DNA of 64,000 nucleotides from contig NC_003070.9 in NCBI RefSeq assembly GCF_000001735.4, positions 21,499,971 to 21,563,970 of the forward strand. Direction: 5' to 3'. The position numbers and the translations under genes were made by a program. Of the stretch, positions 1 through 64,000 are shown one piece after another. Within the stretch, counting starts at the first letter, position 1, and the number at the start of each line of letters is the position of its first letter. The notes below the pieces were generated by a model that worked only from the letters and a program-made list of their open reading frames with translations, was not told the DNA's origin and did no database searches. The stretch is from Arabidopsis thaliana (taxonomy: Eukaryota; Streptophyta; Magnoliopsida; Brassicales; Brassicaceae).

Positions 1-1805
1 CAGGTTGATTCTTGTTCTGTAGCACTTTCAAAAGCATGTTCACGCTGAAATTCAGATTCCAACATTGCTTCTGATAACCCTGTAAAACAAACTCAAATAT
101 CTCATGACATGCTGCACCAAGTTAAATGATTGACTGATTCATTACTAAAGATTAAACTTAACCAAGATCAGATATCTCTTGCTTGAGCTTGCGAATGGCT
201 AGGCCTGCTTGCTCCTGTCCTCTTTTATCACGCTTCTCCTTTGCTTTTATAGCATCTGATCTTGCCGAATAGTATTCTTTGGCAATCACATCGAATGGCC
301 TTGGACCAGAGACCTAGTATGATTTTTGAAATCAAGATATCACAGCAGAGAGAGACATAAAACCAGGAAAACAAGACCAATATGGTATTGTACAACTAAT
401 TTGACTGAAGTTTGCAATTTCACATAATCATCATAAACAAATGAAGAAAAGTTCCACTTCTACCAAATGGGAAAGAAAATATATTGATAGCAGGTAGCCA
501 CAAAGACTCCAAAAATTGAACCAAATATCTTACTAAACCTCTGCCATAATGGATACGCTTAAGGTAATCCTTTTTTCAGAAAAAACAACAATTCATTAAA
601 CAAATTCAAGAGCTTCCAGATATTCATAGTTCTGTAAAGGTCTAAAAAACATGAGGAATATTTACCCTTGAGCAACATGCATGAAAGCTAATATACAAGG
701 ACATTGCAAAAGTGTAACCACATAAACATCCATCTTGGAACTGGTCTCACTAAGTAGTCTACCATATTCCATTTTGTTTCGATAATGGAAACAAGCTGAA
801 TTACCTTATTTCTGGGGTCAATACCATCTACTTCATCTTCCCAACATTCCAATTCTTCCTGCAAATTTAATTCAATGAGAAAATTCATCCATGAACTAAA
901 TTTTGCTTTGAATTGCGCTTCCGGATCATTTTTCTAACTCTGCTTAAGACGTTGTGGCTAGAACCAAAATGTATGAAGCTTTCACAAAGTGATTAATCAT
1001 TAAAGCATTCTATATGAGTACCTCTTCCTGTCTCATCATATACTGCCGAATCCAATCAGCTTGAGATGACTTGTCAGAACTAAGAGTATCTTCTTCATCT
1101 TGCTTTCCCTTCACACGAACAAAAACTGCAGGTTCCTCTTCCTCTACCCTGACTGAAGAGTCAGTAGAATCATTCCAATCGTCCCGTGAGGTCGATATCA
1201 CACCCACAGAACCTCCTACAACCCCAATAGGAAGGTACAGGCATCAATACACGAGAAGTACAATCATTTACGTGAAGGCAATGTTATGTACATACCTGTG
1301 GAAGGAAAACGAGAAGCTCCAGTAGAAAACTTCACAGGCAACTCATGACTCGGCAAATTCAAACAAAGCCAATCAAGTGCAGCCTCAAACGTAGCTCCAT
1401 CCTTAAACACAAACATACACATTGTATCAGGAATAGCTTGAAGAAGCTAAACATTTTTCAAAATGAAATCGAAATTAAATTCAAACAAAGGCGAGAGAGT
1501 TATACTCTAAGAGAGGAGAGAGCGAGTTCAATCTGATCATCAACGAAACCTTCGCAAGAGAGCTTCTCATAGACATTATTGAGTTTCTTTGTCTTTTGAG
1601 CTTTGGAGAGAGAATTACTGATTGGAGCTGGAATCGAAGGACCGGAGCGGCCAGAGTTGAGTAAGAGCCGCCGCAAACGATCCTCGTTCTCCGCTGATAT
1701 CTGAAGCTTAGGACCTGAAGAAGGTTTCTGATAATTCGATTTCGACGATGAAGAAGACGAAGCAGCTTTGTTGCTTTGCTTCTGAGGTTTCTTCTTCGGA
1801 GCCAT
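1..1805 (-). CDS. DEXH7: DExH-box RNA helicase, N-terminal part only (3' end outside window)
   Basis: Exons on the minus strand are 1805-1506, 1401-1296, 1215-1022, 858-805, 313-163 and 79 to beyond 1, each bounded by GT/AG and joined in frame. The start MAPKKKPQ gives a lysine- and serine-rich N terminus. Next comes a UBA-like stretch ending in ALDWLCLNLP, typical of the N termini of DHX29/DHX57-type helicases, then an acidic and a charged helical segment. The helicase motifs (DExH, SAT, RecA lobes) lie beyond the left edge, so catalytic integrity cannot be judged. The family unwinds RNA with ATP; the plant member recalled at this locus (AT1G58060) is predicted to be plastid-targeted. Assignment rests on the N-terminal region and the neighbourhood. 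Confidence 0.72.
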
Positions 1806-2997
1806 TCTCTTCCGACTAGCCTCCTCTCGTCTCGTCCGATCAAAAAAACGGAACCTGAAAGTCGGAGAAGAATATTAAATTTTGGGCCTCATGAGCTTTA
1901 TTCTTAAAGCCCAAATGTTGTTATTTGTTTATTTTCTCCCAAATATTGTTCCTCTTTGCCGACCAAAATCCAACCGAACTATCTTTTTATACCGAATTTT
2001 GAGAAACCGAATCCGAACCAAACTAATCAACCAAAATTCACTAAAAAGGTCAAAAACCCCAATGTATTTCTATAAAAAAAAATATAGAGAAAAAAAAATA
2101 AATATATTAACATGTATATAATAAGTTGTTGTTGTTGTTTTTTTTTCCCAAATCCGAAGCTGATATTCAGTTTTGAATAAACTCAGTTTTCAAAATTTAA
2201 AAACTAATCCAATGTTATTTAATCATGGATTTTTAAAACATTTCAAGTAATTTGTGTTAAAATATCAAATCCTCTGTTATTCAATCATTGATTTTAAAAT
2301 TTCTAATGAAATCCAATATTTATTGAACTAGTGATTTGAAAATCTACTTTAAAATCTCATGTTATTGAAAACATTTTAAGGATTGGATTTTTAGTAATTT
2401 TAAGAGACTTTAGTGAATTTTAGTGGATTCCTTAGTTTAAATACAAAAATTTAAATCTCATAGTTTTGTTTTTTTGTAGGCAAATCTCATAGTTTTAAGT
2501 GGGATTTGAGAGGATTTTGATTTTATATTTGAGTTAATTTGGGTTTTATATGTTTTTTATATAACAAATTGTTGTTTTGTTGGAAACTTTCAGGTGGAGT
2601 TAGTTGAGGAGAGGCCTCTGTTTTTTTTATTGTCTTCTTTAGTCTCTTTGGTATTTTGGTTTGTCTTCTCTTGTTTGTGAGATTTTAAACATTGTCTACA
2701 AAATGACACTTTTTAAGTTTAAAATTATAATTGGTCATGCAGTTAGAAGTTTATACTTTTAACGAATACTGACGTTGTAAAGAGATTTGGACAAGACTTA
2801 AAACTGATTTAAGTAAACAAAAAGTAGTTGGCAAGTCAACTTTTAAGGGACTTGGTATGGTCTTGACTTCACCTTGACACAACAGTCATCTAGTCTCTGC
2901 CTATAATATGCTGTAAAAGCAAAGAAACCAAACCGATTCCACCCAACAAACCAGCAATACCAAATACAATACATTCTTCTCTATCTATAGTTCCTCC
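1806..2997. other. Shared 5' spacer between the helicase and WEB-like genes
   Basis: Divergent intergenic region. It contains the leader of the helicase, an AT-rich stretch and the repeat cluster at 2160-2560. A TATA-like TATAATATG lies near 2900, about 100 bp upstream of the plus-strand ORF. No credible coding region is visible. Confidence 0.6.
2160..2560. repeat. Imperfect repeat cluster, MITE-like remnant
   Basis: Several imperfect repeats of an AT-rich motif follow one another: AATCCAATGTTATTTAATC, AAATCCTCTGTTATTCAATC, AAATCCAATATTTATTG and AAAATCTCATGTTATTG. Each is followed by a GATTT-containing tract. There is no coding capacity and no clear terminal repeat or target duplication. An old non-autonomous DNA transposon remnant is the likeliest origin, but the family is not identified. 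Confidence 0.4.
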
Positions 2998-3852
2998 ATG
3001 GATATAGAAGAGATGGAAGGAAATAATCAAGTGGAGGAACATCATGTCGACACTTCTCGTCCTTTTAGCTCTGTTAAAGAAGCTGTTGCCATATTTGGCC
3101 AACGGATTATGCTACCGGTACAAACTCATACCATGAACTCTAAATCGGCAAGTCCTATTGCTGCTAGTCGTAGCATCAACCAGAACGCTAAACCAAGAAG
3201 CCCTGGACTCAGCCAGACCGTTAAATTGGTAATTCCTACTGCTAGTCCTAGCATCAGCCAGACTGCTAAATTGGTAAGTCCTATTGCTAGTCCTAGCATA
3301 AGCCAGACCGCTTCTTCATCTTCTTCTCCATGGAAGCAACGCTCCTTGTTGCCCCCTTCTCCTCAAGGTCCAAAAGAAGAGATCATGGATGTGTTGAAGA
3401 AGCTTGAAGCCGAGATAACGGAAACAAAGACAGAGGTGAAGATGTTGAAGGAGAGAGAATCAGAGACAGAGGTTGCTTTGGCTACTTTAAACGCAGAGCT
3501 ACATAAGAACAAGTCAAAGATAGCGAAAGCCGAAGCTGATGCTGCAGGGAAGAGCGCGGCAGCCATGACGAAATCAGTTAGCTTCAAGGACACAAAAGAG
3601 AAGGAAAATGGAGAGGACCAGAGGAGGAAAGAGCTGATGAGGAAGATGCAGAAGGAGTATCCTTCATTGGCTCAGATACTTGACAGTAACAAAGGAAACA
3701 GAGATGGGTATTTTGCGAACACTAAGAAGACGAAGAAGAAGAAGAAACCTATCATTCCTCTTGTGGGAGATTTCTTCTTCTTCAAGAAGAAAGGTTCTTC
3801 GCCTGAAATATCTGGACCTCTTTACACTACCTCTTCCACCCTGCACTTTTAA
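2998..3852 (+). CDS. WEB-family-like coiled-coil protein, 284 aa
   Basis: Single-exon ORF beginning MDIEEMEGN. An N-terminal motif SVKEAVAIFGQRI (about residues 25-37) resembles the start of WEB/PMI-type proteins. Residues about 48-102 contain two to three copies of a Ser/Pro/Ala-rich repeat of about 16 residues (core ASPSISQTA). A coiled coil of roughly residues 128-175 follows, rich in Glu, Lys and Leu, then a basic tail with KKKKKPIIPLVGDFFFFKKK. WEB-family members act in the cytoplasm; WEB1 and PMI2 work in chloroplast light-avoidance movement. The shorter paralogues such as this one have no assigned role. There is no signal peptide or membrane span. Family assignment is by motif recognition only. 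Confidence 0.6.
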   Translation: MDIEEMEGNNQVEEHHVDTSRPFSSVKEAVAIFGQRIMLPVQTHTMNSKSASPIAASRSINQNAKPRSPGLSQTVKLVIPTASPSISQTAKLVSPIASPSISQTASSSSSPWKQRSLLPPSPQGPKEEIMDVLKKLEAEITETKTEVKMLKERESETEVALATLNAELHKNKSKIAKAEADAAGKSAAAMTKSVSFKDTKEKENGEDQRRKELMRKMQKEYPSLAQILDSNKGNRDGYFANTKKTKKKKKPIIPLVGDFFFFKKKGSSPEISGPLYTTSSTLHF

Positions 3853-4591
3853 CTGATATACCCAAGATCATGTACCCTGCAAGTGTATATATATGTATAT
3901 GTATGTATGCACATCAATATTCGTAATATCTATGTATGTATGTGTTTTCGTGTGAGTGTGTTTGTGTGTGAGCGTATTCTTTATTTGTTTGTCTCTTTCT
4001 CTCTTTGTTTGGATTTTGAGTCCAAACCATCAGCGTGTGTTCCCCCTCTACTGTAACAATTACCTGTCAACTATCAGATTGTGAATATACAATGTTACTC
4101 TACTATTAGCACTGATTAGATACACAATCCAAAGATTAACTTCTATATTCGTAGACAAAGATAAAGTGTGTGATTATACAAAGTTAGGAAGTCAGTACGA
4201 AAAAGGCCAAGTGAGCATACCTTTCTAGAGACAGGTAACTCGCAACACCGAGCCCGTGTGAGCAAAAGGAATTGGTTTCTGGAACCAAAACCCCCGCCAG
4301 GTTAGCAAAAACACAGAACAACAAGTGATAACTATTAACAAATGAGTTCTGCAAAGATGTATTATTAAAAAAAGGCTTGTTTTTATTGTTCCAACGGGAT
4401 TAACAACAACGAATAGGATCCATACAGAAAAGAGATGTAAAAATTACAACAGCACGGAGGACGACGACTGCAGCAGAAAAGGGAAAGAAAAAAAAAAAAG
4501 AGACACGCAAAGGTACCAAAAAACTCAGAGATTTACACCAAAGAGTCTTCTTAAAACTTGTTCAGCATATGCATCTTCCTTACCAAAGCAT
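3853..4591. other. Intergenic, 3' regions of two convergent genes
   Basis: Tail-to-tail spacer. TATG/TGTG-type simple repeats lie at about 3885-3970 (3' UTR of the upstream gene). The rest probably holds the 3' UTR of the histidine gene. No ORF or RNA gene was recognised. Confidence 0.6.
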
Positions 4592-7459
4592 TTAAATCCC
4601 GAGGTTTCTCAGGAGCTGACCCCATCTTGGAGTATCCTCATCAAAAATGTAGGTCAAAGGTGAAACTAATACCCCACTGCCTCCGGCCTGCAATAACATT
4701 TATGAAAATGACCAAACCAAAAGAGGGAACGATAAACACAGATTTATGTGGAACGTGGTTGGTGCAAAAGTAGAAAGAGGATCAATAAGTTTTAAAGATC
4801 GGGTGGGAGTAAGATAATTGAGAAAAAAATGGCAGGGATTACTAAGAGAGAAATGGCAGGGATTACTAACCGCTCTAAGTTGCTTCACAGAGTCGTATAG
4901 GGCCTTTTTTGGTACACAAATCACGATGGCATAGTAGTCAACCGATACTTTTCCATTTTGTGTACAGTACACTGGGCTTATTGTCGGTCCCTGCTTGTTA
5001 TAGACCCCATAAACAATCAGCAAGAACTAAAAAGCTAAGGCTTAAGAACTCCCACATTCTGAAACATTACCTGCAATCCTGACAATGATGGTTGGCTCAG
5101 CACACGCTCAGCCACTTCCTGAGCACTATTTCCTCTCATGTTTGCAACAACCTGAAATGAAATTATTAGAGAAAAGAAAGCGAAAGGGGTGAATAAGGAA
5201 AACACATCATGGAACCAAGTGCGTACAGTGAATTGGCCATCCGCCTTTAGATGGGCCTCCAATCTCTCAAGAATCTCGTGTACTGTGTTTAGTGCCCCTT
5301 TTCTCTCGTTTAATGCTCTTCTACTTGCCACAAGTGCCGCCTGAAATTACAAAGAAAAAAAAAATGTTCAGGAATGATGGCCGCCAACAGATTCTAAACA
5401 GACAGTTCATGGATCCAAGAACTTCACATCACCTGGCTTTCCAGCACAACACCTCCTTCAATTTCTTTCAAGTTGTTCTCTTTGAGTGTTATACCACTAC
5501 TCACAAGATCCAAAATGGCATCAGCTATCCCCATCTAATTAACAAGCACATATGAGTCAACAGATTATGCTGGTAAGGCACAGTAAGATATGAAATCAGG
5601 ACACTACAAGCTGACAACATTATCCTCCACAGAGCATATCAGTTTAACACTTGTTTTTAGAAAAGAATACAAGCAACTTAATGCCAAATGTTAAGCTTTT
5701 CGTTGAAAATCTCACCGCTGGAGCTGCCTCCAGTGCTCCGTCTGCAGTTGAAAACACCACATGCTTTATGCCATTTTCTTTCATAAATTTGGGGCCGAGC
5801 TGCAAAAACCAGTTGAATCATTCCCAAATATTATGTTGAAGCGAAATGGACTCTGAGAGAAATTAGATGACAACAGCGCACCAAAGAAGAATCTGTAACT
5901 CATCATACATAAGTGAAGCCAGTAGCTAAGCGTAAGGGTCTCTCTTCACTCCATTGGGGCATTTGCGCTAGCTCCTTCAGAGAATTTATATTCTCAAATA
6001 TCCCATAGTTTGGAATCTGTGACCATTTGAGATACAATCAGAAAACCATCCACGGTAATGACCTGAGGACCTTAACCACAATAGATTAAAGCATACCGCA
6101 ATAGACAGGTGACAGTCTCCAAAGTTGAGAGCTTCATGGACAATGATAAGATCTTCATTTTCCTAGAAAGAAAATTCAAACATCTAAATTATGATGCAAG
6201 GGGGCTTATCAGAGACAATCAAAGGGAAACTTTAAATTTTAAACACTATACGCTAAAGCAACAATATGGCATACTAATGATGAGAGAATAAAAGTAAACT
6301 GGTTCCAGCATAATGATAATGATAAAAATCACCACTGCTAATTCCAGCATCCTGAACATGATATCAAAGCTCTTCAAAAGAATATTTTTATGATCATCAC
6401 TTACCTGACCATATTCACTAAGTGTGTCAAGACCAACGATACCTAGATCCAAATCTCCTGAGAGTAACTTTCTGACAATATCTTTTGGCCGTTGAAACCA
6501 GACTTCAGTGTTTGGTAACTGAAGGACATACAAAAATACCAACATAAGTCATGGTACACAAAACCACAAAACACACTATGGTTTTGAATTCGCTTGGAAA
6601 CGATACCTGGGGAATCTGTGCAACATATTGCCTAGGATTGACTTGTTTAACAAACAGTTGACAGTCCTTCATAAAAGAAACCACAAATGAGAAAAGTCAA
6701 ATCAAGCCATGAGATAACAATTCACTCAAAAGTAAGGGAAAAAAACATGTCAGTGAGTAAAAGAGTTCAAATGAAGCTTTGGCAACTATTCAAGAAAGCG
6801 ATCATCAAACGCAAACAACACTTCACATGCCTAGGATTCAAATCAAACCAATTTATATCAGTTAAAGATCCCAACTTGCTCCAACTAATTAACCAAAACT
6901 TAACACTAAAAGCACAACAAAACAAAGTATAGTAAAATAAGCAGTCTGTAGAACCCATTTGAAGTTTTCAAAATCACAAATAATCAAATTATATAGTGAA
7001 AGAGAATGACGAACACAGAAACAGAGAGAGCTAATATAAAAATCATAAATCAGTCTCTATCAAAATCTCAATGACGAAACATTTCTCAGTCTCTAAGAAC
7101 TAAATACAAGCTGAGTGAAGCTAAACAATTAAATCTGAGATTAACAATCGCAATGTTAAATCTCAGACCTTGAGAAGATCGATTGCATCAGCAGCCATAC
7201 GTCCTTTACTAGGAAGACCAAGACGAATCTGGTCACGCTCAACGACAACAGCGGCCGGAGCAGGAGCTGGAGAGGAACCGTTTGTTGCGACGGAGCTTTG
7301 AACGGTGGAGACACAAGAAGTAACCAATCTGAGACATCTCCGACGAGGTACGATGACGGAGAAAGCGGTGGAAGGAGGCGGAGATAGGATAGGTGTTGAA
7401 GATGGGAAGGAGGAAGAAGAAGGGTATTGTTGTAAATTCGTAGGGAGAAGGAGAGACAT
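4592..7459 (-). CDS. HISN1A: ATP phosphoribosyltransferase, plastidic, 411 aa
   Basis: Catalyses the first, committed step of histidine synthesis: ATP plus PRPP gives phosphoribosyl-ATP, in plastids. Eleven exons on the minus strand: 7459-7169, 6666-6607, 6518-6405, 6162-6097, 6016-5909, 5799-5716, 5534-5433, 5340-5227, 5151-5071, 4990-4871, 4687-4592. They total 1,236 nt with every junction in frame. The first ~60 residues are Ser/Pro/Ala-rich, like a transit peptide. The catalytic domain has [26 protein letters not shown] and the PRPP-binding [17 protein letters not shown]. The C-terminal ACT-like regulatory domain runs from about GPTISPVY to [11 protein letters not shown], consistent with histidine feedback inhibition known for the family. 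The ATG at 7459 is the first true ATG of the frame; an in-frame extension to 7531 begins with GTG. Ends at TAA 4594-4592. Confidence 0.96.
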
Positions 7460-7563
7460 TGTTGTGTGGCTTTTCGAGAGTGAAAGGGTTTCTTTTAGAC
7501 CGGAGAAGGAATTATATAACGAATAAGACACAACACACTTTCACTCTGGGAGAGGCAGATTCT

Positions 7564-8700
7564 GACTATTAGATTCTTGATGCCATTTTAACACTTAAGG
7601 CCTGATCCATGCTTTTTTTTTTTTTTTTTTGTGGTGGCTTTTCTTATTTTAGTGGAATCTTTATGAGAAAAAACGTGAAAGAAAGAATTAAAAATTGAGA
7701 AAAAAGGAAGTGGGTGTAGGATTTATGCAACATTTGAAGAATGAATTGGACGGTGTGGATCGAATGGTACAAGTGTGGTTAGAATGCGACTGCGAAACAT
7801 ACACTAAGACCATCTTTATTGGAGGTATTTCATAAGAGTTTTTCACAATTAAAAAAATAAAAATAATGAAAATGAAGAAGAGAGAGTGTAGAAAGTTTCT
7901 CACTTGAGAAATTCTGAAATACTCTCTACAACCCATCATGACAATTCTCATCTCACTATTGGTTCAATTTTTTAACAAATATATTTTTTTAATCAAATAA
8001 TCAAATTATAATATAATAGTAATATTTTTTTTTTTGGAGAAACTTTGTGAATTTCTCATGGATGGAGATGCTCTAACGGTGTAGATTTGAGTAGAGCGAA
8101 AATAGAATGAAGATACAAAACTGTTCTCCAATCATTATAAATGCTCGAAATGAGTTTCTATTTGGAGAAAGAATTGTATTTATTTGTAAATGAAACCAAC
8201 TCATATAATTCTGTCAAAAAGTTTCAGAAAACAAAAATGGAGAACATTTTGGACCGTCATGTCTTTTTGGGATTTGGTGTGGACCGTCAACTCAGATGGA
8301 CAGAAATTAAATTCCTGTTTGTGAGCACTGAGCAGGAAGGAGCCTTGATTATTAGATTCTTGAAGGCCTGAACCAGAGCTTCATTATCCTTTTTGTTGTG
8401 AGATTTCAATAAATTTTTAATACTTGAAATTATTTTTAAAAACGTGAAAAATTAAAGGGAATTAATTAAAATTAAGAAAAGAAAGTGATAGACAAGTAGG
8501 GTTTGTGGATTGGACGATATGAGCGAGATAAGTGTGGTTAGAGAAAGAATCGTATTAATATTTAATAGGTAACGTAACCCATATTATATAATTCATTCAA
8601 AAGATACTCATATAGTTTGTTTGTTTTTTTAAATGAAAAGCAGTTGACAGTCATACTTCGGGATTTTGTACCGTGTACAATCCCAAATGTGGTTCACAAA
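7564..8700. repeat. Diverged tandem duplication upstream of HISN1A
   Basis: Two copies share, in the same order, TTAGATTCTTGA, a GGCCTGA block, AACGTGAAA, GTAGG..TTTGTGG/TTTATG, GATTGGACG-like and AAGTGTGGTTAGA segments. Later shared blocks are GAGAAAGAATTGTATT versus GAGAAAGAATCGTATT and a CATATAATTCTGTCAAAA-like tract. Copy A covers about 7564-8335 and contains the MITE-like insert; copy B covers about 8341-8700. No coding region is seen in either copy. Confidence 0.55.
7805..8076. mobile_element. MITE-like insertion, about 270 bp
   Basis: AT-rich block bounded by imperfect inverted ends: TAAGACCATCTTTATTGGAG at the left and TGGATGGAGATGCTCTAA at the right (the reverse complement starts TTAGAGCATCTCCA). 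It lies only in copy A of the duplicated spacer and has no coding capacity. Target duplication could not be resolved, so limits are approximate. These are the features of a non-autonomous DNA transposon; the family is not identified. Confidence 0.5.
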
Positions 8701-9629
8701 AACATGGGAAGATAAAAATTTTAATTATAACGTATCGTTCAATTAACACCACAAATGAAAGAAAATAAATTAAAAATTATGCCAATGTGTAAATCGAATA
8801 GTCCAATCGCATGACACTACACTTTTTCATGTTACTGTCAATATCGAAGATATAAGTTTAACCAACGTAGGATTGACCAAATGGTAAATCTTTCATGTGA
8901 AGGTGATAGATTTGACATCCGTTGACATAAATTTAAGTTGGTGTTGATCGCATCTCTAAGAGATATAGGGCATTCGAGCTTGAAAGCAAATAAAAGTTTT
9001 TTTTTTATTAGATGATGTCCTGTTTTGCAATTTATTTTATGGATTTTTAGTTTGGTTTGTCTAATATTTACTTTATGAGTGTCTAATATTTACTTTATGA
9101 GTAGTGGACAACACCAGCTCGTGTGCATAAATGAGAAACAAAACAGTGGAGCAACCAAGAGGTATGATAGACCTACGTAACCATCCAATAACCATGGAGT
9201 TCACACAAGTCTATGATTTTGAATTTGTGATTTTAGCTGTTGGTTTTGAATTCTCGCCATTTTCTTCTTAGCTCGAAGAGCAGACCCATTCTTTGTATTT
9301 TTCTCATATTAAAAGAACAGACAGATCGCATGTCTCCTGGATTATTAAGCGAAATAGAGAATATGGAGTCTTCTACACGCATAGCAACGACAGTAGTTGT
9401 TGTACCGTTTTCGTTGGTCATGATTTCCGAGCGAGAAGAAACAATATAGAGATCGAGTAAAGTCAAACAATTCAACTGAACAAAACATACTTGTGTGATT
9501 CGTACATCATCAACAGGAGGATACTAGAGAGTTCTATAGGACACAAGCTTATCAATCAATACATGCAACACATATATCAGATTTTGCGTTGATGAAGAAT
9601 CACAAATTCATATGAATAATGAGAGCTAG
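8701..9629. other. AT-rich intergenic, nothing recognised
   Basis: Contains a short perfect tandem duplication (GTCTAATATTTACTTTATGA) around 9059-9102. Small ORFs on both strands at about 9233-9475 overlap each other and show no family signature. No RNA gene was recognised. Confidence 0.5.
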
Positions 9630-9634
9630 GTGAA

Positions 9635-10122
9635 TGTTGGTGCAGGAATTGACACCTCCGACAATATCGGTTTAAACCGGGGGAGAATGTGAATAAAATC
9701 GAGAATTCAATTTAACCGGGGTACCCCGGTTAGCCTGTTAATGGGCCTAAGTAATGAGTTCGCCAAAATACCTAATTCGACAGCTGAGATCGCCCAGCCG
9801 ACTTCTTGAACCTCGGAAAGAGAAGACTTCCATTTCGAGAGAAGATAATTTTATGAAGAATAGAAGTAATGAAGATTTAGGTCTTAGATAATTAGAAGTT
9901 TATCATATTTTGACATGACCAGTTTATTGTATAAATAGAGGAGTTTTATCCTCCATTACGACCATCTTTAACCTTATACAAGAGATCACTCTTTACAGAG
10001 CAAACCCTAACTTTTTACCCAAGTAACCTTGTTCTTTTCTTTTGATCATTCGCGAGCTAAGAGAAAAGTGAATTTGTCTAAATCCTTTAGTATAAATTTA
10101 TTGTTTAATTACACAATCAACA
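9635..10122. mobile_element. Solo LTR, 488 bp
   Basis: Starts TGTTGGTGCAGG and ends ACACAATCAACA, giving the inverted ends TGTTG/CAACA usual for LTRs. It is flanked on both sides by the same 5 bp, GTGAA (9630-9634 and 10123-10127), a perfect target-site duplication. A TATA box (TATAAATA, 9930-9937) sits about two-thirds in, as expected for an LTR promoter read on the plus strand. There is no internal domain, primer-binding site or second LTR, so this is the product of LTR-LTR recombination. Whether it is copia or gypsy type cannot be told from the LTR alone. Confidence 0.85.
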
Positions 10123-10127
10123 GTGAA

Positions 10128-10509
10128 TACTACAAGACACGAGCAATTTGCATCTTAACCCCAAGAGAATTCCACATCGTTCCTTATATATACTCTAAAG
10201 TCTAAACAACCAAATTCGATTTAGTAATTAAGCTCATCGCTAAAAGAACATATATATGACATCATTAGTTATGGATTATAATTGTATGTCTATTAGGAAT
10301 CACGAGACACGAGTAGAGGGCTTCAAATATAGGAAGCAAATAACGGAACCTTACCTTGCGGTTTAAATTGGCCGGCCGTTTGGTAGACGAGCCAATTATA
10401 TATTATTCTCAAATATTCTTTATATAACATATTACGAAAATGAAATAATTGTTACTCTATCTATGTAAATATATTTTCTTCCATTGCTTCATTTTCAAAG
10501 AAAACCCTA
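10128..10509. other. F-box gene upstream region
   Basis: AT-rich spacer after the solo LTR's target duplication, serving as leader and promoter of the F-box gene. A telo-box-like AAACCCTAA lies at 10502-10510, overlapping the first ATG. Confidence 0.5.
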
Positions 10510-11655
10510 ATGGTTCCAACCAAAAAAAAGAAAACCCTAATGGTGTCGAAAAAGCTTCCATTAGATCTGGAAGAAGAGATACTCTTTCGAGTTCCACCTC
10601 GATCTCTCGTTCGCTTCAGATCCGTTTGCAGAGAATGGAACACTCTTTTCAAGAATAAGAGATTCATCAACAAAAACTTTGCTTGCGGTCGGCCAGAAAT
10701 CATGTTAAATACACATTCACATATTTATTCGATAAGCGTCGATCTCAAAGACGAAAATCCAACTATAAAGGTGCGTGATTTACGCTTTGATCATTTAAGT
10801 TGCCGCGGTTATCATCTGTATGGGATCTGCGATGGTAACTTCTTCATGTATAGCTTTCTTAATGGAGGCGGAGGCGTTGTTTGGAACCCGTTGTTTTGGA
10901 GACAGACTAAATGGATTGCCAAGGCTGAGAATACATGTGGCAAGGCCATTGGTTACGATGGTAGTAGACCCGAAAAGAGTTACAAGATTATCGGAAGGAG
11001 TAGTTGTTCTTGGCAGGGTAAAGTTACTGATACATATTCAGTCTTCGAATTTGCAACCAATGCGTGGAAGGTTACTGATCATACCCGTTTTCACGAAAAG
11101 CCAGAATTAATGGACGACTCCGGTAGGGTCTCCCTGAATGGAAATTTGTACTGGACAGCTTATAATTCTCCCCACACTGGTCAGTATTTCATCGCAATGC
11201 TCGATTTTTCGAAAGAGATAGAAAAGAGTCGAAAGACCTTTTGTGTTTTACCGTGTAAGGGGGAAAAAAGTACTACACATACTCGTATCCTCTCGATTTA
11301 CAAGGGAGATCGGTTTTCAGTGTTAGAACAATCCAAAAAAACAAGGGAGATTGAGATTTGGGTGACAAAGGATCAAATTGGTAACGGGGATGATGGAGAC
11401 GATGTGGTGTGGATTAAGTTCATGACAGTCTCAAGACCTGACTTCCCCATATTACTTAGTTACATCTCTACAAGTTACTTTGTCGATAATGATATCCATG
11501 GGAAGAGCTTTGTTCTGTGTTGTCCTAGCAAGAGACCTAAAGCAGCTTGGGTGTATATTGTGAGGGGAGATTTGTGCAAAAAGATTAAGATAGATCAAGT
11601 GCTATGTGAGTTTCAATCCTCTGTCTATGTTCCCAGTTTGATCACCATTCCTTGA
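10510..11655 (+). CDS. F-box protein with F-box-associated domain, 381 aa
   Basis: Single-exon ORF. Residues about 14-55 form an F-box: [21 protein letters not shown] then [11 protein letters not shown]. The remaining ~300 residues have features of the type-1 F-box-associated region, including VVWNPLF, YKIIGR and YWTAYNS-like strands. Such proteins are substrate receptors of SCF E3 ubiquitin ligases and bind SKP1/ASK through the F-box; the substrate is unknown. Two in-frame ATGs lie at 10510 and 10540, each at the end of an 18-bp direct repeat (AAAGAAAACCCTAATGGT), so the true start is ambiguous by ten residues. The family is large and fast-evolving in Arabidopsis. Confidence 0.85.
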
Positions 11656-12709
11656 GAGTTGAGAGACTTTCGCTGAAGCTAGTACTGAACAAGAAGAACT
11701 TTTACAAGTTTTAAATTCATTGTTGCTTTCGTATTATTTAGATATTATTTAATAAAGCTTTTACAGGATTGATTTCCACAATTTGTTCGGCCTAATTCGG
11801 TTAATTGATAATCTAATTTGTGAGCATGGGAAGATATACGACGTCCTTTCTCTATCAGTGATTCCTGTTTATATACACTATAACCTATCGCTCAAATTAG
11901 GAGAATACTGTAACCAAGGAAGTTATAACATAAGCCAAAATGTTAGCGCGGACTAGGACAAAAACAGAAAACTAACTTAGTGCGTGTATGTTGTCTTAGA
12001 ATAATATCATGTGTACAAAATATTTGAACCAAACAACTATCTATTTCCCCAAAGTTAGTTTTAGCACTCCATTGAAATTAATAAGAGAACGGAAGCCCAG
12101 TGACACTGAGTATTGAAAATAAACATTAATGAGTAGATGTATACAACCTAGCTTGCTTAAACCATCTAGGCATGTTATTAGAATATCTATCATGTAAGTA
12201 TCCAAACTCAATTTTTTCCAAGTAAAGAACAGTGTGTCTTATATTATATACATACTAGTGCCTTGAAAATCCTTGTGCCAGAAAAAAGAACAGTTGCAGA
12301 AGACCTTGCTCGATCGAAAAAGAAATCAAACAAAAGTAGCATACAGAAAAGAAGTGAGATCTGTCACCAACTCTTTCACTGGAACTTATTAATTGCGATT
12401 AATTATGCAATTTTTATTCTTTTGGTTTGAATGCAATTTTATCCTACAAAAATATAAGAAACTCAACAATGAAAACTGAAAAATCGAAAAGACTATCATT
12501 CCTTCTATACATTGAAAACATTCTCTACCCATGAGAGTCCATTTGGACCCAAACCTAACAATTCCTTCACACATAAATTGTTCTTGTCTAAACACTACTA
12601 AACAACAACACACAAAATCTCACAATAAAACAATCAACCAAACCGCTACAAACGCTTTAAATCAATTTCTTACCACATTCAATGATTTCACAAGATTAGT
12701 TTACATCAC
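11656..12709. other. Intergenic, nothing recognised
   Basis: Convergent spacer between the F-box gene and TCP8, holding 3' UTRs. AT-rich, with only short ORFs that lack any family signature. Confidence 0.55.
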
Positions 12710-13915
12710 TCACTCAGAGCTATTTGAGTTCTCCTCTCTACTATCATCATCATGATCACTCTGTTGCTGCTTCTCTTGATGCTCCACCGCATTGTTCGCT
12801 TGTTCCGCATTCGCGTTTGCGTTTCCGCCTCTTGAATAAGCCGAGTTCAAAGCGGCTAACATCCCGAGATTCGAGTCCGGCATACTTAGTCCTAAGTTCT
12901 GAGTCGGCTGCGGCTGAGCTAAAAAAGAACCTAACTGAAGTGGACTTCCTCTGTACTGATCCATCGGAAAACTAAACCCCGTTCCCGCCATAAAGTGAGT
13001 CGCTGCTCCGCCTCCACCTCCCGCTCCTCCTCCAGCAGAGTTCACAAATGGCCACATAGGAGGAGCACGGTGGCCTGCGGCGGTGTTATTGTTGCTACTA
13101 CTCTCCATTTGATTACCGGCCGTTGTCGGTACCGGAAGCATCCAAAAAGTGTTCCCAGCACCAGACCTACTCGGCGGCGCAACCGCCCACATCGGCGCCG
13201 CCGTAGGACCCGACGTTTCACTTTCTTTCAAAGATTTATTCTCGTTCTGTTTCCGATCATCGTTTTCTTTAGACAAATCAACCGATCTATACCGTTTCCT
13301 AGAGAAATTCTCACCTTCAGGAATAGTTTCCACCGGATCTTGATTCTGATTCTGGTTCTGGTGGTGTTGAAGCTGATGATGAAACCCTAAAAGCGGCGAC
13401 GTATGAGCAGCAAACACACCGCCGCCTCCTTGTTCATCATACTGATGATGAGTCAATCCAAGAGCACCGTAAAGCGGCACCGATTTCGACGGCGGAGCAG
13501 AGAGAGTCGATCCACTACTTCGTAACGAAACACTTAAAGTAGAGAAGTTCGCCGGAATAGTTCCTGTACCTGTAGCAGCAACAATAGCTGGCTCAGCTTG
13601 TTGAAGAAGCCATTCAATAGTTTCACCATCGGATTTATGACCTAACTCTCTCGTTAACTGAAAAACTCTAGCTGCACATAGCGCCGGCATACGAATCCGA
13701 CGTCCTCTTCCGTCGACTTTCGTGTGACGGTCTTTAGTCGACCGCTTCGTTGTAGTCGCCGTTGCCGTAGATGAGGTTGTTGCGAGTGTTGAGTCTTCGG
13801 GAGGTGTAGATCTGGGAACGATTGAGAGAGATGCGTCAACTAGCTGTCTTGCTCCTCCTCCGGTGGCGACGGCGGCGGTGTCGTTGTTGTTGTTTCGGAT
13901 GTCGGAGAGATCCAT
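12710..13915 (-). CDS. TCP8: Class I TCP transcription factor, 401 aa
   Basis: Intronless, as usual for TCP genes. The TCP basic helix-loop-helix domain spans about residues 57-118 and starts [20 protein letters not shown]. It is followed by the class I arrangement ([17 protein letters not shown] and [10 protein letters not shown]). Class I TCPs bind GTGGGNCC-type sites in the nucleus and act in growth, hormone and immune signalling. The rest is low-complexity and probably disordered: Gln/His-rich near residue 190, Gly/Ala-rich near 290, and an acidic Ser/Asp/Glu tail. The start is the first ATG, close to the N-terminal [10 protein letters not shown] expected of this protein. Assignment as TCP8 (AT1G58100) is from memory of the sequence and its position. 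Confidence 0.92.
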
Positions 13916-15948
13916 TTTCCGGTGAGAAAGAAGGGAAAAGAAGATGAAATTGAAATTAGGGTTTGGTGAAAGAGGAAGAAACGGCCATGGAAGCTCCGAT
14001 TGTCGCCTTCAAGTTTGACTCTTGTCTTCTTCTTTGTCTCGAGAAGAGAGAGAGAGAGATGAGAGAAAAAAAGGTTTGATGATGTAAAAGCAGGTGGATG
14101 ACTTTTCCAGCAAGAGGATATTATTATTAAAATAAATAATATATATGCCGTCATTAACATTAAATAAAACGTTTATTGATTTTTGATTAGTTATTATATA
14201 AATCAAAAAGTAATTAGGGGAGAAAAATAACTTTTCACAATTATTTTAAGTCTTTTTTATCAAAATTCTACCCAAATATGAGTTATGTTATTTTTCAATT
14301 ACATTATTTTCATCACAACATTATTGTTTACCAATTTTAGAGCACCAATAAAAAAAGGTTTAAAAAAGATTTGTGGATTAAGAAAGTTAGAAAGAGAGAG
14401 ATAAGCATCTTTCAGACAGTGAAGCGTGCGTATTTTTGCAGGTGGGGACAGCTCATTACAATCCACCTCCGTATCTCCATTTCACTTTTGTCTTAAATAT
14501 TTTTAGTTTTATAAGATTTTGTTAAAAGTATATCCATTAGATAAATGACACTAAATTCTTTAATTAGTTATATAGTTTTGGGAAAAAATGCACTTTCAAA
14601 TCGTTACAGCTTTTTGTTTTAGACGTTATTTTGGTTATAGATTCATTAACATATCAGTTTGTAAGAATTTGGATCACAAATTTGATCATTCAACCAAATT
14701 AAGAAAGACATCAAACGTTACTCGTCAAGAATCCCAAAGAAAGGATGGACAAAAACTTATCTAATTTGGAATTTTCTAGTATTTAGAATTTATGAACCGG
14801 TTGAAATGGGCCGGTCTGTTGTGGCCCAAACCCGAAAAATTATTTATGAACGGGTTTCCTCCTAATTTAATATGGTAAGGCGTTGGGGTATTTGGGTCTT
14901 TTTGGGTTTACGGTTCAGTTATTTTAAGATTTCAGATTCAGATCGGGTTTTTTTGGTTTGGATTCGAGTTCATCCGGAATATCCAAAACTCAAAATTTTG
15001 TATCAAAATATATTTAAATTACTTGAAAATACACAAAAAAAATTCCAAAAAACTTGAGTATTTTCTATCCGAATCTATCGAAAAGTAGGTAAAATATCCA
15101 AAATATATACAAAATCTAATATTTTATGCACTTAATAGTTGTTGTAAATATGATTATTACTAATAAATTATTTTTATGTATATATATTTCAGATATGTTC
15201 AGAAACTTGATCGGATTCGGGTTTTGTAGTTTAGGATCTGATTAGGTATTTTAAAATTTTGGGTTTGAATTCAGATCGGGTTTTTAGGGTCAGGTTCGGT
15301 TCGGTTCTTCGGGTTCGGGTATTTTGCCCACGCCTACCAAAAACATTTCTAATGTAGCCGTTTCAGTTTCCTCTAAAACCAAACGACAACAATGCTAACC
15401 AGTTTACTTTCTGATAACAATTGAGTTGATATAGGCCCTTCAAGAGGCTTGACAAAGAGCAATGAAATAGCTGTAAATGTGCATATAAATTAAGTGCAGA
15501 TCTGAGGCAATCAAATATTTTGACGCTTGGGGATAGTACTACAGAAAATGGCAACAACTTTACATGAAGCATTCACTCGAAGGGAATGCACCATTTTACA
15601 AGTAACATAAAATACAACAGTGGGTATCATAGTACAACTCCAGAGATGAGTCCGGGTTCGAATATATTCGTCCCATATATTACACAAGTCGCTACAACAA
15701 TCACCAGATAAATGAAGTCCAGGTGTCTGATCTTCGAACTAAACCACCTCAGGCAAGCCATCTCCTGGAAGTAATATAGGATTTCCAGGTGCACTGGTGA
15801 GTTAACTTGTCAACCATAAGAAAAGAAAAAAAAAGAAACGACGGGGGAGTTAAAAACGTCTGTGGTGAGGCGGTAGATAAGGGTCTGATCTTGTTGAGTC
15901 GCCAGGCCCTTAAGATCTCTAATGAACCAGTGGGTAGAGAGACATTTA
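13916..15948. other. TCP8 leader and promoter, plus bZIP 3' region
   Basis: The TCP8 leader carries a GA-rich tract (13,976-14,070 area). About 14,790-15,345 holds GGTTCGG/GGGTTCGG-type motifs ending ATTTTGCCCACGCCTACC, a degenerate dispersed-repeat signature common in Brassicaceae spacers; its family is not identified. About 15,350-15,948 is probably the 3' UTR of the downstream bZIP gene. No coding region was found. Confidence 0.45.
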
Positions 15949-17404
15949 CTAAAAGTGGAATTGACCCATCACAGATACAGAGTCACGCCTACAGTTGGAA
16001 TCTTTGGTGTTCAGTGAAAGACTGGAGAACTGAGAGTCGAGATCTTTGCTAGTAGCACGTCCGCGACTGGCTGATGGTTTTTGAGTTTGTTGTTGTTGCT
16101 GATACAACGCTCGTAGTCTCCCAATCTCCTTTTCCAACACTTCTTGTTCCACTGGATAATAGACAGAACTCATGAGGTATACAATCTTAAGAACTGTTGA
16201 ATCTTGATAACTAGCTAATACTTACAAACTCATACTCTAGACTATAGTTTGAACCTTAAGAACCTAAAAGAAACTGCGAGAAACTTACATTGTTTGATAA
16301 GCTTCTCCTGAGCTATACTTTCGAGACGCTTCTTGAGAGCTTTATTTTCCATACTCAGAATAAGATTCCTCTGGTTGAGAAAATCAAGTTCAGCTGAAAC
16401 TTTGGAGCCTTCTGCCTATAGTCACAAAATAAAATCCATACTTCAGTGCTGCACAAATTGTAATCTACTACATCTTTCACTTACTCTCTCTTTGAATGCA
16501 AGTTTTTTTGAGCCTTACCTGCAATGTCTGTACATTTCTTTCTAGCTCAGATATGTACTGGAGCTTACGGACCCGTGATCTTTGTGCAAATTGCCTGCAG
16601 GGAGCAGCAAACTAAATGAGTACTGATCATTCTATATTGCTTTGAATAGGTACATCAATCAAGAACGAGTAAAGAGATCACAAACTGTTTGGCTCGTTTT
16701 GTGTTGTCAGCTTCATAAGTCACAGGCGAAGGATTGGAGTTGTTTTCCTCAGAAGATAACATCTTTGGGTCATGAGAAAAAGGTTCAGCATAGTTCTTTC
16801 TTTCTGACGATATTACTGTTGCATCTTGAGACATATATAAAGCTCCCAAGTTTTTTCCGCCACCGTTCTCACGAGCGAAAGGTAACCAAGAAGGACAAGC
16901 CCCAGTTGCCACCAAAGAATCCCGCTGACGACTCTTCTGTTTCAGAAAACTAGCACCAGAGTAGAAGGCAGCATCCTGAGCATTTTTATTCCGGTCAAGC
17001 TCTTGGACTCCTCTTTGAGTGGATAAAACAGTATTCCTATAACTGAAATCATTTTGGAGAGTCAAACTTATGTTTGTAGCATTAGCCACATCTAGATAAG
17101 CGTAAGAGTCACTTGATGAACGCCGATGACCACATTTTCGAGCAGGGCTTTCCGGCTGCTCATTGAGAAGATCATCAAGCCAAAAGGGAAGCTCTTCTAC
17201 CAAATGGCTCTCGGAGGAAGTTCGCTGGTGATGTGTTTTCTCATTACTAAGCTTCTGACCATGTCTTGAACCAATCAAACCAGTAGGAATATACTCGGAA
17301 TACGATGCTGATACACTAGGAAACGGTATTTTTGGTGGGAGCAAAGCATGCTTTCCCGGGTACATCAAGTTTCTAACACTCTGTGATCCCTTGGAGCTAG
17401 CCAT
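15949..17404 (-). CDS. bZIP-type transcription factor with non-canonical basic region, 374 aa
   Basis: Coding exons 17404-16686, 16594-16519, 16415-16289 and 16151-15949 total 1,125 nt in frame. A leader intron at 17417-18046 is supported by GT/AG signals. The first ~230 residues are Ser-rich, with [20 protein letters not shown] and [12 protein letters not shown] motifs shared with the bZIP34/61-type group. The basic region and zipper follow: [19 protein letters not shown], then a Leu/hydrophobic heptad through about residue 320. The N-x7-R/K signature is broken: the position of the invariant Asn is Lys, while the closing Arg is kept. DNA contact through the usual mode is therefore doubtful; it may act as a heterodimer partner. 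I recall this gene as AT1G58110. Ends with a Ser-rich tail. Confidence 0.88.
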
Positions 17405-18047
17405 TGTCACCCTTGCCTGACAAAACAACAGTAAAAGATAGATCTGACTATTTAAACCATTGCATCAAAACCCACAAAATCAAATCTTTTTAAGCTTGGC
17501 CTAACTCCTAAGAACTCAGTAGCAGATTTAGAACAAAACAAGCAATCCAAAACCTAATTAAGCTAATAAAGTAAGGAAAAAGTTGGTAACAAAACATCAA
17601 ACACAGATCAATGCAACAAATCTATAGAGCCTAAAATGTTTTATAAAGCTGACACTGAAGCAGAACACTATAGCTGACCAATTCAGACAACCAGACCAGA
17701 ACAGGTCATCCAAATTCAGTTGCTTTCTTATTAATATTAACATAAACACATAAAAGCGATTACAAGAAATAACCATTTTTTCATTTCAGCTAATCAAAGT
17801 TTTTCTTACTCATCCAAGTTAATCAATAAGCTTTTTTCATCTTCCCACATTTTCCAGCAACCAAACAGTGAACACATCAAGTAGTAAAATTGTAATATCA
17901 AGAATCTATAAAAGGCAAGTAAAATCAGAAAGTTTCCTTTTTTAGAAACTATGAGAATCAGATAGACAGATACAGATTCGTCTTCCTGATTACAAGTTTT
18001 GATAATTGATTCTACTTTCCAACTTAAAGAAGAAGAACAAACTAACC

Positions 18048-20699
18048 AGTTGGAGACAGATCCAAATCGGAGAAATTTCAGAAAACAGAAGCTGAAAATG
18101 AGAACTCCGGCTTGTTTCTTCCACCGGAGATCTTCTCTGTCTTATCGTTGAAGGAGAAGAAGAATCTCTATTGACTAAGAGAAGGGTGATAGAGAGAAAT
18201 TTGGGGGAATTTAAGTCCTTAAAAGTAAAATAAAAGCCTTCTCTTTTGTCTTAAGACCTTTTGTTTTTCTTACTTTTAGTATTTAAAAATAGTCTCAAAT
18301 ACTTTACAATATTTTATAATTTGACCCCGATGTTTAATTTCCGCGGATTTTTGATTCAAAGTTCAAATACTACTAATTTGAATTGGGACAAAGTAGAAAA
18401 GTTCTATTTCTTTTTCTTTTAGTTTATTGCAAAATTTGCTTTCTTAGTAATTGTCTCAATAATTATGGAGTTTTTTTGGCGGAATTGAAATGTAGGATTA
18501 AATTATTTAGGAGGTACTATAGTTTCGATATTAGAAATTTTGTTAGTTGTTAACAGACTCGTTTTTGTTCGACGTGGTTGATTTTGATTATCTCGGAACG
18601 AAAGATTTCTTTTGATAAATTATTTTGTTAGAAATCATGTATATAATTTTTGTCTTCCGTTTTGCTTTTATTTAATTTTTGTAGAATGTAATTCCATATA
18701 TTTCTTAGTTTTTTCTAGAATTTGAAATCTTGTTCTTTCTTTTAAATTTTGTTTCAGGTGATATTTAATTATCCCACCATTAATATTATCTTTTGTGGAT
18801 ATGTAGAATTAACATGCACTATAGAGCAGCTGAATTGTCTTGTCAAGCAATGGCATAATTTGTTTTGCTTTTCATATTATTTATCATATTATAAAGTTTT
18901 CGTGATGAAAAGTTTTATCTATGAAAAAGGTTATAATATAGAAAAGAACATAGATAGACAAAGACATTAATCTAGTTACAATTTACACGTCATAAACACT
19001 ACACAAAATGAAAGAGGATCTTTTGTCGAAGATCATGTTTTTAGCATATGGGCCATTTATTTATTAATTTCATTTATTTATATAATGATTGGTGAGTTGG
19101 AATTGATCTGTTACCTAACTTAAAGTGCAACAACATGGGCCAACTTGTCATTTTATTACATTTTTTTTATATTTATAAGTTCACAAAATGACAAAAACAA
19201 AAATGAAATCTCAAATTTCTATTTTTCTCCAACATGTCTCTCATAAAACTTTTATTTAAATCCAATTCTCTGGTTCCCAATCCAGTCTGTGGCGGCCCCA
19301 ATCTTTCCACAACCTTATGAATGTTTAGTATCCATTGTTAATCACTGTGTTAACTAATCATTAACCACTTCATAATTTATATTACTACTTGTTTATCTAC
19401 TTTGTATAAATAATAATCACATCTATATCATAGACTTGACCAATATTTGTTCTAATACTATTCTTAGCCCCTTGCATATATAACTATACATATTCATGAA
19501 GCTTGCATGTATTATATAAGTTAAGTGGGACGAGAAATAGACCATCACTATAAGAAAAACTATTGCATGTTGAGAAAAGGTGATAGATTAGTATGAATAA
19601 ACAAGAAAAACAAATATTTCCCTTATCCGTAAAAAATAATATAAAACGTGTCAAGTAATTCGGGGTTTTAGGTCAGTTCATAAAAAAACATAATTTAGCC
19701 ACGAAAATTTATGTGTTAAGCTTTTGCATCTATGGTTAAAATATGAATCGTTACATGTGAGCACTAATTAAATGGGCAACAACAATGGCTAATAAATCTT
19801 TAGCAAAAAAAAAAACAATGGCTAATAAATATTAACCCTTACAGTCACAGATTTGTGGATTAATAAGCTTATGGTATGTCGAAGAAGCAAAATTTTGTGG
19901 ACTATCGTCGGTAGGATACTTCTAAGCTAGTATATAAAGTTTATGGAGCCTAATTGATGGATGTGGTGCTTATATATCATAATGGATGAAGAATACTTTG
20001 GTATTTTGTTGTATTAGAAAGATCAACTCATGCCTTATATGAGTTTCCGATGATAAAGTCATGATTTATAATCAAATTTGCTTAAGGAAGATGTAGACAA
20101 GAGATATATCATCGGTTAGAGATGATCTATGTCAAAGCTATGATATTATTGTGGCAGCATGATTACAGGAAATGATTTAACTAAATGTGCAACGAGTTTC
20201 TTGTTTCATCAACACAAAAACAGAGTCAAAACAATTAAGAACTGAAATGAGTTAGCACTGATGTGGACATACCCTAATAAAGGATAATGGTGAGGTTACT
20301 TGTAAAAGAAGTTAAAATCCCCCATGAATTAAGAGGAAAATATCTTAAAATAGAGAGAGGCATGGCGTAAACAAAGGCTCAAACAAAACAGCAAAGCCCT
20401 TTATATTTTCAATCTAACTCTCTCTCATGTATTGCGAGAAACAAAGAAAACTTAAGCCTCAAGAAATCAAACCCACAAAAAATCAATTCAACAAAACCTC
20501 TTTCTGCTCTCTCTCTCTTTTTCATTCCCATATGTTGCTTCCTTGAGTTTATCTCTTCCCAAAGAATGGGAAGCAACATCTGAGGATCCATTTGATTACC
20601 ATACATATATTAAAAACAAAAACATATATCTTTGTGTGTGCGCGTTAATGATGAAATAGCAGATTGAGAGCAAGAAAGAGGTCATAGCTGATAACCACA
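18048..20699. other. Long AT-rich intergenic region
   Basis: About 18,048-18,200 is the non-coding first exon and promoter of the minus-strand bZIP gene. The rest, to about 20.6 kb, is AT-rich with short unsupported ORFs and small simple repeats (for example, a duplicated AACAATGGCTAATAAAT near 19,785-19,830). No RNA gene or transposon ends were recognised. The last few tens of bases probably form the leader of the next gene. Confidence 0.5.
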
Positions 20700-20810
20700 A
20701 TGGAGATTCAGAGGATGAGGCAGTTGATGTCTCTTTGGTCTAATTTGAAGAGTAGCCGCGTTTCTCTCACCGGTGGGAATCATACAGCCGCAAGGTTCTG
20801 CACTCGCTAG
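20700..20810 (+). CDS. CPuORF45: Conserved-peptide upstream ORF, 36 aa
   Basis: ATG at 20700 in an excellent context (A at -3, G at +4), stop TAG 20808-20810. It lies in the leader of the methyltransferase-like gene, 181 nt before the main ATG, with no other ATG between. The peptide starts MEIQRMRQLMSLWSNLKS and ends ARFCTR: basic, Met/Ser-rich and hydrophobic only in its first half. Known conserved upstream ORFs of this kind act in cis by stalling ribosomes and lowering translation of the downstream ORF. I recall AT1G58122 as this element, but conservation was not tested here. A truncated transcript or separate start site would remove it. Confidence 0.75.
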   Translation: MEIQRMRQLMSLWSNLKSSRVSLTGGNHTAARFCTR

Positions 20811-20991
20811 GCTCGCCTCTTCTCTCGCTAGCTTTTTCTTTCTTCTTTCTCTTCTTCTTACTTCCTTTTGATTCTCTTTTAGCTCTCTATTCTCTTCTCT
20901 TCTCTTCTCTTTTTCCTATTTCTTTAACTTTCAACTGTACATTTTCGCGCGCGCTCTTTGTCTCAGCTTTTAAGACATAACAAAACAAGAT

Positions 20992-22254
20992 ATGGTGTTT
21001 GTTACTGTCCAAGACTTTCACTCCATGTGCCAAAAGCATTGTCACTACCTCTTGAAAAAGAGAGACCGCTCGAGCTCCTCTACAAGCTCTGCGGATACTT
21101 TCCTCAAGGCTTCTCGCTCTGAAGTCTTGAGTCTCTTTATGAGATCAACGCTTTTGGCTTTGTTGTTTCTGTCATTTACTTGGTTAAGTCTCCTGAAATA
21201 TGGAACTACTGCAACCGCTCCATCTAAGTCGGTTGAATCTGACCTTCCTGAATTACTACCTTTGCTCCTCAACGATTTGGAGAAGCAAGGTCTCTTTAAG
21301 ATGGGTGATAAAGCACTCTTCCTAAGTGGAGGAGATGATGAGGTCACTGTTTCTTCATACTCTCAAACAGTGATCGAAACTGATATGCTTCTTGTATCTG
21401 CAAGCGATCAGGAGATGCAGAGCATGGTACCAGATGAGACCTTTGATTTCGCCTTTGCGCATTCTCGCCACATTGACTCTGCTGAATTTATAGACAGGAC
21501 TCTTAAAGTTGGCGGCATCTTCACCGTCCAGCTCAACCTTCAAGATCTTCCTCCAAATTTCTTGAAACATCCAAACTACGAGATAGTTTACGTAAAGAGC
21601 TCTGAGTATACGGTAATGACGATGAGGAAAACAGGGGAAACAGAGCAAAAACAGAGCTTAGTCGCCACCGGGAGAAAGCTTCTCGGTATCACAGAAGAAG
21701 ATGCCAGGGAAAAAGCTTTGAGAAAGCTAGAGGATGTTCTCCTTGAACCACCAAGAGCAGCTTCAAGGAAATCAAGAACATACTTCAAACGGACTCGGTA
21801 CCTCCCAGACCTTATGGGAGACAACTTGGACCTGGAGAGCTACTCGAGGCGGGTATTCATCGATGTGGGAAACGGAAAAGGAAGCAGCGGAATGGAATGG
21901 TTTGTTGAAAATTACCCAACAAGGAATCAGAAGTTTGAGATGTACAAGATTGAGACGGTGAACGATGAGATGAGCCTAGAATCTGAGAAAATGGGAATGA
22001 CGGAGTGGCTGAAAGAGAATGTCAAGGAAGAGGAATACGTGGTGATGAAGGCCGAGGCGGAAATGGTGGAGGAGATGATGAGGAGCAAGTCGATAAAAAT
22101 GGTGGATGAGCTTTTCTTGGAGTGCAAGCCAAAGGGTTTAGGGCTAAGGGGAAGAAAGATGCAGAGTAAAAGTGGTAGGGCTTATTGGGAGTGTTTGGCT
22201 CTTTATGGCAAACTAAGAGATGAAGGTGTTGCTGTGCATCAATGGTGGGGTTGA
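20992..22254 (+). CDS. Methyltransferase-like membrane protein, 420 aa
   Basis: Single-exon ORF (AT1G58120 by position). Residues about 45-70 form one hydrophobic segment (STLLALLFLSFTWLSLL), probably a type II anchor. A SAM-methyltransferase-like fold follows, with the strand-turn FDFAFAHSRHIDSAEFIDRTLKVGG resembling motif II/III. The C-terminal part (FIDVGNGKGSSGMEWF onward) looks like a second, degenerate Rossmann-type domain ending ALYGKLRDEGVAVHQWWG. The classical GxGxG SAM loop is not evident, so catalytic activity is uncertain. Neither substrate nor role is known to me. Translation is probably limited by the 36-codon upstream ORF. Confidence 0.85.
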   Translation: MVFVTVQDFHSMCQKHCHYLLKKRDRSSSSTSSADTFLKASRSEVLSLFMRSTLLALLFLSFTWLSLLKYGTTATAPSKSVESDLPELLPLLLNDLEKQGLFKMGDKALFLSGGDDEVTVSSYSQTVIETDMLLVSASDQEMQSMVPDETFDFAFAHSRHIDSAEFIDRTLKVGGIFTVQLNLQDLPPNFLKHPNYEIVYVKSSEYTVMTMRKTGETEQKQSLVATGRKLLGITEEDAREKALRKLEDVLLEPPRAASRKSRTYFKRTRYLPDLMGDNLDLESYSRRVFIDVGNGKGSSGMEWFVENYPTRNQKFEMYKIETVNDEMSLESEKMGMTEWLKENVKEEEYVVMKAEAEMVEEMMRSKSIKMVDELFLECKPKGLGLRGRKMQSKSGRAYWECLALYGKLRDEGVAVHQWWG

Positions 22255-23095
22255 AGTTAAAGAACATGGAGACAGAACTGAGAGAGAATATCCATCAAAC
22301 CAGTCTCTTTTTATTATATTTTCTGTTTGTTTTTTTTCCCTCTGTTGTTTCTTTTTGTGAAAGGCCTCTTTTTGTTTTTGTGTGTTAATTTGTAATCATA
22401 AGTTTGTTGTTGTGTTTTAAGTATTTTGTGGTGTTTAAGTTTGGGATCTGATGAGCTTAATTAAAAGTGTTTCGTGTTTCCTTGTTGAAAATTTTCTTTA
22501 CCTTTTCATTCCACTCACGTTTGAAACCATATAGTCCTTATCTTCCTTCAACCTCTGATTCAAACCTTTGGGACAAGCCATTTGTTTTCTGTTTTCAGAC
22601 AACGAAATATAAGAACTGATAAAAATCAGACATAAATTGCAACCAACATAAATCAAAACTCTCCTTCAATACAACTTCCAGTGACGGATAAAGAAGAAGA
22701 GTCTGAGAGAGAAACTAACTAATCCACGTTGATTCAGGCTAGTGTTTTTCAAGCTGTTTTTGAAGTTGACTATAGAAAGACAAAAAAAGAGTAAAGTAAG
22801 AAGAAGAAGAACATAATGTGCGAAGTAGTAAGAAGTAAACAAACAAACAAGATAATGCAGCAAGCACAAGAACATAAGAAACAGAGTAAGTAATAGCATT
22901 GCTTAACTTGTTTATAAACAAGCTTCCTTTGATATTTTGACAAGCCAAAAGAGAGCAGATTAGCAACGTTAATTAATAGTCTCTAGAGACGGACAAGTGA
23001 CTTAATACTTTCCCAAACCCATTCTAAACAAAAGAAACATAAACATAAAGCCTACACATTTCTTGTGCTGTAACTTACAATATATGACGACTTAC
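22255..23095. other. Intergenic, 3' UTR then AT-rich spacer
   Basis: T/G-rich 3' UTR of the methyltransferase-like gene to about 22,490, then spacer without recognisable features. Two overlapping hydrophobic minus-strand ORFs near 22,666-22,966 are AT-rich artefacts. Confidence 0.5.
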
Positions 23096-23740
23096 ATGTG
23101 GTAGAGCGTCTTGGGATTTTCAGGATCTCCTTGACGATGAAATTTTCATTTGTACAATAATAATTCAAAACGTAGAGTCAGCTTCTTGAGGATTGTCGAA
23201 TTCGCTAGGAAGTACGAATGTCCCGAGATGCCGGTTTTGATATCAACAAACTCAAGCGACGATAACAAACACTCTGGAACAGCGAAAAAGTTGAACTGAC
23301 GCAGCTCTTCGTGATGTGAGATTTCCATACCTGAGGAAAAAAAGAGGGAAAAAAGGTAATGAAAAGTAGAGAGCACCCGAAAGACATTTACATACTCACA
23401 CACGGTTCCGACAATCTTCAACTTTTCCAAGACGGGACAACAAGAGACAAGTCTCTCAAAACTGGCCTCTTTGCGATACCAGATATATATCAAGTGGATA
23501 GTCTTCAGGCAAGGCAATGAAACAAACTCGACATCATCCAAGATAACCTCATAGAGTTTTAAAGATACTATCGTCTCACAGGTATAAAGACAAGACTTAT
23601 AGGGCATATCATACGAAGCATTGGGAGGACAACAAAATCTAGATGTTGGATCTTACGCTTAACTGCAGAATCAGTCCATGACTTGAGATAAGAGTGATCA
23701 TAATCTACATCTTCCTTCATAGAACACTTTGGAGGAACAG
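23096..23740 (-). pseudogene. F-box/FBD/LRR protein relic
   Basis: Minus-strand translation shows family pieces: SLKLYEVILDDVEFVSLPCLKTIHL (LRR), SFERLVSCCPVLEKLKIV (LRR), then after a likely intron FAVPECLLSSLEFVDIKTGISGH, and KEILKIPRRSTTC-like residues of the FBD end. The frame is broken at least twice: between an upstream SYLKSWTDSAVKRKIQHLDF segment (about 23,640-23,695) and the main ORF, and again near 23,150 before the FBD end. The F-box itself is absent. It is therefore a truncated, frameshifted member of the FBD family. Confidence 0.75.
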
Positions 23741-24423
23741 GCCTGATTCGATTTCACTCTATCAACCATTGTCTTTTCTTTTTCTGTAGAAAACTTTACT
23801 GAAATACAATAAATTTAGCCGCCGGAACTGTTAAACGAAAAGACTGTAGTTAATAAATGTTTGTTAAACGAAAGCCCAATAATCCAACATGGCTCATTAA
23901 GTCTGACATTTTTGTTGACATGTCTATAAGACTATAACATTTCCATGGTTTTGTTCATTTGTTTTCTTGTCGACATAATTTCTTTTCAAAAAATTACTGT
24001 CTAAACATATATATCTAATTTTGAAAATAATGTATGTTATTATTTGTTATGTTGTAAATATGAGATTTTTTTAGTGTTAAACTTTAATATTTAGAACTTA
24101 TTAATCTTATTTTCAGTGTTACAGTCCTTTTTCAGTTAGAAACATAAAAATGCGTTGATTAGACCAAAAAAACATAGAGCTATGTCGGTCTAAACATTCG
24201 AATTTTGGTTCGGATTCGATTCAAATGAATTTGTATTCAAAATTATTCGGGTAGAAAAATTTATTATCTGTGATGGATTTTATAACTATTCAATTATGAA
24301 AAGTGTCTAATTTCGGTCAGTTTCAGATCGATTTTCGAAGAAAAAAAGACTCAAAAATTATAGAATTTAAATAAAATTTGTTTAATCATACTAAACTTTG
24401 GCTAAATTTTACAAAAATGGATA
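23741..24423. other. AT-rich spacer
   Basis: No gene recognised. Around 24,180-24,300 there are GGTTCGGATTCG-type motifs, like those seen near 15 kb, suggesting another fragment of the same class of dispersed repeat. Confidence 0.4.
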
Positions 24424-24617
24424 TAATTTTAACAAATATAACTATTTTTTATATTTAGATTATTTAGAATATTTTTTGTTATTAATTATAAAATTATAGC
24501 TAAATATAATTAAAATGTACCCGAATTACATTTAACTATAATTTTATAAGAAATAACAAAAATATCCTAAATGACCTAGATATCAAAAAAAAATGTAATT
24601 ATATTTATAAAATTATA
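24424..24617. repeat. AT-rich foldback (inverted repeat), about 95-bp arms
   Basis: The left arm (24424-24518) reads back as the reverse complement of the right arm (about 24525-24617) with a few mismatches and small indels, around a centre CCCGAA near 24520. Strong matching blocks are TTATAAAATTATAG and TATTTTTTGTTATT against the right-arm complements. RNA from it would form a long hairpin. It is probably a foldback/MITE-type element; ends and target duplication are not certain. Confidence 0.6.
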
Positions 24618-25019
24618 CATATTTTCAATAATGTTACACTACTCTCTCTTTTTCTTTTTCACAAAAAGTCAACCCTAACAAACAGTCAGACTCTATCTAA
24701 CCTTTGATAGACAAGGTCTATTTATTAGATCGATAATAAATAAATAAATAATAAAAGACTCGAATATAGGTATTTAAGTAAGACCACTGCAAACAAAATA
24801 TAAAATATTGACTTGTTATAGAAGTCATAAACAATTCTTTTTGTTTTTGAAATATTAAAAGTTCGACATGTAATTCTCAATTTTAATAAAATGAGCACTT
24901 TGGTGCCTCTATGTGGATTTTCTACAAGATCAAGTCAACAAGAAAAACACAGAAAATGGAAAAGCCTAGAAACGAGACGATGCCTGTTTTAGTGCTGCGA
25001 GGTTTCATAGTGGGAGCAA

Positions 25020-25024
25020 TATTT
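25020..25024. repeat. Target-site duplication TATTT (left)
   Basis: Identical 5 bp occurs at 29881-29885 right of the element. A 5-bp duplication is the normal size for Ty1/copia integrases. Confidence 0.9.
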
Positions 25025-25464
25025 TGTTAGAGTAAAATTCTTTTAGAGGTAATGGAGAAAGTGTTTAAGTGTTTTGAGAGAGTTTTTTAGGAAATAGAAC
25101 TTTTATTACTTTGCTTTAAACTTGAATACAACTTCACAATATTACAACATTTGAGAAGGGGAGGAGGTATTTATAGCCTCCAAACTACAAAATATCTAAA
25201 ATATTTTAATCCTAAGTCTAGAGAGTTCTTACATAAGATCTAGATTACATTATTCAAATTATCTAGATTATTCTATTAGAGTATCTAGATTTTTATGTTT
25301 AAGGAGGTGGAAGATGATTCTAGAAAATTTCTAGAATCTTTTAAGGAGGTGGAAATGATGATATTTCTAAAGAAAACTCTAGAACTTGGATTTGGCCATA
25401 ATTAATTATTGGATAATTGATCCAATAATTAAACTTGATTCAAAATCAAGTTTAACTTTCAACA
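25025..25464 (-). repeat. ONSEN 3' LTR, 440 bp
   Basis: In element orientation it starts TGTTGAAAG and ends TCTAACA. It carries an intact palindromic heat-shock element TTCtaGAAaatTTCtaGAA at 25318-25336 and a TATA box (TATAAATA on the minus strand, 25168-25175). The last codons and stop of the polyprotein lie inside it. A polypurine tract abuts it at 25465-25473. Confidence 0.93.
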
Positions 25465-28400
25465 CCCCCTCTTAAACTTGATTTTGCTACTCCAAGCAAA
25501 CTCCTCATCTTGATAAAGTCTTCACGCTTGAGAGGCTTGGTAAAAATATCGGCTACTTGATCATGTGTCTTCACATACTCCAATTGCACGTCCTTCTTGC
25601 TAACACACTCTCTAATGTAGTGATAGCGTGTGTCAATGTGTTTACTTCGATCATGGAAGACCGGGTTCTTCGCCAAAGCTATTGCCGACTTGTTGTCCAC
25701 AAAGATCTTCGTTGGTTCCTCTTGTGGTAAGCTTAACTCCTTCAAGAGGTTTCTTAACCAAATAGCATGGCATACACATGACGTAGCCGCTACATACTCC
25801 GCTTCACAAGTGGATAGAGTGACAATTGGTTGTTTCTTCGACATCCATGTGAAAGCCGTGTCTCCAATGTAAAACACAAAACCACTTGTACTCTTTCGGT
25901 CATCTACGTCTCCACCCCAATCGCTATCGCTATATCCAACAAGCTTGTAATCACTAGTAGTTGAATAATGTAAGCCAAAGTTTACGGTACCTTTGATATA
26001 GCGAAGAATCCTTTTTGCCGCTTTGAAATGAGTTGTTGTTGGATGCTCCATGTAACGACTAACAACTCCGACCGCATATAAAATATCGGGCCTTGTGCAT
26101 GTTAAGTATCTCAAGCTTCCAACCAAGCTCTTAAAGGTTGTTGGATCCACTCCTTCCCCTTCTTCTTTCTTTGATAGTTTGATTCCGCATTCCATTGGTG
26201 TACAAACGGGATTTGAGTCATCCATCTTGAACTTCTTAAGTACCTCCTTAGCATAGCCTTCTTGAGTTATGAATATTCCATTGTCTTCTTGTTTTACTTC
26301 AATTCCGAGATAGTAAGACATCAATCCAATGTCCGTCATCTCGAACTCCTTCGTCATCTCTTTCTTGAATTCTTCGAACATGCTTGGATTGTTACCCGTG
26401 AATATCAAGTCATCTACATATAAGCATGCGATCAATATATCTTCTTTTTGAATTTTGATATAGAGTGCATGCTCATATGGACACTTGATGAAATCTTTCT
26501 CCTTGAAATACTTGTCAATTCGAGTATTCCAAGCTCTTGGGGCTTGTTTTAATCCATAAAGCGCCTTTTTTAGTCTCAAGACTTTGTCTTCTTCACCTTT
26601 GACTATGTAGCCTTGTGGTTGCTCAATGTAAACTTCTTCTTCAAGATCTCCATTTAAGAAGGCCGACTTGACATCCATTTGATGTATCTTCCACTTGTTT
26701 TGAGCCGCTAGTGAGATGATTAGTCTAACCGTTTCTAGACGAGCAACGGGAGCAAATACCTCGTCATAGTCAATTCCGGCTCTTTGACTATAACCTTTTG
26801 CAACCAATCTTGCTTTGTATCTTTCCACTTCTCCTTTAGAGTTTTTCTTTGCTTTATACACCCACTTCACGCCAATTGCCTTGTGTCCATTTGGAAGTGA
26901 AGTTAACTCCCATGTGTCATTCTTTTGTATTGATTTGATCTCTTCATCCATGGCATTTCTCCAAGTCTTCTTTTCAATGGCTTCTTGGAAATCCATGGGT
27001 TCGCACTTTTCTTCTATTTGAGAACTTGTTGGTGAAGTTGGTGGTGTAGTAGGCTCTTCACTTGGTGGCTCCTCTCTTGTTGGCTCCGGCTTATCTTCTT
27101 CAAAATGTGGAAAGAAGTTATAATCTTCTTCATTTGAGTTCCAATCCCATTCTCCTTCTTCATCGAACACTATATTTCGACTAATAATTGTCTTCTTCGT
27201 ATCGGGATTATAGAGCTTGTAGCCTTTGGAGTTGTTATCATAACCAATGAAGATATACTTCTCACTTTTGTCATCTAGTTTGCTCCGCTTCTCATCCGGT
27301 ACATGAGCATGAGCAATACTTCCAAAGACTCTTAAATGAGAAACACCGGGCTTTCTTCCGCTCCAAGCTTCTTGTGGTGTTTTTCCGGAGACACTTTTTG
27401 TTGGAGATCGATTTAATAGATAAACCGCACACGCGACCGCTTCCGCCCACAACTCTTTTGGTAGTCTCTTACTTTTGAGCATGCTCCTTGCCATCTCAAG
27501 AATTGTTCTATTCTTTCTTTCCGCTACACCATTTTGTTGAGGGGATCTTGGCACCGTTAATTGTCTTCGAATGCCGTTGTCTTCACAATACTTAAGAAAC
27601 TCCTTGGATGTAAATTCTCCTCCACGGTCGGATCTCATGGTTTTGATCACAAGACCACTCTCCTTCTCAACATGGGCTTTAAACTTTTTGAAAATTTCGA
27701 ACACCTCGGATTTTTCTTTCAAAAAATATACCCATGTTTTTCTTGAAAAATCATCAATAAAGAGAAGGAAGTAATTACTTTTACCAAGTGATTTCGGCTT
27801 GATCGGACCACACACATCGGTGTGTATTAGCTCCAACGGTTTTTGTGCTCTTGAACTTGACTCCTTTGGAAAGCTCATTTTGAATTGCTTTCCAAGTAGA
27901 CATCCTTCACACACTTGATTTGGATGATTTATACAAGGTAGCCCTCTCACCATTTCCTTCCTTGAAAGCAACTCCAATCCTCCAAAATTTAGATGTCCGA
28001 ATCGAAGATGCCATAGCCAAGACTCCTCTTTGTAACACATCTTAAGACATTGTGCAATGTCATTTCGAATGTTGAGGACAAACATTCTATTTTTCGACAT
28101 TGGCACCTTGGTAATGAGATTGCTTTCTTGGTCTCTTATTGAAAGGTTATTATCTTTTAATCTAATATCATAACCTTTCTCTAAGAGTTGTCCAAGGCTC
28201 AAGATGTTTGTCTTCATGCTCGGAATATAGTAAACGTTGGAAATAAATTGATGATCTCCATTCTTCAATCGAATAAGAATGTTTCCTTTACCTTTTACCT
28301 CCATCTTCGATTCATCTCCTAAAGCCACATTTCCTCTCACCGATTCATCAAGCTCCGCGAACATACTTTTTCTCCCGCACATGTGATTACTTGCACCACT

Positions 28401-29414
28401 ATCGAGGTACCACTTATGATTCTCTTCTTGTTCATCTTTCTTGTAGCTAGCCATTAATAACATGTCTTCTTCTTGAATTTTTTCTTCAACGTAGTTGGCC
28501 TTCTCCTCAAATTTTTTGTTGCTAGGAGCTTTACATTCAGAAGCATAATGTCCAAACTTCCCACAATTGTAGCATTTGACACTTGATTTATCGTATCTTG
28601 ATTTTGGGTGTCCTTTCCCACGACCTCTTGATGAGTTTTCACCTCTTTGGTTTGTGTTGTCTTCATGTGGCCTCCAACCACGTCCATTTCCATATCCACC
28701 ACGACCTCGTCCTCGTACTTGACCACCACCTCTTCTTTGGTAACTTTGGCCGTTTTCTTCTTTTGTAATTTGCATATTGAGGACTTGTTCGACGATATCT
28801 TCTTTCTTCTTCTTCTTTTCTTCATAAGCTTGTAATGACCCAAGAAGTTGCTCTATTGTCATAGCTTCTAAATCTTTTGTTTCTTCAATGACGGTGACAA
28901 TATGCTCAAATTTTAGATCCAATGATCTAAGAACTTTCTCCATGATTCTCACATCATCTAGCTTCTCTCCGTTTCTTTTAAGGTTATTAGTAACCGTCAA
29001 CACTCTTGAGAAGTAATCGGAGACGAGTTCACCTTCCTTCATTTGTAGTGCTTCAAATTCTCCTCTTAGAGTTTGAAGACGTACTTTCTTGACTTGATCG
29101 GCACCTTTGTAAGAGGTTCGAAGCTTCTCCCATGCTTCTTTCGCCGACGTAGCTTCAACGACCTTCTCGAACGTATCTTCATCTAATCCTTGATAGATTA
29201 GACAGAGAGCTTTCTTGTCTCTCTTTCTTGAGTCTCTCAAACCATCTTTTTGAGTTTGAGAAAGACTACCTTCATTCTCCGGTTCAATGAAACCTTTCTC
29301 GACTATCTCCCACACGTCATGTGCTCCTAGGATAGCCTTCATTCGTAGACTCCAATTATCATAGTTGCTCTTTGTGAGCACCGGGACTTGGAAGGGAACA
29401 TTATTACTCGCCAT
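25452..29414 (-). CDS. ONSEN gag-pol polyprotein, about 1,320 aa, intact
   Basis: Start chosen at MASNN (29414), the usual family start; five in-frame codons (MKILK) extend to 29429. Gag occupies about residues 1-330, with an Arg/Gly-rich segment and zinc knuckle CYNCGKFGHYASEC (281-294). The aspartic protease has DSGAS (338-342). Integrase has an HHCC finger (WHLRFGHL ... CEGCLLGKQ) and catalytic D, D, E in HTDVCGP, SDRGGEF and NGVAERKN. Reverse transcriptase shows KARLVAKGYSQ and the YVDD box. RNase H shows GYSDSDWGGD, CEAEYVA and FVDNKSAI. No stop or frameshift interrupts it. The ORF ends SSLRGGVES with TAA inside the 3' LTR. It should supply all replication functions if transcribed. Confidence 0.95.
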   Translation of the reverse strand: MASNNVPFQVPVLTKSNYDNWSLRMKAILGAHDVWEIVEKGFIEPENEGSLSQTQKDGLRDSRKRDKKALCLIYQGLDEDTFEKVVEATSAKEAWEKLRTSYKGADQVKKVRLQTLRGEFEALQMKEGELVSDYFSRVLTVTNNLKRNGEKLDDVRIMEKVLRSLDLKFEHIVTVIEETKDLEAMTIEQLLGSLQAYEEKKKKKEDIVEQVLNMQITKEENGQSYQRRGGGQVRGRGRGGYGNGRGWRPHEDNTNQRGENSSRGRGKGHPKSRYDKSSVKCYNCGKFGHYASECKAPSNKKFEEKANYVEEKIQEEDMLLMASYKKDEQEENHKWYLDSGASNHMCGRKSMFAELDESVRGNVALGDESKMEVKGKGNILIRLKNGDHQFISNVYYIPSMKTNILSLGQLLEKGYDIRLKDNNLSIRDQESNLITKVPMSKNRMFVLNIRNDIAQCLKMCYKEESWLWHLRFGHLNFGGLELLSRKEMVRGLPCINHPNQVCEGCLLGKQFKMSFPKESSSRAQKPLELIHTDVCGPIKPKSLGKSNYFLLFIDDFSRKTWVYFLKEKSEVFEIFKKFKAHVEKESGLVIKTMRSDRGGEFTSKEFLKYCEDNGIRRQLTVPRSPQQNGVAERKNRTILEMARSMLKSKRLPKELWAEAVACAVYLLNRSPTKSVSGKTPQEAWSGRKPGVSHLRVFGSIAHAHVPDEKRSKLDDKSEKYIFIGYDNNSKGYKLYNPDTKKTIISRNIVFDEEGEWDWNSNEEDYNFFPHFEEDKPEPTREEPPSEEPTTPPTSPTSSQIEEKCEPMDFQEAIEKKTWRNAMDEEIKSIQKNDTWELTSLPNGHKAIGVKWVYKAKKNSKGEVERYKARLVAKGYSQRAGIDYDEVFAPVARLETVRLIISLAAQNKWKIHQMDVKSAFLNGDLEEEVYIEQPQGYIVKGEEDKVLRLKKALYGLKQAPRAWNTRIDKYFKEKDFIKCPYEHALYIKIQKEDILIACLYVDDLIFTGNNPSMFEEFKKEMTKEFEMTDIGLMSYYLGIEVKQEDNGIFITQEGYAKEVLKKFKMDDSNPVCTPMECGIKLSKKEEGEGVDPTTFKSLVGSLRYLTCTRPDILYAVGVVSRYMEHPTTTHFKAAKRILRYIKGTVNFGLHYSTTSDYKLVGYSDSDWGGDVDDRKSTSGFVFYIGDTAFTWMSKKQPIVTLSTCEAEYVAATSCVCHAIWLRNLLKELSLPQEEPTKIFVDNKSAIALAKNPVFHDRSKHIDTRYHYIRECVSKKDVQLEYVKTHDQVADIFTKPLKREDFIKMRSLLGVAKSSLRGGVES
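25465..25473 (-). other. ONSEN polypurine tract
   Basis: In element orientation AAGAGGGGG directly precedes the 3' LTR. It is the expected primer site for plus-strand DNA synthesis and also encodes part of the polyprotein tail. Confidence 0.85.
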
Positions 29415-29430
29415 CTTTAGGATCTTCAAG

Positions 29431-29441
29431 CTCTGATACCA
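29431..29441 (-). other. ONSEN primer-binding site
   Basis: In element orientation TGGTATCAGAG lies three bases after the 5' LTR end. It is complementary to the 3' end of plant initiator tRNA-Met, the common copia primer. Confidence 0.9.
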
Positions 29442-29444
29442 CTT

Positions 29445-29880
29445 TGTTAGAGTAAAATTCTTTTAGAGGTAATGGAGAAAGTGTTTAAGTGTTTTGAGAG
29501 AGTTTTTTAGGAAATAGAACTTTTATTACTTTGCTTTAAACTTGAATACAACTTCACAACATTACAACATTTGAGAAGGGGAGGAGGTATTTATAGCCTC
29601 CAAACTACAAAATATCTAAAATATTTTAATCCTAAATCTAGAGAGTTCTTATATAAGATCTAGATTACATTATTCAAATTATCTAGATTATTCTATTAAA
29701 GTATCTAGATTTTTATGTTTAAGGAGGTGGAAGATGATTGTAGAAAATTTCTAGAATCTTTTAAGGAGATGGAAATGATGATATTTCTAAAGAAAACTTT
29801 AGAACTTAGATTTGGCCATAATTAATTATTGGATAATTGATCCAATAATTAAACTTTTGAATCAAGTTTAACTTTCAACA
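29445..29880 (-). repeat. ONSEN 5' LTR, 436 bp (promoter LTR)
   Basis: Drives transcription leftward. It has a TATA box (TATAAATA on the minus strand, 29588-29595). The heat-shock element at 29738-29756 differs from the 3' LTR copy at one key base: plus-strand TTC (25318-25320) is TTG here, destroying one of the four GAA/TTC half-sites. Other differences are scattered transitions and a small indel near 29855. Confidence 0.92.
29738..29756 (-). promoter_or_regulatory. Heat-shock element of the 5' LTR, one half-site lost
   Basis: On the plus strand it reads TTGtaGAAaatTTCtaGAA, three intact half-sites of four. The 3' LTR equivalent (25318-25336) has TTC at the first position. It lies about 140 bp upstream of the TATA box in element orientation, as expected for HsfA binding in ONSEN LTRs. 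Confidence 0.8.
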
Positions 29881-29885
29881 TATTT
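29881..29885. repeat. Target-site duplication TATTT (right)
   Basis: Matches 25020-25024. Removing one copy and the element restores the exon reading frame. Confidence 0.9.
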
Positions 29886-30488
29886 CTGATTATTTGGAGC
29901 ATACGACGTGAGTTCCGTCTATCTCCTTCACTCTACTGATTTTGGTGTAGCCCTTGTTTATTTGCTTATGTTTATCTTTTGATCTGATCTATAAATATAT
30001 ATACAGGTTATCAAAAGGCCTCCACCAAAACCAACTCAACATCTCCGCCTCCATCTCCGCCTCCATCTCCGCCGCGAGTTCCAGACGCTCAAGAATTGGA
30101 GTACCTTAAATCCGACTCTTTTCCCGAACACGATGCGTAGAGTTGTCATTCGGACGGAGGTGTGCGTTCCGATAAAATTAGGCTACCGCCGCGGCTTTCA
30201 GACCTTCTAGAATTGGAGAAATTGTTTCCCGAACGCGAGGCGCTGAGTTGTCCTTTGGACGGAGATGAGGATTCCAATGAACTTAGGCTACGGCCGCTGG
30301 TTCCAGACGCTCAAGAATGGAAGTACCCTAAATCCAAGTTATTTCCCAGACACGCGGCGTGGAGTTGTCATTCGGGCGGAGGTGGAGGTGGAGGCGGTGG
30401 CCGTGTATTTACAAATAAAGTAAATGCGGTAGAAGAATTCAACTTAGGAGGACTGAAGGACAGCGAATCCGATTCCGATTCCGAGTAG

Positions 30489-31036
30489 GGAACTTTTAAA
30501 ACAACTTTGATTATGGATTTCGATATCCAGAATAATTTTAATTCACTGCTGTTGGACTTGATTAATTTCCTATCACATAACGTTTTGGTTTAACTTTGTA
30601 CGACCACCACACTTGCTTTGCTCGTGTCATCCACAGTTTTATTTTTAATAAATGTTATCTGCTATGAGCGTTTTACTTTGGTTTATAACCGATGCATGAC
30701 AATTACCGCCTTACCGGCACATCTCAGTCTTGTATGATGATTCGGTTGATTTCACTAACAACAAAATGCAATGAAGTAGTTTCATTAGGATATCTACACC
30801 CGAACTAGAGAGATAACCATTCCAGTTTAATATATATATAATCGTCCAATTCCTCTGGCTCTTGCTGCAATAAAACTAAAGGCAAAAGGTGGTGATGGAA
30901 GAGCTTTTTGTTGTTGTTGTTGCTAAATGGGTAAATATCATATAAAATGAAGAATTATGATTTACATGTAAATATCTAAGATTTAGTTCCTTGGCTAAAA
31001 AAATAAGGATAAAAAAAACAAGGAAGTAAACAAATT
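30489..31036. other. Intergenic, nothing recognised
   Basis: 3' region of the split gene and AT-rich spacer. A short TTGTTG run lies near 30,910. Confidence 0.5.
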
Positions 31037-31376
31037 TCAAGGTAGAAACTTCATTCGAGCCAAAGGTGAAAGGCCCATAAGGTTAAAAAACTTTCTTCGG
31101 TGCCTCCTTGCATTTATAGAGTTGATGAATTTCCGATCAAGGATCTTAAAAACAAAAGCAGGAGCAACATGTTGTGAATTATGGAACATGCTATTTCTCT
31201 GCTTCCAAGTCGCGTAAATCACCGCGCGCTTGAGATACTAGTTTCCTTAGTGTAGAAGGAGCAAAAGTCCTTGTCATTCGAATCCATGACAAAATCTCAT
31301 CCCAGTTCATGAACCGCATAGGATGCAGCTTTAGTCTGGACTGAACGAAGCTCCAGATTACCCTGTAAAACAGCAA
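31037..31376 (-). mobile_element. Non-LTR retrotransposon (LINE) 3' fragment
   Basis: Two overlapping minus-strand frames give, in order, a segment with FMNWDEILSWIRMT and STLRKLVSQA, and a segment with YATWKQRNSMFHN, FKILDRKFINSINARRHRRK. These match the C-terminal zf-RVT-flanking region of plant LINE-type reverse transcriptases (W+ERN...H pattern). The two pieces are in different frames, so it is a short, frameshifted relic with no RT core. Confidence 0.6.
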
Positions 31377-31399
31377 GCCAACATTAAATGATCCCCAGT

Positions 31400-31556
31400 C
31401 TCTAGCTCAGAAGATGCGAGTAATTTTGAAGGTGTTAGAAAGATATTCATAGCTAGACTAAGCGAAAACACTATAACCTTCGTCAAGATTATGTACTACA
31501 AAGACGCTTTGATGATCTACGAAGATGATCACAAAACCTTATTTGATGACAAAGAG
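31400..31556 (+). pseudogene. Possible jacalin-lectin exon relic
   Basis: An open frame reads SSSEDASNFEGVRKIFIARL, then a segment with ITFVKIMYYKD and EDDHKT, up to a GTAAC donor-like site. The pattern F/D-x-GV-K-I-x-V then I-x-Y-x-K-D resembles the first strands of a jacalin repeat. It has no start codon, second exon or full domain. It lies 2.2 kb from the jacalin gene below. Tentative. Confidence 0.35.
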
Positions 31557-33753
31557 GTAACTGTTTCAATTGCCTCAATTTAAAGCTTTAATTAGTACTT
31601 GATCAATTGAATATGTCACGTCAGTGGAGGGTAGTTATGACAATAAATCCAGAGTTATAACCATACTTAGAGCAACCCCAATGATAAGGGACCATGAGAG
31701 GCTCTTTCAATTTTTTTAATTATAAATTTTGACATTGGAGTTGGTACAAAAAAAATTAGCTTTGTACTCCACAAGGATGATAACATGATTGATGGGTTCC
31801 ATGGAAAATCAAGTAACATGCTTTTTCATCAAATTGGGCTCCATGTCAAACCCATCTGATCATCTAATTCTGGACTATATTTCATCATGTTCTTTTGTAA
31901 TCTCTCATCTTTTACACTACTACGTTCTGTCTTCTATGTTTTTTAAACTTGTCTAGTTAATTTCATATAGTAATAATAGTCTATGTAGATACTCTCAAAG
32001 GCTTGATAAATTTTCATTTTGGCCCTCCTACATATAATTTTTAAATTTTCTCTAAAAGATGATCCCTGCTTACATATAGTTTTTAGGATCATTTTGAAAA
32101 CTACATATTTATGAGTTGTAGTTTGAAAAGTACCCTTCTCTATTTAAAATAAAACTACTTTTATATATATGTAATATGACATTTTCCCAGATTTAAATTA
32201 AAAGCTATATTGTTAATAATTCAAAACTAAATTCAAAATTTGAAGAAAATTATAAACCAAATTCGAAATAAATATATATTATTATTATACATTCTTTTTT
32301 TCCGTTTTAAAATAAAGATGGTTTCTTGTTTTTTCTACTAAAATTAACAAGATAATATCTAAAATTAATATAAAGTTTATAGCTTACTGTCTCTATATCA
32401 TGTTATATAAAGCCAAAAATCTCCAAAACTCCAAATATAAACTCAACGAAGTCTGCATCAATGGAAAACATGGCAAAGTAAATGTTCAAACCATATATCA
32501 GATAACTTTTCATTTAGTTGAATATTTGTTTTTTAATGAGTTAATTTCAAATAAGGCATTTGTTTTACAAATGTATTTGCTTTTAGGCACTTTTGACCCA
32601 GCATTTAAAAACAGGTACTATCACTACGTGAAAAGTCATATTTCTCCCTTATTCACTAGTGTCATCTTCTCCACACGTTCTATTTACTCACTCGCAAAGG
32701 ACGAGACATGTGAACGGTTTCAATCGTTGAATCCTCAACGTTTGGTTATAATAGTTTATTAAGTTAATGCAGCGTTGAAATTGGAATTCAGAAACTGATC
32801 AAAATGGAATATCTGGCCGATGAAGATGATGAATAGAGAAATGTCGGTATCAAAAACAATTTTGATATTCCATGGCGATGTCTGATTCCAAATTTTATGA
32901 TTTCTCAAACAAAAAGCCAATTAAGTGAAGTTTAAAGAGGAATCGAGATGCCTTTGCGTTGATTTAGAATTCAATTATAATTTATGGGTTGTTGTTCAGT
33001 GGCATAATTACACAAATACACATGTATATACATGCATATATACACAAAATCAGAACTGAAATTCTATAAATTCTATAAATTTTTTTGATTGGGTTCCCTA
33101 TATACTATCTTAGGGTTTAATATTGTGTAATTAAAAACAAAATAAGTTTGCTTGAAAAATTAAGAAGAAATCGATTTGATCAGATTCTGCAACTATGTTC
33201 GATGAAGAAGAAGAGGAAAAGAAGACAAGGACAAAATTGTCCCAATTGAAGCAATAAATCGACACTGTTACATTCAACTGTGTAAAATACCTATTTTGAA
33301 ATAACTTTATTTAAAATGCCTATTTTGAATATAAGCTCTTTTTTAATAGTAGAATATTCATTATTCCTTTTTCAAGAAATATACAGAATACCAAATCTTT
33401 AGAACCAATTTTGATAAAGTAAAACATTTATCTATTATTAAAAAATCGAGTTTTTATTTTGAATTTTAGATTTTTGGTTAATTATTAAAAAGTTTAAGTA
33501 AAGTTAATTAAGTTATTTTCATATATATATATATATATATATTTGTTTTCTTAAAAGAGGGCATTTTTCGAAAGTGTAAAAAACGAGGCGGTTTTCCCAA
33601 TTTACTCTAGTTTTCAATGCGTATTAGTCCTTTGGAAACTCCGACTTAAACAGATCTGAAATTCCACCATTTTTTTTTCTGGAAGATCCATCGGGTACAA
33701 GTTTTAACTAAAAGAAACAGATCTGACTGATATAACTAAGACGATCCAATTCT
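31557..33753. other. Long AT-rich intergenic region
   Basis: No gene recognised. Contains a (TA)n run at about 33,522-33,542 and short unsupported ORFs. The final ~100 bp is the leader of the lectin gene. Confidence 0.5.
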
Positions 33754-34470
33754 ATGTCTACACCATCAGGTTCAAATCCGTTACCAATGGCCGACAAGTT
33801 AGAAGCAAAAGGTGGAAATGGAGGGAAGATATGGGATGATGGAGTCCATGAAGGAGTGTCATAAATCTATATACAAGAGGGTTCTACAGGTCGTATAGCA
33901 TCCATCAAGTTCGACTATGTCAAGAATGGTCAACCTAAAGCTGGATCAACCCATGGTGTCTCATATCACAATTTCACCGAGTGGGTATGTATGTCTTCTA
34001 GTTCTTGATGGGATCTTAGTATAATACTTGTTTAATGTGTATGATTCGGAAGACCAATGGATGTATATAGTTTTTGGTTAAATTTTTGTTTAGGTTTGGT
34101 TACTCTGTCTATGTCTAAATGTTTTGTCTGATTACAGTTGGAAATAACATAAAAACAGATGACTATTTCTACACAGTTCATCATCATCACCTTCTTTTAA
34201 TCAAACTGAATTGTCCATATTTTGCAGTTTGATCTTAACCATACATGCGATGAGCATATCTTATCTGTGAAGTGTTACTACGATGATGGTGAGATACAAG
34301 GACTTGTGATCAAAACCAATATCAGGACGTCTGCATATATGGGATATAACATTGGTACTACGTTTACACTTGAAGTCAAAGGCAAGAAGATCGTTGGGTT
34401 TCATGGATCTTTTGATAAAAACCTTACCTCGCTTGGAGCTTATTTCGCACCGCTTTCTCCTGCTAAGTAA
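33754..34470 (+). pseudogene. Single-domain jacalin-related lectin with premature stop
   Basis: Exon 1 (33754-33984) encodes MSTPSGSNPLPMADKLEAKG then GGNGGKIWDDG, the first jacalin strand. After GVHEGVS the frame meets TAA (33862-33864) where family members have Lys (AAA), then continues open with [20 protein letters not shown]. The GT donor at 33985 and AG at 34226-34227 join in frame to exon 2 (34228-34470), which carries the remaining strands including GEIQGLVIKT, FTLEVKGKKIVGFHG and LGAYFAPL. Without the stop it would be a complete ~155-residue mannose-type lectin domain. No downstream ATG rescues the first half. It could be a recent pseudogene or need an unusual start. Locus recalled as AT1G58160. 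Confidence 0.75.
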
Positions 34471-35929
34471 TTTGCTTGATCGTGACTCACGAGCTTGATA
34501 ATGTTGCTTGTTTATGCTTTGAATTTGTACTACTTTATTTGTATCATCTTCAATGTTTCTTTTCTTTGGATTGTCTTTCAGTCGTTTAAATAATTTTCGT
34601 AAACAAAGTGAGACTTATTATATGATAAATGTATTATTATGTCATTCATAGGACTATATATCAGTATTTTTGTCTTGACAATTTTAAATTTGATCCATAG
34701 ATGTCATCTATATGACTCTATATGACTAAGTATGGTAAATCATGAAAACATCATCAAACAATAAGAAAATATCAAAAGAACAAGAACTTATAATTAAGTA
34801 TGGTAAGTCACTTTAACATGTCTTGTGTTACAAAGGAGAAATTACATATTAAGTTAGTATAGGGCACATGTCCTACCTCCACATACCGTAGATACGCATA
34901 CGCCCCACGCCAATCAATCCTTCGACATACTCATCTATTGAAATGAGTGCAGTGTGCTAAAACGAATTTTCGAGCGGGTCAGGAACGTTGTTAATTATAG
35001 TTAGTTTCTAACCAGATTAATATCATGTGGCCTATATACGAGAAACCCGTACATAACACCTAATTATCTAATGTGATGATAAATGCATAAATGAGAGAAT
35101 GCTAAACTCTGGTAAAAAATTGGTGAACTCTTATCGATCAATGTATATACTGGATCATCATCCATAAGTGATGAAATCACAAACAACTTACAGCAAGAGA
35201 CTCATTATAAATAGTAAAATAGACATGTGAAATGTGTCTTGGGGAAATATTTTTTTTGTTTATAAAAGAGACAATTTTTTAAAATTCCAATGAAAATTTA
35301 CCAAGTTTTTTTTTGTAACTTTTACGTGTTTAATCTGAAAAAACATTGTTCATCTTCAACATTTCTCAATTGTTGCATTTTCTTATATCTAATCTATAAA
35401 TCGTAAAAATTTAAACCGTAATCTCAAAATCCGATACCTTAACCGTCGTCTTAAATCTCAATGAAACTCATAAATTTTTTATTATATCGAGCACTGCCGA
35501 CATCATAATCTTCTGTTTTCGTCTACCTTCCTTTTGATGTTGGGTCCATGGTTAATTTCATGTTACTTGCACGATAACGTCAGTCCATTGAAATAAATTT
35601 TAATTATTTAGTGTGAGAGGCTAGTTTAACAACCATCTGATGTGATAAGACCATTTGTGAGAATGTGAAATTTAATAAGGCAATTGTGAGACTTTTCAAG
35701 GATGAAAACCCTATCAGCATATTACATTCGGAATATATCGTATTTCATATAGTTTCCTCTAAATGTTTACCAATTTACTACAAGAAGCTATTTTTTAAGG
35801 TTCTGTATGTTTTTTTTTCCTTGATCATATTCTTATTCACTTAGTGAAATATATTTGATTTATTAACAGCTCTCTCCAAAAGATACCAAACATCCTTTTC
35901 AGTACGTTGGGAGTGGGTGCACCAACCCC
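34471..35929. other. Intergenic, nothing recognised
   Basis: AT-rich spacer between lectin and dirigent genes, without ORFs of note or repeat ends. Confidence 0.5.
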
Positions 35930-36205
35930 AGATCTCATTACATATTAACACGACCGTTCACTTTCTAGAATGTCCTCCTCCAGTCCTCCTCCATATATTA
36001 TTCTATCTCTATACATGCATCAAATCATAAAATGCAATAAGTGGAGCCACAAATCCCACTAAAGTCACCCTCACTAGATCTCATTACATATGTATACGAC
36101 CGTGCACTTTCGAGAATGTCCTCCTCCATATATTATGATATCTACACGCATCAAACCATAAAATGCAAAAATTGTACCCACAAAACCTAAGAAAGTCATC
36201 TCTCT
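35930..36205 (+). promoter_or_regulatory. Tandemly duplicated proximal promoter of the dirigent gene
   Basis: Two adjacent units, 35930-36075 and 36076-36205, share AGATCTCATTACATAT, ACGACCGT(T/G)CACTTTC, AGAATGTCCTCCTCC, CCATATATTAT, GCATCAAA(T/C)CATAAAATGCAA and AAAGTCA. Unit 2 ends about 13 bp before the ATG, so each unit contains a TATA-like CATATATTA. Identity is high but with several substitutions and small indels. Confidence 0.75.
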
Positions 36206-36217
36206 CCAGTCTCCACT

Positions 36218-36775
36218 ATGGGCAGTTTTCTCTCCTTCTTTCTTATTTCTTCTCGAACACTAGCCCTCGTCCTAATTTCCGTCACAGGAGAAACCCTTGA
36301 ATCTAATTTCTTGCATCACAAGAAAGAGAAACTAACTCATTTCAGAGTATACTGGCACGATATTGTAACCGGCCAAGATTCGTCTTCGGTGTCAATCATG
36401 AATCCTCCGAAAAAATACACGGGGGCAACGGGCTTTGGTCTCATGCGTATGATTGATAACCCTTTAACGCTCACACCAAAATTAAGCTCCAAAATGGTGG
36501 GAAGGGCACAAGGGTTTTATGCAGGCACATCTAAAGAAGAAATAGGATTATTGATGGCTATGAATTTTGCGATTCTTGATGGGAAATACAATGGAAGCAC
36601 GATCACAGTGTTAGGAAGAAATTCAGTGTTTGATAAGGTGAGGGAGATGCCAGTGATTGGAGGAAGTGGACTTTTCCGATTTGCTAGGGGTTATGTTCAA
36701 GCTAGCACACATGAGTTTAATCTCAAGACAGGGAACGCCATCGTTGAGTATAATTGTTATCTTTTGCACTACTAA
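36218..36775 (+). CDS. DIR19: Dirigent protein, 185 aa
   Basis: Single-exon gene. The N-terminal signal peptide spans about residues 1-24 (hydrophobic [10 protein letters not shown]...ALVLISVTG). A dirigent beta-barrel follows, with [67 protein letters not shown] and the closing [13 protein letters not shown]. Dirigent proteins guide stereoselective coupling of phenoxy radicals in the apoplast (lignans, lignin-related polymers). Substrate of this member is not known to me. Length and domain are complete. Behind the duplicated promoter. Symbol from memory (AT1G58170). Confidence 0.92.
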
Positions 36776-38039
36776 TTTGTCATTTCTAGTTTATTATTAT
36801 TTATTGTAAGGTTTTTCTTCTTCACATAGTGGTGGTGGTGGCCTGGTGGGGGACAGTGTTTCAGTCACTTTGACTACTTTTTCCTAGAATTTAGATCGCA
36901 CTACTGGAGTAGACATATGATAGCTCACAATATAAAGCATTCATGTTATTTATCACTAAACCATTTAAGTTCTTAGTAAGCCATACATTATGTTAAATAT
37001 TAGTAAGTGAACATTGAAGTGGAAGACTATTTCCACTCAGTATATACACTTCAACTTCTTTTTTTCTATCACCGCGGTTAAGATGATGGCTATAGTACAC
37101 ATTAGGAGTGTAATAGAAGACTGGAGTGTAATAGAAATGGTTAATACTAAAACTAGCGAGGCCAACACAGTATTATAAACGCTGTTTTTGCCCCAACTTT
37201 TTGGCAAATGAATAAGCTACAGTATAATATTTAGGCATGTCCATTTCCGACTTCCCAAACTTTTTATCTAGAATTTTAAAGTAAAACTTTGAACAATAAA
37301 ACAAATCTCTCTGTATTTATATTTTGTCGAATAATATGTGTGAAAGAACCAAAATTTGGGAAATACTTAGAAAGAAGGACAAAAATATAGAATTTAAAAG
37401 TGACGAATATTTTAATAGATTTTTTTTTTTTTAACATTTGAATAAATAAACTATTCATACGAAAACTTATAACGGAAAAGTACCATAAAAAATTACGATC
37501 AGATAAAAATAATCATAAATATTTTAATGAAAAATTGGTAGATAAAAAGACACAACAGTTGCAAAAAGCAAAGTTATTATTATTATTATTTTTTTTTTTT
37601 ATTTAATGGGCCTGCCCCTGAAATGAGCCAAAAGGCCTGATAGTGGCAAAGTTACACAGATACAAAATGAAGAAAAAATCCGGTGAGAAACCGGTGACTG
37701 AGATCTGATTTGGGCGGTTGCTGAGAGCAGAGACAAGGCTAGTAACTCCGGCAAATACAAAGTCCACAGTCTTATTTGTGTAAAGTTATTATTATTATTA
37801 GATACTATTAACTCTTATTATTATTATTATAATTATAATAATATTAACTCTTATTTGTGTAAACCATAGTCCCAACATTATAAAAAACCACTTGAGAGCT
37901 GCGGGTAGACCAATTCACCTTTTATTCCGTTATTACAATATTACTTTTTTTTTTTTCTTTTTTTCCAATTGTGTAAATATCATTTCGTATGTACAAAGAT
38001 ACATCTGAATATTAGAACTGAGGATTGTTCAATATTTAC
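36776..38039. other. Convergent intergenic region with simple repeats
   Basis: Contains ATT/TTA microsatellites near 37,577-37,590 and 37,785-37,850 and T tracts. No gene recognised. Confidence 0.5.
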
Positions 38040-39741
38040 TCAACTCCATATCTCTCTGTCTGAAATATAGAATCCATAGTTAGTCTTGTCTGAACTTAAT
38101 CTCCACTTCTCAAGACTACAATCTGACAAATTGTAATAACATCCATGAATCTTGACTTCACCTCTCTTTACTCTATCTCTTATCCATGAATAAGTTATCA
38201 AATTCATCACAGAATCCTTTATAGATTCCTACCCCAACACAAGAAAAAACACACACACACACACACACACACAAATCAGCTTCAGGTATAAGAGACCTAA
38301 GAATAAAAAGATGTTTGGAATTAGTTACCTTCTCACAGTTTCTGCATTGTTCATCAAAGGATAAATGTGATGAAGCTAATTGTGTTCTTAACTTAGCGGC
38401 TTTCCCATTCATAACCCACCTTTCTACTAAACTACACACACAAGAGTAGTTTCAATCAACAATCAAGAAAAATTTAAAGAGTTGTTTTAAGAACTTATTT
38501 ATATATATCTACCTAGAGTGTTGCCCTTGGTGGTTTTGATGACTCATAAGTGCTGCAATTCCTCCACAATTGCTATGACCCATAACTATAATGTTCTCAA
38601 CCTATGCAGAAACAGAATCATATATACATTCATTTCTTTTGCTACAATGTTCACTTTCTTATAATGTTTAAGCTTACCTGAAGAGTGGTGACCGCAAACT
38701 CAAGAGCCGAGTTGGTTTCTGTTGGTCCATTCTATCAAAAACAGGAAAACATTAAAAGGATTTTAGATGCATTCTTGATGGAAATTGTATAAGCACAAAA
38801 GGAGTGAGTTTAAAAAGCACCTGAACCGGGGTAACGAGATTGGCGACATTTCGGATAGTAAAAGCTTCACCAGGTTGAAATCCTAGTACATAAGATGGAC
38901 ATACCCTTGAATCTGCACATCCTATCACCATTACCTGTGTATATCCTTGTCAGTTTGGTTTAAACCTCGGTAATGTTCGTAAGAATTAGACTCATAAACC
39001 GCAATTTTCGAGTCGATTACGAATTGATGCTCACCTTTGGTGATTGAGCTATGGCCAAAGCTTTAAACTTTTCTATCTCCGGTCTGATTTTTAGATTTCA
39101 TCCGTCAATTCAAAACGAATCAGAGAGAAAACAGAGCAAAAAGCAGAGTTCTTTTCTTTTGGTTATAACAAAATCAAGAACATGAGTTTCTTGCTTACAG
39201 ATACTTTTGTCTCTTGAATTTCAGAAATCTGTGTCTCATTTCATCCAGAAAATCATAACTTGTCTCTGTTTCTCTGTTTAGATCCATAAATTCTTCCCTG
39301 ATTCCTAATTCTTGAACCATGTTTGTTCTCCTATGATACAAAAAAACAGAGTAATCTCTGTCTTTATTCTTTGATTCACTTTTTTTTTTAAAGAACTATA
39401 AAGACCAAACTTTATCTTATCACCTGGGTAGTAATCTTATTGCTTTTGCTTCACCAAGCTGAAACCGATCCGATCCAATTTGTTGCAGCTTCAAAAAGTA
39501 AATGGAAATTTTTGAATAGTTTGAATAAAATCATATTTGAAGTTATGTGATTAAGGAAATAAAGATCAAGGTGCGTGACTTACTTTGTGTAAGCAACCAT
39601 TTTGATGAACTGATGTTGCAGAGACTAGACGACGAGCTCTTCCACCTGATCAAGGCAACAAAACGATGTCGTTTAGGGAAATAGTTTCAGCTGAACTGTG
39701 ATCAGATTTTGATCTTAAGACTCACCTAGTGTAAACGCCAT
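38040..39741 (-). CDS. BCA6: Beta-type carbonic anhydrase, probably mitochondrial, 290 aa
   Basis: Catalyses reversible hydration of CO2 to bicarbonate. Ten exons: 39741-39726, 39645-39584, 39488-39424, 39330-39199, 39083-39035, 38934-38821, 38731-38678, 38601-38513, 38431-38329, 38228-38040. They total 873 nt with all phases consistent; the first exon is only 16 nt. Zinc-site motifs are present: CADSR (Cys, plus the Asp-Arg dyad) in exon 6 and GHSNCGG (His and Cys) in exon 8. The N terminus ([17 protein letters not shown]) is basic and Ser-rich without acids, like a mitochondrial presequence. A T22 run lies just upstream of the ATG, and an (AC)n repeat sits in the last intron. Complete and apparently functional. 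Confidence 0.95.
38249..38273. repeat. (AC)n microsatellite in the last BCA6 intron
   Basis: About 12 AC units lie 20 bp upstream of the exon 10 acceptor (minus strand), giving a GT-rich intron end. Confidence 0.9.
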
Positions 39742-40749
39742 TTTTGAGGAGAAGTCTTTTTTTTTTTTTTTTTTTTTCTTTCAGTTTTTGCTCAGGTCTT
39801 TGATCTCTACTATTATAGTATCTTTTAGATGTTTGGTTGTGTATTATTTTCTATTAATAGTGCAAAGTGATTCCTCATTTGGATTAGTAATAAAACAGTT
39901 TAAACTCAATTTTGTAAAGAAGAAGAACTAACACATGAATTTTGCAATAAAAGAGAATGAGTTGGCAAAAGCTTATCTAGAGAAGAAGAAAAGTTACGCA
40001 AGTGATACGTCTCTTTGCCTGGTCACAAGTCATATCCACTTGTCAATATAATCCAGCACCAATCGTTGTTGAAGAAAATGATAATATTATTTTTTGTGAT
40101 CCATTAAGAAGACCGAAAGATATAATCCCACAGATCAAACATTTTTAGACGGTTAAAAGTTAAAACATTTGGCTATAATTGTAAAGCCCAATCTCTCAAT
40201 TTGGTTACTATTGGACTTGTACGTTAGTTAACAAGGATCACCTTTATAAATTAATTAATTTATAGAAAAATAATTGTGTAAAATATTAGAACTAAATTCA
40301 AATAAAAACAAATACAAATTTAAGCAAAACAATATTTAAAATATATTTCAATTTTTTTTAGATATATTATATATATATTTAATACACTTATATAATTATT
40401 AATTTATAATATTAATAAAATCATATATTTATAAAAAAATATTATCTTATTAATTTATCGATTTGTGTCATTTTTTACATTAATCACAATTCAGAACAGA
40501 ATTTTTTTATTAATTTATAAAACTTATTAATTTATTTAGTATTGATTTATCAATGTTTTACAATAAACCGTTGAACACATAAAAGAAAAGTCAAAGTTTT
40601 CTGCCAAAATCTTCTTGAAGATTACGATCTAATTAATTACAAAGATACTAAAGATTTCTTCATATAATATCATCGATAATATTACCAAGTCATTGACTTG
40701 AGCTACAAACTCTCTTCCCCTTCTTTGTTTGTATTGGTTATTTGCAGAA
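39742..40749. other. Divergent spacer between BCA6 and the first RLP gene
   Basis: Starts with a T-rich run (39,758-39,779, BCA6 leader). The middle is very AT-rich. A GTCAAAGTTTTCTGCCAAAA motif at 40590-40609, carrying a W-box core (TTGAC on the minus strand), resembles motifs before the second RLP gene. Confidence 0.5.
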
Positions 40750-43700
40750 ATGTTGATATTCACTATACCGCAGTTTTTCTTCGCAGCATGGGTCATGGTT
40801 GTATCACTACAAATGCAAGGGTATATAAGTTGCATCGAGAAGGAGAGGAAGGGATTGTTGGAGCTCAAGGCTTATGTGAACAAGGAATATTCATATGATT
40901 GGTCTAATGACACGAAGAGTGATTGTTGCCGATGGGAAAGAGTGGAGTGTGATCGTACAAGTGGACGTGTGATCGGCCTCTTCTTGAATCAAACATTCAG
41001 TGATCCAATCCTGATAAATCTTTCCTTGTTTCACCCCTTTGAAGAATTGCGGACTTTAAACTTATATGATTTCGGATGCACAGGCTGGTTCGATGATATC
41101 CATGGTATATCTTTCATCAATTCCATTTATTATTCTTTTTTGCTTAATTTCTTGGTAGGGACAAGATTGTGAAATGTTAATACATGTGCATGGTAATATG
41201 AATAGTATAAATAAGTGGTGGAATAATTATCTTAAGAGTCTTTGAACAATTAGTTAGTATGGAGATTTCTAGTTTTGAAAGAGACTATTGGCCAATTATA
41301 AAAGTGTTTTACAAGATCTATTGGCCTTTTGTTTTATAGGGTATAAAAGCCTTGGGAAATTAAAAAAACTTGAGATCCTCGATATGGGTAACAACGAAGT
41401 CAATAACAGTGTCTTACCCTTTCTAAATGCCGCTTCTTCGCTTAGAACTTTAATTCTTCATGGAAACAATATGGAAGGTACTTTTCCAATGAAAGGTACG
41501 CCCATTTTCTAGTCTATATGCATTTGAATATCAAGTATGTAATTGAGTACCAGTTCCAAAGTGATATTATTAGTTTCAAACATATGTTCAGCTCATCTTC
41601 ATTCTTTTTTGTGTTCATATATTCTGAAGAGCTAAAAGACTTGAGTAATCTAGAACTGTTGGATCTAAGTGGGAACTTGCTCAATGGCCCTGTGCCAGGT
41701 ACTACTAAAGTTTTTATTCACCTCTCATTCTCTTTTCAAATATTCATCTTAGTTAACCTTTGTCAAAAATATATATACTGATGGCAGGCTTGGCGGTTTT
41801 GCATAAGCTTCATGCTTTGGATTTAAGTGACAACACATTTTCTGGATCATTAGGAAGAGAAGGTATGTATCATGAAAATTAATTTAACTATTATTATTAC
41901 AGTTATTAACCTTTGAACCCAAAAAACAAAAAAAGAGAGTTTATATTCACGTGTTTGACAAAATATATGGATACGAGTTTATTTTTAGTATATACATGAC
42001 AGTTCATCAAAATATCCGTGAACAAAAGATGATATACAGCCAAACATTTTGTAAACCGGTCATTTTTCTAAAAAAAAATAGTTTCTTTAGCATTTTAGGA
42101 ATTATATATATAGTAGTTTGCATATAAGTATTTTTTAAATTATTAATTTGTCAAATAATTTTTAAAAGAAAAAAAACATTCTAATCTTAATGTGCCTTTG
42201 CTTGTCATTGTTATAGGACTTTGTCAATTAAAAAATTTGCAAGAGCTTGATTTGAGTCAAAACGAATTTACCGGTCCATTTCCTCAGTGTTTTAGTAGCT
42301 TAACCCAACTCCAAGTTCTTGATATGTCTTCAAACCAATTCAATGGGACGCTTCCATCTGTTATCAGCAATCTTGATTCTCTTGAGTATTTATCTCTCTC
42401 AGATAATAAGTTTGAGGGTTTCTTCTCTTTCGATTTGATCGCCAACCTTTCTAAGCTCAAGGTGTTCAAACTTTCATCAAAATCTAGTTTGCTGCATATA
42501 GAGTCAGAAATCTCCCTACAACTGAAGTTTCGGTTGAGTGTTATTGATTTAAAATATTGCAACTTGGAAGCAGTTCCTAGCTTTCTTCAACAGCAGAAAG
42601 ATTTGCGTCTAATTAATCTCTCCAACAACAAGTTGACCGGAATATCTCCATCTTGGTTTTTGGAGAACTATCCAAAACTTCGAGTTTTGCTTTTATGGAA
42701 CAACTCATTCACTATCTTTCATCTTCCAAGACTACTTGTTCATAGTTTGCATGTTTTGGATCTATCAGTCAACAAGTTTGATGAATGGCTTCCCAACAAT
42801 ATCGGACATGTGCTTCCCAATATAAGTCACTTGAATCTTTCGAATAATGGGTTTCAAGGGAATTTGCCTTCTTCGTTTAGTGAGATGAAAAAGATCTTCT
42901 TCTTGGACTTATCACATAATAACTTGTCAGGCAGTCTACCAAAGAAATTTTGCATTGGTTGTTCTTCATTAAGTATTTTGAAGCTTTCATACAACAGATT
43001 TAGTGGCAAGATTTTCCCACAACCAATGAAGTTGGAGTCGTTGAGGGTGTTGATTGCGGATAACAATCAATTTACCGAGATCACGGATGTGTTGATTCAT
43101 TCAAAGGGTTTAGTATTTCTCGAACTGTCGAATAATTCTCTACAAGGTGTCATCCCAAGTTGGTTTGGAGGCTTTTATTTCTTGTATCTTTCGGTTTCGG
43201 ATAATCTCCTAAATGGTACAATACCAAGCACCCTCTTTAACGTATCTTTCCAGCTTTTGGACCTCTCACGAAACAAGTTTTCCGGTAACTTGCCTTCACA
43301 CTTCAGTTTTCGGCATATGGGTTTGTTGTACCTCCATGATAATGAATTCAGTGGGCCAGTTCCAAGTACATTGCTAGAAAATGTTATGTTACTCGATCTA
43401 CGAAATAACAAGTTATCCGGCACTATCCCACGATTTGTCAGCAACCGATATTTTCTTTATCTTTTGTTGAGGGGTAACGCATTAACGGGTCATATCCCAA
43501 CTAGTCTTTGTGAGCTAAAGAGCATCAGGGTTTTGGATCTTGCTAATAACAGATTGAATGGTTCGATACCTCCATGCCTTAACAATGTATCCTTTGGGAG
43601 GAGCTTAGACTATGAGATAGATCCTGACTTTGGATCATCATATGGCATGGTTAGAGCAGATCAAGAATTAGAGGAGTCGTATTCTAGGTCCTTGGTTTTA

Positions 43701-44360
43701 CCACTTGAGTTTGAGCTAGATTACTCAGGCTATTTGGACTTCACAGTGGAATTTGCATCAAAGAGAAGATATGATTCTTACATGGGAGAAAGTTTCAAGT
43801 TCATGTTTGGACTGGATTTTTCAAGTAATGAACTTATTGGTGAAATCCCGAGAGAGCTAGGAGATTTTCAAAGAATACGTGCTTTGAATTTGTCTCACAA
43901 TTCCTTGTCAGGTTTAGTACCTGAAAGCTTCTCCAATCTAACAGATATAGAGAGCATTGATCTTTCGTTTAACGTGTTGCATGGACCAATACCTCATGAC
44001 CTAACCAAGTTAGACTATATAGTTGTGTTTAATGTTTCATACAACAACCTCTCGGGCTTAATTCCAAGTCAAGGAAAGTTTTTAAGCTTGGATGTAACCA
44101 ATTACATTGGTAATCCTTTTCTATGTGGGACAACTATAAATAAAAGTTGCGATGATAACACTAGTGGTTTCAAGGAAATAGATTCTCATAGTGGAGATGA
44201 CGAAACAGCAATCGATATGGAGACATTTTATTGGAGCCTCTTCGCCACATACGGTATAACATGGATGGCATTTATTGTGTTTCTTTGCTTTGATTCACCT
44301 TGGCGCCAAGCATGGTTTCGCCTTGTTAATGTGTTTGTCAGTTTTCTCAAATGTGTTTGA
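40750..44360 (+). CDS. RLP9: LRR receptor-like protein, tandem copy A, 932 aa
   Basis: Exons 40750-41104, 41340-41495, 41630-41698, 41788-41862 and 42217-44360 (2,799 nt, in frame). The ATG at 40750 is the first true ATG; an extension to 40729 begins with TTG. Residues 1-~27 form a signal peptide. An LRR N-cap with Cys28 and the DCC/WERVECD motif (58-67) follows. The many extracellular plant LRRs (LxxLxxLDLSxNxFxGxxP) occur in the big last exon, with an island domain around [17 protein letters not shown]. Then come an acidic segment and one membrane span ([20 protein letters not shown]), with a short tail ending SFLKCV. There is no kinase domain, so it is an RLP that would signal with a partner such as SOBIR1 (family knowledge). 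I recall the RLP9 locus (AT1G58190) as covering this pair. Confidence 0.88.
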
Positions 44361-44789
44361 TTTGGTGTTTTCAATGGTAAATCATTTCTTTTGTATTTAC
44401 ACTATGTAAATCAAGTTTGTTGTGCACTATATATTTGGAATCTCTTTGTGAAAATGTTTTTGCTGGATTTAAATAGTCTTTTTGGTATTGAATAAAAAAA
44501 CACACTTGAAACTTAGCTAAACTACATAATAGATCAAAGTCAAAGCTCTACGCCAAAGATTCCTTGATCCCTTTGAGTTTAAGTATAGAGTTGACTTAAG
44601 TCTATTTAAAATAAAACTAGTCAAAGTCTTCTGCCAAGATTCTTCAGTAAAGTCAAAATCTTCCGCCAAAGTCTCCACTCATTATGCCATCATAATTCTT
44701 TGCCAGGTCGAGATAAATCTGAATCTTGAGAATAGTTCTTTTATTTAACAAAAAAAGTTAGGAATAGTTCCTAATGTCAAATTAGAACA
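44361..44789 (+). promoter_or_regulatory. Spacer with three W-box-bearing repeats before RLP copy B
   Basis: Related motifs GTCAAAGCTCTACGCCAAAG (44539-44558), GTCAAAGTCTTCTGCCAAG (44620-44638) and GTCAAAATCTTCCGCCAAAG (44652-44671) occur within 135 bp; a fourth lies before copy A at 40590. GTCAA is the reverse of the TTGAC core bound by WRKY factors. The 3' UTR of copy A occupies the first part. Confidence 0.5.
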
Positions 44790-47700
44790 ATGTTAATGAT
44801 GTTCTCTCCAGCATTTGTAATGGTAATGGACCTAATGGTGCTGGTTATGATGATAATGATGATGGTATCATCGCTGGATGCGCATGGGCATATAAGTTGC
44901 ATCGAAAGCGAAAGGAAAGGACTGCTAGAGCTCAAGGCATATCTCAACATATCCGAGTACCCGTATGATTGGCCTAATGACACGAACAACAGCGACTGTT
45001 GCAAATGGGAAAGAGTCAAGTGTGATCTTACCAGCGGGCGTGTGATTGGTCTTCTCTTGACTGACACATACTATCCTCCTCCCCTACTAAATCTTTCCTT
45101 GTTCTATCCATTTGGAGAATTACAAACTCTTAATTTAAGTAATTTCTGGTGTCAAGGCTGGTTCGATCATATCCATGGTATATAAATGATCTTTTACTTC
45201 CCTTTCTATTAACAACTTTTTAGTCTATTTTTTTCATGAACACATAATTATAAGCCATCGTCATTTTCAAGTTAACATCATTGGGTTTTATACATGCAGG
45301 TTATAAAAGCTTTGAGAGATTGAAAAATCTTGAGATCCTTGATATTAGTGAAAACGGCGTCAATAATACTGTCTTACCGTTTATAAACACGGCTTCTTCG
45401 CTTAAAACTTTAATTCTTCATGGAAACAATATGGAAGGTACTTTTCCAATGAAAGGTACGTACGTCCACTTTCAGGTCTTAATAAGTTCAATATTAAGGT
45501 CTCGTAGTCATAGTTGATGAGTACTTGTTACTATTCTTGTATTAAACTTGAGGAACCTATATATTTTCAGAACTTATAAACTTGAGAAATCTAGAACTGC
45601 TGGATCTAAGTAAGAACCAGTTTGTTGGGCCAGTGCCAGGTAAAAATCTAGCAAATTTATTCATAGATCCAAAATATTGATCTAGGACACTTGCCAAAAT
45701 TCTCTCTTCATAACTTTTTTTCCTTATTACCACAGACTTGGCAAATTTTCATAACCTTCAAGGTTTGGACATGAGTGATAACAAATTTTCTGGGTCAAAC
45801 AAAGGTACGTTAAGACTTTTTTTTTTCTTTTGTGTGTGATAAGTTGTGTATCATTTTCTTATCCATTGACGTGTGACTTTGGCAGGACTTTGTCAACTGA
45901 AAAATTTACGAGAGCTTGATCTAAGTCAAAACAAATTTACAGGTCAATTTCCTCAATGTTTTGATAGCTTGACCCAACTCCAAGTTCTTGATATCTCTTC
46001 AAACAACTTCAATGGTACAGTTCCATCTCTTATCAGAAATCTTGATTCTGTTGAGTATTTAGCTCTCTCGGATAATGAGTTTAAGGGTTTCTTTTCTTTG
46101 GAATTAATCGCCAACCTCTCGAAGCTCAAGGTATTCAAACTTTCATCAAGATCTAATTTGTTGCGTCTAAAAAAGTTGTCCTCCTTACAGCCAAAGTTTC
46201 AGCTAAGTGTCATCGAGCTACAAAATTGCAACTTGGAAAATGTTCCAAGCTTTATTCAACACCAGAAGGATTTGCATGTGATTAACCTCTCCAACAACAA
46301 GTTAACTGGAGTATTTCCCTATTGGCTTTTGGAGAAATATCCAAATCTTCGGGTTTTGCTTTTGCAGAACAACTCTTTAACCATGCTTGAGTTGCCAAGA
46401 CTACTTAATCATACTTTGCAGATTTTGGATTTATCAGCCAATAATTTTGATCAACGGCTTCCAGAGAACATTGGAAAGGTTCTTCCAAATATAAGGCACT
46501 TGAATCTTTCCAACAATGGGTTTCAATGGATACTACCATCGTCATTCGGTGAGATGAAAGATATTAAGTTCTTGGACTTATCTCATAATAATTTCTCTGG
46601 AAGTCTACCAATGAAGTTTCTTATTGGTTGTTCTTCATTGCACACTTTGAAGCTTTCATACAACAAATTCTTTGGTCAAATTTTCCCAAAACAGACAAAC
46701 TTTGGGAGTTTGGTCGTGTTGATTGCGAATAACAATCTATTTACTGGGATCGCAGATGGGTTGCGTAACGTGCAATCTCTTGGAGTGCTCGACTTGTCGA
46801 ATAACTATCTACAAGGTGTCATTCCAAGTTGGTTCGGCGGCTTTTTCTTTGCCTATCTTTTTCTCTCCAACAATCTTTTAGAAGGTACCTTGCCAAGCAC
46901 GCTTTTTAGTAAACCTACATTTAAAATTTTGGACCTCTCTGGAAACAAGTTCTCGGGGAACTTACCTTCGCACTTCACTGGTATGGATATGAGTCTATTG
47001 TATCTCAACGACAATGAGTTCAGTGGGACAATTCCAAGTACATTGATAAAAGATGTTTTGGTACTTGATCTGCGAAATAACAAATTGTCCGGGACTATTC
47101 CGCATTTTGTCAAGAACGAGTTTATCCTCTCTCTTTTGTTGAGGGGTAACACATTAACGGGTCATATTCCTACTGATCTATGTGGTCTAAGAAGCATTAG
47201 GATCTTGGATCTTGCCAACAACAGATTGAAGGGATCTATACCAACATGTCTCAACAATGTATCATTTGGGAGGAGGTTAAACTATGAGGTTAATGGCGAC
47301 AAATTACCATTTGAAATCAATGACGATGAAGAATTCGCTGTGTATTCTAGGTTATTGGTTTTACCACGTCAGTATTCTCCAGACTACACCGGCGTTTTGA
47401 TGTTCAATGTTGAATTTGCATCAAAGAGTAGGTATGATTCTTACACTCAAGAAAGTTTCAACTTTATGTTTGGACTTGATCTGTCAAGTAATGAACTCAG
47501 TGGTGACATACCAAAGGAGCTTGGAGATCTTCAGAGAATACGTGCTTTAAATCTGTCTCATAATTCCTTGTCAGGTTTGATACCTCAAAGCTTCTCCAAT
47601 CTAACGGATATTGAGAGCATTGATCTTTCGTTTAACTTGTTGCGGGGACCGATACCTCAAGATCTATCCAAGTTAGACTATATGGTTGTATTCAATGTGT

Positions 47701-48026
47701 CCTACAACAACCTCTCAGGCTCCATTCCAAGTCACGGAAAATTTTCTACGTTGGATGAAACCAACTTCATTGGTAATCTTCTTCTCTGTGGTTCAGCTAT
47801 AAACAGAAGTTGTGATGATAACAGCACTACCGAGTTCCTTGAATCTGATGATCAAAGCGGGGATGAGGAAACAACAATCGATATGGAAATTTTCTACTGG
47901 AGTCTTGCTGCTACCTATGGTGTAACATGGATCACATTTATTGTGTTTCTTTGCTTTGATTCACCTTGGCGCCGAGTATGGTTTCACTTTGTTGATGCTT
48001 TTATCAGTCTTTTCAAGTGTGTTTGA
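44790..48026 (+). CDS. RLP9: LRR receptor-like protein, tandem copy B, 940 aa
   Basis: Exons 44790-45177, 45300-45455, 45571-45639, 45736-45804 and 45886-48026 (2,823 nt). Exon number, sizes and phases match copy A; exon 2 is 156 nt and exon 3 is 69 nt in both. The signal peptide is strikingly Met-rich (11 Met in the first 25 residues). The N-cap has Cys37 and DCCKWERVKCD (69-79). LRRs, the island region (YDSYTQESFNFMFGLDL), a Cys-pair cap (LLLCGSAINRSC), an acidic patch and one membrane span follow, ending SLFKCV. Intact, without a kinase. The two copies remain alignable along their whole length, including the introns' positions, so they arose by tandem duplication. Confidence 0.88.
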
Positions 48027-48399
48027 TTTGGTGTATTTTCATTGGTATTTCAACTATATTCCATGTTGTTTCACTTTGTAAGGTCGTCGAAAGTTCAAAG
48101 TTTGTTGTCTTTCTTTCTGGTATATATCTTTTTGAAAGTGTTTCCGTTGGATTTAAGATAATCAAATTTGATCCTTAAGAATTTTCAAAACACGAAAAAT
48201 CTCAAACTAGTCACTTGAAACAAACTACTTTTCAGTTTTTGAATCGCTAGTATTATTTACAGAGATGAAATGGCGCAAACCTCTATGCTTACAAAATTAA
48301 CAGAGAGTCGCGCTCATTTCTCCGTTTCTGTTTGTTACTTTCTACAGAAGCATTAAATTGCTTAGAACACAAATTTCTTTATATCTCTTCTCCGTCTAC
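48027..48399. other. Convergent 3' spacer
   Basis: Holds the 3' UTRs of RLP copy B and MSL3. No other feature seen. Confidence 0.55.
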
Positions 48400-51300
48400 T
48401 CATTCTGATCCAATACCAAGTTCTTCTGAATCCATTAGTGCACCAGATGCTTTGTGTTCTTCATCAATCGGGAGTGTACGTTTTGAGCCATCCAACGCAA
48501 CACCAAGAACAAGATTCTCCTCCAGTAAAGAACTAGTACCGGACCCACCACCATCTCGAGCTTTCGACTCTCCATTGTTTTTCTCGCTCCCTTGTTTTGC
48601 TTTTGATTTCAGTGTCTGCTCTATTGTAGCTTCGTCATCAGAAACTTCATCCTTCTCTGCTTTATGTGGATCTCCCACGCTCTCTTTCTTCTTTTCTTCT
48701 GACTTTTGTGCTACTGGCTGGTCAGATGTTGAGGTTGATGAACCCTTAGTGCCTGTATTGGAGTTGGAACCAAGAGCCGCTTTCTGGTTTTCCTTTTTGG
48801 CATTTGAAACCGGCACCGATCCGTTGTTTTCTGTTTCGGCCTTGGTTTCCGATGGTTCTTCTTGAAGGTCCCTTTCTTCACTCTTTTGCCCTGGGCTGGG
48901 TGACTTTTGCCCTGGGCTGGGTGAGGGAGACTTTGAATTGTCATCGCTGTTGATTTTATAAGATGGCTCAATCAGCATGTATCGGCGGTTCATTGCTGCT
49001 TGATTGAAAACGATGTCTGAAAATCCTGCAGTGTCCACCTCAGCCTCATTACGCATCCTCTGTACTGTTCTAATGGGAGTTGCTAGACGTGCCCCGTGAT
49101 GCCTAATAACAGTAAGAAGATCCAAGAGCACTGCTTCCTGTTCAAAGATACAAATTTCTATCACATAAGGTCATGACATTGGGACATACACATACAAACA
49201 CATAAACACATGTGCCCACGGGAACATATGCTCGGAGATGCACTCAAGTACACATGCATTAGCACACACAAAACAATGTCTTGGGAAAGTGATGAAAATG
49301 AGACATGTCAAAATAGTTGATCAGACTACTCCTAGTGTGGTATGATTAAATACACATAATTTGAATGATATAACTTAGCAGCCAAAGAGATACACTCATG
49401 TGATGAAAAGTGTGTATTCAGTTAACTTTAACATACCTTAACGCACAGGTATTCTTCAAAACGTGAAGTCTTGACAAAACAGGATATTAGAATCTGCAAA
49501 AATATCAGATATAGATATTAAATCTGAGTTAACGTGAAACAGACATATTGGATGTTGATAGAAGATATTTTCTTACCCTAAGGGCTTGGTTCTCTGGATC
49601 TATATCCTCCAGAAAGACTCTTCTGTGTATTTTTTGCTGCTCGATTTGAGGATTTTTAGACAACACCTTGCGCATATCAGCCACGATATTCTGTATAGTT
49701 GAAAAAAAGATACAATAACTTGCCACATTGACCAAGAGAGTGCAGGGGTGTAAGACCTTGTAAACTAGTCTATTATTGCTTACATTAATTTTGCTGACAT
49801 CAAGATGACTGATGGCAAGATGTGTTTTGATGCGCCAATGCGTCTTCTGAGTGAGATTTCTCACAATATTCACACTGAACTGGTGGTTAGGAATATGAAC
49901 TGCTTCCCGGTCATCACCTCTGATAATTGTAGGTGACCACCAACCGACTTGCTGAAAAAGAAGTGTCATTTATGGAACACAGTTCATATGTCAAAAAGAA
50001 GACTCCTATCTGAAGCTAGTGACGTGAACACGAACAAGAAAAATAAATTTAACAAAGATAAACTGACAAGTTAACAGACCTCTACTGTGCCAGAAACTTC
50101 ATAGCCTCCTATCTTGGTCTGGATCCACTCATTCAGAACAAAGGGCCGTGTAGCATGAATCATAATGCTTGAAAGAAAGTTAGTAAGTATCTGCACCATC
50201 CACAAAAGGAATAATTTTCCCACCGTAAAAACGATTTAGTATGCCAAAGTTTTCCACAAAGAGATGAACGCACCTCACGGCCAGCAAGAGTTAGCAGTAC
50301 TGTCCCCAGACCCCCAGCCGTTAGCCATTTTTGGGTAGAGAAGCCTAACAGTTCCATAAACAATGAAGCAGCAGCAACCCACGCAGCAGTGTAAACAGCT
50401 TTTCCAGCAAAACTGAAACCCATCTGGCATAACAATAAATAGATAAACATTTTTCCGAATAAACCCTTAGCTGGAGAGTCATAAAGATATCATCATCTAA
50501 TCTCAAGCATCAGCCAACTGAGTTTTTGTACATCTATGTCGAAAGACTTTATTCCTTCAGAGCAACTAAAAATATAAATGCAAATTGCATATTCACAAAG
50601 ACAATAGAAGTTTGGATTTGGAGGACAAAATGCTTATTCTTTCATGAGAGACACAATCTGAAACATATTCAAACTTCTCCCTACAGTTGAGGCATTAGAA
50701 CATATAGGCAGCTGCAGGTGTTGTGTTACCACTTCATGCCGTGTAATAGGATGAACTATCAATAATGAAAACAGTGTCCAAATCTGTTTCAGGATAGGAA
50801 GACGTACATTTCTGGTATCAGCAGGATTATTTGTCTCCATAAAAAATTTCTGCACCTGCTGAAGTAGGCTGCAGAAAAGACATTTTGTATTAGCCCAAAG
50901 ATTGCATCAAACATGCTCAGTAACTGAAAAACCATTTGGTAGTCAGTAAAGCTAAGTTATGATATATACAAGGGCGGAGATAAAATTGCATCAAACTGAT
51001 AAAAAGCAAGCTAAATGGTGAACCTGCAGTAAGGTCAGCTAACTGTTTTGGAGACATGTATCCTTACGCAAGTACTTATACCACCATAAAAGCGTTATTA
51101 CAGTAACAATATACAGAAACTCTTGCTTACCTTGATAAACAGCAGGAAAATGCCAACACCGTTGATATGGACCGAGCAAAGATCAGAAGACGCTGTTTAA
51201 TAGCCTGGCCGGCACTTGAAGGCAATACTATTGGGTCCAATGTTCTGAAAGACAATTCCATATTGATGTTAGTAAACACATATAATAGTTAACTAGTTAG

Positions 51301-52518
51301 AAACAAAAATACTATTGACCTGCATAAAAGGATTGCTCCGCTCCAAAGCAGCAAAGGTTGAAGATATGACACAACAATGTACTGCGTGCTACTCTTCTGT
51401 GAATTTGCATCATTCCCCTTCTGGAATTAAAGTTGCATCCACTTAAAATAAACTATAGCAAGTAGCCCATGAACCGAAATTGAAGAAATGTATAAGAGTC
51501 GAGAGAGAATGACATCACACCTCAAACAGGGTAGTTCTGGCAAGGCGCAGAAGGGGTCTAAGACCCCATGTAGCAAATGCAAGAATCCCAACCGCTGGAA
51601 TTAGTTTCACTAAATGAGGATTTCCACCTAAAGCATCATATACCCTGGTATCAATAACGAACATTTCAGATAAAATGGCTTCAATTATTAAAGTATAAAT
51701 GTATATGAAAGAGAGCCGAAATATGGAATGATATCCTTCTCCAACTAGTGATCTCTTTTAGGTCTCAGTTGTAAGCACATGTGATGTGTGTGCACAGTTT
51801 ATCAATTAATCACACCCCACTCATTTGATAGTATAAATGAATAAATGTTCAAACATATAACCTTGTGAATATTACTGCAGTTGATTTAAGAATAGGGCCT
51901 TCATTTCCATTCCCAGGAGAGAGAGCTGACCGGCAAACAAATGCATTACACCTAGATGATACAGGTACTATTGAACCACTCAAGCTCTCTAGTAGCTGAA
52001 GACTCCAAACGTCTTGTCTCTAAGACAACAGGAAAGGAAAAATTAATAGAAGCCCACATGGCTAACAACCGCCAACTTATCATCTATTCTAATTGAGAGT
52101 GAGAACTATACATAACTATCAGACGCGTAGAGCACACAAAAGTGAAATACAATAAAAACAGATCCACAAGCATAAACAACTAACAGAAAAGGGTCCTAAA
52201 GTAAGAGGAGAGTTCCACCACAACACCAATATTGCTTGAAGAAAATCAAAAAGAAGCACTAAACCATTGAACAATGCTATGAGCACAGATGATACCGTGG
52301 CACATGATGAAAGACCAGTCCGAGTCAGATACACACGATTTTTACCAGCAGCACTCTGCAGGAAAACGAGAAATGAGACACACCCAAGAAAAACTGTAAG
52401 TAATCAAAATCGTAAATTCGAAAACAACACTACGTACATTATGGAATCCAGAAGCTTCATGGATCTTATGAACATTCAGATCATGGGACAATGGTAAAGC
52501 AACAGTACGCATCATCAT
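48400..52518 (-). CDS. MSL3: MscS-like mechanosensitive channel, plastid envelope, about 681 aa
   Basis: Thirteen coding exons: 52518-52438, 52355-52287, 52019-51862, 51644-51521, 51420-51320, 51244-51131, 50868-50808, 50423-50274, 50190-50080, 49951-49784, 49690-49577, 49493-49437, 49137-48400. Phases are consistent throughout. An N-terminal transit-like region precedes several membrane spans. The pore-lining helix and MscS core read [20 protein letters not shown], then [20 protein letters not shown]. The C-terminal ~240 residues are Ser/Glu/Lys-rich, with SPSPGQK repeated. Plastid MSL2/MSL3 release osmotic pressure and influence plastid size and division (established). Three consecutive ATGs (52518, 52515, 52512) open the frame; the extension to 52536 starts with TTG. 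A leader intron ends near 52,571. The exon 3 acceptor is the least certain junction. Confidence 0.93.
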
Positions 52519-53650
52519 CCCAAATGTACAAAACAATGATCAACTAAACTCCTTTATACACAATTAACCTGCACAAAATCGAGAATTAGCTTCGCAGAAC
52601 ATTAAACAATATTCAAACTACCAAAAACCTTCCAAAATCATTTGCATAATTACAAAAGATTAGCATAATCTTTCTAACTTCACGCATGCAACAGAGATGA
52701 CAATACTGAGACAATTTCATCAAATTATCGAAATTCGCACTAATTAACGCCGATCTTTGTCTAATCAAGTATGATTAAAGTACAATTCACACAATTTCCT
52801 TCAAAATCTTCTCTAATTTCACGCAAAATTAACCCGGAAAATGCAAGAATTTCGCGGAAGTTACCTACTCCGTACGAAATTGAGAAAATCCAGAGAGAGA
52901 TCGGAAGCAAACGACGAGAAGCAAGACGCAATCGGAGAAGATCAGTGGTTAAAATGAGAGATAGAAACGGTGAGCTTCTTCTTCCTCTTCGTCTTTTTGA
53001 TTAGTTTCTTTCTTTGTTCAAAAAATCAACAACAACAACAAAAAGAGTACAAGACATTCCTTTAGCTAACGTGCGCGAGGAGGAGCTTTGACGTATCAAT
53101 CTAAAATACGCCAATTCGTGGCAGCTTCATTAACCCAGAGACAAACGATCACCTCCGAGTTTTTTTTTTTTTTGGATTAAAGAGGAAAAATGGAAATGAT
53201 GATGAATGGATATTTTCAATTTTGAGTGGTCCCGCAAATTTACGATTTTCACCAAACGGAATTTTTGACTCTTATCCGCAATACTTTCCACGTGATCTAT
53301 AATTGGACCGTCGTGGCGTATCGCTCCACCGACCATATTATATGAAATGGGCCCATCGTTAGGCCCATTCTATTTACAGGTTTTTGTGTTACTATTTTCA
53401 CTATGGTCCAGGCTTTTTTTGGACAGCCCATATAATCTACTCTTTTTTTCAACCCGAATTGGGCCTGGGCTACGGCCTTACAAATCTTTCAACAGGTAAT
53501 CATTTTATTATAAATATTCTCCTAAACCAAACCAGGAAATTTTCATACTCTGATTCGGTTCCATTTGAAACCTAAAAAAATCAAGCTTAACCGGGAAACA
53601 ATTGCCAACCATTTACGAATTTTCTCAGTCCCACTATCGAAGAAGTTGTG
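52519..53650. promoter_or_regulatory. Divergent promoter of MSL3 and the KNL2-type gene
   Basis: Contains the MSL3 leader with an intron (acceptor near 52,571; first exon near 52,900-53,000) and the upstream region of the plus-strand gene. A plus-strand ORF at 52,771-53,004 lies over the MSL3 leader and is not credible. Confidence 0.5.
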
Positions 53651-54496
53651 ATGACGACGACGAGGGCGAAGTCCAAATTCCAGTCTCTCTCAGCATGTCG
53701 CTTCACGCCGTTACCGGAACCCAATACCTCACCGAGCACTTACTCCAAGACTTTACCAAAACCCAATTCCTCGCCGGGAACCGACGGAACTTTCCCAACA
53801 CCGTTTCCCTTAGCTGTCATCACTCCAATCAAAACCCTAAAATCCGTCACATTATCCGATTGGTGGCTAACAAAGAAAGGCAAAGATTTGTGTATTAAAG
53901 GATTCGAATCAAATGGTGCATCTGGAGTAAGACTGTTTTCATCAGGAACAATCTCAAAGCGACATGAAAGTACAACTCTTGAAGCAATTGATGGGATTAC
54001 AATTTCTATCAATGGTTTCATCAATCGATCTCGTTGTCTAGAGAATGGTATTTCGATTGAGGTTTGTAATCGTTTTCGTTTAGGGTTTCCTTATGATTGG
54101 GAAGATTACAATGAAGAAGAAGAAGAGAAGAAGAAGAAGAATGTTGATATTTCGTTTGATGATATTCCTGTGAATAGGTATCAGGATCTTTATTCTCTTG
54201 AGGGTTGTTTGAAAGATAAGATTTTGGACGATGTTGTTGGTAGTTTAAGAGATTTGGTTTGTCAGAAATCTGATAAGGCATGTGAGAAATCAAGAGTTGG
54301 TGATGTTGATGATGATGATGATGATGATGATGATAAGAGTTTGGTTTCGAGGGTTGTGGGAGTGAAGACTAGAGGTATGCTTAGAAGGAGAGAAGAGTAT
54401 GAAGCTTCTATTGGGAAAAGAGTTGCGACCATGTCTGGGAAAAGAGTTGTGACAGTGTCCAAGAAGAAGAATAGGAGAAGAAGTTTCGGTTGGTAA
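53651..54496 (+). CDS. EMB1674: SANTA-domain protein, beta-KNL2 type centromere assembly factor, 281 aa
   Basis: The first ATG is 53651 (the frame opens with GTG at 53648). The SANTA domain spans about residues 68-155: TLSDWWLTKKGKDLCIKG, RLFSSGTISKRHE, TTLEAIDGITISINGFINR and RFRLGFPYDWEDY. It is followed by a Glu/Lys run, a region ending CLKDKILDDVVGSLRDLV, an Asp run encoded by a GAT/GAC microsatellite (54,300-54,330) and a basic tail (KKKNRRRSFGW). SANTA proteins of the KNL2/M18BP1 family load CENH3 at centromeres. No CENPC-like motif is visible, fitting the beta-type variant known to me as EMB1674. The ORF is intronless and ends before a separate downstream gene. Confidence 0.82.
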   Translation: MTTTRAKSKFQSLSACRFTPLPEPNTSPSTYSKTLPKPNSSPGTDGTFPTPFPLAVITPIKTLKSVTLSDWWLTKKGKDLCIKGFESNGASGVRLFSSGTISKRHESTTLEAIDGITISINGFINRSRCLENGISIEVCNRFRLGFPYDWEDYNEEEEEKKKKNVDISFDDIPVNRYQDLYSLEGCLKDKILDDVVGSLRDLVCQKSDKACEKSRVGDVDDDDDDDDDKSLVSRVVGVKTRGMLRRREEYEASIGKRVATMSGKRVVTVSKKKNRRRSFGW

Positions 54497-54610
54497 GGTT
54501 TACAGGATCTTACTCTTTTAGAGGGTTGTTTTGAAAAATAAGGCTTTGGATGATGTTGTCAGAAATGTGAGATATCAAGAATGTGATGATGTGGGAGTGA
54601 AGACTACATC
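54497..54610 (+). repeat. Degenerate copy of the upstream gene's 3' coding segment
   Basis: Immediately after the stop, AGGTTTACAGGATCTTACTC and GAGGGTTGTTTTGAAAAATA align with the coding stretch at 54,176-54,230. ATGATGTTGTC and GTGGGAGTGAAGACTA align with 54,230-54,372. It has deletions and frameshifts. It looks like a decayed tandem duplication of the coding end. Confidence 0.65.
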
Positions 54611-55114
54611 CTTCTATGTCTACTTTTGGCTTCTTTGGCACAAATGGATGTAAGAAATGTATATATGTAACCCAAATTTCTTAACCTAAGATTGTAATTT
54701 ATGTTCTTCATTGACTGCATTCTTCTGTCTATTTTGAACCTTTTTAAAACAGGTTTTGCAATGTTAGTTTTGGACCTGACTAAAAAACATATGTAAAGAT
54801 TAAGTAAAGATGTGTCAAAATTAGTGTATATCCCACGCACACAAATGTAAATTGATTAACAATGCGGATAAGAAATAAATGTCATATATTTCTATTATTG
54901 TTGGTTTTTATCTTTTTAGTTATTGTCAAAGGTAACATCCTAAAAATGAGGTTGATCAGAGGATTCACCAAAATACTCGGACATATCCACTACACACGGA
55001 CAAAGGCTTCTTCTCTTTTCTTTGTCTGATCTTGAAACTCTCAAGTTCTTACGTTGATGACTTGGCTATGTTTGAACCTTCCTCTGCTTCTTCTTCCTTG
55101 GTACAAGAAAAAAG
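54611..55114. other. Spacer and leader of the NET gene
   Basis: AT-rich, with the 3' end of the SANTA gene and the promoter and leader of the next gene. No further coding segment was found that would bridge the two genes. Confidence 0.5.
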
Positions 55115-58086
55115 ATGTTGCAGAGAGCAGCGAGCAATGCTTATTCATGGTGGTGGGCAAGCCACATACGTACAAAACAATCCAAATGGCTCGAACACAA
55201 TCTTCAGGGTACGTTTCTTGATTCACATTTCACCTAATAATAATATTCTTATTTTGTGTGTCATGCATTCCTCAGTCCAAAATGTTCAGAGCAAAGAAAC
55301 AGAGATGATTAAACAAAGAATTATTTTATGTTGTAGATATGGAAGAGAAGGTAGAATATACTCTTAAGATTATAGATGAAGATGGAGACACTTTTGCTAA
55401 AAGAGCTGAGATGTATTACCGTAAAAGACCAGAGATTGTTAATTTCGTGGAGGAAGCTTTTCGTTCATACCGCGCTTTAGCTGAACGTTATGATCATTTA
55501 TCTAGAGAGCTTCAAAGCGCAAACCGTACAATAGCCACAGCTTTCCCTGAACATGTTCAGTTTCCTTTAGAGGATGATAGTGATGAAAATGAAGATTACG
55601 ACGGAAGGCCACGAAAACCGCCTAAGCATCTTCATCTTATTCCCAAGGGGATCAACATACCTGAAGTTCCGGATATTCCTAAGAAGAAAGATTTCAGGAG
55701 TCAGTCTATGATGTTGTCTAGAAAAGGACCAGCTGATCTGAAAAGGAATGTATCTTCTGCACAAGCGAAAAGGGAAGCGGCGATTGTGCGTTCGGGTTTG
55801 AGTAAAGAAGAAGGTTTGGAAGAGATTGATAAACTTCAGAAGGGGATCTTGGCGTTGCAGACTGAGAAGGAGTTTGTGAGGAGCTCATATGAAGAGTCTT
55901 ATGAGAGATATTGGGATTTGGAGAATGAAGTGACTGAGATGCAGAAGAGTGTTTGTAACTTACAAGATGAGTTTGGTCTTGGTGCTTCTATTGATGATAG
56001 CGATGCTAGGACGTTGATGGCGAGTACCGCTTTGAGTTCTTGTAGGGACACACTTGCTAAGCTTGAGGAGAAACAGAAGATATCTATTGAAGAAGCCGAG
56101 ATTGAGAAAGGAAGGATTACTACTGCGAAAGAAAGGTTTTATGCATTGAGGAACAAGTTTGAGAAACCGGAGAGTGATGTTCTTGATGAGGTTATCAGGA
56201 CAGACGAAGAAGAAGAAGATGTGGTTCAAGAATCGAGCTATGAATCTGAGAGAGAAGACTCAAATGAGAATCTTACTGTTGTGAAGCTTGCAGAGAAGAT
56301 TGATGATCTTGTGCATAGGGTGGTTTCATTGGAGACCAATGCTTCCTCTCATACTGCATTGGTGAAGACATTAAGATCAGAGACAGATGAGTTACATGAA
56401 CATATCCGTGGTCTAGAGGAGGACAAAGCAGCTCTTGTTTCGGATGCCACAGTTATGAAACAGAGGATAACGGTGCTTGAAGACGAGCTGAGAAATGTTA
56501 GAAAACTATTCCAGAAAGTAGAAGATCAAAACAAGAATCTACAGAACCAATTCAAGGTAGCTAACAGGACTGTTGATGATTTATCTGGCAAGATACAAGA
56601 TGTGAAGATGGATGAAGATGTTGAAGGAGCTGGAATTTTCCAGGAATTGCCTGTTGTTTCAGGATCAGAAGATTCTCGAGATGATTTGAAGTCAGTCTCA
56701 ACGGAGAAAACGAAGAAAGATGTTATTGCAGTTAAGGAGAGTGAAGATGGTGAAAGAGCTCAAGAAGAGAAACCAGAGATAAAAGATTCTTTTGCGTTAT
56801 CAGAAACCGCAAGCACTTGTTTCGGAACAGAAGCTGAAGATCTGGTGACGGAAGACGAGGATGAAGAGACACCAAACTGGAGACATTTGTTACCAGATGG
56901 CATGGAGGATAGAGAGAAAGTTCTGTTAGATGAATACACATCAGTACTAAGGGATTATAGAGAAGTAAAGAGAAAGTTAGGTGATGTTGAGAAAAAGAAC
57001 CGGGAAGGATTTTTCGAGCTAGCATTACAGTTGAGAGAACTCAAGAATGCTGTTGCTTACAAAGACGTGGAGATTCAGTCGTTACGCCAAAAACTTGACA
57101 CCACTGGGAAAGATTCACCACACCAAGGAGAAGGAAATAACCAGTTGGAACATGAACAAGGACATCATGAAACTGTGAGCATTTCGCCAACTTCTAACTT
57201 TTCGGTTGCCACCACGCCGCATCATCAAGTAGGAGATGTGAAGAGAACACCTGGAAGAACAAAGTCAACTGAGGTTAGGGTGAAATTTGCAGACGTTGAT
57301 GACAGCCCGAGAACAAAGATTCCAACTGTGGAAGACAAAGTGCGTGCAGACATTGACGCGGTGTTGGAAGAGAATCTCGAGTTTTGGTTAAGATTTAGTA
57401 CATCGGTACATCAGATACAGAAGTACCAGACAACAGTTCAAGATCTGAAATCAGAGCTATCGAAACTGAGAATTGAAAGCAAGCAACAACAGGAATCTCC
57501 AAGAAGTAGTAGTAATACTGCAGTTGCATCAGAGGCAAAGCCTATCTATAGACACCTCAGAGAGATTCGAACAGAACTACAGCTATGGCTAGAGAACAGT
57601 GCGGTTCTTAAAGACGAACTCCAGGGAAGGTATGCGTCATTAGCTAATATCCAAGAAGAAATCGCAAGAGTCACGGCTCAATCAGGTGGCAATAAAGTAA
57701 GTGATTCAGAGATTAGTGGTTACCAAGCTGCAAAGTTCCATGGAGAGATACTTAACATGAAACAGGAGAACAAAAGGGTCTCGACCGAACTTCACTCGGG
57801 TCTTGACCGTGTAAGAGCATTGAAAACCGAAGTGGAGAGGATTCTAAGTAAACTAGAAGAGGATCTTGGGATCTCAAGTGCAACAGAAGCAAGAACAACT
57901 CCAAGCAAGAGCTCATCAAGTGGAAGACCGAGGATTCCATTACGGTCATTCTTGTTCGGTGTCAAGTTAAAGAAGAATAGACAGCAAAAGCAATCAGCAT
58001 CATCCCTCTTCTCTTGTGTCAGTCCATCTCCAGGTCTGCATAAACAGTCTAGTTACAGTAGGCCACCTGGGAAGCTCCCTGAATAA
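55115..58086 (+). CDS. NET2B: NET-family actin-binding protein, 947 aa
   Basis: Exon 1 (55115-55208) plus exon 2 (55337-58086), 2,844 nt. Exon 1 supplies the start of the NAB (NET actin-binding) domain, MLQRAASNAYSWWWASHIRT, with the tryptophan cluster. Exon 2 completes it (DMEEKVEYTLKIIDEDGDTF, MYYRKRPEIVNFVEEAFRSYRALAERYDHLS) by about residue 100. Long coiled coils follow at about residues 200-260, 340-450 and 570-620, with an acidic EDEDEETPNWR linker before the last. The C-terminal conserved region has DIDAVLEENLEFWLRF, HLREIRTELQLWLENSAVLKDEL and a basic tail. NET2 proteins link actin to the plasma membrane in pollen tubes. An ATG at 55339 would drop half of the NAB domain and is not the real start. 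Confidence 0.9.
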
Positions 58087-58417
58087 TCAGTCAATCATCT
58101 ATTTGTTATTTGCCTTTTTCAGTTCCTTGTTTTCTAGCTTTTTCTGTCCTGTACCTGTGGAAGAACCAAATGAGATACAAACCAAAGTGAATGTTCTTGC
58201 TTTCACCGTTTTCTAAACTTTGAAATTTACTTTGGAGATTCCGAAGTATATTTAAACTTTGAAATTTACTTTGGAGATTCCGAAGTATATTTAAACTCGT
58301 ATTACTAATTAGTAGTAAGAACCTTATATTTGGAGGTCCTACTGTACATAATCATATTATTGTCCGAGTCCTAAGAAAAAACATTAATGGAAGCACAAAA
58401 ACAATGAAGTAAATGAA
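58087..58417. other. Convergent 3' spacer with a perfect 39-bp tandem duplication
   Basis: A 39-bp unit starting AAACTTTGAAATTTACTTTG occurs twice without mismatch at 58215-58253 and 58254-58292, plus five more bases. It lies in the probable 3' UTR of the NET gene. Confidence 0.85.
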
Positions 58418-61400
58418 CTACAACTCCTTCAGTCCGGTCCCTGTCACGGTTGCTTCATCTTTGGGTTTTGATTTAGTCGCAGCTACAGCTAGAGGTGACA
58501 CCGTGGTAGTACTTTCTTTCTCAGGTGGTTTATCCAATGAACTTTTATCGGTGCAACTGCCAACTACTTCATTTTTCTTAGGCATAAGGCTAGGAGGAGT
58601 CTCCACTTTCGCAGCCACCGCTTTTGCTGTGCCAATCACTGAATTTGCTGGGATGGTTTTATTTGGCGGAAGTGTTGCTGTAACCAAGGGGCTTGCTCTG
58701 TTTCCCTGAGTTTGCTCTTTCTGTACACCAACCGGCTTGGAAGTGACGGTAACTGCTGCTCCCACACTTGGCTTTTGTGGCGTTACAACAGTAGCTGCTG
58801 ATCCCACACTTGGCTTTTGTGGCGTTACAACATTAGCTGCTGCTCCCACACTTGGCTTTTGTGGCGTTACAACAGTAGCTGCTGCTCCCACACTTGGCTT
58901 TTGTGGCGTGACAACAGTAGCTGCCGCTACCACACTTGGCTTTTGTGGCGTGACAACAGTAGCCGCAGGAGCTCTCTGTGTGGGGACCAACCTTGACGAT
59001 GCAAAACTAGGAGGAACTGAATTACTCTGGATTGTAGATCCTTTGGAGAGAGGAGCCATATGTAAAGGCTTAGTAAAGGGTGATGAAGGTATCGTGTGGT
59101 TTGGGCTTCCATTGACTGCATGCCTTAAATTCAAAGGTCCAACCGATTTAGTGTTAGTGGCAGCAGCAGGAACAATCTTTACTGGGTCAGCCTTTGGTGC
59201 TGATAGCATACTTGATGGGCGAGGAAAAGAGGCTGCAGAAGCGGCGGATTTTACAAGCTCAGCCTTTGGTGAAGATATAATACCTGATGTACAAGGCAAA
59301 GAGGCTGCAGAAGCGGCGGATTTTACAAGCTCAGCCTTTGGTGCGGATATAATACCTGATGGACGAGGCATAGAGGCGGTGGTTTTCACAGACTCAACCT
59401 TTGGTGCTGATATCATTCCTGATGGACGAGGCGAAGAGGCTGCAGAAGCAGCGGTTTTTACAGGCTCAGCCTTTGGAGCTGAAATAATACCTGATGGACG
59501 AGGCAAAGAGGCTACAGAGGCGGTGGTTTTCACAGGCTCAACCTTTGGTGCTGATATCATTCCTGATGGACGAGGCAAAGAGGCTGCTGAAGCAGCGGTT
59601 TTTACAGGCTCAACCTTTGGTGCTGAAATAATACCTGATGAACGAGGCAAAGAGGCTGCCACAGCGGTTTTTACAGGCTCAGTATTCAGTGCTGATGATA
59701 TACCTGAAGGACGAGGCATAGAAACTGTGGAAGCGGTTTTTACGGGTTCAGTCTTCGGCACCAACGCAGAAACAGCATTCTTTCCTGGTTCAATCTTAGG
59801 CACTGTTACAGCGGTTGCCAGGCCAGACATACAGGCTGCAGCAGCTACTGAATTAGCAGTTACCATTAGGTCTGCTCTCGAAGTGGAGTTCCCTGTTGTT
59901 TTCTTTACAGGAACTCGAGATTTTGCAACTGGCACTGATGTTGTTGCCCGTGATAATGCTTGAATTTGTGGCTGAGGCTGTTGTTGACCTTGCAATGTAC
60001 TACCACTGCTGGCACCATTGGCTTGTGCTCCCTTGATGGTACCGGATGACAGCATTGGAGTCATACCTACAAACAGTCAAATTGACAAATCTGATTGAGA
60101 TAAGTATAGAGACTAACAAATATCAACTTTGCAAGAAAAAACAATCTAAACAAGTATAACATAGCCTAGAAGAACTACTAAATAGTACAATAAGCTGGAA
60201 GAATCTTCTGTTACTCGTACCTACTGCAAGTTTTTTTGAGGGTAACCGATTTCCCACCGCTAAAGATAATGCACGATTAGCTGCCATTTGTGCTTCTGTT
60301 CGCTGTAGGCCAGTTTGGGTAGAAGTGTTTGAAGTATCAGTCCTTCTCCTTATAGCCCCCCACCGCTGCAAATAAGTAAATTCAGCCAGATTACAGATGT
60401 ATGCTAAATAAACAGCATCACAGATGCCCATACAATGTTGTCCCCAGATATCTTTCTTAACACTACTTACTAAGAAGTATACCTGGAAACATCAGAAATA
60501 GGTGACGAAAAAATATCCACAAAAATGGTGGACAGAGAGATTATTGCCTACAGCAGCTAAAATCTACGTTTTCTACGAGATTATTAATCATAACATTTAG
60601 AGATCCGTTGCCGGGATTTGAACCCGGGAACAATGGGGGGAACCCACATCAAGACCAAACTAGATGACAACGGATATATTTCTAAAGCAATGACCACAAT
60701 TCTGTTGATATCATTCGATAAAGAAGAGTGTGATAATGCCACCTAGTTGCATCTAGACAAAGTGTGACATATATGGTGTAAAAGCCTAAGAGCATAAGGA
60801 GCTCATGAAATTATGTTTCAGAGGGTCTAAGTAAACACTCAGATAATGGTGTAAAGCAGGTAGTAATGCCAAGAACAAGGCACTAACTGAAAAATATAAG
60901 GAAGGCACTGCAATATTAACAACAGAGCAAACCATCACCCCTCATGCCTAGTTGCTATACACTCCAAATCCTAGATCATACTTGTTTTTTTTCTTTTCTA
61001 AAGCAATTAGAAACCCACTTCCTTTGAATCTCAAATTCCTTTACTATATTCCTGTGACTACGAAATAGCTATCTGCGTGATGATTAACGAGACCATGCAT
61101 ATGACACAGAGCAATAATAAAAAGAGAATGCATAAACTTCGTACAAACGCTTAAGCATGCTGAGTCGAGATGATGCACAATGTAATTGAAGAAAATCTAA
61201 AGGTATGAGTAAAATGACGAAACAATATCAGCCCAATGAAATTAAAACCTGTGAGAGTTGTGAGGCTGTTCGCTCTCCTTCAAATTCTTCCTTAGAGATA
61301 AGGGCCCAGCTGCCTTCACCATGTCGCTTAACAGCAGCAATCAGCTCCTCATCCTCCTCAGCTGACCATTTTTTTCTTCTCTTCCGAGGAGCCAAGCTAC

Positions 61401-62699
61401 TGGCTAACCCATTCCCATTATGTCCTTCAGCTGCTTTCGGAAGAAAAACAGGAAAGGTGATATTCATCCCTCTTGATGACCAATATGAGTCTGATGGTTC
61501 CTGAGGCCCCCTATGCAGGCTGTAAGGTATGTTAATGGTCAAGGGAGCCTCAACCGTTGAGTCTTCGGGAATATCGGACTCACTTGGCACATAGGAAGCA
61601 GCCATCACCTAATAAAGGAAAGAAAAGCAGGAAACTTAGCATCATGGTCATTAGGAACTCGTAATAAGCAAACATCAATACCCAAGAATAGTACTAGTAA
61701 CCACCACTTAAGAATCGCTATACACTGACGGAGATTGTCATAGAGAAATCGGACAAAGACTTGAAAAGGGAAAAAGAAGAATCTAAGAAAATTTCTCAGT
61801 GAATTTCCTTCTTACTTACTTTCACATGCGCAACAGCTTCCGTTACTACATCAACACTAACTCCAGGGGATGCTTCCAATTCACACTCCATATCACTATC
61901 ATCATCCTGCACAAGCAAGAGTTCATTCAAATTTGCAAAATTACATCTTGTAATGCAACAGCTATCACATGATACATAAATTCATTCCACCTTAAGACCT
62001 AAATGCTATTCACCAAAATCAAAACAAATAGAACTTTTACTCTACACAACAATATTGAGAACAATAATCACTCATCAGATGCTATCTCCCTAGGTACAAC
62101 AAAAGAATCCCCGGAACAAAAGTTTGCATCCATTGTGAATAACAAGAAACAGAACTAGCAAACAAGGTTCCATCTTCCTTCCATACATCCAGAGAGAACC
62201 AACATTTCAAGAAGCTGAAACAATACCCTAATTGGAAAAAACTCTGATGCAAAATTGAATCTTTCAACAAGATCAATATACATCTGTAACATCAGATAAG
62301 TCAATAAAACTACACAATCAAAATTCTTTGAACCAGAAGTCATTAACGAACCAGAACTCGAGCATTATTTCCCACAGGGACGAGAGAATCTCTATAAGCA
62401 AGATGCCGCCAAAGCAACTGATATTCTCTAGCACTAGTAATTCCAGTACTTGTCTTCTTCACTAACTCATTCCAATTCATCTTTGCTTCAGCATAATACG
62501 CCATTTCTTGTAGCAACTTCAGTATCGTCACAGTATCATATCTGCAAAACAAAACGAGGTCAAAATCAAACGCCGCCACAAATTATAAGAGATGAAATCG
62601 AATATTAACGAAACGAAACAAAAACCTCTGCAAAAGAGTGGCGATGTCTGCTTCACTGATGAACTCTTTCCTCTTCTTATTGTTACTGTTATCAACCAT
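58418..62699 (-). CDS. MYB/SANT-type (homeodomain-like) nuclear protein, 834 aa
   Basis: Exons 62699-62626, 62541-62352, 61906-61820, 61608-61249, 60365-60221 and 60066-58418 total 2,505 nt in frame. The N-terminal helical part (YDTVTILKLLQEMAYYAEAK, SAREYQLLWRHLAYRDSL) precedes a single MYB/SANT repeat, RKKWSAEEDEELIAAVKRHG...GERTASQLSQRWGAIRRR. This repeat resembles TRF/TRB-like telobox-type domains and is split by an intron before RWG. The C-terminal half is low complexity: about eight copies of a ~24-residue Pro/Ser/Ala/Lys unit (PSGIISAPKxEPVKTxAS) and five 14-residue units (ATVVTPQKPSVGAA). Probably DNA- or chromatin-associated; the target is unknown. Recalled as AT1G58220. A telo-box lies 71 bp upstream of the ATG. 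Confidence 0.88.
58761..58970 (-). repeat. Coding minisatellite, five units of 42 bp
   Basis: Units start at 58761, 58803, 58845, 58887 and 58929, each opening with CCCACACTTGGCTTTTGTGG (last: ACCACAC...). Each encodes 14 residues (TVVTPQKPSVGAAA-like) on the minus strand. Near-identical units suggest recent expansion. Confidence 0.9.
59170..59790 (-). repeat. Coding minisatellite, about eight units of 60-72 bp
   Basis: Plus-strand units share CAGGCTCAACCTTTGGTGC or CAAGCTCAGCCTTTGGTG and CCTGATGGACGAGGCAAAG. They encode PRPSGIISAPKxEPVKT-type units separated by Ala/Ser linkers of variable length. Confidence 0.85.
60604..60674 (-). pseudogene. tRNA-Glu-like pseudogene, 71 nt
   Basis: Minus strand: a perfect 7-bp acceptor stem (TCCGTTG/CAACGGA), a paired D-arm (CATC/GATG), and an exact T-arm (CCGGG-TTCAAAT-CCCGG). 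Acceptor and T-arm match plant tRNA-Glu as I know it. The anticodon arm is replaced by TGGG-TTCCC-CCCA, which forms a 4-bp stem with a 5-base loop and no standard anticodon position. It lies in intron 4 of the MYB/SANT gene, same strand. Confidence 0.7.
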
Positions 62700-64000
62700 T
62701 TTTTGTTCGTGGTTTGTAACAGCAATCACATGTTACGATTGAGCCAAATCTGGTGTTGATTTCAGTGACAAACCCTAATTAGGATTTTTGAGAATGAGAG
62801 AGAGATACTGGGAAATTGTTCTAGGGCTTGGAGACGGCGCATCCAATTGTTACCGGAGATGGAGAAGGGAATCGCAGCGATGATCGGCGAGAGGAGGAGA
62901 GTGTGAAAGCGCGTGAAGAGCACGCGTGCGGCTTTGGTTTTTTATTTTCTTTTGAAGAGGAAAAAAAAAAGCGACGGAGGAGGAGGAGGAACGGTTGCAG
63001 TCACGCTCGCCGCTTGACTAGATATTAGAATCTTCTACGATTTTCCAAATGACCGATTTGCCCCTCCGATTTAAGTTTTACTTTTACGGCTTTTTTTCTT
63101 TTCGTTTTTCGACATATGATTTTACGTTATAGTTGGTCAAGTTCTTAATATTTTTTCTCTTAAATCAAATTTATTTTTTATATATAATATTTATTTTAGA
63201 AATGGAAGAGGGCAAAAAAAATTCTCTGTATGATATATATATATCTTAAAAAAAATTAAGAGTAATTTCAATAAATTTAAATACCTACTGTATTCTTTAT
63301 TAATCCAACATCTTTAATGATTTTTAATAGCATATCATTTAACTAAGCATATATTAAAGATTTTATTCATAACATTTACCCTTTTAATACATAGTAGACA
63401 GCTGATTATAAAGAGTTTGTCTGTTTCGTTACTACAATCTAAAACTACATTATATATTTCAAACTTATAGAGCTTGTGTAGTTTACAAGATTTACAAACT
63501 TACTTTCAATAGTGAAATTGAGATTTTATATTTTAAATATAATGATAACAGGTGTGGTGGGTAATGTCGAACAAAAGAAAAGCAGACGATGATGTATCCC
63601 GTTTCCACCTAACAAAAAAACCGGGTTTTGTGTTTCTAAAGATTGTGTCTCTGTGTGCAAGAAGAAGGGTAAAACTTTAGGAGGGACTTTTGTAGGGGGC
63701 ATAATCCCCAAGGAAAAAACCCTACTACATGCTTCTGTTGTGGTTTTTGGCCTTCTGATAACTAATGTCGCTATCAAATTTGTTGACAATAAAACTCATG
63801 TCATACTTGGACCGACGTAGAATTCCTAACATTTTTTATATAATTTTGTTTTGGTATTCAAATTAGTAGACAGTAGACACTAATCTTCTAGACATATATG
63901 CATTATATGAAAAAGATATATCTTTTATATTGGCAAACATGACCTCTTCAACGAACACCTAGTCAACACAAACCATATTATAAGTTCAACTTTTCAAGTC
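62700..64000. other. Right-edge intergenic region
   Basis: Begins with the leader and promoter of the MYB/SANT gene, including a telo-box AAACCCTAA at 62770-62778 and a GA-rich tract. The rest is AT-rich. A minus-strand ORF at 63,526-63,789 and a plus-strand Cys-containing frame at about 63,560-63,830 have no family signature that I recognise. Confidence 0.5.

Follow-up and report, generated by a model that had tools for sequence, protein, structure and literature searches.

The window, by which we mean the whole 64,000-nucleotide stretch of Arabidopsis thaliana Col-0 DNA that was analysed, 21499971-21563970 of chromosome 1, carries an ONSEN/ATCOPIA78 retrotransposon between the two parts of the first exon of a small gene, with jacalin-domain matches and a dirigent gene farther downstream (Table 1). 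The preliminary description of the locus had proposed that the element interrupts an exon encoding a membrane span in a small gene of uncharacterised function and that it is antisense to that gene. Both statements held: the element's single long ORF lies on the minus strand, and an uninterrupted paralogue has the same exon, the same frame and the same intron and occurs in a spliced form.

Table 1. Features of the interrupted gene, the inserted element and the downstream neighbours (positions in the window).
Feature	Position	Strand	Remarks
Exon 1, 5' part	24956-25024	plus	ATG and codons 1-23; first half of hydrophobic span
Target-site duplication TATTT, left copy	25020-25024		also the last five bases of exon 1, 5' part
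ONSEN/ATCOPIA78 element, published as AT1G58140	25025-29880	minus	TG...CA ends; antisense to host gene
Element 3' LTR	25025-25464	minus	440 bp; two TTCnnGAA heat-response cores
gag-pol ORF	25452-29414	minus	open, 1320 codons; single long ORF of the element
Element 5' LTR	29445-29880	minus	436 bp; adjoins 3' part of the gene; one TTCnnGAA core
Target-site duplication TATTT, right copy	29881-29885		read from the sequence
Exon 1, 3' part	29886-29907	plus	remaining hydrophobic span, up to splice donor
GT-AG intron	29908-30006	plus	99 nt; homologous paralogue intron is 78 nt and missing from protein P0003
Exon 2	30007-30488	plus	Pro-rich stretch, internal repeats, Gly run, acidic DSDSDSE end; frame of exon 1
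Candidate AT1G58150 model	30133-30488	plus	276 nt, 91 aa; putative ATG at 30133 and intron 30160-30239 (80 nt)
In-frame TAG, codon 75	30138-30140	plus	second lesion, within repeat 1
Jacalin-domain match, below cut-off	33865-34005		20.2 vs cut-off 22
Jacalin-domain match	34210-34467		59 bits
Dirigent gene	36218-36772		domain match

The element is bounded by TG...CA ends, its two LTRs are each about 440 bp long, it is closely related to published ONSEN copies, and the 5-bp target-site duplication TATTT is present on both of its sides. Searching the plant's own genome with the LTR returned 29 matches. Among them are eight pairs with a spacing of about 4.8-5.2 kb, of which chromosome 1 has four, chromosome 3 has three and chromosome 5 has one; these eight pairs resemble the eight Col-0 ONSEN copies catalogued in the available part of PMC8501995. 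The window element is the known ONSEN copy AT1G58140 ('green', ONSEN 4): like that copy, it lies on chromosome 1, upstream of a jacalin-dirigent pair, and its LTR identity is 97%, the value given for AT1G58140 in PMC5668417. AtJAX1 (AT1G58160) and AtDIR19 (AT1G58170) are described as neighbours on chromosome 1 (PMC9824508). The jacalin and dirigent domains in the window fit these two genes, so that AT1G58150, by gene numbering, would follow ONSEN and precede the jacalin gene. In the passages available from PMC5668417, PMC8501995 and PMC3907296, there is no mention of a host gene interrupted by AT1G58140.

When 25024 is joined to 29886, the sequence reads MEKPRNETMPVLVLRGFIVGAIFLIIWSIR from the ATG at 24956, and the best 19-residue hydrophobic stretch has a mean Kyte-Doolittle value of 2.47. 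The insertion point falls between codons 23 and 24 of exon 1; with the element in place, the host frame runs for just 24 residues before it stops at the edge of the LTR. Removal of the stretch from GT 29908 to AG 30006 preserves the frame into the Pro-rich stretch, and the unspliced intron holds two in-frame stops. Exon 2 contains direct repeats, in which 30120-30218 pairs with 30225-30323 and 30071-30162 pairs with 30293-30384. The earlier proposal that this junction restores an ORF from ATG 24956, running into the Pro-rich region and through three repeats, needed correction in its second half: the frame is open to codon 74 and does enter the Pro-rich region, but it is stopped in repeat 1 by the TAG at 30138-30140, a place at which sense codons stand in repeats 2 and 3. 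Past this codon the frame is open up to the TAG at 30486-30488, and a fully restored ORF to 30488 is ruled out by the internal stop. This TAG is a further disabling lesion besides the transposon, and the Col-0 gene thus has two. That the window gene is a processed copy was also ruled out, since its intron is still there. A TATAAATA is present within the former intron, at 29990-29997.

A search of the plant's own genome with the joined protein matched four places, two of which were the window locus; the other two were Chr1:3670978-3671064 on the minus strand (E 5.1e-4) and a weak place (E 5.28). The former lies within an uninterrupted paralogue at Chr1:3671091-3670516, minus strand, an intact homologue that crosses the insertion point in frame and whose ORF encodes 192 aa with a 78-nt intron included and 166 aa when spliced, the splice joining 3670980 to 3670901. 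At the DNA level, 24926-25024 matched 3671106-3671002 (E 1.8e-13, 77%) and 29886-30065 matched 3671001-3670849 (E 1.7e-16, 71%), and the two flank matches meet exactly at the insertion point, between 3671002 and 3671001. A third match, of 30401-30520 to 3670591-3670473 (E 1.1e-15, 77%), covers the C-terminus and the 3' flank. No gap interrupts the alignment at the insertion point or at the donor site, the frame is the same, and the paralogue has a single-copy CATTT where the window has the TATTT duplication. The two genes share exon 1, the position and phase of the intron and the first codons of exon 2, and both have a C-terminal 'EF(D/N)LGG...DSDS' and a matching 3' flank. Unlike the window gene, the paralogue is uninterrupted and lacks an internal stop, and it has other middle repeats and an intron of 78 nt instead of 99. 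An ORF near the paralogue has an Mlo-family match of 33.1 bits (cut-off 24). The paralogue is probably AT1G10990, beside AT1G11000. In the text available from PMC9723156, AT1G10990 is named merely as an unknown protein. All Pfam hits for the window protein and for the paralogue were below the curated cut-offs, and neither was assigned to a named family.

With the paralogue as query, the protein database gave P0002, P0003 and P0004 (three of 83 candidates). P0003 (161 aa) exactly matches the spliced paralogue over its C-terminal 161 residues, and in P0002 (177 aa) the paralogue intron is retained. P0004 is the 169-aa A. suecica protein ISN44_As01g010840, named 'Transmembrane protein', whose hydrophobic span and splice junction are as in the window gene and the paralogue; it is related to the paralogue (71% identity over the full length) rather than orthologous to the window gene. 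The GT-AG intron that had been predicted to preserve the frame of the window gene was borne out, as the same intron is present in the paralogue and is spliced out in P0003 and P0004. Searched against the plant's own genome, the paralogue yielded two matches, one full-length locus and the window; because there is a single full-length locus, a genomic retrocopy is an improbable source of P0003, which is most likely RNA-derived. The source code 'lgn' of the protein database is taken to denote assemblies of public reads.

Compared with the paralogue, the window gene had a dN/dS of 0.60 (dS 0.24, dN 0.15) over 44 codons chosen as alignable, which is a weak indication of coding constraint. For the middle of exon 2, the local protein score against the paralogue was reached by 96 of 1000 shuffles and the DNA score by 10 of 500, and the best DNA alignment in that test fell in frame at the C-terminal end, 30396-30428. 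By these shuffles, homology between the middle repeats of the two genes was not supported. No synonymous excess was found between the internal repeats in the gene's frame. Of the nine tests made, the one on repeats 1 and 2 pointed the other way at p 0.0044 (Nd 21.5, Sd 0.5); in two of the three repeat comparisons, the +2 frame had a synonymous excess (p 0.026 and 0.006; third 0.14) despite its stops.

These results bear on a different order of events, in which the nonsense codon came first and the gene was already dead, so that ONSEN broke nothing functional. The in-frame TAG at codon 75, the weak constraint and the internal repeats without synonymous excess all speak for this order; however, the frame matches the paralogue at both the start and the end of the gene with a single stop between, and decay is therefore slight. 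The middle of exon 2 is unusable for judging decay, since it does not align to the paralogue. We lean against an earlier death of the gene, while giving it appreciable weight.

It is very improbable that the element is instead spliced as an intron, from a cryptic donor GT at 25002 to the acceptor at 30006, to yield a shorter in-frame product in Col-0. Among the four GT dinucleotides in 24956-25023, that at 25002 alone is in the phase of the acceptor, and a full-length exonic ONSEN insertion has been reported to be spliced out (PMC12112155), but the donor is a mere dinucleotide match and the product would lose half of the span and still run into the TAG at 30138. Chance agreement of exon, intron and frame around an element in ordinary intergenic DNA, a reading to which the lack of a significant relative for the exon 2 middle lends something, was considered unlikely from the start and is now ruled out by the paralogue, whose two flank matches abut at the insertion point with the same frame and intron.

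Together, these data make it highly probable that a small host gene broken by an antisense ONSEN, with an uninterrupted paralogue and a second stop, is the best explanation of the locus. Since the insertion truncates the frame and a nonsense codon is present as well, the locus is a pseudogene in Col-0. The encoded protein had a short N-terminal end, one hydrophobic and probably membrane-embedded span, and a long Pro-rich repeat tail that ended in an acidic run, and its gene is one of the two paralogues found in the genome. ONSEN landed antisense inside the span codons, generating the 5-bp duplication and the early end of the frame that we observed, and the nonsense codon of exon 2 is a second lesion, which arose either before or after the insertion. 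The 3' part of the gene would have been severed from its old promoter, and any transcripts of it would have to start in the element, in the adjacent LTR or in the old intron; according to PMC12112155, ONSEN insertions provide start sites on their antisense strand, and some of them are spliced out. The function of the gene may have been lost or taken over by the paralogue. Disruption of genes by transposons is well known, and the event is of an ordinary kind; what is new here is the host gene broken by AT1G58140, its uninterrupted sister and the second lesion.

The severed 3' part of the gene may already bear a name. AT1G58150 is numbered directly after AT1G58140 and has a 'Gene-length' of 276 in the available part of PMC6303091. 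Between 29881 and 36217 there are 33 ATG-to-stop models of exactly 276 nt, 24 on the plus and nine on the minus strand, counting models that are intronless or have one GT-AG intron of 65-1199 nt; length alone is therefore insufficient to identify AT1G58150. One of the 33, at 30133-30488 or Chr1:21530103-21530458, lies wholly within exon 2 of the broken gene, and three others, from 32400 to 32762 or 32778, have introns shorter than 110 nt. No entry named AT1G58150 was found in the protein database, which returned P0001 alone. From the numbering and the fit of the 276-nt model to exon 2, we consider it somewhat more probable that AT1G58150 is the 3' remnant of the broken gene than that it is not. 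At1g58150 is also listed, without explanation, among putative metabolic-network genes in the text available from PMC5086045.

AT1G58150 is one of seven 'de novo genes' that were treated as born from noncoding DNA and picked for TPM >1 in multiple tissues and near fixation per population, and among the seven only AT1G03106 had a significant phenotype (available passages of PMC11721784); ONSEN has 0 occurrences in the text of PMC11721784. Were the identification with the 30133-30488 model right, the C-terminal end of AT1G58150 (30401-30520) would have a homologous coding relative in the paralogue, read in the same frame, and such a relative would argue against a noncoding birth. We regard as evenly balanced the fuller proposal that AT1G58150, a gene mutant-tested as de novo, is an ONSEN-cut remnant of an older membrane-protein gene that was one of two paralogues, its start site derived from the antisense element, the heat-responsive LTR or the former intron. 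Should AT1G58150 be the remnant, one of the seven genes studied for de novo function would be a truncated old gene. In that case, truncation by transposons would be one way in which false 'de novo' genes arise, and transposon disruption would offer a simple check for de novo gene lists.

Uninterrupted alleles are likely to exist elsewhere in the species. The available text of PMC9340270 describes five full-length ONSEN copies in Kyoto, one per chromosome, of which the chromosome 3 copy near the centromere has a position conserved with Col-0. We infer from this text that Kyoto has no full-length element at the window locus, and the mapping thus suggests an empty-site allele. ONSEN 7 and 8 are common to most accessions (passages of PMC3907296), and the available part of PMC8101250 contained nothing bearing on this locus. 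An empty-site 23-mer had 0 matches in viral_contigs and 0 in genome_contigs, neither of which is a plant collection, and the protein searches for an orthologue of the window gene returned P0001 alone (one of 334 candidates; one of one), which has the same sequence as the 108-aa tail ORF of the window itself. The locus would serve as a naturally occurring null for a protein that is uncharacterised and probably membrane-bound.

The last movements of the five old ONSEN copies are placed at 0.5-1 million years in the available text of PMC5668417. In the window element, the 5' and 3' LTRs differ by 11 substitutions and one 4-base deletion. With 11 other LTRs, out of the 28 other matches, as the reference for polarity, the 5' LTR has the derived state for 10 of the 11 substitutions as well as for the deletion (p 0.012 under an equal division between the two LTRs); three of these ten substitutions lie beside the deletion and possibly form one event with it, in which case the p value is weaker. 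As the changes are concentrated in the 5' LTR, LTR dating of this element rests on uneven decay. Heat-response elements are present in both LTRs, and the single TTCnnGAA core of the 5' LTR compares with two in the 3' LTR and two in each of the 11 other LTRs. The element is also 100 bp shorter than three other ONSEN copies, at 4856 vs 4956 bp.

LTR decay in the ONSEN/ATCOPIA78 copy AT1G58140, which lies antisense to the host gene that it splits, was uneven: 10 of the 11 substitutions between its two LTRs fell in the 5' LTR, as did the only deletion. The 5' LTR also retained a single TTCnnGAA heat-response core, compared with two in the 3' LTR and in all 11 other LTRs compared. Excerpts of published work describe very weak transcription of this copy (PMC8501995), yet state that it can form extrachromosomal DNA (PMC3907296).

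The gag-pol ORF was open, and the element was 100 bp shorter than three 4956-bp ONSEN copies; 96 bp of this shortfall was internal and lay outside 25465-26600. The relevant parts of PMC5668417 and PMC8501995 are at odds over whether the copy has a complete CDS; the two accounts might be reconciled by an internal deletion that kept the reading frame.

Within the former intron of the broken gene, 5' of ATG 30133, we observed TATAAATA, a candidate, judged by its sequence, for supporting transcription initiation of the severed 3' portion. Among the exon 2 repeats, codon position 2 varied most in all three comparisons. Repeats 1 and 2 differed at 9, 12, and 1 sites at codon positions 1, 2, and 3, respectively, a pattern as if the +2 frame had once been under constraint.

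Nearby, an ORF on the minus strand matched FBD and LRR_2, both above cut-off, and is probably a fragment of an F-box gene; jacalin-domain exons were found at the position of AtJAX1 (AT1G58160), before the dirigent gene.

Window positions of the features described
Feature	Position	Strand
F-box-like ORF	23146-23607	minus
3' LTR	25025-25464	
gag-pol ORF	25452-29414	
5' LTR	29445-29880	
TATAAATA	29990-29997	
Exon 2 repeats	30071-30384	
Jacalin-domain exons	33865-34467
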